Part shown: piece after piece, positions 1 to 61,751 of the stretch
How the letters are laid out: each line of letters begins with the position of its first letter
Numbering within the stretch: the stretch's first letter is position 1
Virus record (IMG/VR): IMGVR_UViG_3300020465_000016
Span: 1-61,751 of that record
Strand: one strand, 5' to 3'
DNA from: a virus
DNA length: 61,751 nt
Position numbers and translations under genes: made by a program
The notes under the pieces: generated by a model
What the model saw: only the letters and a program-made list of their open reading frames with translations
Database searches by the model: none
Told to the model about the DNA's origin: nothing

Positions 1-1
1 T

Positions 2-172
2 GACAGACATCAACTTAACTATGATAATGTCGCTCTTGGACGACTTCCCACTAATGTTACAACTGATCCCTCAGTTAGGGCTATGCGTGAGCTTGCTTAC
101 TTACCAAAAGGAGAGATGGATCCCCACGAAGTACCAGACAGCGACCCAAGGGTAGGGGCACGTGGAATTTGA
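2..172 (+). CDS. C-terminal end of a gene that begins before the window (possibly terminase large subunit)
   Basis: An open frame enters at the left edge and stops with TGA at 170-172, giving 56 residues that end in VGARGI. There is no motif in this piece that identifies it. In T4-like cyanophages the gene before the tail sheath is usually gp17, the terminase ATPase/nuclease, so gp17 is a positional guess only. Its end overlaps the next small gene by 11 bases, the tight packing seen throughout the window. Confidence 0.5.
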
Positions 173-392
173 TGAAGAGTTTTCTGTAGACCATTTAATA
201 TTCAAGCAAAGAAAATGTAGGGTCTGTGGAGAAGAGAAGAATTTAATAGATGACTTCTACCTTACTAGAAAGTCTAGAGGTAAACTGGCATCTAGCTACT
301 CATATGAATGTAAGGTCTGCACTATTAAAAGAATACGAGAAAGAAGACCTAGACCTTTACCTCCTTACCTAGCAGATTATCCAGACTGGTAG
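162..392 (+). CDS. small zinc-ribbon-like hypothetical protein
   Basis: The 76-residue product starts at GTG 162 and contains CRVCGE near residue 19 and CKVC near residue 50, two CxxC pairs about 30 residues apart, as in a zinc ribbon or treble-clef finger. The rest is basic ([10 protein letters not shown]). It sits between the upstream gene and the tail sheath gene. A zinc finger linked to DNA packaging or an HNH-nuclease remnant are both possible; no HNH histidines are evident. Function unknown. Confidence 0.6.
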
Positions 393-428
393 TTCACGCA
401 TCGTTTCCCCACTGAAACATTAGGTTTA

Positions 429-436
429 GATAAATA
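429..436 (+). promoter_or_regulatory. late promoter core upstream of gp18
   Basis: GATAAATA matches the T4-type late promoter core TATAAATA at 7 of 8 positions and lies 41 bases before the gp18 start. It would be read by host RNA polymerase carrying gp55, which is encoded in this window. Confidence 0.5.
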
Positions 437-477
437 AATTTAGACAAATCTGGATCTTCATTCGGAGAGGTAATTAA

Positions 478-2661
478 ATGGCAGGGCAAGTATCACCTGG
501 AGTTGTTATTAAGGAACGTGACCTTACTAACGCTCGTATAGACTCAACAATTGATAACGTTGGAGCATTAGTTGGACCGTTTGAGCGAGGTCCAGTAAAT
601 CAGATGGTGAATATCACCAATGAGAAATCGCTTCTAGAATATTTTGGTAAGCCAAACTCAAGCAATGCAGAGTTTTGGTTCACCGCAACTAACTTCCTAT
701 CATACGGTGGACAACTACAGGTTGTACGTATTGGAGACAGCAATCTAAAGAACGCTGTTACTGATAGTGCTTCTGCTGTACTAATAGAAAGTGACACAGA
801 CTATGCTACCAATCATTTCGATGGTGCACAAAGTTTTCACTACGGTGCTAAGTACGCTGGTTCTTATGGAAACAACATCAGCGTTCACGTAGTAGACCAC
901 GGTTATGACTTCGATCTAACTGTAAGTGCAGCTACAACTGCTGCTGCTGGTACTACTGTATACCAAAGTAATGGTGTTACTGGTAAATTATTTGTAGATC
1001 CTGCTGGTGGTACTGCTGTTAAAGTATTTGAAACTAACGGTAACCTCGTAGTAGGTACTGGTAACCTCCTGATCCAGAACACAGGTGCTACAAACACAAC
1101 ACTTGACGGTGCTGTAGCTGCAGCTGCTGCAACTATCACAGTTACATCTGCTACTGGTATTGCTACTGGTGAGTATCTACAACTTAGTGGTGGAGAAATT
1201 GTTAAGGTAACCGATACTGCTTCTGCTCCTCAACTCTCAGTTGATCGTGCACAGTTTGGTACCACAGCTGCTGATCATCTTGACAATGGTACTGTATACG
1301 AACTTGCTGCTGTAAACGTTACTGCTTCTTCTAAGTGGTGGGATGCAGTTAAAGTTACTGGTACAGACATCAACTGGAACACTCTTGTTTCAAGACCTGG
1401 TACATCTACATATGCTTCTAACTTCGGTTCTAAGTATGATGAACTAAGTATTGTTGTTCTAGATGCTACTGGTGCAATCTCTGGTACTAAGAACACAGTT
1501 CTTGAGAAGTTCCAAAACGTATCTAAGTCTGCTGATTCACAGACTACAGAAGGTGCAGACAACTACTACGCTAATATTTTAAGATTTGCTTCTTCATACC
1601 TATGGTGGGGTAAGCACGACGTAACCAACACAACAGGTTCATACGGTGGATACACCACTGCTGCTTGGGGAAGTGGAATTCAAAGTGGAACTAACTACAC
1701 AATTTTAGGATACCAAGCATATACATTTGCTGGCGGTGTTGATGGTTACTCTGTTACTGCTGGTGATCTTAACGGTGGTTATGATCTATTTGCAGACACT
1801 GAATCAATCAACCTAGACTTTATCATTGCTGGTCCTCTTCTATCTACAAGAGTAGATTCAATCTCTGTAGCACAGAAGGTTGTTAACATTGCTTCTGCAC
1901 GTAAGGATTGTATGGCATTCGTCTCACCTTATAAGGGTGCAGTCATCGGTACACTTGCTACAAGCACTGATGCACAGAGAGACAATGTAATTGACTTCTT
2001 CGATGGAGTTGGTTCTTCTACATCCTATGCAGTATTTGATTCTGGTTGGAAGTACATTTACGACAGATTTAATGATACCTATCGCTACGTACCTTGCAAT
2101 GGTGATGTTGCTGGCTTGGCTGTTCAAACCGCTAATGACCTAGATCCTTGGTTCTCACCAGCTGGATTTAACAGAGGTAACATCCGTAACGTAATCAAAC
2201 TAGCATACACACCTGCTAAGTCTGATAGAGACAAGTTATATCAAGCACGTGTAAACCCAATTTCTAGCTTCGAGGGTCGTGGTACTGTTCTCTTTGGAGA
2301 CAAGACTGCACTTAGCACACCTAGTGCATTCGATAGAATTAACGTTCGTCGTCTGTTCTTGGTTGTTGAAAAGCAAGTTGAGAACCTCGCTAAGAATGTT
2401 CTCTTTGATCTAAACGATGACGTTACACGTTCATCCTTCGCTAACGCTGTTGGTGGTTATCTTCGTGAGATTCAAGCACGTCGTGGTCTAACTGACTACC
2501 TCGTAATCTGCGACGAGACAAACAACACAGGCGATGTAATCGATCGCAACGAGTTTGTTGCTGAGATATACCTCAAGCCTTCTCGTTCTATCAACTTTAT
2601 TACAATTACATTCGTTGCTACACGTACTGGTGTAAGTTTCGATGAGATTGTAGGAAGATAG
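478..2661 (+). CDS. gp18: tail sheath protein gp18
   Basis: This 727-residue protein is the contractile tail sheath subunit that polymerises around the tail tube and contracts during infection. The N-terminus (SPGVVIKERDLT) and the C-terminal third (FMVFVSPYK-like core, NVRRLFLVVEK, then YLKPSRSINFITITF near the end) are the conserved sheath handle and core regions. It is longer than T4 gp18 (about 659 residues); the extra length is an Ala/Thr/Gly-rich insertion around residues 140-290, likely the exposed outer domain. The start has a good Shine-Dalgarno (GGAGAGG at 463-469). The tail tube gene follows directly. Confidence 0.95.
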   Translation: MAGQVSPGVVIKERDLTNARIDSTIDNVGALVGPFERGPVNQMVNITNEKSLLEYFGKPNSSNAEFWFTATNFLSYGGQLQVVRIGDSNLKNAVTDSASAVLIESDTDYATNHFDGAQSFHYGAKYAGSYGNNISVHVVDHGYDFDLTVSAATTAAAGTTVYQSNGVTGKLFVDPAGGTAVKVFETNGNLVVGTGNLLIQNTGATNTTLDGAVAAAAATITVTSATGIATGEYLQLSGGEIVKVTDTASAPQLSVDRAQFGTTAADHLDNGTVYELAAVNVTASSKWWDAVKVTGTDINWNTLVSRPGTSTYASNFGSKYDELSIVVLDATGAISGTKNTVLEKFQNVSKSADSQTTEGADNYYANILRFASSYLWWGKHDVTNTTGSYGGYTTAAWGSGIQSGTNYTILGYQAYTFAGGVDGYSVTAGDLNGGYDLFADTESINLDFIIAGPLLSTRVDSISVAQKVVNIASARKDCMAFVSPYKGAVIGTLATSTDAQRDNVIDFFDGVGSSTSYAVFDSGWKYIYDRFNDTYRYVPCNGDVAGLAVQTANDLDPWFSPAGFNRGNIRNVIKLAYTPAKSDRDKLYQARVNPISSFEGRGTVLFGDKTALSTPSAFDRINVRRLFLVVEKQVENLAKNVLFDLNDDVTRSSFANAVGGYLREIQARRGLTDYLVICDETNNTGDVIDRNEFVAEIYLKPSRSINFITITFVATRTGVSFDEIVGR

Positions 2662-2673
2662 AGATTCACTCCC

Positions 2674-2681
2674 GCTAAATA
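2674..2681 (+). promoter_or_regulatory. possible late promoter core upstream of gp19
   Basis: GCTAAATA shares the TAAATA core with the T4-type late promoter and lies 23 bases before the gp19 start. The same xCTAAATA variant recurs before other structural genes in this window, which is the main reason to believe it. Confidence 0.35.
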
Positions 2682-2704
2682 AATTAACAGAGGTCTAACA
2701 ACAA

Positions 2705-3295
2705 ATGGCAGTCACAAGTAATGTAAAGGACTTCCTCTCGAAGGTAAGGAGTGGAGTTAAACCTAATCTGTTTAGGGTCAAACTCGATTGGCCTGCTGGA
2801 TTAGGTGTATCACAGTCAGACAGAGAACTTGGATCATTCCTATGTAAGAGTGCAGCACTACCTGCCTCTAACCTAGGAGTTATCGATGTTCCTTTCCGTG
2901 GAAGAGTAGTAAAGGTAGCTGGAGACAGAACCTTTGACACTTGGTCAGTTACTATCATCGCAGATACTAACTTCAGACTACGTAATCTCTTTGAAGGATG
3001 GCTACAGGCAATCAACGCACACGAAGATAACGTTGCTGCATTGGTTAATCCTGATGGTGGTGGAACTGGATACACAAAAGATCTTGTAGTACATCAACTA
3101 GGACGTAATGGCGAAGATCGTCAGGACAACTACGTTAAGTCTTACAAGCTTTGGGGATGTTTCCCAACACAGATATCACAGATTGATCTTGCATATGATA
3201 GCAATGATCAGATAGAAGAATTCACGGTTGAGTTCCAAGTTCAATACTGGACTGCTGGTGACAACCCTGAAGAGTACGATAACGGCATAAATTAA
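2705..3295 (+). CDS. gp19: tail tube protein gp19
   Basis: The 196-residue product is the major tail tube subunit, forming the hexameric inner tube through which DNA passes. Position immediately after the sheath gene and length (T4 gp19 is about 163) fit. Seen in sequence are the tube-fold features NLFRVKLDWPAG at the N-terminus, a SAALPASNLGVIDVPFRGR strand-turn segment, and the closing strand IEEFTVEFQVQYW. A second tube-fold-like protein occurs at 8791-9315. Confidence 0.92.
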   Translation: MAVTSNVKDFLSKVRSGVKPNLFRVKLDWPAGLGVSQSDRELGSFLCKSAALPASNLGVIDVPFRGRVVKVAGDRTFDTWSVTIIADTNFRLRNLFEGWLQAINAHEDNVAALVNPDGGGTGYTKDLVVHQLGRNGEDRQDNYVKSYKLWGCFPTQISQIDLAYDSNDQIEEFTVEFQVQYWTAGDNPEEYDNGIN

Positions 3296-3296
3296 C

Positions 3297-3326
3297 TTGA
3301 CTAAATACCTTAGTACAAGGTATACT
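3297..3326 (+). promoter_or_regulatory. sigma70-type promoter overlapping a late core, upstream of gp20
   Basis: TTGACT (3297-3302), an 18-base spacer and TATACT (3321-3326) form a good sigma70-type promoter. ACTAAATA at 3300-3307 inside it also resembles a late core. The transcript would start about 3333, almost at the gp20 ATG (3335), so a promoter here would give a nearly leaderless message. Confidence 0.4.
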
Positions 3327-3334
3327 ACCTTATT

Positions 3335-4909
3335 ATGGCACAATTATTTGGATTCTCTATTAAGAGAAAGGAGGGACCTAAGGGTCAATCCCCAATCCCT
3401 CCTAGTCAGGATGATAGTATTACCACTATTGCTGGTGGTTACTTTGGACAATATGTAGACCTCGATGGCGGTGCGTCAACTCGTAATGAGTACCAGTTGA
3501 TTCGCCGTTATCGTGATATGGCCCTTCATCCAGAAGTGGATACGGCTATTGATGAAGTAGTTAATGAAGCGATTATATCTGACTTAGATGACACTCCAGT
3601 ACAGATAGAACTATCTAATCTGAACGTAGGAGAAAATATCAAGAGTAAGATAAGAGAAGAGTTTGAAAATTGCAAGCGTCTATTAGGTTTCGAGCAAAGA
3701 GCACACGAAATATTTCGTCGTTGGTACATTGATGGTAGACTTCACTACCATAAAGTAATTGATCTAGCTAACCCTAAGTTGGGTATCACGGAACTTAGGT
3801 ATATTGATCCACTTAAAATAAAGAAGGTAAGAGAATTAAAGGATAAGAAAGATCCTAATGAAGCAAAGAGATCTGGTAAAGAACCTACCGTATTGGATTT
3901 AGATTTCGGTAAGCACGAAGAATACTACATCTACAATCCAAAAGGATTCCTCAATATGAATGGCCCTGAGCAAAAGGGTATTCGTATGGCTGAGGATTCT
4001 ATTGCTCACGTAGATTCTGGATTACAGGATCTAAACCAAAAGATTACACTATCGTTTTTACATAAGGCTATCAAGTCACTCAATCAACTCAGGATGATTG
4101 AGGACGCACTTGTCATTTATAGATTGTCCCGTGCTCCAGAGCGTAGGATATTTTACATTGACGTAGGTAACCTGCCAAAACAAAAAGCGGAACAATACCT
4201 CCGTGATGTAATGAATAGGTATCGTAACAAACTTGTATACGATGCTAACACAGGTGAAATCAGAGATGACAAAAAGCATATGTCGATGCTTGAGGATTTC
4301 TGGTTACCACGCAGAGAGGGTGGTAGAGGTACAGAGATCTCTACTCTTCCTGGTGGGCAAAACCTTGGTGAGTTAAAGGATGTGGAGTACTTCCGCACCA
4401 AACTTTTCAAGTCGCTCAACTTACCCCCCAGTAGACTCGATGGAGAAAAAGGATTTAGTCTCGGAAGAAGTAATGAAATTCTTCGTGACGAACTTAAATT
4501 TTCCAAGTTCGTCGGTCGCTTGCGTAAAAAGTTTTCTGTTCTGTTTGATGATCTTCTAAAGACTCAACTCGTTCTAAAGAGAGTTATCTCTCTCGAAGAG
4601 TGGGAAGAGATGAGAGAGCATATTCAATATGACTATCTCTTTGATAATCACTTCAATGAACTGAAAGATGCGGAGCTAATGAACAACCGCCTTGACTTAG
4701 TTGTCAAGATGGAACCTTACATTGGACGCTACTTCAGTGCTGAGAATATTAAGAAGAAGATTCTACAACAAACTGATACGGAAAGGTTAGAGATAGAAGC
4801 AGAAATTAAGAAAGAACGTGCTTCTGGATTGATACCAAGCATCGTTCCAATTGATGCAATACTCCCTGAAAACCAGCCAACTGAGGACACAAGTTCCTTA
4901 GAACGCTAA
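3335..4909 (+). CDS. gp20: portal vertex protein gp20
   Basis: The 524-residue portal protein forms the dodecameric ring at one capsid vertex through which DNA is packaged and to which the tail attaches. Its length equals that of T4 gp20. Conserved stretches include GQYVDLDG near residue 38, YRDMALHPEVDTAIDEVVNEA near 60-80, the RAPERRIFYIDVGNLP strand near 267 and the clip/crown segment that ends with FDNHFNELKDAE. This is the gene classically used as a cyanomyovirus diversity marker. The capsid assembly genes gp21, gp22 and gp23 follow in the usual order. Confidence 0.96.
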   Translation: MAQLFGFSIKRKEGPKGQSPIPPSQDDSITTIAGGYFGQYVDLDGGASTRNEYQLIRRYRDMALHPEVDTAIDEVVNEAIISDLDDTPVQIELSNLNVGENIKSKIREEFENCKRLLGFEQRAHEIFRRWYIDGRLHYHKVIDLANPKLGITELRYIDPLKIKKVRELKDKKDPNEAKRSGKEPTVLDLDFGKHEEYYIYNPKGFLNMNGPEQKGIRMAEDSIAHVDSGLQDLNQKITLSFLHKAIKSLNQLRMIEDALVIYRLSRAPERRIFYIDVGNLPKQKAEQYLRDVMNRYRNKLVYDANTGEIRDDKKHMSMLEDFWLPRREGGRGTEISTLPGGQNLGELKDVEYFRTKLFKSLNLPPSRLDGEKGFSLGRSNEILRDELKFSKFVGRLRKKFSVLFDDLLKTQLVLKRVISLEEWEEMREHIQYDYLFDNHFNELKDAELMNNRLDLVVKMEPYIGRYFSAENIKKKILQQTDTERLEIEAEIKKERASGLIPSIVPIDAILPENQPTEDTSSLER

Positions 4910-4912
4910 ATA
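4905..4912 (+). promoter_or_regulatory. late promoter core overlapping the gp20 stop codon
   Basis: GCTAAATA includes the TAA stop of gp20 (4907-4909) and precedes the next gene by 19 bases. It is one of about nine places in the window where the stop codon supplies part of a TAAATA late core. Confidence 0.4.
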
Positions 4913-4931
4913 AAAATATATTCTGAATATT

Positions 4932-5225
4932 ATGGACAAAGTTACACCCGAAACTTCCGCACGTGCGGCTGTAGATGCTATCGCTGATGGCAACCGTGCA
5001 GCTGCTGTTGATGCTATCAACAACTTAATGTATGGGAAGTCGGCTGAGACATTAGATCAATACTCTGATGTACTAGCTAAGTCATATTTTGGAGATATGG
5101 AACTTCCAAATGCTCCAGATGAAACACCAGTAGATGATGAAGCCCCTGGCACACCATCTTCTGTAGAACCAGAAAACAACTCAGAACCAAAAACTGATGA
5201 AACTGATATCGGAAACACTAACTGA
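4932..5225 (+). CDS. prohead core protein, gp67-like
   Basis: A 97-residue protein with a short helical N-terminal half (AAVDAINNLMYGKSAETLDQY) and a very acidic, proline-rich C-terminal half. In T4 the gene between portal and protease encodes gp67, a small acidic prohead core protein that is degraded by gp21 during maturation, and this one has the same position, size and charge pattern. Its 3' end overlaps the protease start by 29 bases. No enzyme motif is seen. Confidence 0.6.
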   Translation: MDKVTPETSARAAVDAIADGNRAAAVDAINNLMYGKSAETLDQYSDVLAKSYFGDMELPNAPDETPVDDEAPGTPSSVEPENNSEPKTDETDIGNTN

Positions 5226-5844
5226 AGGTCTACAATACCTGACTGAAACCAAGAACGGTAAGAAGTCCCAGTATATTGAAGGTGTCTTTTTACAAGGCGA
5301 ACTTAAGAATCGTAATAACAGGGTATACCCTATTAACATTCTTGAGCGTGAAGTAAATAAGTACATTGCAGAGCACGTCAATAGAGATCGTGCTGTCGGT
5401 GAGCTTGGTCACCCCGATGGTCCTACTATTAACTTAGATAGGGTATCTCACAGAATCGTTTCCCTCCGTAAAGAAGGTAATAACTTCGTAGGTAAGGCAA
5501 GAATCCTTGGCACACCTATGGGCAAGATTGCACAGAATCTATTAGATGAAGGTGTACGTCTTGGAGTTTCTTCTAGAGGTTTAGGTACTGTAGAGAAACG
5601 AGAAGGTACTTCCTTCGTTAGAGATGACTATATGTTAGCTACTGCTGCTGATATCGTCGCCGACCCCTCCGCACCTGATGCTTTCGTAGATGGCATAATG
5701 GAAGGTAAGGAATGGTGTTGGGATAATGGTATCGTCAAAGAAGAAAAAGTAGCTAAATACCATAAGTTCATCTCCGAAAGTGAGCTCCGTGATCTAGAGG
5801 CACGGAAACTCAAGGTGTTCCAGAACTTCCTTGGAACTCTCTGA
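5197..5844 (+). CDS. gp21: prohead maturation protease gp21
   Basis: The 215-residue serine protease sits in the prohead core and cleaves head proteins after (L/I)xE, then itself. T4 gp21 is about 212 residues. The likely catalytic His is in GELGHP (about residue 71) and the Ser in GVSSRG (about residue 127), the spacing typical of this herpes-protease-like fold. Cleavage sites of the expected type occur in gp22 (LISE), gp23 (LNE before AAPIN) and two small proteins at 36.5-37.0 kb. Confidence 0.93.
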   Translation: MKLISETLTEGLQYLTETKNGKKSQYIEGVFLQGELKNRNNRVYPINILEREVNKYIAEHVNRDRAVGELGHPDGPTINLDRVSHRIVSLRKEGNNFVGKARILGTPMGKIAQNLLDEGVRLGVSSRGLGTVEKREGTSFVRDDYMLATAADIVADPSAPDAFVDGIMEGKEWCWDNGIVKEEKVAKYHKFISESELRDLEARKLKVFQNFLGTL

Positions 5845-5846
5845 TT

Positions 5847-5854
5847 TATAAATA
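5847..5854 (+). promoter_or_regulatory. late promoter core (perfect) upstream of gp22
   Basis: TATAAATA is an exact match to the T4 late promoter core and lies just after the gp21 stop, 46 bases before gp22. It would drive gp22-gp23, the most abundant head proteins. Confidence 0.65.
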
Positions 5855-5900
5855 ACTCTTAGACATAAACAGTATAAAAGCTTATTAGAGGTTAACTCCG

Positions 5901-6989
5901 ATGTCCGAAATTTTGAACGAAAAGTTTGAGGAACTCATTAGTGAAGCAGGTCTTCCTAGTGCAACAGTTCCTGGGAGCGAACCAGCGGCTCCTTCATCTA
6001 AATCTGTAACGGCGGTAAACGCAAAAGCAGCTCCAGGTGATCAAGCTTCAGGTAAAGTAGATCCTTCATTGGTGCCTGGTCAGGCAATCCAAGATTTAGG
6101 TGGACCTACTCCCACACATAATCATCCGCAAGACGACTCCAACAAGTTGGATAAGAATGCGACTAAGGACGCAGTGAGCGATCCTCAAACAGGTGGTGGT
6201 AAAGACGAGCCATCAGGATCAGATCCTAAGCTCGCAGATAAGATTACTTACGGTACTAAGAAAGAAGATATCGAAGTAGATCTAAGTGCTGACGTTAAGG
6301 CACTCGCAGAAGGCGAAGAACTGTCAGAAGAGTTCTTGAAGAAAGCATCAACAATTTTTGAAGCAGCAGTAAAGTCTAAAGTTGTTTCTATTGTTGAAGA
6401 ACTCGAAGTACAGTATAGCGAAAAGCTTGCCGAGAACACCGAGAAAGTTCGGGAGTCCTTGGCCGAAGAAGTTGATGGTATCTTGAAGTACACTTCTCAG
6501 CGTTGGCTAGAAGAAAATCAAGTTGCTATTGACACTGGTCTCAAAGTCGAGATCACTGAGTCGTTCATCAAAGGTCTGAAAGGACTCTTTGAAGAGCACT
6601 ATATTGACGTGCCTGAGGGCAAAGAAGATGTTCTAGAATCTATGAACACTTCGCTTCGTGAAATGGAAGACCGCCTCAATGAACAGATTGATGCGAACGT
6701 GAAATTGTCAAAACAAATCTCTGCTCAAGTTAGAGGAGGCATTGTCTCCGAAATGAGTGAAGGACTTACAGATACACAGAAAGAGAAGTTCGCTGATCTT
6801 GCTGAAGCTGTAACCTTTAAAGATGAAGCATCTTACAGAGAGAAATTAACCACAATCAAGGGATCATACTTTACTGAGAAAGCACAAGTTGCTGAAGCAG
6901 TAAAAGAAGAGCCACTTGAAGGTGTCAGCACCGAGTACGCACCAGTTATGCAAGCATATCTGAATGCAATCGGAAACGCTGTTAAGTGA
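5901..6989 (+). CDS. gp22: prohead core scaffolding protein gp22
   Basis: The 362-residue scaffold protein forms the transient core around which gp23 assembles and is then degraded by gp21. It has an N-terminal segment with an LISE cleavage-type site (about residue 12-15), a low-complexity Pro/Ser/Gly/Asp-rich stretch (about 20-115), and then a long acidic helical, coiled-coil-prone region rich in Glu, Lys and Ala. T4 gp22 is shorter (about 269). Position between the protease and capsid genes supports the call. Confidence 0.92.
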   Translation: MSEILNEKFEELISEAGLPSATVPGSEPAAPSSKSVTAVNAKAAPGDQASGKVDPSLVPGQAIQDLGGPTPTHNHPQDDSNKLDKNATKDAVSDPQTGGGKDEPSGSDPKLADKITYGTKKEDIEVDLSADVKALAEGEELSEEFLKKASTIFEAAVKSKVVSIVEELEVQYSEKLAENTEKVRESLAEEVDGILKYTSQRWLEENQVAIDTGLKVEITESFIKGLKGLFEEHYIDVPEGKEDVLESMNTSLREMEDRLNEQIDANVKLSKQISAQVRGGIVSEMSEGLTDTQKEKFADLAEAVTFKDEASYREKLTTIKGSYFTEKAQVAEAVKEEPLEGVSTEYAPVMQAYLNAIGNAVK

Positions 6990-6998
6990 TTTTAACAT

Positions 6999-7006
6999 TA
7001 TAAACA
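6999..7006 (+). promoter_or_regulatory. possible late promoter core upstream of gp23
   Basis: TATAAACA differs from the T4 late core by one base and lies 23 bases before the capsid gene start. It suggests gp23 has its own late start in addition to read-through from gp22. Confidence 0.4.
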
Positions 7007-7029
7007 TCAACCCCTTAAAAGTAATAAAG

Positions 7030-8475
7030 ATGGACACCCGTCAATTACAGGAAAAGTGGGCACCTGTTCTAGATCATAAAGATCTATCAGAGATTAAGGA
7101 TTCTCATAGAAGGCAGGTCACCGCTTCAATCCTAGAAAATCAAGAAAAAGCTCTTAAAGAAGAGCACGGTATGCTAAATGAAGCTGCTCCAATAAACTCT
7201 GTTGGTGCAGACGGTCTTAAGTCCTCTCACGGTTCTTCAGGTCTTGCAGGTTTCGATCCAATCCTAATCAGCTTGATCCGTCGTGCTATGCCAAACCTCG
7301 TTGCATACGATGTTTGTGGCGTACAACCAATGAGTGGTCCTACAGGACTTATCTTCGCAATGCGTTCACACTACAACGACAGAGATGGTGCTGAAGCATT
7401 GTTCAATGAGCCTAACCCAGGTTTCTCCGCAGTTGGAGACGCTTCTGGTGCGAACGCTTATGATCCTACAGCTGGTTACGTAGATCCAGGTGGCGGTGGC
7501 ACAGGTGCTGCAGCTGCTGCTTCTGCTGACAACACTGCTGAAGGTAACAACCCTGCTATCCTCAACGATGGTACCACATATCCTTCTGCTGGTACTGGAT
7601 ATCGTTACGAGAATACAGCTGGTAGTGCAAGAGACTATCTAGAAGCTTTGGGAACCTCAGGTTCACCAGACTTCCGTGAGATGGCATTCACAATCGATAA
7701 GGTATCGGTTACTGCTAAATCACGTGCACTCAAAGCAGAGTACACCTTAGAACTTGCTCAAGACTTGAAGGCGATTCACGGTCTAGATGCTGAAACGGAA
7801 TTAGCAAACATTCTCTCTTCTGAGATACTTGCTGAAATTAACCGTGAAGTTATCAGAACTGTTTATCTCCAAGCAAAAGTCGGAGCACAAAACAACGTAG
7901 CGAACGCTGGAATCTTCAACCTAGACACCGACAGTAATGGTCGTTGGTCTGTTGAGAAATTCAAAGGTTTGATTTATCAGATCGAAAGAGATGCTAACGC
8001 TATCGCACAGCAAACTCGTAGAGGAAAGGGTAACTTCATCCTTTGTTCTGCTGACGTTGCTTCTGCACTTAATATGGCTGGTGTTCTAGATTACACACCT
8101 GCTCTATCAACAAATGGTCTACCTGATGATACAGGTAATACATTCGTTGGAACACTTAACGGTGGAGTTAAAGTTTACGTTGATCCATATTCAGCGAACT
8201 TGGCTAATGACCACTTCTATGTTGCTGGTTATAAGGGTTCATCTCCTTATGATGCAGGAATGTTCTACTGCCCATATGTACCCCTACAGATGGTTCGTGC
8301 AGTGGATCAAGGATCCTTCCAACCTAAAATTGGATTTAAGACAAGATACGGAATCGTTGCTAACCCATTCGTCTTTAAGGCAGATGGATCAACAGTTGGC
8401 GAAGACGTACTTTCCAATACAGGAACTGGACGCAACCAGTACTACAGACGTGTGCTTGTTCGCAACCTTATGTGA
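7030..8475 (+). CDS. gp23: major capsid protein gp23
   Basis: The 481-residue HK97-fold shell protein. The start at ATG 7030 gives the typical N-terminus MDTRQLQEKWAPVLDH; an in-frame ATG 66 bases upstream lies inside gp22 and is unlikely. The gp21 site is probably LNE/AAPIN at residue 51, removing the N-terminal delta domain. Landmarks include GFDPILISLIRRAMPNLVAY, the FREMAFTIDKVSVTAKSRALKAEYT region, and the C-terminal PFVFKADG. A strong terminator follows the stop. No gp24 vertex gene follows, as is normal in cyanophages. Confidence 0.97.
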   Translation: MDTRQLQEKWAPVLDHKDLSEIKDSHRRQVTASILENQEKALKEEHGMLNEAAPINSVGADGLKSSHGSSGLAGFDPILISLIRRAMPNLVAYDVCGVQPMSGPTGLIFAMRSHYNDRDGAEALFNEPNPGFSAVGDASGANAYDPTAGYVDPGGGGTGAAAAASADNTAEGNNPAILNDGTTYPSAGTGYRYENTAGSARDYLEALGTSGSPDFREMAFTIDKVSVTAKSRALKAEYTLELAQDLKAIHGLDAETELANILSSEILAEINREVIRTVYLQAKVGAQNNVANAGIFNLDTDSNGRWSVEKFKGLIYQIERDANAIAQQTRRGKGNFILCSADVASALNMAGVLDYTPALSTNGLPDDTGNTFVGTLNGGVKVYVDPYSANLANDHFYVAGYKGSSPYDAGMFYCPYVPLQMVRAVDQGSFQPKIGFKTRYGIVANPFVFKADGSTVGEDVLSNTGTGRNQYYRRVLVRNLM

Positions 8476-8497
8476 TCTATTATCACAATATATCAAA

Positions 8498-8524
8498 AGA
8501 GACTCCTTGTGGGTCTCTTTTTTT
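8498..8524 (+). terminator. intrinsic terminator after gp23
   Basis: AGAGACTC (8498-8505) pairs with GGGTCTCT (8511-8518) over 8 bp with one G-T pair, followed by seven T. It ends the head-gene transcript. The loop also contributes the -35 box of the next promoter. Confidence 0.9.
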
Positions 8525-8534
8525 ATGCTATAAT
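8507..8534 (+). promoter_or_regulatory. sigma70-type promoter fused to the gp23 terminator
   Basis: TTGTGG (8507-8512) in the terminator loop and 3' arm, a 16-base spacer and TATAAT (8529-8534) just after the T-run. The -35 is a weak match, the -10 perfect. The predicted start would fall at the ATG 8542, giving a leaderless message. Confidence 0.5.
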
Positions 8535-8541
8535 TATAACT

Positions 8542-8763
8542 ATGATTAGACACTCCACTTACTATTCCGACAATGATCGAAGATCAGCACTCGTTGTCGA
8601 AGAAGATGACGGAAGATTCTGTGCTATATGCGTTGAGTACGATCGACGTTGTATACGTGCGACCGATTTTATTAAGGGGGCTACTTCTTCTTATCATCGC
8701 TACTACGACAATTTAATATACTGCGAAGACTTTGCTGAAAACTGGGTTCTGTATAAGGACTAA
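8542..8763 (+). CDS. small hypothetical protein
   Basis: A 73-residue protein from ATG 8542; the longer GTG reading from 8509 lies inside the terminator and is rejected. It is rich in Tyr, Asp and Arg (HSTYYSDNDRRSALVVEEDDGRF) with three Cys and no recognised domain. It sits alone between two transcription control regions, after gp23 and before the next structural gene. Function unknown. Confidence 0.65.
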   Translation: MIRHSTYYSDNDRRSALVVEEDDGRFCAICVEYDRRCIRATDFIKGATSSYHRYYDNLIYCEDFAENWVLYKD

Positions 8764-8766
8764 ATA
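8759..8766 (+). promoter_or_regulatory. late promoter core overlapping a stop codon
   Basis: ACTAAATA includes the TAA stop (8761-8763) of the small upstream gene and lies 24 bases before the gene at 8791. Confidence 0.4.
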
Positions 8767-8790
8767 GTGGTGTAAAGAACTGATTATGTT

Positions 8791-9315
8791 ATGCCAGCTA
8801 ACTGGGTTAGTCAGCAACCATCTAACAGGAACTTCCTTTCACCAACTGGTTTTCAATTGGATCTGGATATATTTCCTGGTGTAGATTTTTTCTGCCAACA
8901 AGCTTCTATTCCAGATATCACTTCCGTTGTGAATGAGATATCTACACCTAGGCGACGTTTGCCTATACCAGCTTCTGGTGGTACATCCTTTGGTGACTTC
9001 CAAGTACAATTTCTAGTAGACGAAGATCTAAAAAATTACTTGTCTCTATGGAATTGGATCAATGATACTACCTTAGCGTATGAACCAGATACGGAAAAGG
9101 AAGTACAATTCGCTACAGGAAATCTATTCATATTAACCAATCAGTTAAATCCTAACTTCTATCTCAATTTTAGTGACCTCTTTCCTGTGTCATTAACTAC
9201 GCTACCACTTAATGTGCAAGCTACTGATATAGAATTTTTACAAGCAACGGTTACTTTTAAGTATTCGTTCTATGAGTTCTTGAATATGGAATCCCGTAAG
9301 TATGTCCCTTCTTGA
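8791..9315 (+). CDS. tail tube-fold protein (gp3/gp19-like tail completion candidate)
   Basis: The 174-residue product has the pattern of phage tail tube proteins: FQLDLDIFPGVDFFCQQASIP, then RRRLPIPASGG, DFQVQFLVDEDLKNYLSLWNWI and a last strand EFLQATVTFKYSFYEFL. In cyanomyoviruses the gene between gp23 and the Uvs genes is commonly annotated as gp3, tail completion and sheath stabiliser. The visible fold resembles gp19 and could instead be a gp54-type tube initiator paralogue. Structural role likely; exact role uncertain. Confidence 0.6.
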   Translation: MPANWVSQQPSNRNFLSPTGFQLDLDIFPGVDFFCQQASIPDITSVVNEISTPRRRLPIPASGGTSFGDFQVQFLVDEDLKNYLSLWNWINDTTLAYEPDTEKEVQFATGNLFILTNQLNPNFYLNFSDLFPVSLTTLPLNVQATDIEFLQATVTFKYSFYEFLNMESRKYVPS

Positions 9316-9745
9316 TGAATTGAAAGACCAGTGGAGAAAAGACTCTACTATTCTTGATGGTAATGATGGCTACCCAGACTTTCTAAAAGCCTGTAATGAG
9401 ACTCCCTATCTACATTCTAAGTACTTAGATCAGTACGTAGATTGGAAACATAAGCTACTGGACAAAGAGTTTGAACTTAAGTTCAAGCTAAAAGAAAAGT
9501 GGATGTACTACAAAAAGAAAGCACCAGCTTCAGCGTATAAAGATATTCCTTTTGATTTGAAATTGACCACTAGAGATGAGGTGGAGATGTTTCTTGATGC
9601 AGATGAAGATCTAGCTAAGATTAAAGCAAGGATTGAATTCTTTAAAATTATATTGTATTTTTTAGAGTCTGTACTCAAACAAATCTCCGCACGTCAATAC
9701 CAAATTAAAAACGCTATTGAGTGGGAGAAGTTCAGAAGTGGCTAA
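9302..9745 (+). CDS. uvsY: recombination mediator UvsY
   Basis: UvsY loads UvsX recombinase onto ssDNA coated with gp32. The 147-residue product (T4 UvsY about 137) shows the family signature: LHSKYLDQYVDWKHKL, KLKEKWMYYKK, a LDADEDLAKIKARIEFFK helix, and the terminal QYQIKNAIEWEKFRSG. It overlaps the preceding gene by 14 bases and is overlapped by uvsW, the same pairing of uvsY and uvsW as in T4. Confidence 0.9.
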   Translation: MSLLDELKDQWRKDSTILDGNDGYPDFLKACNETPYLHSKYLDQYVDWKHKLLDKEFELKFKLKEKWMYYKKKAPASAYKDIPFDLKLTTRDEVEMFLDADEDLAKIKARIEFFKIILYFLESVLKQISARQYQIKNAIEWEKFRSG

Positions 9746-11213
9746 CATTATTCTACAAAAAAAGAACGAAGTCTACAACGTAGTTAAAGCAGAGGAACAC
9801 GTACATAGAGAACTTAGTGAGTACTTTACTTTTGATGTTCCTGAGGCAAAGTTTATGCCGTTGTATAGGAACAAAGTATGGGACGGTAAGATACGTCTAT
9901 ACTCACCTGGCAATGGTGAGATATATGGTGGACTAACAGAGCACATCCATCAGTGGTGTGCAACAATGAAGTACACACTAGAATTTGAAGACAATGACCA
10001 TTTTGGTCCTCCGTATGAAGTAAACGATATATCACAGATGGCAGTACGTATGTTTATGAAGAACATACTTAAAAATAGTAAGTTTGAAAAGATAGAGCCA
10101 CGACCATATCAGATAGAAGGTGTCACTCTGGCACTTAGGTACAATCGTAAACTATTACTCTCTCCTACTGGTTCAGGGAAATCCTTAATGGTGTATGCGA
10201 TTACGAGATTTCACGTAGCTCAAAAAAGAAAGGTACTACTTGTTGTTCCTACTACTTCTCTTGTAGAACAGATGTATCAGGATTTTATAGAGTATGGATG
10301 GAATGTTGATAAACATTGTCACAAGATTTATGCGGGTGCGGATAAGTATAAGAAGTCTAACGTAACTATAACTACTTGGCAATCAATATACAAGGAACCA
10401 AGAAAGTTCTTTGAGAAGTATGATGTGGTATTAGGTGATGAAGCTCACCTATTCAAATCCAAGTCACTGACTAAGATTATGACCAAACTTCATTCCTGTA
10501 AGTATAGGATTGGATTTACTGGTACACTGGACGGTACGCTTACGCACAAGTGGATACTTGAAGGGTTGTTTGGTCCGTGTGAACAGCTCATCAAAACAAA
10601 ACAATTAATGGACAAGGGTCATCTTACACCTTTAAAGGTGAAGTGTCTAGTGTTAAAGCACGAGTGGGGTACGTTCGATAGCTACCAAGATGAGATAGAT
10701 TACCTCATATCACACGAGAAAAGGAACAACCTTATAAAGAATCTATGCATAGATCTCCGTGGAAACACTCTAGTCCTCTTCAATTATGTGGAAAGACACG
10801 GAGAACCGCTTTACAATTTGATAAATAATAGTACTGAATCTCGTAAAGTCTTCTTCGTACACGGAGGAGTTGATGTAGAAGACAGAGAAGAAGTAAGAAG
10901 AATTACTGAACTAGAGGAAAATGCTATCATCGTTGCGTCCTATGGGACTTTTAGTACTGGTATCAACATTAAGCGTCTGCACAATATCGTGTTCGCAAGC
11001 CCCAGTAAATCCCGTATTAGAAACCTCCAATCAATTGGTAGAGTCCTTCGCAGGGGAAAAGGTAAAACCGTAGCCACACTCTACGATATTAGCGATAATA
11101 TCTCACGTGGAGAGTGGAAGAATTTTACCTTCAAACACTTTGAGGAACGACTTAAAATTTATGCTGATGAAAATTTTGATTATGAAATCATAAAAGTCCA
11201 AACCAAATTCTAG
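9738..11213 (+). CDS. uvsW: recombination helicase UvsW
   Basis: An SF2 helicase that unwinds branched DNA and R-loops, promoting the switch from origin-dependent to recombination-dependent replication. Seen are Walker A SPTGSGKSLM, VVPTTSLVEQM, the DEAH box LGDEAHLFK, IGFTGTLDG and the SIGRVLRRGKGK motif VI. The chosen start is GTG 9738, which gives VANIILQKKNEVY after a GGGAG Shine-Dalgarno; an in-frame TTG at 9717 would add seven residues. Length (491) is close to T4 UvsW. Confidence 0.93.
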   Translation: MANIILQKKNEVYNVVKAEEHVHRELSEYFTFDVPEAKFMPLYRNKVWDGKIRLYSPGNGEIYGGLTEHIHQWCATMKYTLEFEDNDHFGPPYEVNDISQMAVRMFMKNILKNSKFEKIEPRPYQIEGVTLALRYNRKLLLSPTGSGKSLMVYAITRFHVAQKRKVLLVVPTTSLVEQMYQDFIEYGWNVDKHCHKIYAGADKYKKSNVTITTWQSIYKEPRKFFEKYDVVLGDEAHLFKSKSLTKIMTKLHSCKYRIGFTGTLDGTLTHKWILEGLFGPCEQLIKTKQLMDKGHLTPLKVKCLVLKHEWGTFDSYQDEIDYLISHEKRNNLIKNLCIDLRGNTLVLFNYVERHGEPLYNLINNSTESRKVFFVHGGVDVEDREEVRRITELEENAIIVASYGTFSTGINIKRLHNIVFASPSKSRIRNLQSIGRVLRRGKGKTVATLYDISDNISRGEWKNFTFKHFEERLKIYADENFDYEIIKVQTKF

Positions 11214-11216
11214 CCT

Positions 11217-11648
11217 ATGGAAAAGGAAATCAAATTCACACCTGATCAACCAGACTACGATTTTATTGGCTCAATTAAATTGTTAACTGGTGAAGAGCTC
11301 ATTTCTGGAGTAACATTTCCTCCTGAGGATGATACTGTTGTATATCTTCATAATCCTATGCAAGTGTTAGAAGCAAATGCGTCGGATCGATCCACAGTGA
11401 TTAAAGGATTCAAACTAGATCTATGGATGAAGTCTTGTATGTCACAAGACGAGACATTTGTTGTAGAACGTGCTAAGATAGTAGCAATGACGACGGCAGT
11501 TAAACCGATCGCCGACTTCTATCAAGAAAATATTGATATGGTCTTCCGAAATTCTATTCCTAATAGGATAAGACCCACACTCGAAATGGGTAACCTAGGT
11601 TCTGTTAATAAAGCTAGGAATTTGTTTGAAAGGATGTATAGGACCTAA
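11217..11648 (+). CDS. Sm-like fold hypothetical protein
   Basis: A 143-residue protein with a small beta-rich domain: GSIKLLTGEELISGV, then YLHNPMQVLE, GFKLDLWMKS and FVVERAKIVAMTTAVKP. The same order of segments occurs in the products at 25869-26225 and 26203-26433. I recall a crystal structure of an Sm-like protein of putative cyanophage origin, and this pattern fits such a fold, so RNA binding is an inference. It follows uvsW after 3 bases. Confidence 0.6.
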   Translation: MEKEIKFTPDQPDYDFIGSIKLLTGEELISGVTFPPEDDTVVYLHNPMQVLEANASDRSTVIKGFKLDLWMKSCMSQDETFVVERAKIVAMTTAVKPIADFYQENIDMVFRNSIPNRIRPTLEMGNLGSVNKARNLFERMYRT

Positions 11649-11694
11649 TGTCCCCTGAACAGCGACACTGTTATTCTATACAGATTCTAAGTAC

Positions 11695-11724
11695 TTGTCA
11701 AGCCCTAAGGCAGTGTGCTATAAT
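11695..11724 (+). promoter_or_regulatory. sigma70-type promoter for gp55
   Basis: TTGTCA (11695-11700), 18 bases, TATAAT (11719-11724). It lies in the 99-base gap before gp55, so the late sigma factor gene appears to have its own host-type promoter. AAAGGAA at 11734-11740 could be its ribosome binding site. Confidence 0.7.
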
Positions 11725-11747
11725 AACGATACAAAAGGAAACATAAA

Positions 11748-12248
11748 ATGGCAATGCGATCTAAAGTCAAGACGGAGTATTACGTCAATAATAAAGACTT
11801 CTTGGCTGCTATCGTAGCGTATCGAGAGAAGGTGCATTTCGCTAAACTGAATGATCTGCCTCGACCTCGCCTCACCCCTTACATTGCAGAGTGCTTCTTA
11901 AAGATAGCTACTCACTTGTCGTATAAACCGAACTTCGTGAACTATATGTTCAGAGAGGATATGGTCTGTGATGGCATAGAGAACTGCCTACAGTATGTTG
12001 ACAACTTTGATCCAGAGAAATCTAAGAATCCTTTTGCATACTTCACACAAATAATTTACTACGCATTCTTACGTAAGATCCAGAAAGAGAAGAAGCAACT
12101 GGAGATACGTACCAAACTGATAGAGAGATCGGGATATAGCGAAGTGTTGCACTCTGACAAATATGATGGTACAATGAGTGGGATGAGTAGCTCTGATTCC
12201 GATATGAACAGCATCAAAGAAAATATCGAGATACGAATGTCTCGATGA
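11748..12248 (+). CDS. gp55: late transcription sigma factor gp55
   Basis: gp55 is a minimal sigma factor that, with the clamp gp45, directs host RNA polymerase to TATAAATA late promoters. The 166-residue product has the short sigma region-2-like core NPFAYFTQIIYYAFLRKIQKEKK preceded by IAECFLKIATHLSYKPNF. T4 gp55 is about 185 residues. Its own sigma70 promoter and the many TAAATA motifs in the window agree with the role. It overlaps gp47 by four bases. Confidence 0.93.
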   Translation: MAMRSKVKTEYYVNNKDFLAAIVAYREKVHFAKLNDLPRPRLTPYIAECFLKIATHLSYKPNFVNYMFREDMVCDGIENCLQYVDNFDPEKSKNPFAYFTQIIYYAFLRKIQKEKKQLEIRTKLIERSGYSEVLHSDKYDGTMSGMSSSDSDMNSIKENIEIRMSR

Positions 12249-13276
12249 AAGTAGGAATTATAACCGACCAACATTTTGGTAGCCATAAAGGTAGTCAGGT
12301 ATACCTAGACTACTACTCAGAATTTTACGATAATGTATTCTTCCCGTGGTTGAAGAAGAATAAAATAACCACTCTACTAGATCTAGGAGATACGTTTGAT
12401 AATAGAAAGAGTATAGACTTCGTTACCTTGCAATGGGCAAGAAGATACTACGACACTCTTAGAGCTATGGATATTACTGTCCATACTATTGTAGGTAACC
12501 ATACAGCATACTATAAAAATACAAACGACCTTAACACATTGTATATGTTATTGTCTGAATATGACAATGTGTATTGTTATCAGGATGCTCTTGATCTAGA
12601 TATAGGAGGTACCTCTATACTATTTGTACCTTGGATATGCCCCGATAACTATGACAAATCTCTTCAAACTATACAACGGAGTACTTCTAAAGTCGCAATG
12701 GGTCATCTTGAGCTCAGTGGCTATCTTGCTCGTCCTGGCTTCGTCTACGAACACGGTATGGACGCTAGTACTTTTGCAAACTTTGATCTCGTATTCAGTG
12801 GCCACTTCCATCATAAGAGCACGAAAGGTAACGTAACTTACCTAGGTAATCCATATCAGATCTATTGGAATGATTATGGAGATCCTCGTGGATTTCATAG
12901 CTTTGATACAGATACCTTTGAACTAGAGTTCATTAAGAATCCATATGAGATCTTCTCTAAGATATATTGGAATGATGATACAGAGATAGAACCAGAGAAT
13001 TATAGAGGGCAGTACGTTAAGGTTATAGTAGAACAGAAGACTAACTATGCTCGGTTTGAGCAGATGCTAAATTCATTGTATGATGAGGGTGCATTAGATG
13101 TTAGTGTCATAGAGAAGGTAGGGGTGTTTGATGACCCAGATGCAAACGAGATAGATGTGAAAGATACCTTGTCACTACTGGATGAATACCTAGATGACGT
13201 GGAGGTTAATGTAGATAAAACCGACCTCAAGAAATTGATGAAATCCCTATATATTGAAAGTTGTGAAGCTGTTTAA
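12245..13276 (+). CDS. gp47: recombination nuclease subunit gp47 (Mre11/SbcD-like)
   Basis: The 343-residue metallophosphoesterase works with gp46 in DNA end processing and host DNA degradation. Conserved metal-binding motifs are visible: DQHFGS (about residue 8), LDLGDTFDNR (about 45), VGNHTAYY (about 86), GHLELSG (about 156) and FSGHFHHKS (about 187). T4 gp47 is about 339 residues. It forms an overlapping series with the genes on both sides. Confidence 0.95.
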   Translation: MKVGIITDQHFGSHKGSQVYLDYYSEFYDNVFFPWLKKNKITTLLDLGDTFDNRKSIDFVTLQWARRYYDTLRAMDITVHTIVGNHTAYYKNTNDLNTLYMLLSEYDNVYCYQDALDLDIGGTSILFVPWICPDNYDKSLQTIQRSTSKVAMGHLELSGYLARPGFVYEHGMDASTFANFDLVFSGHFHHKSTKGNVTYLGNPYQIYWNDYGDPRGFHSFDTDTFELEFIKNPYEIFSKIYWNDDTEIEPENYRGQYVKVIVEQKTNYARFEQMLNSLYDEGALDVSVIEKVGVFDDPDANEIDVKDTLSLLDEYLDDVEVNVDKTDLKKLMKSLYIESCEAV

Positions 13277-13581
13277 TGTTCATCATCACACTACAAGGAA
13301 TGGGCAAGGAGGGGGCTTATGCTGTCCGTGATGAGATAGATGAAAACGTTTTGTATCTCTTTGTTGACAAAGACGACGCAATGAGGTATGCTACACTTCT
13401 AGAGGCAGAGGAAGATTTTCCTCCTATGGCCATCACTGAAGTTGAAGACCGTCAGGTCATTGCCACGTGTGAGCAAACTAATTCTAAGTACAGTATCATC
13501 ACTCCTGATGAACTTGTTATTCCCCCTGTGATAGAACCTGATGATCCAGTTCCAGAAAATAAGATGGAAAAACCTTCTTAG
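13276..13581 (+). CDS. DUF3110-like small protein
   Basis: The 101-residue product has FIITLQGMGKEGAYAVRD, VLYLFVDKDDAMRYATLLEAEEDFPPM and ITEVEDRQVIATCE, the pattern I associate with DUF3110 proteins of cyanobacteria and cyanophages. It lies between gp47 and gp46, overlapping gp46 by 41 bases. A host-like gene placed inside the recombination nuclease operon could modulate that complex, but this is speculation. Confidence 0.6.
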   Translation: MFIITLQGMGKEGAYAVRDEIDENVLYLFVDKDDAMRYATLLEAEEDFPPMAITEVEDRQVIATCEQTNSKYSIITPDELVIPPVIEPDDPVPENKMEKPS

Positions 13582-15253
13582 TACAGGTGACACCTTTACT
13601 GAGATTGATATCACAACACATAAAACTAATTTAATTATAGGTAGCAATGGTGCAGGTAAAAGTACTGTCCTTGATGCCTTTACTTTTGGCTTGTTTGGAA
13701 AACCATTTAGAAAGATCAGCAAATCACAACTTGTTAATAGTGTAAATGAAAAAGGTACTGTAGTAGAAGTAGAGTTTCAGATAGGTCAAAGACGATATCA
13801 TATTAAACGTGGTATCAAACCAAACTTCTTTGAGATATGGGAGAATGGTAAGATGCTTGATCAAGACTCAAAGGTAGTAGATCAACAGAAGACACTTGAG
13901 AAACAAATATTAAAACTTAATTATAAATCATTCACACAGATAGTCGTACTTGGATCATCAACATTTGTTCCATTTATGAGATTACCTGGTGCTCAACGTA
14001 GAGAAATCATAGAAGATCTCCTAGATATAAATGTCTTCTCTAATATGAATGAGATCCTGAAAGTCAGGTTGAAAGAGATTAGGGATGCTGTGCAGGTGCA
14101 CGAACTAAACGCTCAAAGCGTTAAGGAGAAGATCACTCTACAAGAAGGGTTCATTACACAACTAGAATCAAAACAAAAATCTCAGTTAAAGAATATCTTA
14201 GATGAACAGAATAAATGCGTAGCTAAGATAGCAGAAGCTAATGCTATGATAGCAGATCTCAATGATGAGATAGCAGAACTGAATGACCCAGAGAAAGTTA
14301 AGAATCAATTATGTACTGTATCACAGAAACTAACTAGTAAAAAGAATAAACTAAACAAGGACAAGGGATTCTATATCAAAAATGATTCCTGTCCCACCTG
14401 TAGACAATCTATAACAGAGGAGTTGAAGAGTGACAGAATCAAGGAACTCGATGAAAAGATCGGAGAGATCGAAACGGCTTTTCAAGATATCGATAAGCGT
14501 CTTACTGAAATTGTTTCACCGTTAGAAAAATTACGTGAACTGAGTGGTGAGATATCTAAGCAGATACAAATCACACATACACAGAACGGTACTATAAAGG
14601 CATTAACTGCACAGCAAAAAGATCTGGAAGCTAGTGGCTCTTCTATAGACGTAGAGGCTACCAAACTGCTTGAAATGCAGAAGGATTTAAAGTCTGTCAC
14701 TTTGTCACTTATAGATTCCAAGAAGTCTTTGGATGTACATATGACAGCTAGTCTGTTGTTGAGAGACTCAGGTATCAAGACAAGAATTATTAAAAAGTAC
14801 TTACCTGTGATGAATAAACTCATCAACCAGTACTTAAATAAGTTACAATTCTACTGTAACTTCACATTAGATGAAGAGTTTAAGGAAGTATTGAAGTCTA
14901 GATACATTGATGAGTTTTCATATGAAAATTTTTCAGAGGGTGAGAAAGCACGTATTGATATCAGTTTGTTGCTAACTTGGCGATCCATCGCTAAACTAAA
15001 GAACAGCGTTGACACCAACCTTCTTATCCTTGATGAAATTTTTGATGGATCACTTGACACAGTAGGGTCAGATGAGTTATCATTCATCCTAAGAACGTTT
15101 AACGATAAGTCAAACGTATTTGTTATCTCGCACCGTGATAACTTGACCGACAAATTTATGCGGGTACTACAGTTCTCCAAACCACAAAACTTCTCACATC
15201 TTGAGATCAAGGAATCTGGTGGTCCCGACTCACTTATAACGGAGTCCGATTAA
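13541..15253 (+). CDS. gp46: recombination nuclease ATPase gp46 (Rad50/SbcC-like)
   Basis: The SMC-type ATPase partner of gp47. Its 570 residues include Walker A GSNGAGKSTVLDAF (about 34-47), two coiled-coil stretches around a zinc hook CPTCRQ (about 286), the signature FSEGEKARIDIS, Walker B LLILDEIFDG and the H-loop VISHRD. T4 gp46 is about 560 residues. The start lies within the preceding small gene. Confidence 0.95.
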   Translation: MIQFQKIRWKNLLSTGDTFTEIDITTHKTNLIIGSNGAGKSTVLDAFTFGLFGKPFRKISKSQLVNSVNEKGTVVEVEFQIGQRRYHIKRGIKPNFFEIWENGKMLDQDSKVVDQQKTLEKQILKLNYKSFTQIVVLGSSTFVPFMRLPGAQRREIIEDLLDINVFSNMNEILKVRLKEIRDAVQVHELNAQSVKEKITLQEGFITQLESKQKSQLKNILDEQNKCVAKIAEANAMIADLNDEIAELNDPEKVKNQLCTVSQKLTSKKNKLNKDKGFYIKNDSCPTCRQSITEELKSDRIKELDEKIGEIETAFQDIDKRLTEIVSPLEKLRELSGEISKQIQITHTQNGTIKALTAQQKDLEASGSSIDVEATKLLEMQKDLKSVTLSLIDSKKSLDVHMTASLLLRDSGIKTRIIKKYLPVMNKLINQYLNKLQFYCNFTLDEEFKEVLKSRYIDEFSYENFSEGEKARIDISLLLTWRSIAKLKNSVDTNLLILDEIFDGSLDTVGSDELSFILRTFNDKSNVFVISHRDNLTDKFMRVLQFSKPQNFSHLEIKESGGPDSLITESD

Positions 15254-15453
15254 TGCAAACACAAATTTCCGAACAGGTTAAAACCGAACTAGCAGAAGCA
15301 CAGAAGCATTTGCGAGAAGCACTTGCCTTTGCTGCCAGATCAGAAAGTCCATTCCTCATCAAGCACGTTAGCGAGATGGTGTTTAATATAGAACACATAC
15401 AGGAACTAGATGACATTCTATTTTCAATCAAGAAGGAGGATCTTACAGTATGA
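15253..15453 (+). CDS. small helical hypothetical protein
   Basis: A 66-residue, mostly helical protein (EQVKTELAEAQKHLREALAFAARSE) starting on the last base of the gp46 stop. No domain recognised. It has the short overlapping arrangement of genuine phage genes, with a good Shine-Dalgarno (AAGGAGG, 15433-15439) serving the next small gene. Confidence 0.55.
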   Translation: MQTQISEQVKTELAEAQKHLREALAFAARSESPFLIKHVSEMVFNIEHIQELDDILFSIKKEDLTV

Positions 15454-15605
15454 CTGTTAAAACATTTACTAAGATAGATAAGAAAGGTCGAGAAGAAACG
15501 TGGAGTTGGGAAGAGACTCCCGAAGTACTAGCCGCTCTGGAGAAATTAAATGAAAGTTCCAAATTGGCAGCATCATTCAAACAAAGAAAAGAAACGCCAC
15601 CTTAA
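15450..15605 (+). CDS. small hypothetical protein, 51 residues
   Basis: Starts at ATG 15450 in an ATGA overlap with the upstream stop, preceded by AAGGAGGA at 15433-15440. The product is charged (KIDKKGREETWSWEET, ending KQRKETPP) and has no recognised domain. The strong ribosome site and overlap support translation. Confidence 0.5.
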   Translation: MTVKTFTKIDKKGREETWSWEETPEVLAALEKLNESSKLAASFKQRKETPP

Positions 15606-15664
15606 ACCACAGGCACTGCGTCAAGCGAGAGCAAGACGTAGACAGTTGATAAAGTGTCTACTTA

Positions 15665-15696
15665 ACCCTCCCAAGCGGAGGGTTTCTTCGTATAAT
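15665..15696 (+). promoter_or_regulatory. hairpin followed by a TATAAT box
   Basis: ACCCTCC (15665-15671) pairs with GGAGGGT (15677-15683), followed by a T-rich stretch and TATAAT at 15691-15696. It probably ends the gp46 transcript and starts the next. I see no convincing -35 at 16-18 bases. Confidence 0.45.
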
Positions 15697-15720
15697 AAGG
15701 ACATAAGAAACAAGCACCCA

Positions 15721-17886
15721 ATGTCCACATCCCATTACGAAGTTAAAGGTAACCTTGCTAAACTACTAGCTACTGAAAACCTTATTGTCCAACACAAGCT
15801 TGTGGACACAGCATCCTTTGATGTGCAGAAAAGAATTTTGACACTTCCTATCTGGAAAGGATTGACAAATACAATCTATGATCTTCTTGTAGGACACGAA
15901 GTAGGACACGCACTATACACACCTAATGTAGACCTTAGTGCAACTGGTGTACCACAAGGATACTTAAACATTACAGAGGACGTACGTATTGAGAAGTTGA
16001 TGAAGCGTAAGTTTCCTGGTTTACGTAAGTCTTTCTTTGAAGGTTATAAGCAATTAAATGATCAAGACTTCTTTAGTGTATGGGAAAAAGATCTTGAAGA
16101 GTTTACTATGGCAGATAGAGTAAACCTTCATTTCAAGATTGGAAACTACGTTGATATTCCTTTCAATGAAGTTGAGCAAGAAATTGTAGATCAGATAGCA
16201 CAAGTAGAAACCTTTGAGGATGCTATAGAGGCAGCAAGAGTGCTCTGGAACTACAGAAAAGATGTAGAGCAACCAGTAGAGAAGCAACAGATGCCAGAAG
16301 CGAACACAGACGGTGTTAGTGATGGTTCTCAACCTGGTAGCGACTGGGGTGAAGGAGAAAATGGTGAAGAGAGTAATGAAGAAGGTGAAGATGGTTTTGA
16401 AACCAAGTCTGAGGATACTGATGGTACTGGTGATGATGTTGATGGTGGTACAGGATTTGATGAGGGTGATGGAGACACACCTAAGGATCTCAGTACTGTT
16501 GAATCATTAGAATCTAAGTTGAGAGATTTAACATCAACTAATTCTTACGAGGAAATTGACATCATCCAGATCAAACCAAGTAAGTATGAGAAGATCGTTG
16601 TTTCTAATAAAGTCTTTATGGAAAGATGTGATGATCATTATCAAAATGCGATTCAACAAAACAGTGAGTATGGATTTAATCCTGTACAGATTGCCGACCA
16701 AGAGTTCGACAAGTATCGTAAGGAAGCAGCAAGAGAAGTTAACTACCTTGTTAAAGAGTTTGAGTGTAAGAAATCTGCTGCTGCTTATGCACGTGCATCT
16801 ACTGCAAAGACTGGTGTTTTGAACACTTCTATACTACATACTTACAAGTATAATGAAGATCTATTCAAGAGAGTAACAATTATACCTGATGGTAAGAACC
16901 ACGGTTTAATTGCACTTGTTGACTGGTCTGGATCTATTAGTGAAGTATGCTTTAATATGGTAAAGCAACTTCTAAATATTGCGTGGTTCTGTAAGAAAGC
17001 ACAGATTCCATTCAATGCTTACCTATTTACTACTGAGTGGCCATCTGATGAAAGACCCGACAGATCAGAACCTTACAAATATTCCTTTGGAGATCACTTT
17101 AATCTTATTAATGTGCTTACCACCGACACTACTGGTAATGAGTTTGAGCAACAGTTAAAGTATCTCTTCCGTTTAGGTGCATACTACTCTAGCTACTGTA
17201 ATGGTGAGGTATTCCAGTACGCACGTTGTTTAAGTCATCCAATTGGTTTACACCTAGGTGGTACACCACTTGCTGATGCTATCGTATCAATGCATACTGT
17301 CATCCCTTACTTTAAGAAGAAGTATGGTGTTGAAAAATTAAATGTTATCGTATTATCTGATGGAGAATCCCACGCAGGAGTCTACACGACTGAGCAAACA
17401 CATTACAGCGATGAAGAACTTCTTACACGAACAGTGGAGCATCGTACTGCTCTTAGGAATAATCGTACGGGGCGTGTTTTTAGTCGTTTTTCAAATAATT
17501 ATATGGAGAATCTTGGTATCCTTGTACGAGATCTTAAAGAGTCGTTTCCTGAATCCAACTTTGTTAGTTTCAGACTTATCGAATCTAGGGATGTTGCTTA
17601 CTGGCTTCGTAATGCATCTTACTTATGCACCGACTGGATGGACCGTGGAATTTCCAGAGATGAAATTAAAGCAAAACTTAGAAGAGACAAATCCTTAATC
17701 GTTAAGAAGTCTCTTGGTTATGATGAGTTGTACCTAATGCCAAACAAAAACCTAGGACTCAACACTGAGTTTGAGGTTGATGAAGGTGCAACTAAAGCAA
17801 AGATCAAAGCTGCTTTCAAGAAATCTCTTGGTAACAAGAGTGTCAACAAAAAGATCCTAACATCTTTTGTAGATATGGTCAGTTGA
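15721..17886 (+). CDS. CobT-like protein: HExxH metallopeptidase-like N-terminus plus VWA domain
   Basis: The 721-residue product joins HEVGH (59-63) with EDVRIE (86-91), a zinc-peptidase-like arrangement, to a very acidic linker (about 195-260) and a C-terminal VWA domain. The VWA metal site is complete: DWSGS at 401-405, T515 in GGTPLAD and D547 in LSDGES. The start at 15721 is preferred because the hairpin and TATAAT box lie just upstream. VWA proteins of this type pair with MoxR/CobS AAA+ ATPases, and a CobS-like gene follows. Real cobalt chelation by the phage is unproven; a chaperone-like or protease role is equally possible. Confidence 0.75.
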   Translation: MSTSHYEVKGNLAKLLATENLIVQHKLVDTASFDVQKRILTLPIWKGLTNTIYDLLVGHEVGHALYTPNVDLSATGVPQGYLNITEDVRIEKLMKRKFPGLRKSFFEGYKQLNDQDFFSVWEKDLEEFTMADRVNLHFKIGNYVDIPFNEVEQEIVDQIAQVETFEDAIEAARVLWNYRKDVEQPVEKQQMPEANTDGVSDGSQPGSDWGEGENGEESNEEGEDGFETKSEDTDGTGDDVDGGTGFDEGDGDTPKDLSTVESLESKLRDLTSTNSYEEIDIIQIKPSKYEKIVVSNKVFMERCDDHYQNAIQQNSEYGFNPVQIADQEFDKYRKEAAREVNYLVKEFECKKSAAAYARASTAKTGVLNTSILHTYKYNEDLFKRVTIIPDGKNHGLIALVDWSGSISEVCFNMVKQLLNIAWFCKKAQIPFNAYLFTTEWPSDERPDRSEPYKYSFGDHFNLINVLTTDTTGNEFEQQLKYLFRLGAYYSSYCNGEVFQYARCLSHPIGLHLGGTPLADAIVSMHTVIPYFKKKYGVEKLNVIVLSDGESHAGVYTTEQTHYSDEELLTRTVEHRTALRNNRTGRVFSRFSNNYMENLGILVRDLKESFPESNFVSFRLIESRDVAYWLRNASYLCTDWMDRGISRDEIKAKLRRDKSLIVKKSLGYDELYLMPNKNLGLNTEFEVDEGATKAKIKAAFKKSLGNKSVNKKILTSFVDMVS

Positions 17887-17899
17887 CAAACTGGTACAC

Positions 17900-17923
17900 G
17901 GGGGTTCACACCCCCCATTTTTT
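17900..17923 (+). terminator. intrinsic terminator
   Basis: GGGGGT (17900-17905) pairs with ACCCCC (17910-17915), loop TCAC, then CA and six T. It ends the VWA gene transcript and is fused to the cobS promoter. Confidence 0.85.
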
Positions 17924-17933
17924 GTACTATAAT
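17905..17933 (+). promoter_or_regulatory. sigma70-type promoter of cobS with -35 inside the terminator
   Basis: TTCACA (17905-17910) lies in the terminator loop and stem, followed by a 17-base spacer and TATAAT (17928-17933). This gives cobS transcription independent of the upstream gene. Confidence 0.55.
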
Positions 17934-17968
17934 AAGTACATACAAACAAATTAATCCTTTTAAATCTA

Positions 17969-19054
17969 ATGACCGTAGTTTCCGATCTCCGTGACCAGTA
18001 TGGTAACAAAATTACCGCTACTGAAGTTAAAAAATATGCTAGAAAGATTGGACTTGGTTATCGTGCAATCACTAACAGACTAAGTGCTTACAAAGTAAAG
18101 CGTGGTACTTGGGATCTTACAGTGAAAGAAGCACTAGAGAAGACCTACAGCAAACCAGCAGCAGCACCTGCTGTAGAGCAGAACTTAGTTCCAGATGTAG
18201 ATGCTAACTTTGTTCCTTTCGGCAATTTCAATCGTCTTAAGAAGATCCTTAAATCTGGTATCTTTTATCCTACATTCATCACTGGTCTATCAGGTAATGG
18301 TAAGACCTTCGGTGTAGAACAAGCAGCAGCACAACTCAAGCGTGACTTGATTCGTGTAAACATTACTATTGAAACAGATGAAGACGATCTTATTGGTGGG
18401 TTTCGCCTTGTTAATGGCGAAACGGTATGGCACAACGGTCCAGTCATCGAAGCACTCCAAAAAGGAGCAGTCTTACTTTTGGATGAAGTGGACCTTGCAT
18501 CTAATAAGATACTTTGCCTTCAGTCCATCCTCGAAGGGAAGGGAGTCTTCCTCAAGAAGATAGGTAAGTACATTCAACCTGCTAAAGGGTTTACAGTTAT
18601 AGCTACTGCTAACACTAAGGGTAAAGGATCTGAAGATGGTAGATTCATTGGTACTAATGTATTGAATGAAGCATTCCTTGAGAGATTCGCTTTGACCTTT
18701 GAGCAAGAGTATCCTTCAGTTCAGATAGAGCAGAAGATCCTTAACAAGGTATGTAAGGATGCTGACTACTGTAAGAAACTTGCTGACTGGGCAGACATCA
18801 TCCGTAAGACATTCTACGATGGTGGTATCGATGAAGTGATCAGTACACGTAGACTTGTACACATCACTAAGGCATTCTCTATCTTTGGTGATCGTCTAGA
18901 AGCAGTACAACTTTGCTTGAACCGTTTCGATGATGAGACCAAGCAAGCATTCTTAGACCTTTACAGTAAGGTTGACGACAAGGTTGACCTTCCTGTAGAC
19001 GAGGGAGAATCCCCTGTAGAAGTACATTCTGACAAAGTGGTTGCAATTAGGTAA
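17969..19054 (+). CDS. cobS: CobS-like AAA+ ATPase
   Basis: The 361-residue protein has an N-terminal helical region, Walker A GLSGNGKT (106-113) and Walker B LLLDEVD (169-175), followed by VIATANTKGKG and a sensor region FLERFALTFEQEYP. This is the MoxR/CobS branch of AAA+ proteins, long noted in T4-like cyanophages as cobS. In bacteria CobS-CobT-CobN inserts cobalt in aerobic cobalamin synthesis, and the neighbouring VWA protein is the natural partner. The substrate in infection is unknown. Confidence 0.88.
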   Translation: MTVVSDLRDQYGNKITATEVKKYARKIGLGYRAITNRLSAYKVKRGTWDLTVKEALEKTYSKPAAAPAVEQNLVPDVDANFVPFGNFNRLKKILKSGIFYPTFITGLSGNGKTFGVEQAAAQLKRDLIRVNITIETDEDDLIGGFRLVNGETVWHNGPVIEALQKGAVLLLDEVDLASNKILCLQSILEGKGVFLKKIGKYIQPAKGFTVIATANTKGKGSEDGRFIGTNVLNEAFLERFALTFEQEYPSVQIEQKILNKVCKDADYCKKLADWADIIRKTFYDGGIDEVISTRRLVHITKAFSIFGDRLEAVQLCLNRFDDETKQAFLDLYSKVDDKVDLPVDEGESPVEVHSDKVVAIR

Positions 19055-19089
19055 CCACTCTGTTATACTGGTAGAAAACTACCACGTAT

Positions 19090-19401
19090 ATGAACAAGTA
19101 CAATGAAGATGAACTTCTAGAAGAAGTCAAATCTTACATTCACAACACGTACCGAGGTCATTACAGTCCAGGTGGGGTTCAGACGTTGGATCTCATCGAT
19201 TCGGTAGGTGACGCTGAGGCATTCTGTAGGAGTAACATCCTAAAGTATGCCTCTCGCTACGATCGAAAGGGTTCAGCACGTAAGGACATCATTAAGATTG
19301 CCCACTATGCTATACTCTTACTCCATTTCAATGATAAGACCGCACGTGCGATGTCTATCAATGATGGAACTACATCATTCTCAGTTGATTACGACAAATG
19401 A
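19090..19401 (+). CDS. DUF3310-like small protein
   Basis: 103 residues with LDLIDSVGDAEAFCRSNILKYASRYDRKGSARKDIIKIAHYAILLL, the pattern of the DUF3310 (SaV-like) phage family: a helix carrying 'ILKYxxRYxRKG' and then a second helix. Family function is not established, though members are often listed near nucleotide metabolism genes. It overlaps the sliding clamp gene by four bases. Confidence 0.6.
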   Translation: MNKYNEDELLEEVKSYIHNTYRGHYSPGGVQTLDLIDSVGDAEAFCRSNILKYASRYDRKGSARKDIIKIAHYAILLLHFNDKTARAMSINDGTTSFSVDYDK

Positions 19402-20069
19402 CCGCAGTCACATTATCAAAGACTACACTAGCCATTCTTAAAAACTTTGCTACGATCAATACGAGTATCGTAGTAAAGACTGGGAATGTTCTTAAGACTA
19501 TCAGCAATGCAGAAAACATTCTGGCATCTGCTAAGGTAGAGGAGACATTTCCAATCGACTTTGCCATCTATGACTTGAACCAGTTTATTGCTGGTCTCCT
19601 GTTGTTTGATGATCCTGTATTACACTTTGATAATCCTAATTACGTTACGATTAAAGATCAAGGTCAAGGACGTAGAGTCAAATACTACTTCAGTGATCCT
19701 GAAATCACTATGAAGGCAGCACCTGATCGTGAGATCAAATTTCCTGGTGGGAACATTGAATTCAATGTGACCGAGGAACAGATCGGTGCACTCAGCAAAG
19801 CTGCTGCTGTGTATGGTCTACCAGACTTTACTGTGTCTGGTGAAAAGCAAACCGTTATCCTAAAAGTGCGTGACAAAGAAGACGACACCTCCAACTCTTA
19901 TGATCAAGTTGTACAAGGATCAACAGACGGTGATTACTCGCTCGATTTTAAAGTTGAAAACCTCAGACTCTTCCAAGGAGACTACGGAGTAAGTGTGTCC
20001 GACAAGTTGATTTCTAAATGGAATCACAGTAACATCGACTTGACTTACTACATCGCCTTAGAACCTTGA
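19398..20069 (+). CDS. gp45: sliding clamp gp45
   Basis: The 223-residue trimeric clamp (T4 about 228) tethers gp43 polymerase to DNA and activates late transcription with gp55. The N-terminal FATINTSIVVKTGN, the FPIDFAIYDLNQFI segment and the C-terminal WNHSNIDLTYYIALEP, which resembles T4's closing strand, are visible. The clamp loader gene follows with a four-base overlap. Confidence 0.93.
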   Translation: MTAVTLSKTTLAILKNFATINTSIVVKTGNVLKTISNAENILASAKVEETFPIDFAIYDLNQFIAGLLLFDDPVLHFDNPNYVTIKDQGQGRRVKYYFSDPEITMKAAPDREIKFPGGNIEFNVTEEQIGALSKAAAVYGLPDFTVSGEKQTVILKVRDKEDDTSNSYDQVVQGSTDGDYSLDFKVENLRLFQGDYGVSVSDKLISKWNHSNIDLTYYIALEP

Positions 20070-21004
20070 GAAAATTCTTATGGGTTGAGGAGTATCGACC
20101 CACCAAAATCAAAGACTGTATACTCCCACAGTATCTTAAAACAACCTTCCAAGAGTTTGTAGATGCTGGTGAATTCCCTAACCTCCTTCTATCAGGATCT
20201 TCTGGTGTAGGTAAGACTACAGTAGCTAGAGCATTATGTGATGAGTTGGGTGTTAGTAGCATTGTAATTAATGGTTCTGATGAAGGTCGTTATCTCGATA
20301 CTGTTAGAACTAAGGTTAAGAATTTTGCTAGTACTATTAGTCTCTCAGGTAGTAAGCACAAGTGTGTCATCATTGATGAAGCAGACAATATGACTGTTGA
20401 CGTTCAGTCACAGTTACGTGCTGCTATTGAGGATTACCAGAACAACTGTAGATTTGTCTTTACTTGTAACTACAAGAACAAGATCATTCAACCGTTGCAG
20501 TCTAGGTGTTCTGTCTTTGACTTTGTTATCAAGAAGGAGGATAAGTTAGATCTTCAGGGTCAGTTTTTCCTGAGGATCAAACATATTCTTAAAGAGAATA
20601 AGGTTACAGGAGAAGACAAGGTACTAGTAAAGTTAGTACAAAAACATTATCCCGATTGGAGGAGAACATTAAATGAACTACAGAGACACAGTGTACGAGG
20701 GTCTATTGATAGTGGTATTCTGGTTGATATATCAGAACTGGACATTTCGACGCTGGTAAAAGCACTATCTAGAAAAGAGTTTAGTACTGTCCGTAGTTGG
20801 GTTGTAGAGAACCTTGACAACGATCCTAATATGATCTTTCGTAAGATCTATGAGGGATTGACTGAGAATTTATCACCAAGGAGTATACCTCAGTTGGTTC
20901 TTATACTAGCAGATTATCAGTATAAGTCTGCCTTCGTTGCAGATCAGGAAATTAATCTTTTGGCTTGTATGACACAGATTATGTTGGAGTGTGAGTTTAA
21001 ATGA
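20066..21004 (+). CDS. gp44: clamp loader ATPase subunit gp44
   Basis: An AAA+ ATPase that, with gp62, opens and loads gp45. Walker A is GSSGVGKTT (about residue 44), Walker B CVIIDEADNM (about 99-108), the SRC arginine-finger motif LQSRCSVFDF (about 146). The start is TTG 20066 overlapping the gp45 stop and giving LRKFLWVEEYRPTKIKDC; no in-frame ATG lies before the conserved WVEEYRP. T4 gp44 is about 319 residues, this is 312. Confidence 0.94.
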   Translation: MRKFLWVEEYRPTKIKDCILPQYLKTTFQEFVDAGEFPNLLLSGSSGVGKTTVARALCDELGVSSIVINGSDEGRYLDTVRTKVKNFASTISLSGSKHKCVIIDEADNMTVDVQSQLRAAIEDYQNNCRFVFTCNYKNKIIQPLQSRCSVFDFVIKKEDKLDLQGQFFLRIKHILKENKVTGEDKVLVKLVQKHYPDWRRTLNELQRHSVRGSIDSGILVDISELDISTLVKALSRKEFSTVRSWVVENLDNDPNMIFRKIYEGLTENLSPRSIPQLVLILADYQYKSAFVADQEINLLACMTQIMLECEFK

Positions 21005-21213
21005 GTACACCACTATTTCCTTCATTCACATTTACTGAAGAAGAACTATTGTGTTTACAAGTTTGCTTACAGAATGCACCAACACCTTATCATATCTCTA
21101 AGAAGAAGATAGTATCTGTTCTTGAGGATAAGATAGGTAAACCAATTAAACCAGATGTTGAACCTTTACTGTTGCCCAAGTATGACCTATCCAAATACGG
21201 TATAACACAATGA
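21001..21213 (+). CDS. small hypothetical protein
   Basis: 70 residues, starting in an ATGA overlap with gp44. The composition (FTEEELLCLQVCLQNAPTPYHISKKKIVSVLEDKIG) suggests a small helical domain with two closely spaced Cys. No function recognised. It belongs to a group of small genes separating gp44 from gp62. Confidence 0.6.
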   Translation: MSTPLFPSFTFTEEELLCLQVCLQNAPTPYHISKKKIVSVLEDKIGKPIKPDVEPLLLPKYDLSKYGITQ

Positions 21214-21581
21214 CAGCCATTTATGATGATGTAAAGATCACTATTAACCTTAATGAGTTGGTAGAGATCAGAGCAAAACTTATTTCTCAATACGAGGACT
21301 ATTCAGATAAGGTATCTAAGGGTGAATACTTAGATGGAGCTGACATTGATCGTATTGCAGTTAAGTTAAGAGAAACCCTTACTTGGGATACTCTTTATCA
21401 AATGATAGATGATTCTATCTTAGACTACTTGGGTATAAAACATAATCATTATGGTGAGATCCAACCTGAACCTGGTCGTGAAACATATTTGAATCAGATA
21501 GAAAAGAATAAGAAACAGTTTGAAATGGTTGATCTAGTATCTTCTTCTTGGACTATTAAAGTACCTAGGAGAATTAAGTGA
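21210..21581 (+). CDS. hypothetical protein between clamp loader genes
   Basis: 123 residues beginning MTAIYDDVKITINLNELVEIR, in four-base overlap with the genes on both sides. Mixed helical character, with WDTLYQMIDDSILDYLG and a C-terminal WTIKVPRRIK. It is not gp62, which is identifiable at 23636-24019. Function unknown. Confidence 0.6.
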   Translation: MTAIYDDVKITINLNELVEIRAKLISQYEDYSDKVSKGEYLDGADIDRIAVKLRETLTWDTLYQMIDDSILDYLGIKHNHYGEIQPEPGRETYLNQIEKNKKQFEMVDLVSSSWTIKVPRRIK

Positions 21582-21739
21582 CTAAACTATGGAGGATATG
21601 GAAGTATGCATTGGGTTCGTTCTCTGATGAATCGACGAAGCGGTATGATAATCTTGTACTCCTTGTTCGATCTTTCATCTTTCTTACTTATCTCGTCACT
21701 AATTGTTTTATCATTGCGGGGGTTATAAGACATTGGTAA
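21578..21739 (+). CDS. small membrane protein, 53 residues
   Basis: Starts at GTG 21578 (overlapping the preceding stop) with MTKLWRIWKYALGSF, a basic amphipathic N-terminus, followed by one hydrophobic helix (LVLLVRSFIFLTYLVTNCF) and IIAGVIRHW. I recall similar 'TKLWRIW-YALG' peptides in other cyanophages. It ends inside the start of the next gene. Role unknown; probably in the host inner or thylakoid membrane. Confidence 0.6.
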   Translation: MTKLWRIWKYALGSFSDESTKRYDNLVLLVRSFIFLTYLVTNCFIIAGVIRHW

Positions 21740-22299
21740 ACTTTACCATAGATCTTGATTTTAATGAACTCCTTAGGGAGACGCAAAAAGTATATCGTAT
21801 CTGGCAGATGACCATCAAACCAATGGCACCTCCTGGCTACGATCCTACCTTATCTAAGAATGCGTACAACCTCATTCTATTGAGTTCATACCTACCAACA
21901 TACTATAGTTTGTGGCAGCAAGTTCTTTCTAACATTAAAGGTGAGATAGGTAGTCCGACGTTTGTCCACTCTTGGTTGAACGTCCATAGATCTGAAGATC
22001 TGTGTGATGAAAATGAATCACTTAATTGGCACGATCATTCTTATGCTGACTACCACGGATTCGTACACATCAGTGATAAGAAGACAGATACTGTCTTTAA
22101 GGATGGTCAAGTGATACCAAACAAGCAAGGTCAGATGTGTATGTTTGAAGCAGCACGTGAACATCGTGTAGAGAATAGACAATTCTCTGGTATCCGTGCT
22201 AGTATAGGGTTTGATATACTACACAACCCTAATCCTGGTGTATTCGTACAACAGGTACTTGACTCTGGAGCACTCCCCCAAATGGTTCCTATATTATGA
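21733..22299 (+). CDS. 2-oxoglutarate/Fe(II) oxygenase-like protein
   Basis: About 188 residues from TTG 21733 (an alternative TTG is 30 bases earlier). WHDHSYADYHGFVHIS supplies candidate metal-binding His/Asp residues, and EHRV plus SGIRASIGFDI supply the distal His and the 2OG-binding Arg of the double-stranded beta-helix fold. The product at 31686-32498 is a clear paralogue. Target unknown; protein or nucleic-acid hydroxylation or demethylation is possible. It overlaps the next gene by four bases. Confidence 0.65.
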   Translation: MVNFTIDLDFNELLRETQKVYRIWQMTIKPMAPPGYDPTLSKNAYNLILLSSYLPTYYSLWQQVLSNIKGEIGSPTFVHSWLNVHRSEDLCDENESLNWHDHSYADYHGFVHISDKKTDTVFKDGQVIPNKQGQMCMFEAAREHRVENRQFSGIRASIGFDILHNPNPGVFVQQVLDSGALPQMVPIL

Positions 22300-23156
22300 A
22301 AAAGTTTAAAACACCCCTAAGGTATCCTGGCGGTAAATCTCGTGCCACTAAGATACTTCTTGAGTACATACCAAACAACTTCGATTACTATGTCGAACCT
22401 TTTATTGGTGGTGGATCTATGGCTATTGCTTTAACAAAGCAACGTCCAGATCTTAAGGTTGTTATCAATGATCTATACTATCCAGTCTTTGCTTTCTGGA
22501 CTGCTCTAAGAGACGCAGGTCCACAGATGCAATCACATCTTCATAACATCAAGACCTATCTAATGGATCACGATGATAAGGAAGATATACTGAAGGCACA
22601 TAGAGAAGCATTCAACAATGCAAAGGACAAACTAAAAGAAAAGAAGGACATCTATGAGACAGCAATTAATTTTTACATTTGCAACAAGTGTAGTTTCTCT
22701 GGTCTTAGCGAGAACTCTTCTTTTTCTGCTCAGGCAAGTCAATCTAACTTTTCATTTAATGGCATAAATAGTCTACTGTGGTACCACCAAGCGATTAGAT
22801 CTTGGAACATTACGAACCAAGATTACTCTCAGGTAATGAACCCCAGTGCGTTCAATTTTCTTGATCCTCCTTACAGTATCAAAGACAACCTCTATGGTAG
22901 TAAGGGATCTTTACATAAGAATTTTGGACACCAGAAACTTGCAGATCTCTGTAATGTATTTTCTGGTAAGGTAATGCTCACTTATAATGCATCTAAACAG
23001 ATAGAGGAATTATATCCTGACTACTCTAAGCTGAAGTGGGATCTCACATATACTATGAGATCAACACAGTCATATGGTGCTGACCAAGATAAGCGTAAAG
23101 AACTTCTTCTGGTCAATTATACGATCAACAACAGTACAGGTAACTGGTACAAGTAA
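22296..23156 (+). CDS. dam: DNA adenine N6-methyltransferase (Dam/D12 class)
   Basis: The 286-residue product has the D12-class order of motifs: LRYPGGKSRATK at the N-terminus and VEPFIGGGSMAIAL (AdoMet binding), then FLDPPYSIK (motif IV, DPPY) near residue 188. It would methylate adenine in phage DNA, protecting against restriction or marking replicated DNA. No cognate restriction gene is nearby, so it is an orphan. It sits between clamp loader subunit genes. Confidence 0.9.
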   Translation: MKKFKTPLRYPGGKSRATKILLEYIPNNFDYYVEPFIGGGSMAIALTKQRPDLKVVINDLYYPVFAFWTALRDAGPQMQSHLHNIKTYLMDHDDKEDILKAHREAFNNAKDKLKEKKDIYETAINFYICNKCSFSGLSENSSFSAQASQSNFSFNGINSLLWYHQAIRSWNITNQDYSQVMNPSAFNFLDPPYSIKDNLYGSKGSLHKNFGHQKLADLCNVFSGKVMLTYNASKQIEELYPDYSKLKWDLTYTMRSTQSYGADQDKRKELLLVNYTINNSTGNWYK

Positions 23157-23362
23157 TGGGAAATGTTATTGCAAGGGCACGTGGTGGACGTGCACAACTA
23201 ATTGACACTAGGGCAGGAGTAATCCAAACCTTTGGTGTTGACGTAGCTAGTGCTATGATTCAAGGAGATGAAGTAGTAGTGAATCTTACCTCAGGTAAGA
23301 CACAGATCTACAGATTTAATGCTTCTGGTCGTACCGTATTCGGACCTGTAAGAACCTATTAA
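23156..23362 (+). CDS. small beta-rich hypothetical protein
   Basis: 68 residues alternating strand-like segments: NVIARARGGRAQLIDTRAG, DEVVVNLTSGKTQIYRFN and RTVFGPVRTY. The basic N-terminus and repeated short strands suggest a small SH3/OB-like nucleic-acid-binding barrel, an inference only. Start overlaps the methylase stop. Confidence 0.6.
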   Translation: MGNVIARARGGRAQLIDTRAGVIQTFGVDVASAMIQGDEVVVNLTSGKTQIYRFNASGRTVFGPVRTY

Positions 23363-23658
23363 TGACTGAAAAGATTGACACTCAGGGAATGAGTGGACCT
23401 ACATCAAAAGGATGTAAGGACAATGTGTTTCCTAAGGATGAAGATGGAAATCCTATCTATCCTGAGATGAAGATTACATCATTGACATTACTGGAACCAC
23501 AACTTAGAATTGAATTGAAGGATCTTATTAATGAGGTTCTTGACGAGAGAGAGTATAACAGGAAGATGAACGGACCATATGATATGCCAGAAGAAGACGA
23601 ACCAACCACCTACACTGAGTACAAACATCCTTGGTATGAACACATTGAAACTGAATGA
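23362..23658 (+). CDS. hypothetical acidic protein
   Basis: 98 residues, acidic, with FPKDEDGNPIYPEMKI, one predicted helix (LRIELKDLINEVLDEREYNRK) and a tail with MPEEDEPTTYTEY. No domain recognised. The clamp loader gp62 gene starts within its 3' end. Confidence 0.55.
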   Translation: MTEKIDTQGMSGPTSKGCKDNVFPKDEDGNPIYPEMKITSLTLLEPQLRIELKDLINEVLDEREYNRKMNGPYDMPEEDEPTTYTEYKHPWYEHIETE

Positions 23659-24019
23659 TTACCTCTATTCTATTAATCAATCCAAAAAGGATATATGGGA
23701 TGAGGAAGATAAAAAGAATTATGTACCCTATGTGATCAACAAGTGTCTTGCTGGTCAATTAGATTCTGTATTACACGCAAATGAAATGAATGCTTCTGCT
23801 CATTTAGATAAGCGTTTACAGTATGATTATTACATAAATACCCTCAGACCTAGGAAGAGATTCTCTCCTTGGCTGAAGAAGTCTGCACTTGATGATCTTG
23901 ACGCAGTAAAAACATACTATGGATATAGTAATGAAAAAGCACGACAAGCATTAAAGGTTCTGACTACATCACAGTTGAAAGAGATTCGATCCCTTATTGA
24001 TACTGGTGGCAGTAAATGA
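23636..24019 (+). CDS. gp62: clamp loader small subunit gp62
   Basis: The partner of gp44 in clamp loading. From ATG 23636 the product is 127 residues: DYLYSINQSKKDIWDEED, YVPYVINKCLAGQLDSVLHANEMN, the TLRPRKRFSPWLKK segment and YYGYSNEKARQAL, all typical of gp62. T4 gp62 is longer (about 187). Unlike T4, it is separated from gp44 by seven small genes. It overlaps regA by four bases. Confidence 0.88.
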   Translation: MNTLKLNDYLYSINQSKKDIWDEEDKKNYVPYVINKCLAGQLDSVLHANEMNASAHLDKRLQYDYYINTLRPRKRFSPWLKKSALDDLDAVKTYYGYSNEKARQALKVLTTSQLKEIRSLIDTGGSK

Positions 24020-24435
24020 CTGAAGAATTCGTACAATGGACAGAGCAATCAATGATTGAGGTTGCTCTAAAGGAACCAGATGACTTCCTAAAGGTGAGAG
24101 AAACATTAACAAGGATAGGTGTAGCTTCTCGTAAAGAAAAGAAGATCTATCAATCTTGTCATATCCTCCACAAACGTGGTAAATATTACATAGTTCACTT
24201 CAAGGAACTCTTCGCACTTGACGGTAAACAAACTAATCTAAGCATCAACGACGTGCAACGTCGTAACAGAATTGCATCCCTCTTGTCAGATTGGGGATTG
24301 TTGAGTATAATAACACCTGAGAAGATCGATACTATAGCTCCCTTGAACCAGATTAAGGTTCTATCCTTTAAGGAGAAGGGAGATTGGATTCTAGAATCTA
24401 AGTATAATATCGGCAAGAAAAAGACAGAACCGTAA
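24016..24435 (+). CDS. regA: translational repressor RegA
   Basis: RegA binds the start region of early mRNAs and represses their translation. The 139-residue product (T4 RegA about 122) shows EVALKEPDDFLKVRETLTRIGVASRKEKKIYQSCHILHKRGKYYIVHFKEL, then RNRIASLLSDWGLL, both diagnostic. It lies between gp62 and the polymerase region, as in T4. Confidence 0.92.
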   Translation: MTEEFVQWTEQSMIEVALKEPDDFLKVRETLTRIGVASRKEKKIYQSCHILHKRGKYYIVHFKELFALDGKQTNLSINDVQRRNRIASLLSDWGLLSIITPEKIDTIAPLNQIKVLSFKEKGDWILESKYNIGKKKTEP

Positions 24436-25277
24436 TGGGATTAACATTTGATGATTTTAAGGGTCGTATCATTCGACCCGATGAGATTGAAAAGTTATTT
24501 GAGATCAACCCAAATCGTAAGGAATACACACAGAAACTTCCTGATCCTTGGGATCATAGTTACATCATTGTAGAGGATGTTCTTGTCAATCCTTATGATG
24601 TAAAAGATTTTTTTATTCACGCCTCTTATATTGCTGGTACTAATGATCTAATACCTGATAAGACTGGTGCACCAGGTATGCAACAACCTGTAGCTAATGA
24701 GTGGGTTAAATCTTTTATATTATATCTTAGACAACTTCTATACGACCATAAGATTACACGTAGAGATATAACGTGGTACGATTTTAATTGTTATAACAAT
24801 ATGTTCTGGAAGAATATGATTGCTATTGACAGTAACTATCGTCCTCACGTGGATCCTGGTGACTTTGCATTTAATCTATTTCTATCAGATGATCTTCACG
24901 AAGATGAGGGTACTGCTGTCTTTGCTATGAATATGCCTGACGGACAGAAGTGGATTGATATCAGAGATATGGAAAGGAGATCTGGTATACATCCTAGAAT
25001 GATTAGTCAGAGAATGGATCAAGGTAGAGTAGGTGAAGGTAAGTTAGATAACTGGAGATATTTTCAGGGTGATGACGTATATGATTATGTTTGTACAGTA
25101 CCAGGTGGATTTAATTGTCTGTCTGGATATAGAGGATCATTATTCCACACTGCTGTATATGATCCAAAGAATTATTCTGATGATCACGTAAGGTATTCTT
25201 TCGTAGCTATGTTAGCGTTAACCTCACCTTCATCAATGAAATCATCTTTCTTGACGAAAAACCCGAACAAATCTTAA
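24435..25277 (+). CDS. 2-oxoglutarate/Fe(II) oxygenase-like protein
   Basis: The 280-residue product carries YRPHVDPGDFAFNLFLSDD, with an HxD pair near residue 137, and LFHTAVYD plus HVRYSFVAML, providing a distal His and an Arg near the C-terminus. This is the HxD...H...R pattern of double-stranded beta-helix dioxygenases; the family of non-haem prolyl-hydroxylase-like proteins is common in cyanophages. Long insertions separate the motifs. Substrate unknown. Confidence 0.6.
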   Translation: MGLTFDDFKGRIIRPDEIEKLFEINPNRKEYTQKLPDPWDHSYIIVEDVLVNPYDVKDFFIHASYIAGTNDLIPDKTGAPGMQQPVANEWVKSFILYLRQLLYDHKITRRDITWYDFNCYNNMFWKNMIAIDSNYRPHVDPGDFAFNLFLSDDLHEDEGTAVFAMNMPDGQKWIDIRDMERRSGIHPRMISQRMDQGRVGEGKLDNWRYFQGDDVYDYVCTVPGGFNCLSGYRGSLFHTAVYDPKNYSDDHVRYSFVAMLALTSPSSMKSSFLTKNPNKS

Positions 25278-25311
25278 GGGTTTCTACGACTGACATCACT
25301 AGCTTCTTGTG

Positions 25312-25319
25312 GTTAAATA
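25312..25319 (+). promoter_or_regulatory. late promoter core upstream of hsp20
   Basis: GTTAAATA (6 of 8 to TATAAATA) followed by a small GTGTC/GACAC hairpin (about 25322-25340) and an AAGGAG ribosome site at 25361-25366. The 95-base leader suggests separate expression of hsp20. Confidence 0.35.
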
Positions 25320-25371
25320 GTAGTGTCGCCGTAAGGGACACCAATTAAACCTCGCTTAACTAAGGAGAACA

Positions 25372-25809
25372 ATGACTAACATTCAAAGATATCGTGCTGC
25401 GGATCTTCCAGAACTAATGGAACGCATCACAAGAAACGGAATTGGGATGGATGATTATCTAGATCGTTTTTTCAATCTACACGAAACACAATCTAATTAT
25501 CCACCATACAACCTTGTCCAAGTCAACAACGTAGAGTCCAGACTAGAGATAGCACTAGCAGGATTCAAGAACGAAGAAGTAAAAGTATATTCTGAGTATG
25601 GTAAACTCTTTGTGGAGGGTAAGAAGAAGGAAGATAAAGAAACTGAGACTAACTACCAACACAAAGGAATAGCTCAGAGATCTTTTACTAGAACTTGGCA
25701 ACTCTCTGATGAAACAGAAGTCAGAGATGTAAAGTTTGAGGATGGTCTTCTGACTGTAGAGCTAGGTAAAATAGTCCCTGAACACCACTCTCGTAAAGAT
25801 TACCTTTAA
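25372..25809 (+). CDS. hsp20: small heat-shock protein Hsp20
   Basis: The 145-residue alpha-crystallin-domain chaperone: PPYNLVQVNNVESRLEIALAGFKNEEVKVYSEYGKLFVEGKK starts the domain, RSFTRTWQLSDETEVRDVKFEDGLLTVEL ends it. Phage Hsp20 is conserved in T4-like cyanophages and may assist capsid assembly or host photosystem repair. It has its own leader and is followed by a terminator. Confidence 0.93.
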   Translation: MTNIQRYRAADLPELMERITRNGIGMDDYLDRFFNLHETQSNYPPYNLVQVNNVESRLEIALAGFKNEEVKVYSEYGKLFVEGKKKEDKETETNYQHKGIAQRSFTRTWQLSDETEVRDVKFEDGLLTVELGKIVPEHHSRKDYL

Positions 25810-25815
25810 TCCACC

Positions 25816-25845
25816 GACCCCTTGACAAATGTCAGGGGGTCTTTT
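25816..25845 (+). terminator. intrinsic terminator after hsp20
   Basis: GACCCCTTGACA (25816-25827) and TGTCAGGGGGTC (25830-25841) form a stem of up to 12 bp with one T-G pair, followed by four T. It contains the -35 box of the next promoter. Confidence 0.85.
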
Positions 25846-25850
25846 ATAAT
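25822..25850 (+). promoter_or_regulatory. consensus sigma70-type promoter embedded in the terminator
   Basis: TTGACA (25822-25827), exactly 17 bases, TATAAT (25845-25850): a perfect consensus. It drives the Sm-like and polymerase genes. The -35 forms the upper stem of the hsp20 terminator. Confidence 0.8.
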
Positions 25851-25868
25851 ATATAAAAATATTCTATA

Positions 25869-26225
25869 ATGTCTATCCAACTCCTGTTGATGAAAAGCGG
25901 TGAAGAAGTCATCGCTGATGTTTATGAGATCAGAGACAAAGAAGGTATGCCTCAGGGGTTTGTCCTTAGAGAACCTCAGATCTGTAAGCTACTACCTAAT
26001 GTAGAAGATCCTGAGAAAGGACCAAATGTTCAGTTCCATAACTGGGCACCTCTATCACAACAAAGGAAATTCCTCGTTAAAGAACACGCATTTATTACGA
26101 TGTGTGACCCCTTAGATCCCCTTATTGAACATTTTAAAGAACGTTTTGGAGAAAGTGATGAAGAACTGTCAAGTACTGGTGCTAAAGAACCAACAGATAC
26201 TAGTGAGCCAACTGGAACCGACTGA
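25869..26225 (+). CDS. Sm-like fold hypothetical protein
   Basis: 118 residues: MSIQLLLMKSGEEVIADVYEI, then FVLREPQICKLLP, VQFHNWAPLSQQRKFLVKEHAFITMCDPLDPLIEHFKE. The strand order resembles the products at 11217-11648 and 26203-26433, and I infer the same Sm-like barrel. It has a consensus early promoter and precedes the DNA polymerase gene. RNA binding is possible but not shown. Confidence 0.6.
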   Translation: MSIQLLLMKSGEEVIADVYEIRDKEGMPQGFVLREPQICKLLPNVEDPEKGPNVQFHNWAPLSQQRKFLVKEHAFITMCDPLDPLIEHFKERFGESDEELSSTGAKEPTDTSEPTGTD

Positions 26226-26433
26226 AGCAGAGCTACCAGGTGAACCAGATGTTAAGTTAATAGATCCTTGTGTGTTGAATACAGAAGGAGAAGAGAAAGG
26301 AACATTGACAAAATGGCTAGAAGGGCTTACAATACAGAACGAGATGATGATCCATTCGGATCAGATTCTTACAATTGTCGAACCTGTTACTGTTCTTACT
26401 CAAGATTACAATGAAATTTTACAAGAACGTTGA
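26203..26433 (+). CDS. short Sm-like paralogue
   Basis: From GTG 26203 the product has about 76 residues. The part from KLIDPCVLNT to DYNEIL matches the second half of the upstream protein (cysteine/proline strand, then TIQNEMMIHSDQILTIVEPV). The first half of the domain is reduced, so it may be a partial copy or a compact relative. It overlaps genes on both sides. A longer start at 26125 would overlap the upstream gene by 100 bases. Confidence 0.5.
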   Translation: MSQLEPTEAELPGEPDVKLIDPCVLNTEGEEKGTLTKWLEGLTIQNEMMIHSDQILTIVEPVTVLTQDYNEILQER

Positions 26434-28894
26434 CCAAGTTGGTGATCGAATTCTTGTAAGAGGTTGTGATGGGTATAAAGAAGTTCGTTTTCGTGACGAG
26501 TTTCGACCTACCCTATACGTAAAGAGTAAGAAAAAATCAAAGTTTTCCACCCTGTATGGAGAACCAGTTCGACCTATTCAACCAGGTACTATTCGAGACT
26601 GTAAGCAATTTTGCCAGCAGTATGAGGAGGTAGATGGTTTTGAGATCTCTGGTAATCAGATGTATCTCTATCAATGGATCAGTGACAATTTCCCTGGTGA
26701 AGTTGATTATGATCCAAGTAAGATCCGTGTGTTCACGATCGATATTGAAACCGCAGCAGAGAACGGATTCCCCGACATCGAATCTGCTGATCAGGAAATC
26801 TTACTTATCTCAGTTAAGGACAGTTTCACTGGCTTGTATCACGTATGGGGTTCTAAACCTTTTACGAACAAGCACGCTGACGTATCGTACACACTCTGTG
26901 CTGACGAGCAGGAACTACTACGGAAGTACCTCGCTTGGTGGATCGAGAATTATCCTGATGTTATTACAGGTTGGAATGTTCAACTGTTCGACGTTCCTTA
27001 TATCTGTAATCGTTTGGATCGTATCCTTGGAACCAAGGAAACAAAACTCTTTTCGCCTTGGAAACTTTTAAGTTCCCGTGAAATTTATATACAGGGCAGA
27101 AAAAACATCTGTTATGATGTATCGGGGATTACGGTGCTGGACTATCTTGATTTGTATAGGAAATTCACTTATACAAATCAGGAGTCTTACCGCTTGGATC
27201 ACATAGCGTTAGTTGAGTTGGGATCTAAGAAGTTAGACCACTCAGAGTTCGACACCTTCAAGGAGTTCTATACCCAAGACTGGCAGAAATTTGTAGAGTA
27301 TAACATCCACGACGTACGTCTGGTTGATCAACTCGAAGACAAGATGAAGCTTATGGACTTAGCCTTTACGCTTGCGTATGATGCTAAGGTCAACCTTGAA
27401 GATGTCTTTTCACAGGTTAGGATGTGGGATAGTATAATCTATAATTATTTGCGTAAGAGGGATATCGTTATCCCTCCCAAGCATAGAAATCAAAAGTCCG
27501 ACAAGTATGCAGGAGCTTATGTCAAGGAACCGAAACCAGGACGCTATGATTGGGTTGTTAATTTTGACCTCAATAGCCTGTATCCTCACCTTATTATGCA
27601 ATATAATATCTCCCCAGAGACCCTCAGGGAGACTAGACACAGTAATGCCAGCGTTGAAGGGATCTTAAATGGAGAGGTGTCAATTGATGGGGATGATTGT
27701 GTTTGTGCTAACGGTGCTCAGTATCGTAAGGATGTACGGGGTTTTCTACCAGAACTAATGGAAAAGATCTACGATGAACGTAGTATCTACAAACGTAATA
27801 TGATTGAGGCGAAGAAGAAGTATGAGAAAGAACCTTCCCTCACACTAGAGAAAAATATCTCAAAGTTTAACAACTTCCAGATGGCTAGGAAGATTCAACT
27901 CAATAGTGCTTATGGTGCTATTGGTAATGAGTACTTCAGGTATTATAAACTAGCTAACGCAGAAGCAATCACTCTGTCTGGACAGGTTTCTATTAGGTGG
28001 ATAGAGAACAAGATAAATGATTACCTAAATAATTTACTACAAACAAATAACGTAGATTATGTTATTGCATCCGACACGGATTCAATATATCTTAATCTCG
28101 GACCTCTTGTTGATAAATTTTTTAGTAATCGGGTTAGTGATAAGAGCAAGATTGTTTCGCTACTCGATAAGATCTGTAAAGAGAAGATTGAACCGTACAT
28201 TGATACTAGCTACGAGGAACTGGCGACGTACGTTCAAGCATATGAACAGAAGATGATAATGAAGCGTGAGAATATAGCGGATCGTGGTATATGGACAGCA
28301 AAGAAACGCTACATTCTTAACGTATGGGATTCCGAGGGAGTACGATATACTGAACCAAAGATGAAGATTATGGGACTGGAGACTGCGAGGTCTTCTGTTC
28401 CACAGTACTTCAGAGATCGTCTCAAGAAGGCGTTCAGACTTATTATGTCATCTGATAACGATACAGTTATTGAGTTCATCGACAACTGTAAGAAGGAGAC
28501 TCGTGAGGCAGTAGTCTCAGACATTGCATTCCCACGTGGATGTAATGGTGTCACCAAGTATAAGCATCCGTATGAGATCTACCAGAAAGGTACTCCCATA
28601 CACGTACGTGGTGCGTTGTTGTACAATCACTACATCAAGGATAAGAAGATTCAACACAAGAATGCTTTTATCCAAGAGGGTGAGAAGATTAAGTTTGTCT
28701 ATCTCAAGACACCTAATCCTATTCAAGAGAACGTGATCTCATTCTTTCAGGACTTACCATCCGAGTTTAACCTGACCAAGTACATAGATCACGATAAGCA
28801 ATTTGAGAAAGCATTTTACGAACCCTTGCGTAATGTGCTAGAATGTATTGGATGGAAACCAGAACGTTCTGGTAGTCTTATGGAATTTTTCTAA
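26411..28894 (+). CDS. gp43: DNA polymerase gp43 (family B)
   Basis: The replicative polymerase with 3'-5' exonuclease, 827 residues from ATG 26411 (T4 gp43 about 898). Exonuclease motif [12 protein letters not shown], motif [15 protein letters not shown], polymerase motif [20 protein letters not shown], motif [14 protein letters not shown] and motif [11 protein letters not shown] are present, followed by [16 protein letters not shown]. The C-terminus ends LMEFF, a clamp-binding peptide-like tail. The gene is intact in one frame, with no intein or split. Confidence 0.97.
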
Positions 28895-29910
28895 TGAGTT
28901 TTTTAAATTCGGTCATCAAAGAGATTGGTAATGAGTATGCAGCAGTCGCAGACCAAGGTATCGCTGCTGGCGATACTGCTAACTGGGTTGATACTGGCAG
29001 TTATATCTTTAACGCTTTGGTATCTGGTTCAGTCTACGGTGGAATACCATCAAATAAAGTTACAGCTCTTGCAGGCGAGTCAAGCACTGGCAAGACTTTC
29101 TTTGCCCTCAGCGTCTGTAGGTTCTTTCTAGAACAGAACCCTAAGGGTAATGTTCTATACTTTGAATCTGAGTCTGCTATCTCTAAGGAGATGATGGCAG
29201 AAAGAGGTTTAGATGTGTCACGTGTGGGTGTAGTACCTGTTGTGACAGTACAAGAGTTTCGTACACAGGCTATGAAAATAGTATCTGAGTATGAGAAACT
29301 TAACAAAGAAGACAGACCACCTCTTCTTATGGTACTAGATAGTTTAGGTAACTTATCTACATCTAAAGAAATTGAAGATTCCGCAGCAGGAAAAGATACC
29401 AGAGATATGACACGAGCACAAGTGATCAAGTCTATCTTCAGGGTCTTGACACTTAATCTTGGTCGAGCGAATATACCACTGCTAGTTACTAATCATACCT
29501 ACGAGGTCGTAGGATCGTATGTCCCTATGAAGGAGATGAGTGGTGGAACAGGACTTAAGTACGCTGCTTCTAACATTGTTTTCTTATCGAAGGCTAAGGA
29601 GAAAGACGGTACCGAGGTTGTTGGCAATCTCATTACTGCCACAAATCGTAAATCAAGGTTTACAAAAGAGAATAGTAAGGTTAAAGTAAGGTTGTTCTTC
29701 GATGAGAGAGGTCTTGACAAGTATTACGGATTACTGGAACTGGGTGAGAAGCACGGAGTCTTTAACCGTGTGGGCAATAGGATTAAGTTGGGTGAAACTT
29801 CTGTTTATCCTAAAGTTATCCTCAATGATCCAGAAAAGTATTTCACTCCAGAAATAATGCAAGCACTAGACGAGGCTGCACAAAAAGAATTTAAGTACGG
29901 CAATGAATGA
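28894..29910 (+). CDS. uvsX: recombinase UvsX (RecA-like)
   Basis: Strand-exchange protein, 338 residues (T4 UvsX about 391). Seen are Walker [13 protein letters not shown], the catalytic-glutamate strand VLYFESESA, Walker [13 protein letters not shown] and the NHTYEV segment. It works with UvsY (9302-9745) and gp41/gp43 in recombination-dependent replication. It begins on the last base of the polymerase stop. Confidence 0.96.
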
Positions 29911-31279
29911 ACGTATTGAGAGGACTATCCTACGTAGTCTCTTCAGATCTGAAGATTACTATCGTAAGGTACTTCCCTTTATAAAATCCGAGTACTATGA
30001 AGAACTACACGAAAAGGTCATTTACGAAGAGATCCAAAAGTTCGCTTCTAAGTATGACCGTCTCCCGACCACGGAGGTTATACTCATTGAAGTCGAAGGA
30101 CGGCAAGATGTTTCTGATGAGACTTATGGTCAAGTCAGAGATATCTGTGACTCTTTCCAAGATATAGAAGATCCGACACAGGATTGGTTATTCGATGCTA
30201 CTGAGAAGTGGTGTAAAGATCGTGCTATCTACATAGCTTTGATGGAGTCTATCAAGCTAGCAGATGGCAAAGACGATAAGAAGAGTAGGGATGCAATTCC
30301 TGACATTCTCAAAGAAGCTTTATCGGTATCTTTTGATGACCATATTGGTCACGATTACTTGGTTGACTATCAAGAACGCTTTGATTTCTACACTACTGAC
30401 GAGGAGAAAACTCCTTTTGATCTGGAATACTTCAATAAGATTACCAAGGGTGGTATCCCAAACAAAACACTCAATGTTGCTCTTGCTGGAACAGGAGTAG
30501 GTAAGTCATTGTTTATGTGTCACGTTGCAGCAGCGTGTTTAGCACAAGGAAAGAATGTGTTGTACATCACGCTTGAGATGGCAGAGGAGAAGATTGCTGA
30601 ACGTATTGATGCTAACTTACTTAATGTAAATATCAAAGACATTCCAGAATTACCTAGGATGATCTTTGAATCTAAGGTCGCAGATCTGTCACGTAAGACA
30701 CAGGGTAAACTTATTATTAAAGAGTATCCTACTGCATCTGCACACTCAGGTCACTTTAGGGCATTGATGAATGAACTAGCCTTGAAGAAGTCATTCGTAC
30801 CTGACATTATATTCATTGACTACCTTAACATCTGTGCTAGTTCCAGATACAAAGGTGCTATTGTAAACAGTTACACTTATGTTAAAGCGATTGCTGAGGA
30901 GCTTCGGGGTCTTGCTGTCGAGTTTGACTTACCGATTGTTAGTGCTACTCAAACTACTCGTGCTGGTTTCGGCTCTACTGATGTTGACCTTACTGACACT
31001 TCAGAGTCCTTCGGACTCCCTGCTACTGCTGATTTTATGTTCGCTCTCATTTCTAGCGAGGAGTTGGAAGCCCAAAATCAGATAATGGTTAAACAGTTAA
31101 AGAATAGATATAATGACCCTACAATGTATAGAAGATTTGTTGTGGGTATTGACAGAGCGAAGATGAAGCTGTATGATGTAGAGCAAAGTAAAGACGCTGA
31201 AGCAGAAGCTAAAGACATTGACTTCACTCCTGACTTTGATAAAAAATCTTCATCTAAATTTGCAGACTTTGTAGTATGA
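29903..31279 (+). CDS. gp41: replicative helicase gp41 (DnaB-like)
   Basis: Hexameric 5'-3' helicase, 458 residues (T4 about 475). The RecA-type core has Walker [29 protein letters not shown], Walker [10 protein letters not shown] and the [10 protein letters not shown] motif. The short N-terminal domain corresponds to the primase-interacting part. It overlaps uvsX by eight bases and mazG by four. Confidence 0.95.
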
Positions 31280-31689
31280 CCAAAACTAAAGTAGACATCA
31301 ATCAGTATATGGAATTTGTGGATGGTACCACAAGTCAACCATCGAAGAACAATCAAGAGTTCATACATAGAATTCAGGAGCTAGATAAAGAGGGTGTAGA
31401 TATTGCACGTCTCTTGACTGCTGCTATTGGTCTTAGTGCTGAAGGTGGTGAGTTCGCAGAGATTGTGAAAAAGGTTACGTTCCAAGGAAAGGTATTAACT
31501 GGTGACACTAAAACACATTTACTTCGTGAACTAGGTGATGTGTTCTGGTACTACAGTCAAGCTTGTATGGCATTAGGATTTGATTTTGATAAAGTTGTTG
31601 CACAGAATATGGCAAAACTTCTAGCTAGATATCCTACTGGATCATTCGAGGTTACTCGATCTGAGAATAGACAAGCAGGTGATTTATGA
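31276..31689 (+). CDS. mazG: MazG-like nucleotide pyrophosphohydrolase
   Basis: 137 residues with the all-alpha NTP-PPase signature: LSAEGGEFAEIVKK (ExxE), then LLRELGDVFWYYSQACMALG (ExxD). Cyanophage MazG hydrolyses nucleoside triphosphates; effects on (p)ppGpp were once proposed, but dGTP/dCTP recycling is better supported as I recall. It is embedded in the replication operon after the helicase. Confidence 0.9.
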   Translation: MTKTKVDINQYMEFVDGTTSQPSKNNQEFIHRIQELDKEGVDIARLLTAAIGLSAEGGEFAEIVKKVTFQGKVLTGDTKTHLLRELGDVFWYYSQACMALGFDFDKVVAQNMAKLLARYPTGSFEVTRSENRQAGDL

Positions 31690-32498
31690 GTGGAGATTGG
31701 GAAACACACGAGAGTACCCAAAGACTAGTCTCTTATGATTGTGATAACTTATTAGATCTGGTAAAGATATATGATGTTGATGTGCTTTGGAAAGAGATAC
31801 TGACTGAAGCACGTACTTGTTACGGACTCTGGAAATCAAATATTGAACCATTAGCAGATAAATCTATGTCTGGTAGTAGGGATGAATGGGATATGTCTAT
31901 GAGCAAGAACGCTTATAGCATCATTACACTTTCATCCACTATGCCAGAATTTTTTTATTTGTGGAACCAAGTATTTAAAAATATTAGATCCTATCCAGGA
32001 TTAGAAACTAAACCATTGTGGATACACGCTTGGATGAATGCACATAGGTATGAGGAGTTAGGTAAGATGTCATTAGGGTGGCATAACCATAGCTATTGTA
32101 GGTATCACGGTTTTGTTCACTTGAGTGATAAACCTACAGAAACTGTGTTTGCTAATGATATACCAAGAGATTTTAAGGAGAGAGATAAACAGACTTTGGC
32201 ATACCTTGATTTAGAAGATCGTACTAAACATCCACTAGATGATGAAGAGTATCCATATGTCATCTCTAACAAGCAAGGACTACAGTATATCGGTCCAGGT
32301 CCGTTAATGCACGCTGTAAAGCCCTTGCCATATGAGGGAATCCGTGTTAGTATAGGGTATGATATTATAGATGACCTTAACTGGTTGCCCTTAGAGCAAT
32401 GTCATACTGATAAGGGTTTATGTCAATTCTATCCAGTGTTCGAGAGATCAAAAGATTTCTTTAACACCAAGTTAGTTCCTGTTCCTGTATTCAAATGA
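31686..32498 (+). CDS. 2-oxoglutarate/Fe(II) oxygenase-like protein (paralogue of 21733-22299)
   Basis: 270 residues sharing with the earlier gene the blocks LSKNAY/MSKNAYSIITLSS, WIHAWMNAHR, GWHNHSYCRYHGFVHLSDKPTETVF, NKQG and YEGIRVSIGYDI. The His-rich WHNHSYCRYHG and the IRVSIGYD segment are the probable metal and 2OG sites. Extra residues lie in the loop after the first motif. Substrate unknown. Confidence 0.65.
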   Translation: MSGDWETHESTQRLVSYDCDNLLDLVKIYDVDVLWKEILTEARTCYGLWKSNIEPLADKSMSGSRDEWDMSMSKNAYSIITLSSTMPEFFYLWNQVFKNIRSYPGLETKPLWIHAWMNAHRYEELGKMSLGWHNHSYCRYHGFVHLSDKPTETVFANDIPRDFKERDKQTLAYLDLEDRTKHPLDDEEYPYVISNKQGLQYIGPGPLMHAVKPLPYEGIRVSIGYDIIDDLNWLPLEQCHTDKGLCQFYPVFERSKDFFNTKLVPVPVFK

Positions 32499-32569
32499 TG
32501 TGGTATGTTATAGGGTGGACATTAGTTACAATGTGGTTACTATCCAAACTAGGGGTATTTAAAAAATGA
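32495..32569 (+). CDS. 24-residue membrane peptide
   Basis: ATG 32495 overlaps the upstream stop and the TGA (32567-32569) overlaps the next start, the same coupling used by its neighbours. The product is a single hydrophobic helix (YVIGWTLVTMWLLSKLGVF) ending KK, consistent with a one-pass inner-membrane peptide. Without homologues it remains tentative. Confidence 0.45.
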   Translation: MMWYVIGWTLVTMWLLSKLGVFKK

Positions 32570-32772
32570 AACTGCGACCTACGGAAGAAGACCTTCCAAG
32601 ACCTGAAGAAGAAATTGCAGACAATTTTAATACAATAGACAAAGGAGAACTCATTGCTGAGATCCTATGTATTGCTGGTGAACTGGGTGGTACTGTTGAA
32701 CGAGTGGACACTTCAAATTCTGTCGGAAGGAGAAGTAAAAAGATAATTATAGAGTATGATATAGAAGAATAA
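32566..32772 (+). CDS. small acidic hypothetical protein
   Basis: 68 residues, acidic N-terminus (RPTEEDLPRPEEEIADN) then a helix (ELIAEILCIAGELGG) and two strands (TVERVDTS, KKIIIEYDIEE). No recognised family. It is the last gene before a possible late start of the next group. Confidence 0.55.
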   Translation: MKLRPTEEDLPRPEEEIADNFNTIDKGELIAEILCIAGELGGTVERVDTSNSVGRRSKKIIIEYDIEE

Positions 32773-32788
32773 TACTCTAAATACTGGT

Positions 32789-33976
32789 ATGGCATACAAT
32801 GTAATACCAAAAACATTTGAAGAAGCAGGTAAAGCAGTGAAGCATATGGATACAGTCCGTGCTGCTGAAGCCCTTAGGTTGTTTAATGTCTTAACAGAGA
32901 AGTATGGAAATATACTGCCAGATCCTATTGCATTTGATCCAAGTAATAAAAGTATATGTAAGATTAGCAGACAGCTAGTAGGATCTTTTACGATCAGAGA
33001 TATTAAAAGTCAGTTAAAGATTAAAAATTTACAACCTGATTTTGGTAATGGTAGTAGAGGAAATAGAGGAGCAGCAAACCAAGGTACTCTCTTTGAAAGA
33101 GAGATGGAGAACTTACTCAATGATTGGATTGAGAATCCAGATGATCTAAAGAGTAATAAGTATAGAAATTTTATCTTTGGTCTTGTAGATCATTATGGTT
33201 TGGAGAAGTGCACAGCATTGAGAGTAGTACCTGAAGGTGCTGAGAACAAGAAAAGACCAATGAAAATTATTAATGGTCATTGGCAGATAGGTGGTGCTTC
33301 ACCAACTAAAGGATATAATATTGGTGCAACTGTTACTGACATAACACTGGTGACACAGTGTAAGGGGGAGCAAGAAAGATCAACATATCTGTCACTAAAG
33401 ACAAGTGGTACCACAAACCTATCCAATCTAGGTCTTAAGACCAATGTGTTCCCTGTAGATCAAGTTAAAGCAGGTAGTATTAATACTGAAGCAGGTCTAG
33501 CATTGATTGAAACATTTGGTCTAAAGCAAGATCTACTTTGCGAAACCTTTAATGCTTTTCAATCTGGCAGTCGTGACTTCCACGAGATTGATACTGCTCC
33601 TAGCTATGACCGTAACTTACTTAAGGAATTGATTAAAGGATCTCTTGGTTGGGGATATCATTATGTCCATTTACACGGTGGACACATACATCATCTAGAA
33701 ATTGATGAAAGATTTTTAAATGCTGCCTCCGTTGCGTCAAATGTCAAAGTGGCATACGGTGGTAACACAGGAGGGGCAAAACGTGTTAATATAAACTTAA
33801 CAACACCATTATTGGATATGGCTTTTAACATCAGAAACACATCTGACAAGGGAAGTAAAGCAGATCCAGATCGTGTGTATCCAGACAAGCTACAGTCAGG
33901 ATATAAGATGAAAGGTGAAAGCATTATGACCAAATTTCCAGGTGACGCAGAGGAGGACGCACACGATAATGGCTAA
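32789..33976 (+). CDS. hypothetical protein, possible PD-(D/E)XK-type nuclease
   Basis: The 395-residue product has FEREMENLLNDWI, TVTDITLVTQ and TYLSLKTSGTTNLS, which could be the E...D...xLK arrangement of a PD-(D/E)XK nuclease core; this is a pattern reading, not a proven assignment. The C-terminal half contains GWGYHYVHLHGGHIHHLEID, a His cluster. TCTAAATA at 32776-32783 is only five bases before the start. The next two genes encode a KWDG nucleotidyltransferase-like protein and an NMNAT-like enzyme, and overlaps suggest one operon. Confidence 0.45.
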   Translation: MAYNVIPKTFEEAGKAVKHMDTVRAAEALRLFNVLTEKYGNILPDPIAFDPSNKSICKISRQLVGSFTIRDIKSQLKIKNLQPDFGNGSRGNRGAANQGTLFEREMENLLNDWIENPDDLKSNKYRNFIFGLVDHYGLEKCTALRVVPEGAENKKRPMKIINGHWQIGGASPTKGYNIGATVTDITLVTQCKGEQERSTYLSLKTSGTTNLSNLGLKTNVFPVDQVKAGSINTEAGLALIETFGLKQDLLCETFNAFQSGSRDFHEIDTAPSYDRNLLKELIKGSLGWGYHYVHLHGGHIHHLEIDERFLNAASVASNVKVAYGGNTGGAKRVNINLTTPLLDMAFNIRNTSDKGSKADPDRVYPDKLQSGYKMKGESIMTKFPGDAEEDAHDNG

Positions 33977-35177
33977 TGTAAAGCAACTCAAACACCTTGA
34001 ACACTTAGAAGATGAAATGTTGAACTATGGTTCTGATGGTTGTGCTGCGTCTGTTGCTTTCTTGAAAGAATTATATAAGATGCTTGGTAAGACTGCTGAT
34101 GCAAAAGGATTCTTACAAACCAAGTGGGATGGTGCACCATCTGTAGTATGTGGTACTGATCCTAACAGTGGTATGTTCTTTGTTGGTACTAAGTCTGTCT
34201 TTGCTAAGACTGCACCCAAGGTTTGCTACACAGAAGAGGATGTTGATGTATATTATGAGGGAGATCTAGCAGAGAAGTTGAAGTATTCTCTACGTTACTT
34301 CAGTAAGTTGAATATTAGAGGAGTTGTACAAGGAGATTTACTATACACAGACAGTACTCTAAAGACTGAGACTGTAGATGGTGAGAAATTATATACGTTT
34401 AGACCCAATACTATTACGTACGGAATACCTCAGGAACACGACATAGGTAAAGAGGTCAAACAATCAAAGATTGGTGTAGTATTCCATACGCATTACAGTG
34501 GTACTACTTTTGGAGAGATGCAAGCAATGGCTGGTGCTCCTATCAAGACATTCTCACGTGCTAGTGAAGTAGCAGTCATATCTAACGACACTCCTATCAA
34601 TGAAGTGACCCTTACGGCTCAAGAATGTACCACTTTCGAGCAATATATTCAAAGGATAGATCACCTCTGTGGAAACTGTGGGGAATTCCTCGATAATATT
34701 GTGGAAAACGTGGGGACAACTGGTGAAGCTAAGTGGCACGTCGCTAGTTACCTCAAGCAGTTCTTTAATAGTCAGGTACGTCAAGGTATGGCTATAGGTA
34801 ATCCACGTCAAGCACTTGATAACTTGATAGAGTTCTATCACGAGAAGATGAAGAAGGAACTTGCTAAGATCAAGACTCCCAAGACACTTGCAGTTAAGCG
34901 TAAGTTAGTATTTGAGAGTGAAGTGTACCTAGACAAGAACGAAATTAATTTTACTCAGTTGTTGAAACTCTATAAAGAGATCCAAGATGTTAAACAATTT
35001 ATTATAGACAAGCTAGATCACCTAGAAAGATTCAGAACTTACGTAGAAACTGAGAAGGGTTATAAGGTTACCACACCTGAGGGTTATGTACTACATCAAG
35101 ATGGTGATATGATCAAACTGGTCAACCGTCTTGAGTTTGCATACAACAACTTTACTATTCAGAAGCAATGGCGTTAG
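33969..35177 (+). CDS. DUF6267-like protein with ligase/capping-type KWDG motif
   Basis: 402 residues from ATG 33969. LQTKWDGAPSVVCG near residue 52-65 resembles motif I (KxDG) of covalent nucleotidyltransferases such as DNA/RNA ligases, followed by FVGTKSVF, VVQGDLLYT (motif III-like) and IGVVFHTHY (motif IV-like). I recall related cyanophage proteins under the label DUF6267. A ligase or adenylyltransferase is an inference. It overlaps both neighbours. Confidence 0.6.
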   Translation: MANVKQLKHLEHLEDEMLNYGSDGCAASVAFLKELYKMLGKTADAKGFLQTKWDGAPSVVCGTDPNSGMFFVGTKSVFAKTAPKVCYTEEDVDVYYEGDLAEKLKYSLRYFSKLNIRGVVQGDLLYTDSTLKTETVDGEKLYTFRPNTITYGIPQEHDIGKEVKQSKIGVVFHTHYSGTTFGEMQAMAGAPIKTFSRASEVAVISNDTPINEVTLTAQECTTFEQYIQRIDHLCGNCGEFLDNIVENVGTTGEAKWHVASYLKQFFNSQVRQGMAIGNPRQALDNLIEFYHEKMKKELAKIKTPKTLAVKRKLVFESEVYLDKNEINFTQLLKLYKEIQDVKQFIIDKLDHLERFRTYVETEKGYKVTTPEGYVLHQDGDMIKLVNRLEFAYNNFTIQKQWR

Positions 35178-35737
35178 AAAAACTGTATGATTGTTGCTTC
35201 TTTACCTTTGGTAGGTTCCAACCACCCACCATAGGACACGAAGAGAACATAAAAGGGGTCAAAACAGCAGCTTCTAAATGTGACTGGAGGATCTACACAT
35301 CAAAGTCGCAAGATAAAAGTGGTAAAAATCCATTAATACCAGCAAATAAAGTCAAGTGGATGAAGAAAATGTTTCCTAGCTATGCTAAGAACATTGTCGG
35401 TGCTCAAAAATCTGTGATAGAATGCTTACAGGACATACAAGCAGCAGGTTATGAGGATGCAACGCTAGTTGTTGGGTCAGATCGTGTTGCTGCATTTGCG
35501 TGGATTCATAAATACAATGGCAAGGACTATTACTTCAGAAAACTTGACATTGTTTCCTCTGGTAATCGTGATGCAGACGGTGATACGTTTGCTATCTCTG
35601 GTACTAAGATGAGACGTGCAGCGTTTGCTGAAGACTTTGCTGCCTTTCGTCAAGGCATTCCCAGAGCATTGAGCGATGGTGAATGTAAGAAATTGATGAA
35701 TGAGATTAGGACTAACTTACCTTCTAATTTTAAATGA
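35168..35737 (+). CDS. NMNAT/NadR-like nucleotidyltransferase
   Basis: 189 residues with FGRFQPPTIGHEENI, the (T/H)xGH nucleotide-binding motif of the cytidylyltransferase superfamily, VVGSDRVAAFAW, and ISGTKMRRAA, the ISxTxxR motif. These match nicotinamide-nucleotide adenylyltransferases, which make NAD from NMN and ATP. It is coupled to the KWDG protein gene by a 10-base overlap, so nucleotide or NAD use by that protein is an attractive idea. Confidence 0.75.
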   Translation: MALEKLYDCCFFTFGRFQPPTIGHEENIKGVKTAASKCDWRIYTSKSQDKSGKNPLIPANKVKWMKKMFPSYAKNIVGAQKSVIECLQDIQAAGYEDATLVVGSDRVAAFAWIHKYNGKDYYFRKLDIVSSGNRDADGDTFAISGTKMRRAAFAEDFAAFRQGIPRALSDGECKKLMNEIRTNLPSNFK

Positions 35738-36093
35738 AGAAACTCTCTGAATTTAAGTGCCCTCCAGCTAAGAAGAAGACTGGTGAAAAATACTGTCGTC
35801 TTTGTGAAAAGAGGGAGAAGCGTGGCACTTGTGGCTACGGTGGAAAGATGTGGGATCGCTACACAGTAGATGATGTATCACAGGAAGAAAAAGAAACGAG
35901 GATGACTGAGTTTCAGGGTAGTAACTCTGATGCTAGTGAAGAACTTGTGTTTAATTTAAGTGACAATCTTTCGGAGATTGTTGAAACGGATCCGTTGATT
36001 AATAACCCAACATCCAACTATAGATATGATGACGCACCTCCTCCTGCAAAGAAAAAACTAATGAACATTAAAAAAAGAGCGAAGAAAAAATGA
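35734..36093 (+). CDS. lysine-rich hypothetical protein with Cys motif
   Basis: 119 residues. The N-terminal part KTGEKYCRLCEKREKRGTC has CxxC and a third Cys; the middle is acidic, and the C-terminus is very basic (KKKLMNIKKRAKKK). It may bind DNA or zinc. Overlaps both neighbours by four bases. Confidence 0.6.
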   Translation: MKKLSEFKCPPAKKKTGEKYCRLCEKREKRGTCGYGGKMWDRYTVDDVSQEEKETRMTEFQGSNSDASEELVFNLSDNLSEIVETDPLINNPTSNYRYDDAPPPAKKKLMNIKKRAKKK

Positions 36094-36302
36094 AAAACCT
36101 TCCAATTCCATTACTGACATTCTTAGCAGCACAAGTAGGTGCAGCAGTTTGGTGGGGTGCTCAGATAGATGCCAAGGTATCACTTGTTGAAGAGAATAGG
36201 AGATACATTCAAGAGGTTGTTATTCCATCCTATGAGATTAGTGACAACTGGGACAACCCTCACTACAACAACTGGCTAAAAGCTGGTGGTTGGAAAGATT
36301 AA
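36090..36302 (+). CDS. small membrane-anchored hypothetical protein
   Basis: 70 residues with one N-terminal hydrophobic helix (IPLLTFLAAQVGAAVWWGAQI) followed by a hydrophilic segment ending NNWLKAGGWKD. It looks like a type-II anchored small protein. No family recognised. Confidence 0.6.
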   Translation: MKNLPIPLLTFLAAQVGAAVWWGAQIDAKVSLVEENRRYIQEVVIPSYEISDNWDNPHYNNWLKAGGWKD

Positions 36303-36535
36303 TGACCTTACCAAGAATTCATTATGATCCTTGGTTCCACAATAACCCCTTGGACCTTATGCCTATAGCAACAGACAAACAGATTGAAGAATGGGAAGAC
36401 GATGGTCTTGACTATGAAGATCAAATCAATGAAACCGTTCACGAGAAAATGTACAAGATAGCTACTAGCAAGTACAATCCATTTGCTGTGGGTGGATCGG
36501 AAAACATACACGACTTCGATAAAAAGAAGAAATGA
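36302..36535 (+). CDS. small hypothetical protein
   Basis: 77 residues from ATG 36302, whose first base is the last base of the upstream stop. Acidic middle (IEEWEDDGLDYEDQ) and a lysine tail (DFDKKKK). A TTG 12 bases earlier is possible but less likely. Function unknown. Confidence 0.55.
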   Translation: MTLPRIHYDPWFHNNPLDLMPIATDKQIEEWEDDGLDYEDQINETVHEKMYKIATSKYNPFAVGGSENIHDFDKKKK

Positions 36536-36765
36536 AATCCTTTAAACAGTTTCGCACCAATATAACAGAGAGATTTGAACGTGAAGTTCAGGAAGATTTC
36601 CGTCACGATCAGGTCTTTTGCGAAGGAGACTGGGTGAAAAACACTACCAATAATAAGGTTGGTAAGGTAATTCGCCGTGGACCTAACTATATAATAGCAC
36701 TAGCAGAAGACAACAAGATCTTTCGATCTTGGGTAAAAGACCTAGAAGAATACTCAGTCCTATGA
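36532..36765 (+). CDS. small protein with capsid-targeting-like N-terminus and SH3/KOW-like barrel
   Basis: 77 residues. MKSFKQFRTNITE resembles the T4 capsid-targeting sequence (MKTYQEF...), with ITE at 11-13 as an (I/L)xE site for the gp21 protease. The remainder, GDWVKNTTNNKVGKVIRRGPNYIIALA, reads like a small KOW/SH3 barrel. An internal head protein injected with DNA is the inference. The following gene has the same layout. Confidence 0.6.
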   Translation: MKSFKQFRTNITERFEREVQEDFRHDQVFCEGDWVKNTTNNKVGKVIRRGPNYIIALAEDNKIFRSWVKDLEEYSVL

Positions 36766-37049
36766 AAACATTCTATCAACTAAGAGCAGAACTTCCTGAG
36801 GATACCTCAGAGGTAGAAATTATGCCTGAGATTAATTCTGACACGGATGATCCGAAGGAGTTAACCAAGAAAGCTATGAAAAGGTTACTTCCTAAGAAGA
36901 AAAAATTAAAGAAAGAAGAGGCAACACTAGCTACCGCAAGAAAAAATATAGGTAAGGATCCCAAGAAAGCATCTTGTTGGAAAGGATATAAGGCAACAGG
37001 AACAAAGATGAAGGGAGGTAAATCCGTACCCGACTGTAAGCCTAAATAA
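36762..37049 (+). CDS. small basic protein with capsid-targeting-like N-terminus
   Basis: 95 residues from ATG 36762. MKTFYQLRAELPE again resembles a capsid-targeting peptide and ends in LPE at 11-13, a gp21-type site. After it come an acidic stretch, a Lys-rich helix (KRLLPKKKKLKKEEA) and the tail CWKGYKATGTKMKGGKSVPDC, a motif I associate with many cyanophage proteins. The mature form would be strongly basic, suiting DNA binding in the head. Confidence 0.6.
   Translation: MKTFYQLRAELPEDTSEVEIMPEINSDTDDPKELTKKAMKRLLPKKKKLKKEEATLATARKNIGKDPKKASCWKGYKATGTKMKGGKSVPDCKPK
37041..37048 (+). promoter_or_regulatory. late promoter core upstream of 37071
   Basis: CCTAAATA overlaps the stop of the preceding gene (TAA 37047-37049) and lies 22 bases before the next start. 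Confidence 0.4.
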
Positions 37050-37070
37050 ATCTAACTTGCTATATTTGAA

Positions 37071-37259
37071 ATGATTAACTTTTTAATGCCTATCGCTATC
37101 AGCATCATAAACAAAGCTATCGATAGAATTCCAGAAGACCTGGACTCAGTAATAAAAGACTTTGTTATTAAGATTCTAAAGAAGGCAGCTGCCAAGACCG
37201 ACAACAAAGTTGATGACGAACTTGTTGCAGCAGTGTCAAAAGCACTACTAGACTCATAA
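37071..37259 (+). CDS. small amphipathic helical protein
   Basis: 62 residues with a hydrophobic N-terminus (MINFLMPIAISIINKAID) and helices rich in Ile, Lys and Ala (DFVIKILKKAAAK). It could be a membrane-associated or holin-like peptide or a virion component. It lies between two late promoter cores, so late expression is likely. Confidence 0.55.
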   Translation: MINFLMPIAISIINKAIDRIPEDLDSVIKDFVIKILKKAAAKTDNKVDDELVAAVSKALLDS

Positions 37260-37268
37260 TAAAAGTTT

Positions 37269-37276
37269 TATAAATA
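37269..37276 (+). promoter_or_regulatory. late promoter core (perfect) upstream of 37304
   Basis: TATAAATA is an exact late core, 27 bases before the gene at 37304, suggesting a late, probably virion, product. Confidence 0.6.
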
Positions 37277-37303
37277 GACACAGACAATAGTTTGTGTATT
37301 GCA

Positions 37304-37867
37304 ATGGCAGAAGATCGTAACGATTGGGTACCTAAGTTTGACCTAAAGAAGGACGGACATACAATTACCCAAGTGCCTCAATCTGATGGTACCATAAAAT
37401 ACTTCCAAGGGAACTATGACGAGAAGGGTGAAATCGATCGAGTCAGAGTAAACTCTCCTGGAAAGTATCTAAAGACTCCTACAGCCCAAATCAAGGACAG
37501 TAATGGAGATGATGTGGATCATAGAGGTGCTATATTCCAAGTAACTCTTGACAAAAACGGAGGAGTATATCAAGTACTCATTCCTATTGGAGCCTCAGGT
37601 GCTGGATTCGATGATGAATCTAAAGAGGAACTTAAGTTAGAACTTACTACAGCAACTGCATCTGATACAGTTGAAAAGGCTGATGTTGATGTTATCCTTA
37701 AGACAGGACAGTGGGTAGATGTTGATGCATCTGAAGCAGATCGTGTCAATAAATTAGTAACTGATGAATTAAGAGAGCACAGTGCATCCTCCAAACGAGG
37801 ATTGCGTAACCAAAAACTTTCTGTAGCTAACGCTGCTGGTGAAGTTGAAGGTTATACTATTCGATAA
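37304..37867 (+). CDS. hypothetical virion-type protein
   Basis: 187 residues from ATG 37304. Beta-rich N-terminal half (GTIKYFQGNYDEKGEIDRVRV, GGVYQVLIPIG) and a more helical C-terminal half (EADRVNKLVTDELREH, VANAAGEVEGYTIR). No recognised family. The perfect late promoter in front and the Ig-like gene behind suggest a structural role. Confidence 0.6.
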   Translation: MAEDRNDWVPKFDLKKDGHTITQVPQSDGTIKYFQGNYDEKGEIDRVRVNSPGKYLKTPTAQIKDSNGDDVDHRGAIFQVTLDKNGGVYQVLIPIGASGAGFDDESKEELKLELTTATASDTVEKADVDVILKTGQWVDVDASEADRVNKLVTDELREHSASSKRGLRNQKLSVANAAGEVEGYTIR

Positions 37868-37870
37868 ATA
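37863..37870 (+). promoter_or_regulatory. late promoter core overlapping a stop codon
   Basis: GATAAATA includes the stop TAA (37865-37867) of the preceding gene and lies 22 bases before the Ig-like gene. Confidence 0.5.
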
Positions 37871-37892
37871 CTAACAAACAGGTAACAAAACA

Positions 37893-38534
37893 ATGTCACT
37901 TTACGGAGATACTGACAGTAACGCCAACAAGACGAAAGTCGAAACTACCGTCGTAGCAGACGCTAGTGGAGGGACTGTGGTCTTCGTTGACGAGACAGAA
38001 GCAGCACTTAGTGAGAACCAAGAGCGTGGACTCACTGGACCAGGTTGGTGGAACTATATCACCTATACTGATACTGCTGGTAATACACGCCACAAAGCAG
38101 AACTTCTAGTTACTCTAACAGATCCAGAAGCTAACGCAGACGAGACACAGACTGACGACAGCATCGTTGCTGACGCAGCATCTGCAATCACATTCAGTCA
38201 AGATCTAGTAGCACTAACAGGTCTTAGTGACCCCGTTACTACTAGTGCACTTACAGTTACTGCTGCATCAAGTGACTCATCAGCACTTAGCACACAGTGG
38301 CAGCGTAAGACTGCAACAGGACTTCGTTGGGTTAACATCACATCTTCACTAGACGGTGGAGTATATGGTAACACTGGAGCAGCAGCTAGTGTAACTTCAG
38401 GAGCAGCAACAGCACTCACAATTACCGCAGGTACTAAAGCAGCACTTGACGGATATGAGTATCGTGTTAAAATAACATCTGCTGGTGGTGCTGAAGAAGT
38501 AACTTCTGCATACAAGTCAATTACATTCGCATAA
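37893..38534 (+). CDS. Ig-like virion decoration protein candidate
   Basis: 213 residues, Thr/Ala/Ser-rich and beta-strand dominated. The N-terminal half has GPGWWNYITYTDTAGNTRHKAELLV, the C-terminal half TQWQRKTATGLRWVNI...LTITAGTKAALDGYEYRVKIT, the tryptophan and Tyr-x-Arg/Cys-type strand pattern of phage Ig-like domains. Such domains decorate capsids (T4 Hoc) or tails and bind carbohydrate weakly. Late promoter core upstream agrees with a virion role. Confidence 0.65.
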   Translation: MSLYGDTDSNANKTKVETTVVADASGGTVVFVDETEAALSENQERGLTGPGWWNYITYTDTAGNTRHKAELLVTLTDPEANADETQTDDSIVADAASAITFSQDLVALTGLSDPVTTSALTVTAASSDSSALSTQWQRKTATGLRWVNITSSLDGGVYGNTGAAASVTSGAATALTITAGTKAALDGYEYRVKITSAGGAEEVTSAYKSITFA

Positions 38535-38546
38535 TTTTGATGAGGG

Positions 38547-38906
38547 ATGAAATTTGAATTTCTAAATGATGACAACTTCCTTCTATTTGCTTCTAAAAAC
38601 TACGAGAATCCTCAAGGAATAACTTACGACGATTTCCTTGAGGATTTGAAGCGTTTTAAATATATAAAACGTTTGTTGAAGAGGTATGAGAAGTCAGGAG
38701 AGTTAAAAACTCACCTAATTCTTAACCATATTATAGTGTTACAGAATGTATTTGGTGAAGCATCCACTCCAATGCTCTTTCATAAGATTGACGCAAAGTA
38801 TTGGAGTATGTTAAAGTCGTTCTTAAAGTATCTCAATTACCTCCCTGAGGAACTTGACGATCCTTACTTAGATACATATACCTTAGAAGAACTCATACTG
38901 CTATGA
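38547..38906 (+). CDS. conserved-type cyanophage hypothetical protein
   Basis: 119 residues, mostly helical, rich in Leu, Lys, Tyr and Asp (DFLEDLKRFKYIKRLLKRYEKSGELKTHLILNHIIVLQNVFG). I think similar proteins occur in other cyanomyoviruses but no function is known. Overlaps the next gene by four bases. Confidence 0.65.
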   Translation: MKFEFLNDDNFLLFASKNYENPQGITYDDFLEDLKRFKYIKRLLKRYEKSGELKTHLILNHIIVLQNVFGEASTPMLFHKIDAKYWSMLKSFLKYLNYLPEELDDPYLDTYTLEELILL

Positions 38907-39562
38907 ATGAGGACGCACCAATCAATTCAGCTGGAGACGGTAGCCAGATTGCTCTGCCACCTGCTCATATTATAGTTGGAAAAAAGAACCGTTCTAAATA
39001 TAAGAAGAACAATGGGGCAAAATATGACGGTCGTACAAAGGCTGGTCGTAAATTAGTCTCCCGTATTATGTCAGGTCGCAACAAAAAAATGTCTGAAGAA
39101 TCTAAAAAAATTACTGAATCAGCTACTGAGACTGAAAGAGCTCAGAAGCAAATAGCTCAACAAAAGAAGTTGGGTAGACAGAAGAATCTACAGAAAAAGC
39201 GTGACGAAGCTAAGAGTAAGATGCAGTCCAAAACTAAGGAGATGGACACTCTTATGAAGGCACGTCTCTCAGACTTTAAGAAGAAAGCTTCTGATCAAAC
39301 AAAGAAATTAAAGAAAGAGTCTGTTGAAGTTGATGTACTTGACACAGCAGTAGGTCTAGTGGATAAAAAGGTTGGTGATCAGCAAGGTTTTGCTGACATC
39401 GCAGTGGGTGACAAGACAATGAAGATGGATACATACTCTGCTAAGAGAGTAACAGATGTATACAGTCAACTTGACCCTGCTAATCAGATCAAGTTCCGTC
39501 AGATGTTGAACTTCTCTCCTGAAACATATCTGAAGGCAGTAGATTTCGCAGTTAAGAACTGA
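38903..39562 (+). CDS. lysine-rich coiled-coil protein with gp23-like N-terminus
   Basis: 219 residues. The start MNEDAPINSAGDGSQ echoes the cleavage region of gp23 (MLNEAAPINSVGADG). A basic stretch (KKNRSKYKKNNGAKYDGRTKAGRK) and a long charged helical region rich in Lys and Gln follow, then a compact C-terminal domain (DPANQIKFRQMLNFSPETYLKAV). It may be an internal or DNA-binding head protein. Confidence 0.6.
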   Translation: MNEDAPINSAGDGSQIALPPAHIIVGKKNRSKYKKNNGAKYDGRTKAGRKLVSRIMSGRNKKMSEESKKITESATETERAQKQIAQQKKLGRQKNLQKKRDEAKSKMQSKTKEMDTLMKARLSDFKKKASDQTKKLKKESVEVDVLDTAVGLVDKKVGDQQGFADIAVGDKTMKMDTYSAKRVTDVYSQLDPANQIKFRQMLNFSPETYLKAVDFAVKN

Positions 39563-39564
39563 TA

Positions 39565-39984
39565 ATGGCTGAGAGTATCAACGCTGCTATTCTGGAGCGA
39601 CTGGAGAAGGTAGTTGATACTCTCCAAGACAATTCGATGAAGATGGGGCAGCTACTAGCTGTCCACAACGAGAAGCTTGACAAGCAGGATAGGATAGATG
39701 CAGTATTATTCGAGAAAGTTGAATCACTTCACAGGGAGGTTAACCGCCAATCTGAGGAGATTAAGAAGGGCTGTGAGAGAGATATTCGCAAGGTAGATGA
39801 AAGACTCAGACTTATGGAGAAAAAAATGTGGAGCATATTTGGTGCTCTTTCTATTATTTCTGTCATCGTGTCTCCAATCGGACAAAGAGTTCTCAAAAAC
39901 ACCTTGACACCATCAGAAAAAGTTAGTATACTGGATGTCTATGAATTACCTAGACCTACAGTACGTCTCACAGCTATCAGCTAG
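39565..39984 (+). CDS. coiled-coil membrane protein
   Basis: 139 residues: an N-terminal coiled coil (AAILERLEKVVDTLQDNSMK ... HREVNRQSEEIKKG), a basic helix (DIRKVDERLRLMEKKMW) and one transmembrane segment (SIFGALSIISVIVSPIGQRVL). The layout resembles holin-like or spanin-accessory proteins as well as phage haemolysin-XhlA-type proteins. Its 3' end carries the primase promoter and start. Confidence 0.6.
   Translation: MAESINAAILERLEKVVDTLQDNSMKMGQLLAVHNEKLDKQDRIDAVLFEKVESLHREVNRQSEEIKKGCERDIRKVDERLRLMEKKMWSIFGALSIISVIVSPIGQRVLKNTLTPSEKVSILDVYELPRPTVRLTAIS
39904..39932 (+). promoter_or_regulatory. sigma70-type promoter of the primase gene inside the upstream gene
   Basis: TTGACA (39904-39909), 17 bases, TATACT (39927-39932). 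The predicted start (about 39939-39941) falls on the second in-frame ATG of gp61 (39941), so this promoter could make a leaderless message. Confidence 0.6.
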
Positions 39985-40930
39985 GCTACAGAACTTTAGT
40001 ACAAAGAAATCAGGTCTCTATAATTTCAGGTGTCCTTATTGCGGTGACTCTGCCAAGCGGAAGTCAAAAGCAAGGGGATACCTTTTTAGTACCAAGACAG
40101 GACTTGTCTTCAAGTGCCACAATTGTGGTGTCTCGAAGGCATTTTTTAATTTCTTACAGGATCAAGACAAGGTTTTGTGGGAGCAATATAACTTAGAGAA
40201 ATTTAAAGAATCATCTGGTTCACGCAAACGTCAGGTGGTGACTCCAAAGTTCAAAAAACCTGTCTTTAAGAAGAAGAAAACCGTAAATCTTCCTACGATT
40301 TCGGAGCTAAATAGAGGACACCCTGCAAGGGAATACTTAGAGCGACGAGAGATACCAGACTTATCAAAGTTTTATTATGCTGAGAAGTTTAAGGAGTGGA
40401 CTAACACTCTAAAACCAACGTATCAGAGTAGTGATAGTGAGGAGTCTCGTATCATTATTCCTTTGTTAGATGAGGAAGGTAATTTGTTTGGATACCAAGG
40501 TAGATCCTTGAATCCAAAAGATAAACTACGTTACGTTACAGTAATGTTAGAAGAAGATGTACCCAAAGTATATGGATTAAGTGATGTTGACAAAACCAAA
40601 ACAGTATACGTCCTTGAAGGACCGTTGGATGCAGCTTTCATTCCACAAGCGATTGCTATGTGCGGAGCTGACGTTCATCTCAGTAGTAGGGGGATTAACG
40701 ATGCTGTGTGGGTATACGATAACGAACCTCGTAACACCCAAATCGTCGGACGTATGGGAAAAACCATCGCCTCAGGAGATGCCATCGTCATATGGCCCTC
40801 AAATATCCAGCAAAAAGATATCAATGATATGATATTAGCTAGACATAATGTCCTTGACGTGATAGAATCAAATACGTATAAAGGACTCGAAGCAACCGTA
40901 AAACTATCTGAATGGAAAAGATGCAAGTAG
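39935..40930 (+). CDS. gp61: DNA primase gp61
   Basis: The primase that works with gp41 helicase to make lagging-strand primers. 331 residues (T4 gp61 about 342). The N-terminal zinc finger is visible (FRCPYCGDS and FKCHNCGVSKAFF), followed by the TOPRIM region with RIIIPLLDEEGNLFGYQGR-like strands, VYVLEGPLDAAFIP and IVWPSNIQQKDINDMI. ATG 39935 and 39941 are both possible starts. It overlaps nrdA by 19 bases. Confidence 0.93.
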   Translation: MSMNYLDLQYVSQLSARLQNFSTKKSGLYNFRCPYCGDSAKRKSKARGYLFSTKTGLVFKCHNCGVSKAFFNFLQDQDKVLWEQYNLEKFKESSGSRKRQVVTPKFKKPVFKKKKTVNLPTISELNRGHPAREYLERREIPDLSKFYYAEKFKEWTNTLKPTYQSSDSEESRIIIPLLDEEGNLFGYQGRSLNPKDKLRYVTVMLEEDVPKVYGLSDVDKTKTVYVLEGPLDAAFIPQAIAMCGADVHLSSRGINDAVWVYDNEPRNTQIVGRMGKTIASGDAIVIWPSNIQQKDINDMILARHNVLDVIESNTYKGLEATVKLSEWKRCK

Positions 40931-43245
40931 TAAAACGCAGAGGTAAAGTTGAAGAACTTGACCTCAATAAGGTACACAATATGGTGGAAGAGGCTTGTGA
41001 AGGTCTTACAGGTGTATCCGCATCTCAGGTTGAAATACAATCCAACCTACAATTCCACGACAACATTAAAACTGAGGACATACAGGAGATTTTGATTAGA
41101 TCAGCGAGTGATTTGATTGATCTTGAGCATCCTAACTATCAGTTTGTTGCTGCTAGACTTCTTAGTGTGCAACTGCGTAAGAAACTATGGGGTCGTAGTC
41201 GTAAACCATCTCATATTAAAGATCATCTATTCAAAGGTGCAGAAAAAGGCATCTATGACCCTAACCTGTGGGGTAGCTACACTGATGTAGAGTGGGATAG
41301 GATCAATAACTACATAGATTATGACAGAGATAACCAGTTTACCTATGCTGGTTTGAGACAGGTAACAGACAAGTACTTAGTACAAGATAGAAGTAGTGGA
41401 GAGATCTACGAAACACCGCAACAAATGTACATATTGATTGCGGCTACAATCTTTTCAATGTATCCTCTTGAGACTAGGTTAACATACGTTAAAAATTACT
41501 ACGATGCAATCTCCAAACACCAAATCAACCTCCCAACACCGATTATGGCAGGAGTCAGAACCCCCATTCGCCAATATGCAAGCTGTGTTCTGGTTGATAT
41601 TGATGACACCCTCGATAGTATCTTTACTGGCGATATGGCTATTGGCAAATATGTCGCTCAAAGGGCAGGTATTGGTATTAACGCAGGTAGGATCAGGGGC
41701 ATCAACAGTAAAATCAGGGGTGGAGAAGTTCAACACACAGGTGTTGTTCCCTTCCTTAAAAAATTTGAATCAACTGTCAGATGCTGTACTCAAAACGGTA
41801 TCAGAGGAGGGTCAGCTACTGTCCACTTTCCTATCTTCCATCAGGAAATCGAAGACATCCTCGTCCTCAAAAACAACAAAGGAACAGAAGACAACAGAGT
41901 CAGAAAACTCGACTACAGCATCCAGTTAAGTAAGATATTTTATCAAAGGTTTATTGATGATGGAGAGATAACATTATTTTCTCCTCACGATGTACCTGAA
42001 ATGTATGAGGAGTTTGGAGGACCATCCTTCGATAACCTATATTTGGAGGCAGAGAAGGATCTTAGCATCCCTAGGAAGACTATTGGAGCACAAGAACTCA
42101 TCCTTGCCCTACTAAAGGAGAGGGCAGAAACTGGAAGGATTTATATTATGAATATTGACCACTGCAATAGTCATAGTTCCTTCCAGACACCAATTAAGAT
42201 GAGTAATCTCTGTCAAGAGATCACTCTACCTACAGATCCATTACAACATATTGATGGTAGTGGAGAAATTGCTTTATGTATTCTATCTGCTGTTAACCTA
42301 AGCAAACTTAAGTCTTGGGATCAACTTCGGAGACTGTGTGATCTGTCTGTACGCTCTCTTGATGTACTAATTGACTATCAAGAGTATCCTGTAAAGGCAG
42401 CAGAGAGTGCTACAAAGGCACGTCGGTCGCTAGGGGTAGGATTCATTGGTTTAGCACATTATCTTGCTAAATTAGGGTTCAAATATGACAGTTGGCAAGC
42501 ACGCAAGTCTGTCCACATACTGTCAGAGAAATTCCAGTACTACTTACTAGAGTCATCTAACCAATTAGCTAAGGAATATGGTGCTTGTTCAGGATTTGAT
42601 CAGACTAAGTATGCTGCAAAGCAAACTCCACTCGATCATTACAAGACTGACATTGATGAGTTTTGTTATGATGGGAAGAACCTGAAGTTTGAACTGACTG
42701 AGGACTGGAATACACTTGCAGATAGCATTTGGAACTATGGATTACGTAATTCTACCCTTACTGCACAGATGCCTTCCGAGTCTAGCAGTGTTGTGTGTGG
42801 TACTACTAATGGTATCGAACCACCACGTGACTATCTCTCTGTTAAGAAGAGTAAGAAGGGTGTCCTCAAGCAGATAGTGCCTCAATACGTGGCACATAAG
42901 AAGGATTATACATTGTTATGGGATCAGGACAGCAACGATGGCTACATAAAAATTGTTGCTATAATGCAGAAGTTCTTTGACCAAGCAATCAGTGGTAACT
43001 GGTCTTATAATCCCCTTAATTATGAGGGTAATGAGGTGCCAGTGTCTGTGATGGCAGAGGATCTTTTAAAGACCTATCGGTATGGATGGAAGACTTCTTA
43101 TTACCAGAATACATATGATAATAAGCAAGACTTTGATGAACCTGCACACCCAGTAGGGTGGAAGGATGACATCCCTGTGGATGATTTGTTAAAGCAAATA
43201 GAAAACACTACCGAGGAGGAACCCTGTGACGGATGCACCATCTGA
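40912..43245 (+). CDS. nrdA: ribonucleotide reductase alpha subunit NrdA (class Ia)
   Basis: Converts ribonucleotides to deoxyribonucleotides for phage DNA synthesis. 777 residues. An N-terminal ATP-cone (VVKRRGKVEELDLNKVHNMVEEAC), the active-site cysteines in YASCVLVDIDD, SNLCQEITLP and IALCILSAVNL, and the C-terminal redox pair CDGC three residues from the end are all present. ATG 40912 or 40921 could start it. Partner nrdB follows after 10 bases, glutaredoxin is at 60452. Confidence 0.96.
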   Translation: MEKMQVVKRRGKVEELDLNKVHNMVEEACEGLTGVSASQVEIQSNLQFHDNIKTEDIQEILIRSASDLIDLEHPNYQFVAARLLSVQLRKKLWGRSRKPSHIKDHLFKGAEKGIYDPNLWGSYTDVEWDRINNYIDYDRDNQFTYAGLRQVTDKYLVQDRSSGEIYETPQQMYILIAATIFSMYPLETRLTYVKNYYDAISKHQINLPTPIMAGVRTPIRQYASCVLVDIDDTLDSIFTGDMAIGKYVAQRAGIGINAGRIRGINSKIRGGEVQHTGVVPFLKKFESTVRCCTQNGIRGGSATVHFPIFHQEIEDILVLKNNKGTEDNRVRKLDYSIQLSKIFYQRFIDDGEITLFSPHDVPEMYEEFGGPSFDNLYLEAEKDLSIPRKTIGAQELILALLKERAETGRIYIMNIDHCNSHSSFQTPIKMSNLCQEITLPTDPLQHIDGSGEIALCILSAVNLSKLKSWDQLRRLCDLSVRSLDVLIDYQEYPVKAAESATKARRSLGVGFIGLAHYLAKLGFKYDSWQARKSVHILSEKFQYYLLESSNQLAKEYGACSGFDQTKYAAKQTPLDHYKTDIDEFCYDGKNLKFELTEDWNTLADSIWNYGLRNSTLTAQMPSESSSVVCGTTNGIEPPRDYLSVKKSKKGVLKQIVPQYVAHKKDYTLLWDQDSNDGYIKIVAIMQKFFDQAISGNWSYNPLNYEGNEVPVSVMAEDLLKTYRYGWKTSYYQNTYDNKQDFDEPAHPVGWKDDIPVDDLLKQIENTTEEEPCDGCTI

Positions 43246-43255
43246 GATCGACGGA

Positions 43256-44386
43256 ATGACTGTTTTTAACACTCACAACGTTGATGCTACAAAACAACCT
43301 ATGTTTTTTGGTGCACCACTAGGGGTGCAAAGGTATGATCAACAAAAGTATCCAGTATTCGAGAAACTTACTCAACAAATGCTCTCCTATTTTTGGAGAC
43401 CAGAGGAAGTTTCGCTCCAGAAAGACCGTTCGGATTACCAAACTCTTAACGACACGCAGAAGCACATCTTTACGTCCAACCTTAAGTATCAGATCCTCTT
43501 GGACAGTGTACAAGGTCGTGGTCCTGGTATGGCTTTTGGTCCTTACTGTTCTCTACCTGAGTTAGAGTCAGCAATGACCATCTGGGAGTGTATGGAGATG
43601 ATTCATAGTCGCTCCTATACATATATAATTAAGAACGTGTACCCAGATCCCTCTGAGGTACTGGATCATATTGTAGATAATCAAAAGATTCTCGATCGAG
43701 CCAAGTCTGTAACATCAGCTTACGATGAGTTCCTCAATGCAGCAGCAGAGTGGGGACAAAGTAACCTATGGAAGCCTGGCTGGAAAGACCACATCAATTC
43801 TGAATGGACTAGCAAGGATCTTAAAAGAAAACTTTACCGTGCGGTAGCCAATGTCAACATCCTCGAAGGTATCCGATTTTATGTCTCGTTTGCGTGCTCT
43901 TTCGCATTTGCGGAACTCAAGCTTATGGAAGGATCCGCTAAAATTATCTCTTTCATCGCCAGAGATGAAAACCAGCATCTTGTCCTCACTCAACATATTA
44001 TCAAGAAGTGGCAAGAAGGAGACGACCCAGAAATGAAGGAGATCGTTGAGGAAGAGAAGGAAAATACCATTGAGATGTTTAAAAAATGTGTAGATGAAGA
44101 GAAGGAATGGGCACAGTATCTCTTCAAAGATGGTTCAATCCTTGGTCTCAACGATCGCTTGCTGTCTCAGTACGTAGAATGGATAGCTAATAAAAGAATG
44201 CACGCTCTTGGATTTGATCCTATATATGATCAGTCCTTGAGGAATAATCCCTTGCCTTGGACTCAACATTGGATCAGTTCAAAGGGATTACAAGTAGCAC
44301 CTCAGGAAACTGAAGTTGAATCCTATCTCATTGGAGGTCTTAAACAGGATGTTAAGAAAGATACTTTCTCTGGTTTCAAACTATGA
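43256..44386 (+). CDS. nrdB: ribonucleotide reductase beta subunit NrdB (class Ia)
   Basis: The diiron-tyrosyl radical subunit. ATG 43256 gives MTVFNTHNVDATKQPMFFG, matching the T4 NrdB start; the GTG at 43226 would overlap nrdA and is less likely. Iron ligands and radical tyrosine are seen in LLDSVQGR, WECMEMIHSRSYTYI and FIARDENQHLVLTQHI. 376 residues versus about 388 in T4. Confidence 0.95.
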   Translation: MTVFNTHNVDATKQPMFFGAPLGVQRYDQQKYPVFEKLTQQMLSYFWRPEEVSLQKDRSDYQTLNDTQKHIFTSNLKYQILLDSVQGRGPGMAFGPYCSLPELESAMTIWECMEMIHSRSYTYIIKNVYPDPSEVLDHIVDNQKILDRAKSVTSAYDEFLNAAAEWGQSNLWKPGWKDHINSEWTSKDLKRKLYRAVANVNILEGIRFYVSFACSFAFAELKLMEGSAKIISFIARDENQHLVLTQHIIKKWQEGDDPEMKEIVEEEKENTIEMFKKCVDEEKEWAQYLFKDGSILGLNDRLLSQYVEWIANKRMHALGFDPIYDQSLRNNPLPWTQHWISSKGLQVAPQETEVESYLIGGLKQDVKKDTFSGFKL

Positions 44387-44655
44387 CCCAAAATACAGGA
44401 CAAGAACCGTCAGAAGGTTGGCGAGAGGAGTACCGAGGGATGAAAGTACTAGGGAAATACCAGAGCGAGCTTATAGAAAATGGACCGAAGTCCCTCGCTC
44501 AAAGTTGGATGATGCAAGCTATGTACAACGATTGGAAGAAGAAGAAAGGAATCGTAGATCCAGAACCACCAGACTGCCAGAGCAGTATGAAGGAATGGGA
44601 ACAGTCAATCAAGAAATACCAGACCCGTGGTGGGAGTGATGGAGAAAGAAATTGA
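44383..44655 (+). CDS. small hypothetical protein
   Basis: 90 residues beginning in an ATGA overlap with the nrdB stop. Charged, with a conserved-looking helix (GKYQSELIENGPKSLAQSWMMQAMYNDWKKKKG) and CQSSMKEWEQ. I think such proteins follow nrdB in other cyanophages. Function unknown. Confidence 0.6.
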   Translation: MTQNTGQEPSEGWREEYRGMKVLGKYQSELIENGPKSLAQSWMMQAMYNDWKKKKGIVDPEPPDCQSSMKEWEQSIKKYQTRGGSDGERN

Positions 44656-45079
44656 ATTCCTACGTAAGATAGGATGTGAAAAGATACCTCACGATAGTAG
44701 AAACCTTCTGACACATCTTATTGGAGTATATAAATTACTATACGATTATGGAAGACCTGAACACGAGCAACGTGCAGGTCTTTTTCACGCAATATATGGT
44801 ACAGAATTTTATGCACCTGGTTTAGTGATAACCAGAGAGGCAGTTAAGAAAAATATAGGTGAGGAGGCAGAGGAGATAGTATATAATTTCTGTGAGACTA
44901 AAGGAGAAAGAAGGATGAGATTTATGGGTGGTATTGAATTCAAGGAACCTCTCAAGACTTCTTTACGCTGGCTAGACTTTTGTAACATACTAGAACAGCA
45001 CAAGATAGAGGGTGATATCCCTTTGCAAAACGTGGTACACGTTTATGAAACTGTACTAAATATTAGTAAGAGACTTTAA
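44639..45079 (+). CDS. HD-like hypothetical protein (DUF6817 type)
   Basis: 146 residues from ATG 44639. HDSRNLLTHLIGVYKLLYDYGRPEHEQRAGLFHAIYGTEFY contains His residues spaced as in HD-related helical hydrolase domains, a pattern I associate with DUF6817. The Arg/Glu-rich end (TSLRWLDFCNILEQHK) is helical. A phosphohydrolase role in nucleotide metabolism beside nrdAB is possible but unproven. Confidence 0.55.
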   Translation: MEKEIEFLRKIGCEKIPHDSRNLLTHLIGVYKLLYDYGRPEHEQRAGLFHAIYGTEFYAPGLVITREAVKKNIGEEAEEIVYNFCETKGERRMRFMGGIEFKEPLKTSLRWLDFCNILEQHKIEGDIPLQNVVHVYETVLNISKRL

Positions 45080-45088
45080 AATTATGAA

Positions 45089-45535
45089 ATGGTTGAAGAG
45101 AGAGTTTATGAAAACCCCTGGCTATATGAGGGTGAACCTTTCACTACTGCTGATATTGGCGACTTCTTCGGTTTTGTCTACATCATTATTAATAGGGAGA
45201 CAGGCAAGAAATACATCGGTAGAAAATATTTTTGGCAGAAGAGAAAGCCTAGAGGTGGAGGTAGACGGGTTACGAGTGAGTCTAACTGGAAAAAGTACTA
45301 CGGAAGTTGTCCAGAACTTAACAGAGATATTAGTGATCTTGGACACGGTTCTTTTGAAAGAAGAATACTATCCTTACATACCACGGGAGGAAGGACGAAT
45401 TATGAAGAGACCAGACAACTCTTCAGGTGTGATGTTCTTACAGAGTCCTTGACAGATGGTACCCCTGCCTACTATAATAGCAATATTCTAGGACGGTACT
45501 ACCGCAAAGATTATTATGGATCTAAATCCGACTAA
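45089..45535 (+). CDS. GIY-YIG-type nuclease
   Basis: 148 residues with FGFVYIIINRETGKKYIGRKYF, which matches the 'xVYxI...KKYIGR' core of GIY-YIG endonucleases, including the Arg after YIG and a downstream NWKKYYGS segment. It is small, lacks an obvious DNA-binding extension, and may be a stand-alone homing-type or repair nuclease. A competing frame starting at 45084 has no domain. Confidence 0.65.
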   Translation: MVEERVYENPWLYEGEPFTTADIGDFFGFVYIIINRETGKKYIGRKYFWQKRKPRGGGRRVTSESNWKKYYGSCPELNRDISDLGHGSFERRILSLHTTGGRTNYEETRQLFRCDVLTESLTDGTPAYYNSNILGRYYRKDYYGSKSD

Positions 45536-45674
45536 GGATTATGTGATTGATAGGATGGCACATCTATCAAAGACGGGAGACGCACAAGGCTGTCTCTCAT
45601 TACTAGAAGAGTTTTCAGAGTGGTTTGAAGACGAAGAAGTGGAACACTTAACTATGGAGATTTTTAATGACTGA
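45516..45674 (+). CDS. small acidic hypothetical protein, 52 residues
   Basis: ATG 45516 to TGA 45674, overlapping genes on both sides. MDLNPTKDYVIDRMAHLSKTG followed by a helical acidic part (LLEEFSEWFEDEEVEHL). The coupling to pyrE and start context support translation. Function unknown. Confidence 0.5.
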   Translation: MDLNPTKDYVIDRMAHLSKTGDAQGCLSLLEEFSEWFEDEEVEHLTMEIFND

Positions 45675-46215
45675 TCCAACGTATAAAGCATCGTTACTTA
45701 AACTCCTTAAGGAGTTAGCATACAAACGTGGACAGTTCACACTATCATCTGGCCAAGAGACTGAGCATTATATTAATTGTAAACCTGTAACATTATCTTG
45801 TGAAGGTAATGCACTTCTATCTACCTTGATGGTAAAGAAGTTGGATGAAGGGTCTAGAGCAGTTGGTGGTCTTACTCTAGGTGGTGATCCATTGGTTGTT
45901 GGTGTAGCACAGAGAGCATTCTATAAAGGAGGGCACATTGATGCTCTTATTGTTAGGAAGAATCCTAAAGATTATGGTACTAAGGAAGTCATTGAAGGTC
46001 CAAAACCTGAGAAGGGTTCTATTGTTACAGTACTAGAGGATGTAACTACCACTGGTAGTAGTGCTATGAAGGCAGTTAATGTTCTACGTGGTGCAGGCTA
46101 TACAGTTAATAAAGTAGTTGCTATCGTAGATCGTATGGAAGACCATAGTATATGGGAACATAATAAGATAGAATTTGTATCTTTATTCACTCTACAGGAC
46201 ATTATCAATGACTAA
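45667..46215 (+). CDS. pyrE: orotate phosphoribosyltransferase PyrE
   Basis: Converts orotate and PRPP to orotidine monophosphate in pyrimidine synthesis. 182 residues with FTLSSGQETEHYINCKP (OPRTase start), GGDPLVVGVAQRAF, ALIVRKNPKDYGT and the PRPP loop VTVLEDVTTTGSSAM. It is an auxiliary metabolic gene that feeds the NrdAB products nearby. Confidence 0.93.
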   Translation: MTDPTYKASLLKLLKELAYKRGQFTLSSGQETEHYINCKPVTLSCEGNALLSTLMVKKLDEGSRAVGGLTLGGDPLVVGVAQRAFYKGGHIDALIVRKNPKDYGTKEVIEGPKPEKGSIVTVLEDVTTTGSSAMKAVNVLRGAGYTVNKVVAIVDRMEDHSIWEHNKIEFVSLFTLQDIIND

Positions 46216-46486
46216 GGACGTTCAGATCATTGCTGAGAAGTGTGACCCTCAAGCAGCAAACAACAAGAAACTCCCATACACTGCTTATCTGGTAGAGTAT
46301 ATTGTAGATGGTAAGACCACTTATGATATAACTATTGCTTATAGAGCAGTGGATCTGTTTGATCATTACTATGACAAATACAAGAAAAATTTTGTCAAGT
46401 TCACACAGTCACAAGGTATAGCAAATCCTAAGTTGTGGAACAATAAACTTTCACCTCCTACACCACCTCAAAAGAAGAAGAAGTGA
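46208..46486 (+). CDS. small hypothetical protein
   Basis: 92 residues from ATG 46208. MTKDVQIIAEKCDPQAANNKKLPYTAYLVEYIVDGKTTYDI, then a Lys/Pro-rich end (SPPTPPQKKKK). It may be a small beta-strand protein linked to pyrE. Overlaps neighbours by 8 and 4 bases. Confidence 0.6.
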   Translation: MTKDVQIIAEKCDPQAANNKKLPYTAYLVEYIVDGKTTYDITIAYRAVDLFDHYYDKYKKNFVKFTQSQGIANPKLWNNKLSPPTPPQKKKK

Positions 46487-47043
46487 GTATTGAAGTATAT
46501 ACTGAAGATAATTTTTTAGAACCACATCTGCATCGTAAAGCATATAGTTATGCGATGAATAGAGGTCAGGCAAAGTGGGGTGAGTATGATAACGACCCCT
46601 CTAAACCTACTGGACTTACTGTGAACTGTTCTGATACTGAACCTATCTACACCAAGTTTGATCAAGTAGCTAGAGAGAAGTTTCCTATCATAAAAGATTT
46701 TGATCTTGTAAGGTTATACATCAATTGTTTTATGCCTTATGAGCAACCATTATTTCACGTAGATGCAGCAGAGATAGATGGACTAGAAGCATATACTATG
46801 CTATACTATCCACAAATAGAATACGATAGACAAGAGGGAGGTTGGACAGAGTTTCTTTTGGACAACGACTCTTATGTGCACGGTAGTTTACCTCTATCTA
46901 ATAGAGCAACATTGTTTAATGGTAAACTATGGCATAGAGCAACACCATTTAGAAATCACGTTAGATTCACGTTCGCTTTGAAGTACGAGAAGATAACAGA
47001 CCCTGACCTTGACTTGAGAATGTACGGATCTGCAAGACGATGA
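46483..47043 (+). CDS. 2OG-Fe(II) oxygenase
   Basis: 186 residues from GTG 46483. PLFHVDAAEIDGLEAYTMLYYP carries the HxD metal pair; LFNGKLWHRATPF the distal His; and NHVRFTFALKY the 2OG-binding Arg. This is a complete HxD...H...R set of a prolyl-hydroxylase-like dioxygenase. Neighbours at 47040-49522 are of related style. Substrate unknown. Confidence 0.8.
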   Translation: MSIEVYTEDNFLEPHLHRKAYSYAMNRGQAKWGEYDNDPSKPTGLTVNCSDTEPIYTKFDQVAREKFPIIKDFDLVRLYINCFMPYEQPLFHVDAAEIDGLEAYTMLYYPQIEYDRQEGGWTEFLLDNDSYVHGSLPLSNRATLFNGKLWHRATPFRNHVRFTFALKYEKITDPDLDLRMYGSARR

Positions 47044-47852
47044 AAATTTATTACTCACCTTGCCATCATCTACCTATTGGTTACATAGAACAGCCTGGTG
47101 TAACTGAACAGGGAGTATCATCACACGATATATGGGATCATCCTTTGCATAATGAGGGTGTTTATATACCACCCCAACGTGTACTGGAGTATGAAAAAGA
47201 TCTTCACGTTGGTCATATGTATTGGGAGTGTCCAGCGTGGAAAAGTTATTGGAATAATACTTGGGTAGTATTCTCGCAGATGGATTTGGATATAGAATGG
47301 GATAAAGAGACAGGTAGAATAACTAAGACATCATTTAACTTACCAGCATTTAGAGATCATATTCTAATTAATGAAGGTAGTCTTAAAGGAGAAAATTATG
47401 GTTGGGATGGTTCAAGAATCGGTTGTCCGTACCAAGGTCATCTAGTATTTCAAATGCCACAACTATTGTTTTTGTGGCTACCGAACAAGGATAAAAATAT
47501 ATGGGTTGAGTTGGCAGCGTTTCCATCAGTCTTTCATAAGACTGGTCTTGAATTTATTAACGTGGAGTATCCATTTAGTAGATGGTTCAAGGCAGCTAAC
47601 CCTGCATTCAAAGCACACGCTACTAAGTTCAGTATTAAGCGTGGGGATCCTTTATATACTATGCGTTTCAAAGGCGGTAAGAATAATCAATATCGTTTAG
47701 AACGTTGGAAAGATCCTGAACCACCTGAGTGGATAAAGATACGTTCCAATCAACACTCAGCACTCAAACAATGGGTGAAGAAAGTATCTTGGAATTTAAT
47801 TAAAACGGACGGTAAATGTCCTGTTATGAACCCTACTGATTTCCTACCGTGA
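47040..47852 (+). CDS. hypothetical protein, first of a tandem paralogue pair
   Basis: 270 residues; clearly related along its length to the next gene. Shared blocks: CPAWKSYWNNTWVVFSQMD, PNKDKNIWVELAAFP, HKTGLEFINVEYPFSRWFKAANP, KRGDPLYTMRFKGGKNNQYRLERW. No HxD motif is clear, so it is not simply a 2OG oxygenase, although its neighbours are. Function unknown; tryptophan-rich loops suggest ligand or glycan binding. Confidence 0.65.
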   Translation: MKIYYSPCHHLPIGYIEQPGVTEQGVSSHDIWDHPLHNEGVYIPPQRVLEYEKDLHVGHMYWECPAWKSYWNNTWVVFSQMDLDIEWDKETGRITKTSFNLPAFRDHILINEGSLKGENYGWDGSRIGCPYQGHLVFQMPQLLFLWLPNKDKNIWVELAAFPSVFHKTGLEFINVEYPFSRWFKAANPAFKAHATKFSIKRGDPLYTMRFKGGKNNQYRLERWKDPEPPEWIKIRSNQHSALKQWVKKVSWNLIKTDGKCPVMNPTDFLP

Positions 47853-48640
47853 GCACTAAACTATACTGGCATCCAAATTATCAAACAATAGACGGGAGCA
47901 AGAGTGCTGACCAGACTGATTTGTCACACCCTACTACCATACCAGAGTTTTATATACCACCCGTTTCATATATACAGTATGCTAAGAAGCAGCACGAGAA
48001 TCATAGTTATTATAAGTGCCCTGCTTGGCAGCACTATTGGGGAAATACATATGTAGTTTTCAATCAAATTGATATATCGTTTAAGTGGCAGAAGTCTGAT
48101 GGTTTAGTCTACGAAACTAGTTTCGATAAGCATCGTGCATTAGATTACGTGTTCGTGCAAGAGGGTAGTATAGGTACTGAACCAAAAAGAGAGTATGCAG
48201 GTGGTAAGACTTATCCATATAAAAATTTCTTGGTTGTTCAATGGTCACAGAGTATGATGTTCTGGCCAAAGAAACCAAACAAGAATCTATGGATAGAAAC
48301 AATACCATTTCCTGATCTCCATCACAAGACAGGTATGGAATTAATTGTCGCAGAGTTTCCTCTGGGTAGATGGTTAAGATCTGTTAATGGTGCTTATAGA
48401 TGTCACGCAGAGACTGTTAACGTTCCACGTGGTACACCAATGTATTGTGTAAGATTTCGTGGTGGTAAAGACGGAGACTATCTCATCGAAAGATGGCCAG
48501 AAGTTAAACCTCCTGATAAGGTTAGAAGATTGTTTAAAGTCAATCAAGGATTAAAAACTTGGTTGCCAGGTAAGTCTTGGAACCTTATGAAAAACGATGT
48601 AGAAGAAAAGAAATGTCCATTTAGTTTTTTATTCAAATGA
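47849..48640 (+). CDS. hypothetical protein, second of a tandem paralogue pair
   Basis: 263 residues from GTG 47849. Blocks CPAWQHYWGNTYVVFNQIDI, PNKNLWIETIPFPDLHHKTGMEL, FPLGRWLRSVNGAYRCHAE, PRGTPMYCVRFRGGKDGDYLIERW align with the previous gene, a tandem duplication that has diverged strongly. The C-terminus contains SWNLMKN and ends in CPFSFLFK. Function unknown. Confidence 0.65.
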   Translation: MSTKLYWHPNYQTIDGSKSADQTDLSHPTTIPEFYIPPVSYIQYAKKQHENHSYYKCPAWQHYWGNTYVVFNQIDISFKWQKSDGLVYETSFDKHRALDYVFVQEGSIGTEPKREYAGGKTYPYKNFLVVQWSQSMMFWPKKPNKNLWIETIPFPDLHHKTGMELIVAEFPLGRWLRSVNGAYRCHAETVNVPRGTPMYCVRFRGGKDGDYLIERWPEVKPPDKVRRLFKVNQGLKTWLPGKSWNLMKNDVEEKKCPFSFLFK

Positions 48641-48891
48641 TTACAATTAAATGTTTGGCTTGCGGAAAAGAACTTACTAGTTATACAATAGAAACACACT
48701 GCTGTGGTTGTCCTAATATGACTACCATAGAAGGTAATACTTTTACTGGTGAAGATCTGTCTCTCGTTGAGGTAGTATCACAGGATAAGTATAGTGCTAG
48801 TGAAACTGGTGTTCTATCTAATGAAGACAAACAGTTTCAAGAAAACCGTAGACAAAGAAAGATACGGAGAATTAACTTTGAAACCAGATGA
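48637..48891 (+). CDS. small zinc-ribbon protein
   Basis: 84 residues. MITIKCLACGKELTSYTIETHCCGCPNMTTIEG has CxxC near residue 6 and CCGC near residue 22, a compact zinc ribbon. The C-terminal part is basic (QENRRQRKIRRINFETR). Overlaps the next coding region. Probably a nucleic-acid-binding or adaptor protein. Confidence 0.65.
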   Translation: MITIKCLACGKELTSYTIETHCCGCPNMTTIEGNTFTGEDLSLVEVVSQDKYSASETGVLSNEDKQFQENRRQRKIRRINFETR

Positions 48892-49522
48892 ACTATTCAT
48901 AAGACTCAAGAATGAGTACTTAGAAGAATATAAAATCAAACAGTACCAGTGTTCTACAAATGTTGCTGACAAGTTAAGACAAGCATTGCTTGATTCAGAG
49001 GACAGGATACTGTCACTCGGCAGTCCTACTCACAACTATCCTGAGGATCATATTACTGGTAGGATGCAGCACTACAATCTTGTTGCTAACTCACCTGTAT
49101 GGAACTCTACTGGATTCCCTTTGATAAAGAAGATCGTTGCTCATTACTTAGGTCTTGAAGTAGGAGAGGAGTTGCGTATTAAATCTTGGGGTAATATCCT
49201 AAGGTTAGATCAAAAGGTATTCCCACACAGACACTTTGGTATACCAGAGAACTATGATGAGATACCCCAGTCAGTATGTGGTAATGTATTTTTAGGTGCT
49301 GAGGTAGAGACCTCTACAACTTATATCTTGGATGGAGAGAAGAAAGATATACCAAACCTTTATGGTACGTTCACCCTGTTTCCTCCTAACATACCTCACG
49401 CTGTACGTAGCTACACTGGTAAAGGTGTCAGGGTTTCAGCAGCTTTTGATTGTTTTTGTATCACACGTGACCCAACTGGCAATGTTACAGGAGATATATG
49501 GGAGACGTGGACACATTCTTAG
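48821..49522 (+). CDS. 2OG-Fe(II) oxygenase-like protein
   Basis: About 233 residues from ATG 48821; TTG 48878 with GGAGA nine bases upstream is an alternative that reduces the overlap. VFPHRHFGIPENYDEIP carries the HxH metal pair, NIPHAVRSY the distal His, and GKGVRVSAAFDCF the Arg. LFNGK-type segments of other members are absent. It ends the accessory cluster before talC. Confidence 0.65.
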   Translation: MKTNSFKKTVDKERYGELTLKPDELFIRLKNEYLEEYKIKQYQCSTNVADKLRQALLDSEDRILSLGSPTHNYPEDHITGRMQHYNLVANSPVWNSTGFPLIKKIVAHYLGLEVGEELRIKSWGNILRLDQKVFPHRHFGIPENYDEIPQSVCGNVFLGAEVETSTTYILDGEKKDIPNLYGTFTLFPPNIPHAVRSYTGKGVRVSAAFDCFCITRDPTGNVTGDIWETWTHS

Positions 49523-49537
49523 AATATGTGTTATAAT
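49508..49537 (+). promoter_or_regulatory. sigma70-type promoter of talC
   Basis: TGGACA (49508-49513), 18 bases, TATAAT (49532-49537). It lies at the end of the oxygenase gene and would start talC transcription about 49545. Confidence 0.55.
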
Positions 49538-49559
49538 TAGTAGTGAGTAAACACTTCCT

Positions 49560-50240
49560 ATGAAATTATTTTTGGATACGTCCTCGGTGGACGTAGTTCG
49601 TGATCACCTTAGTACAGGGTTGATAGATGGTGTCACAACGAACCCATCCCTGATGCTTAAGGAAGGTAAGGATCCTCACGAGGTTATCAAACGTATGTCT
49701 GACCTGTTTGAGGATGATGCTAGTATCTCAGCAGAAGTAACAGCAGATACAGCAGTGGAGATGGTTGAATTGGCTCAACCATATATTAATATCGGTAGTA
49801 ATGTAACAATTAAAGTACCCTGTAATAAAGAGGGTCTAAAAGCTTGCCTTGAAATTGCTGAGACTGGAGTGGATGTCAATGTTACATTGATCTTCTCTGT
49901 TTCACAAGCTATATTGGCTGTTAATAGCGGTGCCAAGTACCTATCACCTTTTGTTGGTCGTGTAGATGATCAACGGTTTGGTGGTGTCAGTCTAATCAAA
50001 AGGATTAGAGAGGTTCTTAGCCCCAGTTGGAAACTCTACAACATACAAAAGTATGATTGTCCAGAGATTCTTGCTGCATCTATTAGGTCAGTGGGTGACG
50101 TTGAGTATAGTTTCGCACAAGGTGCGGATGTCTGTACTATGCCACCTTCTATTTTTGATAAGATGTACAACCACATTATGACTGATGATGGTCTTAAGAC
50201 TTTCAACGATGACTGGAAAACATTAATGGAAAAACAATGA
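49560..50240 (+). CDS. talC: transaldolase TalC
   Basis: Cyanophage-type transaldolase of the pentose phosphate pathway, diverting carbon toward ribose-5-phosphate and NADPH for nucleotide synthesis. 226 residues: MKLFLDTSSVDVV, VTTNPSLMLKEG, the Schiff-base lysine in VTIKVPCNKEG (about residue 86), NVTLIFSVSQAILA and SPFVGRVDD. It is the short fructose-6-phosphate aldolase-like form typical of cyanophages. Confidence 0.95.
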   Translation: MKLFLDTSSVDVVRDHLSTGLIDGVTTNPSLMLKEGKDPHEVIKRMSDLFEDDASISAEVTADTAVEMVELAQPYINIGSNVTIKVPCNKEGLKACLEIAETGVDVNVTLIFSVSQAILAVNSGAKYLSPFVGRVDDQRFGGVSLIKRIREVLSPSWKLYNIQKYDCPEILAASIRSVGDVEYSFAQGADVCTMPPSIFDKMYNHIMTDDGLKTFNDDWKTLMEKQ

Positions 50241-50404
50241 GCATCAACGAAGTAACTGAGGAAGAAGTAAAGAAAGATCAAGATTCATTTCTTGATCGTG
50301 TCGAAAAAGGCGAGTGCTTTCTAGTCACTCGTGCTGATGGCACAAAGTATATGATGGTTCCTCAGGATCCTAATGACCTAACTTATCCACCGTGCGACAT
50401 CTAG
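50237..50404 (+). CDS. small hypothetical protein, 55 residues
   Basis: ATG 50237 overlaps the talC stop. MSINEVTEEEVKKDQDSFLDRVEKGECFLVTRADGTKYMMVPQ, acidic then a strand-turn-strand. It reads like an antitoxin/Phd-like 'F..GExxxVTRxGxPxA' segment but is too short to be sure. Coupled to talC. Confidence 0.55.
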   Translation: MSINEVTEEEVKKDQDSFLDRVEKGECFLVTRADGTKYMMVPQDPNDLTYPPCDI

Positions 50405-50433
50405 TTGACACTGGTGCAATTCTATCCTATACT
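50405..50433 (+). promoter_or_regulatory. strong sigma70-type promoter
   Basis: TTGACA (50405-50410), 17 bases, TATACT (50428-50433), starting on the base after the preceding stop codon. It drives the 50455-53080 group, including pebS, nifU and cpeT. Confidence 0.75.
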
Positions 50434-50454
50434 ACACACGTTCCATAGAAGACA

Positions 50455-50682
50455 ATGGCTAGTAAATCTGCATTTGTTTCCAAATTTCACAAGGAGTACG
50501 ACACACTAACCAACGCAATCCAAGGTGATATAGACCTTGAGGTACAACACCCCAGACTATATCAAAAACTGATAAGATTCTATGAAGACAGAGGAGTTCA
50601 ACTGTATGATGATCCAGAAGATGACTACAATGTTATCTTGGATTCAGTTGAAGCAGATCTAATTGACAATGAGGTATTTTAA
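50455..50682 (+). CDS. small hypothetical protein
   Basis: 75 residues, helical and acidic, MASKSAFVSKFHKEYDTLTNAIQGDIDLEVQ and a terminal YNVILDSVEADLIDNEVF. First gene after a strong promoter. No family recognised. Confidence 0.6.
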   Translation: MASKSAFVSKFHKEYDTLTNAIQGDIDLEVQHPRLYQKLIRFYEDRGVQLYDDPEDDYNVILDSVEADLIDNEVF

Positions 50683-50843
50683 TGGCGTACATCTTAAAAC
50701 CTTCTAATGCAGCAGCACGAAGGGTGATTCAAATCCGAGAGGAGGTAGAAGCAGAAGGAGGCGAGTTCCGTCTCGAAGAGTTTCTATTAGATAAGGACAA
50801 CCGTAAAAGATTTAAGTACTGTTATTTACAAGAGACACTATGA
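50682..50843 (+). CDS. small hypothetical protein, 53 residues
   Basis: ATG 50682 overlaps the previous stop, TGA overlaps the next start. MAYILKPSNAAARRVIQIREEVEAEGGEFRLEEFLLDKDNRK. Highly charged helix. The double coupling supports it as a real gene; function unknown. Confidence 0.55.
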   Translation: MAYILKPSNAAARRVIQIREEVEAEGGEFRLEEFLLDKDNRKRFKYCYLQETL

Positions 50844-51190
50844 CTGTATACACAGCGTCTGCTGAAGCTGCTAAACAAGCAGTTCTTCAAGCACTAACAG
50901 ATGATTTGAGTGTTGATACACTGCAAAAATTGTGGGATCATTATCTAGGTCTTCGCAATATTGCAGAGACACAGAAAGAAAGCACTCCTCTCTTCACTAA
51001 CTCATCATATCCAGAGTATATTGGAGGACTAGGTGATGATCACATCTCATTCGATTTGGGAGGTGAAAGTCCTTGTTTTGTTTCTGACACTTCTGATATC
51101 AACCTTGACCATCTTAGTGTTGGTAATGATTTCATTACCTTTGACACTACGGATACTGCTGTAGCTCAAGGAGAACTACCAAAAGAATGA
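50840..51190 (+). CDS. hypothetical protein
   Basis: 116 residues: an N-terminal helix (AAKQAVLQALTDDLSVDTLQKLWDHYLGLRNIAE) and a beta/loop C-terminal part with many Asp, Ser and Thr (DDHISFDLGGESPCF, ITFDTTDTAVAQ). No domain recognised. Confidence 0.6.
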   Translation: MTVYTASAEAAKQAVLQALTDDLSVDTLQKLWDHYLGLRNIAETQKESTPLFTNSSYPEYIGGLGDDHISFDLGGESPCFVSDTSDINLDHLSVGNDFITFDTTDTAVAQGELPKE

Positions 51191-51804
51191 TGCCGAAGAA
51201 ACATACACGTGATGTTTTCTCAGTGTTGGAGGTGTCAACAACACCTCCTTCTTTTGATGATATAATAAGTATCATTTATAAAGATATAAAAGATCTTAAG
51301 TATGAGTCAAACGGTAGAGGAACATTTGAACGTGGTATTCACGGTACTACATCATACTACGATTTTAATTTGTTTCAAGAGCAGAGGTATTTCCCTCTAA
51401 TGAAACATATAATGGGAACGATCTATAAAACATATAGAGAGATGATTCCTAATGTTGAATTCAATGCTGTACAAGCTTGGTGGACAGTCTATGAGAAGGG
51501 AGCATTCATCCCTAGACATACTCACGCTTGCTCACAGATCAGTGGTGCGTACTATCTTAGACAACCTAAAGGTGCTGGACCTATAACCTTCTTTAATCCT
51601 ATAGGACCATTGATCAATCATTTCTTTCACGAGGATTTGATCTTTCAGGTATCAACAGATATGGATGTTCAACCTGAGACTGGTACTCTACTATTATTTC
51701 CTGGATGGTTAGAGCACGAGACAAAGGAAAATAAATCTGATGATGATAAGATCATTGTTAGTTTTAATTTAACCCTTAAAAATAGTATTAATTTTATCCC
51801 CTAA
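51187..51804 (+). CDS. 2OG-Fe(II) oxygenase (TIGR02466-like)
   Basis: 205 residues. IPRHTHACSQISGAYYLRQP, FFNPIGPL and ETGTLLLFPGWLEHETKEN follow the order of the TIGR02466 type: first metal residues HxH, then the distal His. The position usually occupied by the 2OG-binding Arg reads KIIVSFNLTL, with Lys and no Arg. Genes downstream are bilin reductase, NifU-like and CpeT-like. Confidence 0.75.
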   Translation: MMPKKHTRDVFSVLEVSTTPPSFDDIISIIYKDIKDLKYESNGRGTFERGIHGTTSYYDFNLFQEQRYFPLMKHIMGTIYKTYREMIPNVEFNAVQAWWTVYEKGAFIPRHTHACSQISGAYYLRQPKGAGPITFFNPIGPLINHFFHEDLIFQVSTDMDVQPETGTLLLFPGWLEHETKENKSDDDKIIVSFNLTLKNSINFIP

Positions 51805-52442
51805 TGACACTTTGGAATAACTACAAACGTATTCTGTTTGATAAATTTGATTTAAAAGAACAGAACACTTGGGCAGATTGGAAAGAGAAAGATGCTAATC
51901 TGGTAGCCAAGACATACACAGGTGAACACATTCTTAAGTCTAGAGAGGTAGATATCTGGGACAAGAGAGCAAACATCTATAATAATATTATATACCCTAA
52001 GACAGGTGCTAATGGATGGGCAGGTAATCTGCCTTGTCTTGGTATGGATCTAATGGGGTTCAATGAGAAGAGAGTCATCATTGTATTTGACTTCCAGCAT
52101 CCAGTAGAACATTACTTGATGTCTTCACCAGAACTACCAAAGTATGAAGGTGACTATAGATTCTTTGAGAAGGGTAATCATTTCTCTGAGAACATATATA
52201 TTGCTAACTGTACTATGGATGAGGTTGATGACCATCTAGATATGTTCTCTAAGTATCTTGATGAGTATAAGAAGTTGCTTGAGTGGGAAACACCTGATGG
52301 GGAAGACACTAAAGTATATGAAGACTTTGATAGCTATATGATCAAGCTTGATCCTGTTGCTGGATACCTTAAGGGTAAGTTCGGTGCAGACAAAGCACAT
52401 TCACTAGTCCACGATTTCCTATTTGAATATGGAACTGACTGA
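51804..52442 (+). CDS. pebS: phycoerythrobilin synthase PebS (ferredoxin-dependent bilin reductase)
   Basis: PebS reduces biliverdin IXalpha to phycoerythrobilin in two ferredoxin-driven steps, a reaction split between PebA and PebB in hosts. 212 residues. The sequence follows P-SSM2 PebS as I recall it: TGEHILKSRE, DIYNTILYPKTG-like INNIIYPKTG, LPCLGMDLMGF with the catalytic Asp, VIIVFDFQHP, RFFEKGNHFS and LDPVAGYLKGKFG with the second Asp. The start overlaps the stop of the oxygenase gene. Confidence 0.9.
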   Translation: MTLWNNYKRILFDKFDLKEQNTWADWKEKDANLVAKTYTGEHILKSREVDIWDKRANIYNNIIYPKTGANGWAGNLPCLGMDLMGFNEKRVIIVFDFQHPVEHYLMSSPELPKYEGDYRFFEKGNHFSENIYIANCTMDEVDDHLDMFSKYLDEYKKLLEWETPDGEDTKVYEDFDSYMIKLDPVAGYLKGKFGADKAHSLVHDFLFEYGTD

Positions 52443-52668
52443 TTTAAACGTAAACAATGTACTGGATGAGATACGTCCTTACATAGAAGCAGACGGAGGG
52501 TACTTAGAGTACGTAGCTATAGATTACCTCGCAGAAGGACCAGTTGTTATGGTACGTATGTTAGGTGCTTGTGCTGGATGTGCTATGAGTGCAGACACTA
52601 TGAAGATGGGTATCGAACGTCTGATTCAAGAAAGATTCCCAGAAGTGGTACAAGTTTTAAATGTTTAG
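52429..52668 (+). CDS. nifU: NifU-like (Nfu) iron-sulfur scaffold
   Basis: About 79 residues from ATG 52429. VNNVLDEIRPYIEADGGYLEYV is the classic NifU C-terminal domain start and LGACAGCAMSADTMKMGIERLIQERFP carries the CxxC cluster-binding pair. It could supply Fe-S clusters for ferredoxin-dependent enzymes such as PebS. Overlaps pebS and the next gene. Confidence 0.9.
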   Translation: MELTDLNVNNVLDEIRPYIEADGGYLEYVAIDYLAEGPVVMVRMLGACAGCAMSADTMKMGIERLIQERFPEVVQVLNV

Positions 52669-53080
52669 AGATTGGTTGCTAGGTAAATGGACAAACTTAA
52701 AACAAGCACAGTCCAACCCTACTAGATGGGCACACGTGTACCTTACTTACAAGGAAGAACGTGACGGTATTATCCATTGCAAACAATGGTATGAGTATGA
52801 GGGTGAGGACAAACCATATCGTGAGAGGTACCACAGGCTACAGCATATAGCAGACGATGTGGTACTGGTTGAGTCTGAAATTCCTGACTGTGATATGATA
52901 TGTACCTTTGATGGTACTGCTTGGAATGGTGAGGTTGATGTCCAATGTAAGATGCGAGATGCTAACGTGGAAAGTTACTTCAAGATGACAGAGGACACAA
53001 TTGAGTGCTATGACATAGGTTTGAAGGATGGAATCAAAGTATTTGGTGGTAGAGACCCGTACTTATTTGAAAGGGCTTGA
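52661..53080 (+). CDS. cpeT: CpeT-like bilin lyase/chaperone
   Basis: 139 residues resembling the CpcT/CpeT family: LLGKWTNLKQAQSNPTRWAHVYLTYKEE, KQWYEYEGEDKPYRERYHRL, CDMICTFDGTAWNG and VESYFKMTEDTIECYDIGLKDG. Host CpeT attaches phycoerythrobilin to phycoerythrin; phage CpeT may instead bind and hold the bilin. Placed directly after pebS and the Fe-S scaffold gene. Confidence 0.88.
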   Translation: MFRDWLLGKWTNLKQAQSNPTRWAHVYLTYKEERDGIIHCKQWYEYEGEDKPYRERYHRLQHIADDVVLVESEIPDCDMICTFDGTAWNGEVDVQCKMRDANVESYFKMTEDTIECYDIGLKDGIKVFGGRDPYLFERA

Positions 53081-53102
53081 CATATATGAGAAACTAATGT
53101 AT

Positions 53103-53110
53103 TATAAATA
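53103..53110 (+). promoter_or_regulatory. late promoter core (perfect)
   Basis: TATAAATA, 23 bases after the cpeT stop. Transcription would run through the structured element at 53143-53199 before reaching the gene at 53227. Confidence 0.55.
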
Positions 53111-53142
53111 ACTTCATACAAAGGACTCGAAACAATCGTAAC

Positions 53143-53199
53143 CCTGCGTTGATGCAAACAGTACCCTAGTCGGGGGTACTATCATCCGCAGGATTTTTT
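53143..53199 (+). terminator. long bulged hairpin with T-run (terminator or leader attenuator)
   Basis: CCTGCG (53143-53148) pairs with CGCAGG (53187-53192), GATG (53151-53154) with CATC (53183-53186), and AGTACCC (53160-53166) with GGGTACT (53174-53180), followed by A and six T. It terminates cpeT-side transcripts or attenuates the late transcript of the next gene. Confidence 0.7.
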
Positions 53200-53226
53200 A
53201 ATTCTTGCGAGATACTTTAAACTACA

Positions 53227-53622
53227 ATGTCTATTAAATCAACAATCGCTGCTGTTGCAGCATCTCCATTCCTCCTCGCTGGTGCAGCTTTTGCTGGTCC
53301 ATATGTGAATGTAGAATCAAACCTTACCTATCCTGATGGAGAGTACTCTGCAGCTACTACAGATATCCATATCGGATACGAAGGTACTACAGGTACTGAA
53401 GGAAAGATTGCTTACTATGTTCAAGGTGGTCCTTCACTAAACCATAGTGATGCTACTGACGATACAGAGACAGAAATCTCTGGTAAAATCGGTGCTTCTG
53501 TTCCTGTAAGCGAAGATCTTGCTGCTTATGCTGAGATTTCTGGTGCTACTAACGGTGAAGACGCTGCTGGCGACAACATCGTTGACTGGGGTGCTAAAGT
53601 TGGTGCTAAGTTCAACTTCTAA
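53227..53622 (+). CDS. outer-membrane-like beta protein with signal peptide
   Basis: 131 residues. The N-terminal MSIKSTIAAVAASPFLLAGAAFAGP is a clean signal peptide with AFA/GP cleavage. The mature part alternates short strands typical of a small beta-barrel or porin domain (YVNVESNLTYPDGEY, DIHIGYEGTT, KIAYYVQGGPSL, DWGAKVGAKFNF). It closes with Phe, as outer membrane proteins do. Probably exported to the host periplasm or outer membrane late in infection. Confidence 0.75.
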   Translation: MSIKSTIAAVAASPFLLAGAAFAGPYVNVESNLTYPDGEYSAATTDIHIGYEGTTGTEGKIAYYVQGGPSLNHSDATDDTETEISGKIGASVPVSEDLAAYAEISGATNGEDAAGDNIVDWGAKVGAKFNF

Positions 53623-53625
53623 ATA
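53618..53625 (+). promoter_or_regulatory. possible late promoter core overlapping a stop codon
   Basis: TCTAAATA includes the TAA (53620-53622) of the outer-membrane-like gene. A GAGAC/GTCTC hairpin (53631-53652) follows, then the terminator. Confidence 0.3.
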
Positions 53626-53669
53626 GGATTGAGACATCGTTCGTGCGGTCTCTACAATCGGAACTTACA

Positions 53670-53696
53670 AGAGGGTGCTTGACACCCTCTTTTTTT
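53670..53696 (+). terminator. intrinsic terminator
   Basis: AGAGGGTG (53670-53677) pairs perfectly with CACCCTCT (53683-53690), loop CTTGA, then seven T. It ends the outer-membrane-like gene. Confidence 0.92.
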
Positions 53697-53706
53697 ATGC
53701 TATAAT
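53679..53706 (+). promoter_or_regulatory. sigma70-type promoter embedded in the terminator
   Basis: TTGACA (53679-53684) spans the terminator loop and 3' arm; TATAAT (53701-53706) follows after 16 bases. The 20 bases 53687-53706 are identical to 8515-8534, the fused terminator-promoter after gp23. Expected start about 53713. Confidence 0.75.
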
Positions 53707-53712
53707 ATTTTT

Positions 53713-53880
53713 GTTGAGTTGACGAACGCAACACGGGAGTGACTGAACAAACTTGCTGGCATAAGGCTAGTTAAGGTGATGAGACACAGGTGGTGCTGCA
53801 CGTTGAAAACGTGAATCGACTTACCAGTCGGGTCTCAGACGGTAAGGTAAAAATCTACTAATGTAGCAATGCCCCTTACC
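53713..53880 (+). ncRNA. structured RNA candidate (leader or free RNA)
   Basis: The stretch lacks a credible gene but is full of helices: CTGGC/GCTAG (53756-53760 with 53766-53770), a three-way junction closed by TGAGAC/GTCTCA (53780-53785 with 53832-53837) holding CACGTT/AACGTG (53799-53804, 53808-53813) and CGACT/AGTCG (53817-53821, 53826-53830), then GGTAAGG/CCTTACC (53841-53847, 53874-53880) around CTAC/GTAG. It could be a riboswitch-type leader for 53919 (wcaG or manA motifs are known from cyanophages) or an independent RNA. Confidence 0.55.
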
Positions 53881-53918
53881 TGTTGGTACACATTAATCCA
53901 ACCTCCCACCCCACCACA

Positions 53919-54107
53919 ATGAGAAAAGAAACAGTAGGTGAAGTCATAGGTAATCCACTCTGGTTTACTCCAGTGATGTTACTTGCAGTTGTCTTAATGA
54001 TAGAGGGTCTCCATACTGGAGCACATCTCCATCAAGAAATGGATGTACACGGTATCTGTAGGCAGAACAAAGAGTACATCGAAAGCTTAGAAGAAGACAG
54101 TTATTAA
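53919..54107 (+). CDS. small membrane protein
   Basis: 62 residues from ATG 53919; the upstream in-frame start at 53883 falls within the structured RNA region. GNPLWFTPVMLLAVVLMIEGLHTGAHL is one transmembrane segment ending in His residues, then a short acidic tail. It has no recognised family; expression follows the structured leader. Confidence 0.6.
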   Translation: MRKETVGEVIGNPLWFTPVMLLAVVLMIEGLHTGAHLHQEMDVHGICRQNKEYIESLEEDSY

Positions 54108-54117
54108 ACTGTCCACT

Positions 54118-54141
54118 GGGGGTCTCACGACCCCCTTTTTT
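54118..54141 (+). terminator. intrinsic terminator
   Basis: GGGGGTC (54118-54124) pairs with GACCCCC (54129-54135), loop TCAC, then six T. TATACT follows at 54146-54151 but the -35 is poor. Confidence 0.88.
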
Positions 54142-54174
54142 GTACTATACTATGGGTAATCGAAGGAGGAATCA

Positions 54175-54393
54175 TTGGTTGTAATTTTTAAATTCCTTGA
54201 AGCAGCAATGTTATCTGTTGCTGTAGGAGTTGGAGTTGTGGCTACTGGTACTGCCCTCATTACAGGTGAATCACCTGAACTAGTTGACTATGTACAGATG
54301 ATCGCACCTCCATATGAATCAGATGACAAAAGGATTTACCCTGACATTTGGGAGGAAGAGGATGCAGTTCCACGAAATCCGTACAAAAAATGA
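54175..54393 (+). CDS. small membrane protein
   Basis: 72 residues starting at TTG 54175, chosen because a near-perfect Shine-Dalgarno AAGGAGGA (54163-54170) lies five bases before. One hydrophobic helix (FLEAAMLSVAVGVGVVATGTALI) and a polar acidic tail ending NPYKK. Not recognised; probably in the thylakoid or inner membrane. Confidence 0.6.
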   Translation: MVVIFKFLEAAMLSVAVGVGVVATGTALITGESPELVDYVQMIAPPYESDDKRIYPDIWEEEDAVPRNPYKK

Positions 54394-54457
54394 AGGGACT
54401 AACTCAATTCTATATACTATGAATGGATAACCCTTTAGTGCAAGGGTCTCCTACTAG

Positions 54458-54640
54458 ATGGATTGGGAACTTGAATTAAAAAACGAACAACTGGAGCATA
54501 TGATTCACATTTACCAGCAGGAAGTTGAGAAACTTGAACTCGAAAAACAAACTCTGGTTGAGGAGGTAACATTCCTTAAACTACAGTTAGAGTACAAGAC
54601 TATGGGGCCACCCATACACTCTCAAGATGACCGCCACTAG
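54458..54640 (+). CDS. small coiled-coil protein
   Basis: 60 residues, almost entirely one heptad-like helix (ELKNEQLEHMIHIYQQEVEKLELEKQTLVEEVTFLKLQLEY). Likely oligomeric. A short hairpin ACCCTT/AAGGGT (about 54431-54448) lies in its leader after a TATACT box at 54413. Confidence 0.55.
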   Translation: MDWELELKNEQLEHMIHIYQQEVEKLELEKQTLVEEVTFLKLQLEYKTMGPPIHSQDDRH

Positions 54641-54663
54641 GTACTTATTACTATATCTTATAT

Positions 54664-54691
54664 GGATCATCAGAAATGATGATCCTTTTTT
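54664..54691 (+). terminator. intrinsic terminator
   Basis: GGATCATCA (54664-54672) pairs perfectly with TGATGATCC (54677-54685), loop GAAA, then six T. It separates the small coiled-coil gene from the hli array. Confidence 0.92.
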
Positions 54692-54716
54692 GTACGGTTT
54701 TATACATCGTTCTAGC

Positions 54717-54746
54717 TTGACAGACCCTTAAGGTTTACTATATACT
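54717..54746 (+). promoter_or_regulatory. sigma70-type promoter of the hli array
   Basis: TTGACA (54717-54722), 18 bases, TATACT (54741-54746). It lies after a strong terminator and 27 bases before the first hli start. Confidence 0.7.
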
Positions 54747-54772
54747 ATTGTAACAGTTCTTCACAAAACTTT

Positions 54773-54961
54773 ATGACTACTGTAACAGAGTACGGCAAAC
54801 AAAACATCTTTGCCAAAGAGCCACCTATGGAGTATGTTGAAAACTACCAAGGATATGGCCCTCACGCTGAACAACTCAATGGTCGCCTAGCGATGATTGG
54901 TTTCTTTGCATTGGTACACAACTACATCTTATTTGGTGCAGTTATTCCAGGCATATTTTAA
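54773..54961 (+). CDS. hli: high-light-inducible protein (HLIP) 1
   Basis: 62 residues. The chlorophyll-binding helix carries AEQLNGRLAMIGFFALV, the ExxNGRxAMIGF motif, and ends with PGIF. HLIPs bind chlorophyll and protect photosystem assembly; phage copies are thought to keep photosynthesis running during infection. First of four tandem HLIP genes. Confidence 0.93.
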   Translation: MTTVTEYGKQNIFAKEPPMEYVENYQGYGPHAEQLNGRLAMIGFFALVHNYILFGAVIPGIF

Positions 54962-54980
54962 GACTAAAGGTCTTTACACC

Positions 54981-54995
54981 ACTCGCATAGCGAGT
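54981..54995 (+). promoter_or_regulatory. small hairpin between hli genes
   Basis: ACTCGC (54981-54986) and GCGAGT (54990-54995) with loop ATA, without a T-run. AAAAGGAG (55018-55025) then serves the next hli. It may be an RNA-processing or stabilising element. Confidence 0.4.
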
Positions 54996-55032
54996 CACTT
55001 TTACCCCTACTAATCCAAAAAGGAGCAAACAA

Positions 55033-55140
55033 ATGACACCCGAAGCAGAAAAGTTTAATGGTTGGATGGCAATGATCGGTTTCGTAGCCGCATTCGGTGC
55101 TTACGCAACAACAGGTCAAATCATTCCAGGTATATTCTAA
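55033..55140 (+). CDS. hli: high-light-inducible protein (HLIP) 2
   Basis: 35 residues. AEKFNGWMAMIGFVAAFGAY is the HLIP helix with Trp in place of the usual Arg of NGR, and it ends GQIIPGIF, like HLIP 1. A strong ribosome site (AGGAG, 55021-55025) precedes ATG 55033. The next gene starts on the last base of its stop. Confidence 0.85.
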   Translation: MTPEAEKFNGWMAMIGFVAAFGAYATTGQIIPGIF

Positions 55141-55238
55141 TGAACACAGATATATTTCTCAGAGCAAACGGAAGGTTCGCTATGGTTTCCTTCTGGATAT
55201 GTATGGCACTTTATACTAAGTACACATACTTCGTTTAA
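55140..55238 (+). CDS. hli: HLIP-like peptide 3
   Basis: 32 residues from ATG 55140, which overlaps the stop of HLIP 2. FLRANGRFAMVSFWICMALYTKY keeps the ANGRFAM core but lacks the first-helix Glu seen in the others, and the rest is one hydrophobic helix. It is the most diverged of the array and may be a non-binding relative. Confidence 0.7.
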   Translation: MNTDIFLRANGRFAMVSFWICMALYTKYTYFV

Positions 55239-55241
55239 GAT

Positions 55242-55361
55242 ATGGATTGGGATCACAGTTACTGGAGATACGCAGAGAAGTGGAACGGTAGACTGGCTAT
55301 GTTCGGTCTAGTTTGTGCTACGATGAACTACTTTATCTTCGGTACTCTGTACCCTTTCTAA
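55242..55361 (+). CDS. hli: high-light-inducible protein (HLIP) 4
   Basis: 39 residues from ATG 55242. YAEKWNGRLAMFGLVCATMNY is a good HLIP motif (ExxNGRxAM), ending GTLYPF. It closes the four-gene array three bases after HLIP-like 3. Confidence 0.85.
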   Translation: MDWDHSYWRYAEKWNGRLAMFGLVCATMNYFIFGTLYPF

Positions 55362-55373
55362 CTTAACAAAACT

Positions 55374-55381
55374 TATAAATA
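55374..55381 (+). promoter_or_regulatory. late promoter core (perfect)
   Basis: TATAAATA, 12 bases after HLIP 4 and 22 bases before the small gene at 55404. Confidence 0.6.
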
Positions 55382-55403
55382 CTATTTCCATCTCAACACA
55401 AAT

Positions 55404-55580
55404 ATGAGTGACCTCGTTTCTCAATCTGATTCTATCTCACCCTTTGTAGCTCTTCTATGGTGTTTATATCCTATAGGAGCTTTGGTATTTGTTGAATTAC
55501 TTCTACGTGCCATCAATGACAATGATGATGACGACCGAGATGGTGGCAAGATGATCCCTGCTGTTATGCCTAGTGCTTGA
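55404..55580 (+). CDS. small membrane protein with acidic tail, 58 residues
   Basis: One hydrophobic segment (PFVALLWCLYPIGALVFVELLL) and then an Asp-rich tail (INDNDDDDRDGGKMIPA). I recall similar small cyanobacterial and cyanophage proteins with a TM helix and DDDD tail. Late promoter core upstream. Function unknown. Confidence 0.6.
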   Translation: MSDLVSQSDSISPFVALLWCLYPIGALVFVELLLRAINDNDDDDRDGGKMIPAVMPSA

Positions 55581-55605
55581 CACAGAGTAAAAATACCTAT
55601 ATACT
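55577..55605 (+). promoter_or_regulatory. consensus sigma70-type promoter inside a palindrome
   Basis: TTGACA (55577-55582), 17 bases, TATACT (55600-55605). The -10 lies at the tip of a hairpin: GTAAAAATAC CTATA (55587-55601) pairs with TATAG and GTATTTTTAC (55606-55621, one bulged A). The palindrome may be an operator or mask the early RNA. Confidence 0.65.
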
Positions 55606-55629
55606 TATAGAGTATTTTTACCTAGATCA

Positions 55630-55704
55630 ATGCAACACATTATTTTTATTTCTATTGTAGCTACATACGTGTATTTCAATGTCGGTCAAATCGCTTTTGC
55701 ATAG
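55630..55704 (+). CDS. 24-residue membrane peptide
   Basis: ATG 55630 to TAG 55704. A single hydrophobic helix (IIFISIVATYVYFNVGQIAFA), no charged tail. It begins about 18 bases after the predicted start of the promoter at 55577-55605. Could be a photosystem-type mini subunit or a phage membrane peptide; no homologue is recalled. Confidence 0.4.
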   Translation: MQHIIFISIVATYVYFNVGQIAFA

Positions 55705-55720
55705 TCCATACAGAGAACTA

Positions 55721-55783
55721 ATGGAATTTGGATTCTTTGTATGTGTAGGTATTACTGCTAGTAGTCTCGGTCTATTGGCATAA
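55721..55783 (+). CDS. 20-residue membrane peptide
   Basis: ATG 55721 to TAA 55783: MEFGFFVCVGITASSLGLLA, one short hydrophobic helix. It may be a cyanobacterial-style single-helix subunit; evidence is only its open frame and its place between two promoters. Confidence 0.3.
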   Translation: MEFGFFVCVGITASSLGLLA

Positions 55784-55803
55784 ATATTTTTATATGATAT
55801 ACT
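55775..55803 (+). promoter_or_regulatory. sigma70-type promoter of the carbamoyltransferase gene
   Basis: TTGGCA (55775-55780), 17 bases, TATACT (55798-55803). CATAAATA at 55779-55786 is a late-type core in the same place. The hairpin 55804-55827 begins immediately after the -10. Confidence 0.6.
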
Positions 55804-55827
55804 AGGGGTCATACGACCCCTTTTTTT
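55804..55827 (+). terminator. hairpin with T-run directly before a start codon
   Basis: AGGGGTC (55804-55810) pairs with GACCCCT (55815-55821), loop ATAC, seven T to 55827; ATG 55828 follows at once. It is either the terminator of upstream genes or a 5' hairpin of the next message. Confidence 0.8.
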
Positions 55828-57537
55828 ATGGGATATAGAGTATTAGGTTTTAGTCTTGCACACGATGCAAGTGTTTGTGTCCTTAATGATGGGGAGTTAG
55901 AGTATTGGGCTAAGGAAGAAAGATATACAAGACATAAAAGAGATAAGCAACCCTTCTTAGCTATTGACAAGGCAATTGCTGCTGCTAAAGGACCAATTGA
56001 TGCAGCAGTAATGCAGTCACCAACACAACATCCAGCGTGGCAAGATGTGTTTAAATGTTATGTTTGTAAGAAAGCAAAGTTAGATCCAGACCATCAGTGG
56101 ATTGATCTAACATCAGAACATCATTTATCTCACGCATACAATGCATATAATAATTCTGGATTTGATATAGGTCTTTGCTTTGTTATTGATAGGGATGGAT
56201 CACAGTTGTATGATCCTTTAGATGGAGAGGTAACTGCTGATGACTTTGGTGGTCTGACTGCCAAGCATATTGGTAGAGAATGTGAGAGTGTGTATTTAAT
56301 GAAGCAACCTTTCTCACACAAGGCGGTACATAAAGCATACTGGATGATTAATCCTGCCAACCCTAGATCATTGGGAAATGAGAAGGCAGGTTGGAATAGT
56401 TTGATGCAGCATCTACAAGCAAAATTTATTGGTGCTGATATTAATATTAAGAGTGGGTTTGGTATCACTAAGGTATATGAAAGTGCTACTACTATGATAG
56501 GAGAAGGTCCATTAGAGAATGGTAAGACAATGGGTCTTGCTGCATACGGAGAGGAGAAGAACTATCCTCCATTGTTTAGTGGTAGTACTCCTCTTGATCA
56601 GTACTTGACACACGAAGGATTTACTGTTGCTGTAGCTAGTCAGAAGTATAAGATATTAGATAAGGTAAAACAGAATAACTATAAACCATATGCAGACTGG
56701 GCATACCACGTTCAGAAAGAGACACAACAGGCAGTAAACTATCTGGTACGGAAGTACGTAGCAAAGACAGGTGTGAAGGATGTCATTCTGACTGGAGGTT
56801 ATGCTTTGAATGTAGTTGCTAATCAATATCTTATTGAGCAGAACCCTGATGTCAATTTCTATTTTGAACCTAATGCTGATGACACTGGTAACGCACTAGG
56901 TGCTGCTCTTATAATATACAAATCAAATACGAATGATGCTAAGGTACATCCATTAAAGGATACCTTCTATCATACTATGGAGGATCAGGATCCTATTGAG
57001 GGTGAACCATCTAGTGCTAAGGAAATTGCTGAACTACTTGCTAAGGGACGTTCTGTAGCCATCTATGATGGTGTTCCTGAGGCAGGTCCACGTGCTTTAG
57101 GACATCGTTCTATTCTATTTGATCCACGTAAGGCAGACTCAAGAGGTAAACTTAATACCATTAAGATGAGAGAATGGTACAGACCTTTTGCTGGTATTAT
57201 ATTAGAAGAACATTTCCACGAGTACTTTGAAACTATGGGTCTCACCTCGTCACCTAATATGACCATCAACTTTAAGGCATTAAAGAGAGCGAAGGAGGAA
57301 TGTCCTGGTATCATTCACGTGGATGGTACCTCTAGGATGCAAACAGTATCTGAAGGGTTTCTTAGGGATGTTTTAGTTGAGTTTGATATGATAACAGGTG
57401 TTCCTGTTCTATTCAACACTAGCTTCAACCTTGCTGGTGATGCTTTAGTTCATACTAAAGAGGATGCACTTGCCACATTGAAGGATTCTATGCTAGACTG
57501 TGTATACTTTGTCCAAGACAATGCTTTGGTCAAATAA
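55828..57537 (+). CDS. carbamoyltransferase (NodU/HypF-like)
   Basis: 569 residues. N-terminal ASKHA-fold motif VLGFSLAHDASVCVLNDGELEYWAKEERYTRHKRD and LTSEHHLSHAYNAY (HxxxH), then TGGYALNVVANQYL, EPNADDTGNALGAALI, GVPEAGPRALGHRSILFDPR and FNTSFNLAGDALVHT, all classic for O-carbamoyltransferases that use carbamoyl phosphate. Cyanophages often carry it near psbA; the acceptor may be a sugar or antibiotic-like compound. Confidence 0.93.
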   Translation: MGYRVLGFSLAHDASVCVLNDGELEYWAKEERYTRHKRDKQPFLAIDKAIAAAKGPIDAAVMQSPTQHPAWQDVFKCYVCKKAKLDPDHQWIDLTSEHHLSHAYNAYNNSGFDIGLCFVIDRDGSQLYDPLDGEVTADDFGGLTAKHIGRECESVYLMKQPFSHKAVHKAYWMINPANPRSLGNEKAGWNSLMQHLQAKFIGADINIKSGFGITKVYESATTMIGEGPLENGKTMGLAAYGEEKNYPPLFSGSTPLDQYLTHEGFTVAVASQKYKILDKVKQNNYKPYADWAYHVQKETQQAVNYLVRKYVAKTGVKDVILTGGYALNVVANQYLIEQNPDVNFYFEPNADDTGNALGAALIIYKSNTNDAKVHPLKDTFYHTMEDQDPIEGEPSSAKEIAELLAKGRSVAIYDGVPEAGPRALGHRSILFDPRKADSRGKLNTIKMREWYRPFAGIILEEHFHEYFETMGLTSSPNMTINFKALKRAKEECPGIIHVDGTSRMQTVSEGFLRDVLVEFDMITGVPVLFNTSFNLAGDALVHTKEDALATLKDSMLDCVYFVQDNALVK

Positions 57538-57540
57538 ATA
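57533..57540 (+). promoter_or_regulatory. late promoter core overlapping a stop codon
   Basis: AATAAATA includes the TAA (57535-57537) of the carbamoyltransferase gene and lies 18 bases before the next gene. Confidence 0.45.
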
Positions 57541-57558
57541 CATTAAAACTCTGAACCA

Positions 57559-57888
57559 ATGAGACTCGAAACACCACCAGGAAGCGGAAAGTTTGAGAAC
57601 CACGATGTACCTTCTACTCCTGTAGGTACAGAAGTATTCACAACACCAGGTTTAGTACCTGAGGAACCAACCGTAGTAATTACCGATCCAAGTGTCACCA
57701 CTACAACAGATGTAGGGGCAGCACACCGAGAAACAGTCTTTAACGTAGACACAGGTGTCGGACACGATCACTTAGAGATCGTTGCTAAACTAGATGACCT
57801 CACTGCTAAGGTAGATCATCTCCTAGAGCATATGCATCAACCTCTATCAGGTACTGTCACACTGGAATGTCCAACGAAAGTTCCATAA
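57559..57888 (+). CDS. small hypothetical protein with coiled-coil end
   Basis: 109 residues. A Pro/Thr/Val-rich N-terminal half (PPGSGKFENHDVPSTPVGTEV) and a helical part (DHLEIVAKLDDLTAKVDHLLEHMHQ). Late promoter core upstream. It may be a virion attachment or adaptor protein; no family recognised. Confidence 0.6.
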   Translation: MRLETPPGSGKFENHDVPSTPVGTEVFTTPGLVPEEPTVVITDPSVTTTTDVGAAHRETVFNVDTGVGHDHLEIVAKLDDLTAKVDHLLEHMHQPLSGTVTLECPTKVP

Positions 57889-57912
57889 GGTAGCAATTGA
57901 TACAAGAGTAGC

Positions 57913-57943
57913 TTGACTTTCACGTTACAATATGTTATAAATA
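57913..57943 (+). promoter_or_regulatory. dual psbA promoter: sigma70-type plus perfect late core
   Basis: TTGACT (57913-57918), 17 bases, TATAAA, whose continuation TATAAATA (57936-57943) is an exact late core. One site could serve both the host sigma factor early and gp55 late. Confidence 0.65.
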
Positions 57944-57944
57944 T

Positions 57945-57973
57945 AAGGGGTTCAACACAGTTGACCCCTTTTT
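57945..57973 (+). terminator. hairpin with T-run at the psbA transcription start
   Basis: AAGGGGTTCAAC (57945-57956) pairs with GTTGACCCCTT (57960-57970) with one bulged T, loop ACA, then T-run. It ends the upstream transcript and lies where the psbA message would begin. Confidence 0.8.
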
Positions 57974-58013
57974 ATATCCTCAAACCGAGATCACGGGGGT
58001 TACATCTCTCATA

Positions 58014-58037
58014 TCCACTAGTGAAGGGATTAGTGGA
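58014..58037 (+). promoter_or_regulatory. psbA leader hairpin
   Basis: TCCACTA (58014-58020) and TAGTGGA (58031-58037) form a 7-bp stem with a 10-base loop in the leader, 52 bases before psbA. PhotoRC-type RNA motifs have been described near phage psbA; this could be one, but I cannot confirm the match. Confidence 0.4.
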
Positions 58038-58088
58038 AATATCTGTATCGCTCTTACCCTTTGAGCCCTACTTATTTTTATTGTCCTA

Positions 58089-59171
58089 ATGACAACTCTT
58101 CAAAGGAAAGAACAAGGACTCCTATCTGGATGGTCTGAGTTCTGTGAGTGGGTTACAAGTACAAACAACCGCATCTATGTTGGTTGGTTTGGTGTCTTGA
58201 TGATCCCTTGCCTATTAGCAGCTACAACCTGCTTTATAATTGCTTTCATCGCTGCTCCACCTGTGGACATTGATGGAATCAGAGAACCAGTTGCTGGTTC
58301 ATTCTTGTATGGAAACAACATCATTTCTGGTGCTGTAGTTCCATCTTCTAACGCTATCGGATTACACTTCTACCCTATATGGGAAGCTGCCACACTAGAT
58401 GAGTGGTTGTATAATGGAGGTCCGTATCAGTTAGTAATCTTCCACTTCCTTATTGGAATCTCTGCCTATATGGGTAGACAGTGGGAGTTATCATACCGTT
58501 TAGGTATGAGACCTTGGATCTGCGTTGCATATTCTGCACCAGTTTCAGCAGCATTTGCTGTATTCTTAGTGTATCCTTTCGGTCAGGGATCTTTCTCTGA
58601 TGGTATGCCTCTAGGTATCTCAGGTACATTTAACTTTATGTTTGTATTCCAAGCAGAACACAACATCTTGATGCACCCATTCCATATGGCAGGTGTAGCA
58701 GGTATGTTTGGTGGAGCATTGTTCAGTGCTATGCACGGTTCACTTGTTACTTCTTCTTTAATTAGAGAGACAACTGGACTAGATTCACAGAACTATGGCT
58801 ATAAGTTTGGACAAGAAGAAGAGACATACAACATCGTAGCTGCACACGGTTACTTTGGTCGTTTGATCTTCCAGTATGCATCATTCAACAACTCTCGTTC
58901 ACTACACTTCTTCCTTGCTTCTTGGCCTGTGATCTGTGTGTGGTTAACATCAATGGGTATCTGTACAATGGCATTCAACCTTAACGGTTTCAACTTCAAC
59001 CAGTCAGTCGTAGACGCATCTGGTAAGGTTGTTCCTACTTGGGGTGACGTTCTTAACAGAGCAAACCTTGGTATGGAAGTAATGCACGAGCGTAATGCTC
59101 ACAACTTCCCACTTGACCTAGCATCTGCTGGTTCATCAGAGGTTGCACTTATTGCTCCTTCAGTTGGTTGA
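58089..59171 (+). CDS. psbA: photosystem II reaction centre protein D1
   Basis: 360 residues. Five transmembrane helices with the standard D1 sequence: [118 protein letters not shown]. The residue equivalent to position 130 is Gln (D1:1-like). It ends with a short C-terminal extension after ALASA-type processing site (LDLASA). No intron or split. Keeps photosynthesis working during infection. Confidence 0.98.
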
Positions 59172-59195
59172 TTTAATCAAATCATCTGTTATAAT
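59168..59195 (+). promoter_or_regulatory. possible sigma70-type promoter after psbA
   Basis: TTGATT (59168-59173) at the psbA stop, 16 bases, TATAAT (59190-59195). The -35 is weak. The psbA terminator begins immediately after the -10. Confidence 0.45.
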
Positions 59196-59196
59196 A

Positions 59197-59224
59197 AGAG
59201 GGTCTTCGCAGACCCTCTTTTTTT
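59197..59224 (+). terminator. intrinsic terminator after psbA
   Basis: AGAGGGTCT (59197-59205) pairs with AGACCCTCT (59210-59218), then a T-run up to base 59224; ATG 59225 follows at once. Confidence 0.9.
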
Positions 59225-59722
59225 ATGAACATTTTTGTAACTGATCCTGATCCTGTTGCTTCAGCACAGTGTTTGCCTGACAAGCACGTTGTCAAGATGC
59301 CATTAGAGACCTGTCAAATGCTCTCTATTGTTGCGTCTGCTCAGTGGGGTCACGGTTACGGTGATCTACCCAAAAAAGATACAGGTTTCTATGCCACTGC
59401 TAAGGGTGCCTTTCGTAATCATCCTTGTACTATCTGGGCACAGTGGAACTTTCGTTGGTTGATTGAGCACGGTCTAGCATTGTGTGCTGAGTATACACAT
59501 CGCTACAACAAGACTCATAGCTGTCAGTTTACTTTAGAATATGCTGACATTATATTTCCTTCCATCGAATGCCCAACTCCCTTTGTACGAGCGATGCCTG
59601 ACGAGTTTAAGAAGGATACTCGTATCGATACTATGACAGCATATAAACGTTATATTGCATCTAAACCTTGGGTTGTAGATAACTATCTTCGTGACCCATC
59701 ACGTAAACCTGCTTGGATCTAA
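59225..59722 (+). CDS. conserved phage protein (possible pyrimidine-dimer glycosylase relative)
   Basis: 165 residues beginning MNIFVTDPDPVASAQCLPDKHVVKMPLETCQMLS, a phage family pattern I recognise from many genomes, followed by HPCTIWAQWNFRWLIEHGLALCAEYTHRYNKTHSC. Some annotations relate it to pyrimidine-dimer DNA glycosylases, which I cannot confirm. UV repair would suit a surface-ocean phage. The start lies on the base after the terminator T-run. Confidence 0.7.
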   Translation: MNIFVTDPDPVASAQCLPDKHVVKMPLETCQMLSIVASAQWGHGYGDLPKKDTGFYATAKGAFRNHPCTIWAQWNFRWLIEHGLALCAEYTHRYNKTHSCQFTLEYADIIFPSIECPTPFVRAMPDEFKKDTRIDTMTAYKRYIASKPWVVDNYLRDPSRKPAWI

Positions 59723-59895
59723 TGCGTACACAGAATAAAGAAAACTGGTACTATGTTTTCTGGGTAATAGCAATGGTTGCTTTTATCATACCTCAAGTGT
59801 TTACTGCTATGGCATACCGTAGACTTGGTTCTATTCTTAACCAACCTATACAGGTTGAGATTGTAGACACATCTAGATTGAAAATAGGATTATGA
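59722..59895 (+). CDS. small membrane protein, 57 residues
   Basis: From ATG 59722 (a longer reading from 59713 overlaps upstream). NWYYVFWVIAMVAFIIPQVFTAMAY is one transmembrane helix, then a beta-like tail (QVEIVDTSRLKIGL). Unknown. Confidence 0.55.
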   Translation: MRTQNKENWYYVFWVIAMVAFIIPQVFTAMAYRRLGSILNQPIQVEIVDTSRLKIGL

Positions 59896-59984
59896 TAGAT
59901 ACTTCACCTAGTTCTATAAGAATCTTTTTTATAATAGTACTTGGCATTGTATGGTTATGGTTATTCAATACTCGTTCAGAATAA
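59892..59984 (+). CDS. 30-residue membrane peptide
   Basis: ATG 59892 overlaps the previous stop; TAA 59984 lies one base before the next start. IRIFFIIVLGIVWLWLF is one hydrophobic helix flanked by polar ends. Placement in a tight series of membrane genes supports it. Confidence 0.45.
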   Translation: MIDTSPSSIRIFFIIVLGIVWLWLFNTRSE

Positions 59985-59985
59985 A

Positions 59986-60249
59986 ATGCAAACACTAATC
60001 TTCATAATGTCATTCGCAAACTTTGTATTCTATCCTCTAGTGATAGCAACAATCATTGCATTTATCATTGAGCAAATCTTCAGAGCACAAGATAAAGCAC
60101 CTCAAATACTGAGGTCAATGGCAGTACGAAAGTACTTCTGGAGACAAGCGTGGTTATTTAATATAATATGGTTCGTATGTTATGCCATATTATTATTTGT
60201 AATGAGACCAGGCCAGTCAGCAATGCCTGATCTGATTTGGCAAGGTTGA
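59986..60249 (+). CDS. membrane protein with two helices
   Basis: 87 residues from ATG 59986. Helix 1 FANFVFYPLVIATIIAFIIEQIF, a basic loop (DKAPQILRSMAVRKYFWRQ), helix 2 WLFNIIWFVCYAILLFVM. A holin-like topology is possible but not proved. Confidence 0.6.
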   Translation: MQTLIFIMSFANFVFYPLVIATIIAFIIEQIFRAQDKAPQILRSMAVRKYFWRQAWLFNIIWFVCYAILLFVMRPGQSAMPDLIWQG

Positions 60250-60263
60250 TAAATTATGCTAAT

Positions 60264-60455
60264 ATGTTAGAAAGAGATCTACCTATGGAAGAGAACCCAT
60301 TCTGGGGCGAACCTACTCCCACTGATCTGTGGGATGATATGGACAAACTCAATGAATTATACGAAGAACTTGAGTGGGATCACACTGATTACCTAGAGTT
60401 TTCTATTGAAGGTAATCACATTACTATTAGAAATAGATCGAGGGAGGGAAGATGA
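60264..60455 (+). CDS. small acidic hypothetical protein
   Basis: 64 residues from ATG 60264. MLERDLPMEENPFWGEPTPTDLWDDMDKLNELYEELEW, strongly acidic with an SFSIEGNHITIRNRSREGR-type basic end. Shares a four-base overlap with the glutaredoxin gene. Confidence 0.55.
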   Translation: MLERDLPMEENPFWGEPTPTDLWDDMDKLNELYEELEWDHTDYLEFSIEGNHITIRNRSREGR

Positions 60456-60688
60456 ATATCATTTATACTATGACAGACTGTAAGTACTGCACCCTCGCAA
60501 AAGAATTATTTGTCAGAGCCAACGTACAATATAAGGAAGTACTGGTGGACAGAGACATTAGTAGGGAACAGATCAAACTTGATTTAAACAAGGAGGTTGT
60601 CACATTTCCACAAGTAGTGTATAATGGTGAGAACCTAGGAGGTCTAGTAGAAACAGCACGACACTTTAAATCTATTGGTCTAGTCTAA
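60452..60688 (+). CDS. glutaredoxin
   Basis: 78 residues. MNIIYTMTDCKYCTLAKELF has the CxxC active site, TFPQVVYNGENLGG the conserved TxPxV and GG motifs. It would reduce NrdA (C-terminal CxxC seen at 43.2 kb), like T4 NrdC. Confidence 0.93.
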   Translation: MNIIYTMTDCKYCTLAKELFVRANVQYKEVLVDRDISREQIKLDLNKEVVTFPQVVYNGENLGGLVETARHFKSIGLV

Positions 60689-60691
60689 ATA
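60684..60691 (+). promoter_or_regulatory. late promoter core overlapping a stop codon
   Basis: TCTAAATA includes the TAA (60686-60688) of the glutaredoxin gene and lies 23 bases before the next gene. Confidence 0.4.
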
Positions 60692-60714
60692 GAAAAGAAT
60701 TGAGGATTATAATT

Positions 60715-60936
60715 ATGCCTGAGATGCTTTATTTCAGTGCTGTTACCAGTCTAATTTTCTTTATTCTAGGAGGTATCATTGGATGGATAGGAAACGATGT
60801 TGTATACGCAACCACTACGCACGAAGAACCTGCTAGTTACGAACACCCAGAAATGTATGATGCTAATGGCACACCGTATTCTGGAGACCTTCTACACGTT
60901 CGATTCACTGAACAAGAGGTAGAAGATGAGGACTAA
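60715..60936 (+). CDS. membrane-anchored acidic protein
   Basis: 73 residues from ATG 60715. One hydrophobic helix (YFSAVTSLIFFILGGIIGWIG) followed by an acidic tail (EEPASYEHPEMYDAN). Unknown. Confidence 0.55.
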   Translation: MPEMLYFSAVTSLIFFILGGIIGWIGNDVVYATTTHEEPASYEHPEMYDANGTPYSGDLLHVRFTEQEVEDED

Positions 60937-60939
60937 ATA
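60932..60939 (+). promoter_or_regulatory. late promoter core overlapping a stop codon
   Basis: ACTAAATA includes TAA 60934-60936 and precedes the gene at 60957 by 17 bases. Confidence 0.4.
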
Positions 60940-60956
60940 CTAAAAACCTGATTATT

Positions 60957-61505
60957 ATGGCTGAACTATTAATTTCTGAAGTGCTACAAAAGGTTAGCAA
61001 TGCCAAGACTAAGGCAGCAAAGATTAATCTTTTGCGGGAGCATAATAGTAATGCTCTCAGGAAAGTTTTGATTATGAACTTCGATCCTAGTATCGAATCT
61101 GCTTTACCTGAAGGTGCGGTACCTTACAAACCAAACGAAGCACCTCCAGGAACAGAACATACTCAACTCAGTACAGAGCATAGAATTCTTCACTACTTTG
61201 TAAAGGGTGGTGCTGATTCTCTGTCTAGTTTAAAGAGAGAGACAATGTTTGTGGGTCTGTTGGAAGGGCTACAAGAATCTGAAGCAGAAGTAGTTTGTCT
61301 AGTTAAAGACAAGAATCTTAAAAAGAAGTTTAGGATTACGGAGAACGTAGTTAAAGAAGCATTCCCTCAGATTGAATGGGGTAATAGAACTTCACAACCT
61401 AGACCACAAGGTAAGCAGTGGTCAACACCAGGTCAAAGAATGACTCAAGGAGTACCACTTCCATCGATGGCAGTCAACCCTAATGACACATCTTTAGGTG
61501 GATAG
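60957..61505 (+). CDS. conserved-type cyanophage protein (DUF6433-like)
   Basis: 182 residues. N-terminal helix MAELLISEVLQKVSNAKTKAAKINLLREHNSNALRKVLIMNFDPSI, then GAVPYKPNEAPPGTEHTQL, and ESEAEVVCLVKDKNLKKKF. I recall the label DUF6433 for such proteins. Function unknown; possibly a virion or DNA-associated protein. Late promoter core upstream. Confidence 0.65.
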   Translation: MAELLISEVLQKVSNAKTKAAKINLLREHNSNALRKVLIMNFDPSIESALPEGAVPYKPNEAPPGTEHTQLSTEHRILHYFVKGGADSLSSLKRETMFVGLLEGLQESEAEVVCLVKDKNLKKKFRITENVVKEAFPQIEWGNRTSQPRPQGKQWSTPGQRMTQGVPLPSMAVNPNDTSLGG

Positions 61506-61545
61506 TTAAGATATCCTTGAATTGTATCAGACAATACAAAACTAC

Positions 61546-61574
61546 TTGACTATATATTATACCTGTGTTAGTAT
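61546..61574 (+). promoter_or_regulatory. sigma70-type promoter of the riboswitch transcript
   Basis: TTGACT (61546-61551), 17 bases, TAGTAT (61569-61574). Transcription would begin about 61581, the first base of the aptamer-like element. Confidence 0.55.
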
Positions 61575-61581
61575 TAACACA

Positions 61582-61639
61582 ATCGTTCAACCCAGAAGGG
61601 TCGCAAGTAAGCCGACACGGAACGGATCGTTCATCCCAG
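61582..61639 (+). promoter_or_regulatory. glutamine-riboswitch-like leader (glnA/DP motif) with alternative hairpin
   Basis: CGTTC (61584-61588) pairs with GAACG (61620-61624), ACCC/GGGT (61590-61593 with 61598-61601), then CGCAAGTAAG and a CCG/CGG stem (61612-61620): the layout of the glutamine aptamer as I know it. A second copy ATCGTTCATCCCAG (61626-61639) can pair with the same GAACG (CGTTC 61628-61632), so the two structures exclude each other. The start ATG is at 61641. Confidence 0.7.
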
Positions 61640-61640
61640 T

Positions 61641-61751
61641 ATGTTTCATCTAGCAGCTATTGCAGCAACTTTCTCTTGTGTTGATGCTCAACTTCTTATT
61701 GATAAGATGTATGAGTTCAATGTAGAGGAAGAGACACGAGCAGAAATGATT
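61641..61751 (+). CDS. start of a gene continuing past the window (signal-peptide-like N-terminus)
   Basis: Only 37 residues are in the window. MFHLAAIAATFSCVDAQLLIDKMYEFN starts with a hydrophobic stretch like a signal or anchor, then a helical part. It is the gene controlled by the glutamine-riboswitch-like leader. Function unknown. Confidence 0.6.
   Translation, partial: MFHLAAIAATFSCVDAQLLIDKMYEFNVEEETRAEMI

Follow-up and report, generated by a model that had tools for sequence, protein, structure and literature searches.

The locus at the end of the window

The window, as we call the whole analysed stretch of DNA, is a virus record of 61,751 bases and, judged by its sequence, it is a fragment of a T4-like cyanophage. 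Its last 250 bases matched 88 phage records, all of them Synechococcus or Prochlorococcus phages and related marine viruses. At gathering thresholds the Rfam models reported only two RNAs in it, a strong manA RNA (53712-53912, 167 bits) and a PhotoRC-II RNA (57962-58050, 50.5 bits) just 5′ of the psbA (D1) gene at 58089. The record stops 111 bases into a gene that begins at 61641.

Upstream of this gene a sigma-70-type promoter is predicted on the + strand at 61546-61574 (9 of 12 matches in a consensus scan), with the -35 hexamer TTGACT at 61546-61551, a 17-nt spacer and the -10 hexamer TAGTAT at 61569-61574; TTGACT and an AT-rich -10 are again present upstream of the relatives described below. 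The palindrome GTGTTAGTATTAACAC (61565-61580, no strand assigned) is centred on the -10 hexamer, and palindrome arms of at least 5 bp were found at the same place in 149 of 202 distinct relatives vs 26 after shuffling. The letters of these -10 palindromes differ between relatives (GTGTTAGTATTAACAC, GGTCTATAATAGACC, GGTATGCTAACATACC) while the symmetry is kept, and they may form an operator or a hairpin.

The promoter is followed, on the + strand, by a series of short conserved strands. CGTTC (61584-61588) precedes the hairpin ACCC-AGAA-GGGT (61590-61601), which is joined by the linking strand CGC (61602-61604) to AAGTA (61605-61609), and the position of CGCAAGTAAG, at 61602-61611, was confirmed. 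The strand AGCCGACA occupies 61610-61617 and is followed by the hairpin GGAACG-GAT-CGTTC (61619-61632; GAACG 61620-61624, GAT 61625-61627, CGTTC 61628-61632) and by TCCC (61634-61637). The ATG at 61641 opens an ORF (MFHLAAIAATFSCVDAQLLIDKM..., 61641-61751) of which the first 37 codons are present before the window ends, and which resembles the phrog_504 small proteins with two cysteines. The gap between CGTTCA and ATG is 7 nt in the window, vs the usual 3-5. The two 14-mers ATCGTTCAACCCAG (61582-61595) and ATCGTTCATCCCAG (61626-61639) share 13 of 14 bases, and no further 14-mer within two mismatches of the repeat occurs on the + strand of the whole window. A first-pass annotation had described this near-repeat, an aptamer-like 5′ half and the GAACG/CGTTC pairings, and all three are present at these positions.

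That annotation proposed a glutamine aptamer and a covariance search with the Rfam glutamine models. The Glutamine model (RF01739) matches 61582-61628 with 31.6 bits (E=1.8e-4) and the Glutamine-II model (RF01704) matches 61581-61630 with 26.2 bits (E=7e-4) and four broken pairs, so that the search found its matches, both of them below the gathering scores of 35 bits (RF01739) and 33 bits (RF01704). When ten relatives were scanned, the RF01739 gathering score was reached only by L012 (41 bits, full 86 nt) and L079 (36 bits, 5′ half). The proposal of a glutamine aptamer in a cyanophage is borne out.

Relatives and their architectures

The near-repeat was found again in more than 200 cyanophage loci. 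Viral contigs were scanned with a pattern of the 5′ half only (CGTTCA, P2, CGNAAGTA) and loci were read among the matches listed; the outcome was the same in two more scans, of which one used only the inner core as anchor and the other only the 3′ half. Two architectures were found. In one of them the near-repeat CGTTCATCC opens a second hairpin, behind which come CGCAA, a stretch of variable sequence, GAAGGAACG, a Shine-Dalgarno sequence and a gene whose product begins MAxVTYRGVxYD. The second architecture is that of the window: here an ATG comes directly after the second CGTTCATCCC, and the inner ORF of 49-66 codons ends in TGGGACGCAAACGACTGAAGGAACGG or a variant of it wherever the contig reaches the ORF end. 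TGGGACGCAAACGACTGAAGGAACGG is the missing second half of the element, with the ORF stop codon inside it; the second hairpin thus carries the ORF as an insertion in its loop. Every complete inner-ORF locus of the 5′-anchored scan has this 3′ half. The gene had been taken to lie simply downstream of the switch; it lies inside it.

Among 227 parsed loci, 127 carry an inner ORF only, 59 no ORF, 30 both ORFs and 11 an outer ORF only, and in 41 of the 227 the outer P2 thus holds an ORF instead of a hairpin loop. Cultured phages are found in these groups: Syn19 has gp186 as outer and gp187 as inner ORF, P-HM1 has gp179 as outer and gp180 as inner ORF with gp181 following, and P-SSM7, P-SSM2 and P-TIM40 have an inner ORF. 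S-CREM1 (L005) and AG-345-P14 (L002) are ORF-less members. The outer P2 loop ORFs have 59-75 codons and end at GACGCAAGTAA or GRK* (L248, L258, L280, L396, L400 and others). A family with the motif LRCEDxxWLxxGLEET occupies the inner slot in L106 and L057 and the outer slot in L280. In many loci (L004, L005, L032, L271 and others) the near-perfect hairpin TTCGCTATTCGCAAATAGCGAA fills P2 or P2′ in the manner of a mobile hairpin.

Two loci can be 90-97% identical in their 5′ halves and still have a different ORF content, which indicates that the loop gains and loses ORFs. The window itself has a 5′ half that is 93-94% identical to those of the ORF-less L014, L017 and L002, and an ORF that shares 65-73% identity with the inner ORFs of L330, L121, L060, L357 and L022; in each of these five the ORF ends in the 3′ half of the switch. 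For the window this half falls beyond the record and would, going by these relatives, have the same form. The bare inner-core pattern CGGAACGG-N1-4-CGTTCATC gave at least 119 matches in cellular genomes; neither the 5′ nor the 3′ half lay beside it in any of the 119 matches listed there, which are chance matches only, so that chance is excluded for the element.

A probable nested fold with two cores

Very probably, 61584-61637 is the 5′ half of a nested glutamine riboswitch with two cores, which overlaps the 61641 ORF's stop codon with its 3′ half and carries this ORF in its P2′ loop. The prediction that the outer core is a Glutamine-I aptamer, with P1, P2, loop E, P3 and a long-range pair, is well supported. 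It is likewise well supported that the outer P3 is capped by a second predicted core, which has the same conserved nucleotides in a circularly permuted strand order, and that small ORFs of one protein family sit in the P2′ loop, in the P2 loop, in both or in neither.

The outer core begins with its 5′ half at 61584-61617 and is completed after the gene, in relatives, by CGACUGAAGGAACGG. The CGTTC at 61584-61588 is the 5′ strand of the outer P1, and its native partner is a GAACG past the gene, outside the window, as indicated by RNAalifold and pair counts in ORF-less relatives and by long-range covariation. Next to the P2 hairpin, AAGTA is the 5′ half of loop E, in accordance with the RF01739 consensus and with its invariance in our alignment (A1); the GAA half lies past the gene and outside the window, and the distal [G/A]AAGGAACG is present in all full-length relatives. 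The three-way junction of P1, P2 and P3 with its long-range pair is present in full-length relatives by RNAalifold and covariation, and the window has the 5′ strands of it. The 5′ strand of P3 at 61610-61617 has as its partner, in relatives, TGCCGACT or CGACT at the ORF end. The inner core, grafted on P3, has the order GGAACGG-NN-CGUUCA-P2′-CGC in about 230 cyanophage loci; the hairpin at 61619-61632 is its P1′, and TCCC is the 5′ strand of its P2′, with GGGA at the ORF end as the 3′ strand. A second glutamine site in the inner core is putative, since this core has no loop E. RNAalifold, run unprompted on 48 ORF-less relatives, paired the first CGTTC with the last GAACG (outer P1) and formed P2, the hairpin of GGAACG with the second CGTTC (P1′) and P2′.

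In both crystal structures a pair is formed by the linker base that follows CG and the base that follows GAACG (PMC6698751). The corresponding outer pair, of C61604 with the base after the distal GAACG, was C-G in 172 loci and G-C in 23, and C-G in 151 and G-C in 27 of 178 unique rows, with no exception in either count. In the inner core, where G61625 has the C of the distal CGC as its partner, the pair was G-C in 193 of 195 loci. Cells changed on both sides numbered 118, vs 27.5 in shuffles. P3 covaries as AGTCG/CGACT, AGTCA/TGACT and AAACGAC/GTTGTTT; five of its pairs changed on both sides, and its last pair (pair 8) occurs as A-U, U-A and G-C. In the long variants of P3, such as that at 61610-61617, C.A mismatches are kept at pairs 3 and 6 in most loci, and these may possibly be wobble pairs with a function.

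P1 and P1′ are invariant outside three loci and are there uninformative on structure, for or against. In the three loci (L019, L340 and L378) both strands of P1′ have changed together (GCAACG/CGTTGA) and the first CGTTCA is unchanged. The hairpin GAACG-GAT-CGTTC, which had been read as a strand-exchange hairpin, can form; these loci make it a conserved P1′ of the inner core and not just an anti-aptamer.

Pairing across the ORF

Pairs 1-4 of P2′, which join sequence 5′ of the ATG to sequence at the stop codon, are formed across the ORF in 119, 119, 118 and 119 of 119 unique inner-ORF rows. Pairs 3 and 4 occur as C-G, U-A, A-U and U-G, and the matching per locus was above all 2000 permutations. 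In L058, L069 and L120 a T-A pair of P2′ has become C-G, and the protein has changed from WDA to WGA. The codon of the C-terminal Asp is GAC in 60 of 60 cases, vs 43 of 160 elsewhere in the ORFs, where it is mostly GAT, and that of the C-terminal Ala is GCA in 59 of 59, vs 91 of 206 elsewhere in the ORFs. In L044 and L304, with an earlier stop codon, and in L107, with another frame, the 3′ half of the RNA is still kept and is no longer a C-terminus. The pairing across the ORF, the invariant codons and these three loci together indicate a constraint on the RNA; conservation of the C-terminal WDAND for the protein alone is ruled out by the codons and by L044, L107 and L304.

The ORFs are nevertheless coding, with a third-position excess and a frame that is kept in 155 of 156. 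Profiles of the inner and outer ORFs match each other (hhalign 96.8%, E 2.9e-10). AlphaFold predicts for the enclosed protein a short hydrophobic N-terminal helix and a two-helix hairpin, and two cysteines are invariant. The protein has no Pfam match; its PHROG matches, phrog_504 and phrog_13397, are families without an assigned function, and no PDB relative was found by sequence or by fold. It was matched by 318 phage records when full-length relatives served as queries; a tblastn search with the 37-residue fragment of the window, a short and divergent query, gave no match. Two records named as Vibrio phages also match the embedded-ORF protein.

The DUF4278 gene and the proposed switch

The gene past the element is DUF4278-like (Pfam 20-24 bits, just under the cut-off; phrog_5049/545). 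In cyanobacteria both types of glutamine riboswitch precede DUF4278 genes and activate expression on glutamine, and this kind of protein is linked to glutamine synthetase control (PMC6316151). At the DUF4278 Shine-Dalgarno lies CUU[C/U]AGGAG, and the strand CU[G/A]AAGG is complementary to it (CUNAAGG against CUUYAGGAG); this strand supplies loop E, the beginning of the distal P1 and the stop codon of the ORF. The two variable positions are coupled: A occurs with U 36 times and with C 0 times, and G with U 38 and with C 48 times (Fisher p 2.9e-10, the loci being counted as independent despite their relatedness). Disjoint closest pairs of loci gave 11 concordant double changes and no A-C combination, and the rule holds in loci with and without an ORF. 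In thermodynamic folds, which have no ligand or tertiary terms, the probability of the outer P1 without ligand fell from 0.83 to 0.06 once the downstream Shine-Dalgarno region was added.

Because this platform covaries and sequesters the Shine-Dalgarno, the element is probably a glutamine ON switch for DUF4278. We infer the direction of switching from homology and from the Glutamine-I/II reporter data reviewed in PMC6316151 and PMC6698751. When glutamine is present, the nested fold would close and the DUF4278 Shine-Dalgarno would be freed (ON), and the start region of the embedded ORF would be buried between P1′ and P2′ (OFF). Without glutamine, the embedded ORF would be translated and the elongating ribosome would itself unwind the 3′ half. 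Since the start region has P1′ and P2′ on its two sides and a passing ribosome has to open the 3′ half, the embedded ORF would not be translated while glutamine is bound, and vice versa. Termination at the ORF stop could also by itself free the DUF4278 start.

Alternative explanations

One possible option is that offered by the first-pass annotation: a single short aptamer, whose P1 joins the first CGTTC to the first GAACG, with the hairpin of this GAACG and the second CGTTC as strand-exchange expression platform of the 61641 gene. Both helices can form, and the claim that two CGTTC strands compete for one GAACG agrees with thermodynamic folding, in which the first pairing prevails in the nascent RNA as long as the second copy has yet to be made (0.96 for the window and 0.77 on average); afterwards the second hairpin displaces it or takes a share. 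Yet only 4 of 227 full-length elements have the first pairing in their MFE structure, no GAA half of loop E adjoins the first GAACG, the G-type loci would need a G-G long-range pair, the GCAACG/CGTTGA loci break this helix and keep P1′, and the second half of the aptamer is conserved past the gene. We consider this reading quite unlikely. The native partner of the first CGTTC is the second GGAACG, past the gene, and the long-range pair fits nesting only; as a native fold the single aptamer with strand exchange was rejected on the long-range pairs and the GCAACG loci, and the pairing of the first CGTTC with the first GAACG would be transient during transcription. An extremely unlikely reading is that of two sequential tandem aptamers, each CGTTC paired with the GAACG that follows it and the ORF inserted in the second. 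Glutamine riboswitches often occur in tandem, with 157 doublets reported (PMC9481103), and the invariant strands permit either pairing. Against this, the sequential long-range bases pair in 83% of cases without covariation, whereas the nested ones pair in 100% of the ORF-less relatives with covariation (C-G 40, G-C 8); AAGTA occurs in the first unit only and GAA in the second only, and covariation links the P3 strands of one unit to those of the other. Sequential pairing fails in every G-type locus, where G-G and C-C pairs would result, and in 23 loci the long-range bases fit the nested pairing only; it was therefore rejected.

Another hypothesis, very unlikely in our view, is that the locus is a shuffling module at the DNA level, in which cassettes of a promoter and a stem-loop, similar to PeSLs, flank mobile small ORFs and spread them by homologous recombination with no ligand-dependent function. 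PeSLs mediate shuffling in T4-like phages (as cited in PMC4503421). ORF-bearing and ORF-less 5′ halves are up to 97% identical, one ORF family is found in both slots, and the ORFs are small and stand behind an early-type promoter. However, the compensatory pairs across the ORF (G-U included), the long-range core pair, loop E and the covariation coupled to the Shine-Dalgarno are RNA features, which recombination alone would not keep. Shuffling may explain how ORFs enter and leave the loops of the nested riboswitch.

Discussion

The element described here is similar to several known systems and differs from each of them. Its outer core has the CGUUCA, P2 hairpin, CG[G/C]AAGUA, GAAGGAACG and long-range pair after GAACG of Glutamine-I (glnA RNA, RF01739), and it lies upstream of DUF4278 genes as in cyanobacteria (PMC6316151). 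Unlike Glutamine-I, it has a second core, circularly permuted, on its P3, the one or two ORFs that the P2 loops can hold split the aptamer by 130-240 nt each, and the window alone is under the gathering cut-off. The inner core shares with Glutamine-II (Downstream-peptide, RF01704) the strands CGUUC, CGC and GGAACGG and the C-G long-range pair (in the 193 of 195 loci above; structure in PMC6698751), and it too adjoins the start codon of a short ORF. In contrast to Glutamine-II it has no H-type pseudoknot, its order is permuted, with GGAACGG and CGUUC side by side as the two strands of a hairpin, and the ORF is inside the element, not after it. As in tandem glutamine riboswitches (PMC9481103), two cores of the same ligand class occur in one leader, but here one core is nested in the P3 of the other and not serial, with long-range pairs that fit nesting only.

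PeSL cassettes of T4-type phages combine small ORFs with stem-loops and early promoters, and group I introns carry ORFs in the loops of a structured RNA. The former may resemble our locus, where a promoter, a palindrome and the gain and loss of ORFs were seen, and the latter resemble it in their ORF-bearing loops; unlike the introns, the element has no splicing core, and unlike both, its conserved parts are a ligand-binding core with covariation.

It was already known that glnA RNAs occur in cyanophages (PMC9964418, PMC10665884, PMC9004378), and those of S-CREM1 (PMC9964418), annotated as a 99-nt glnA match, and of AG-345-P14 (PMC9004378) are the same element. Both reports treat it as one aptamer, and no mention of a second core or of enclosed ORFs was found in PMC9964418 or PMC9004378. 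In the literature searched, a set that leaves aside the primary glutamine-riboswitch papers, no description of the nesting, the permuted core or the enclosed ORFs was found, nor any earlier report of a natural aptamer split by, and closing around, a complete protein-coding gene or of a natural permuted riboswitch core nested in the P3 of another. We have filed the element as a new glutamine-riboswitch variant with a gene-enclosing architecture.

The wider reading, to which we lean with some reserve, is that this is a riboswitch that carries whole genes in its ligand-binding fold, with nested cores that can each enclose an ORF, with translation and the bound fold excluding each other, and with the same strands switching DUF4278. 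The occurrence of the element in the well-studied cyanophages P-SSM7, Syn19, Syn33, P-HM1 and S-ShM2 makes this testable. Two families of short "hypothetical" cyanophage genes would be explained, and the C-terminal DAND or DAKAD of their proteins would be dictated by the RNA. If the reading is true, a metabolite brings the start and stop codon regions of a gene together while ribosomes and ligand compete for the same strands, and marine cyanophages would possess a three-gene metabolite toggle that reads the nitrogen state of the host, which would tie infection to host glutamine and to the DUF4278 protein.
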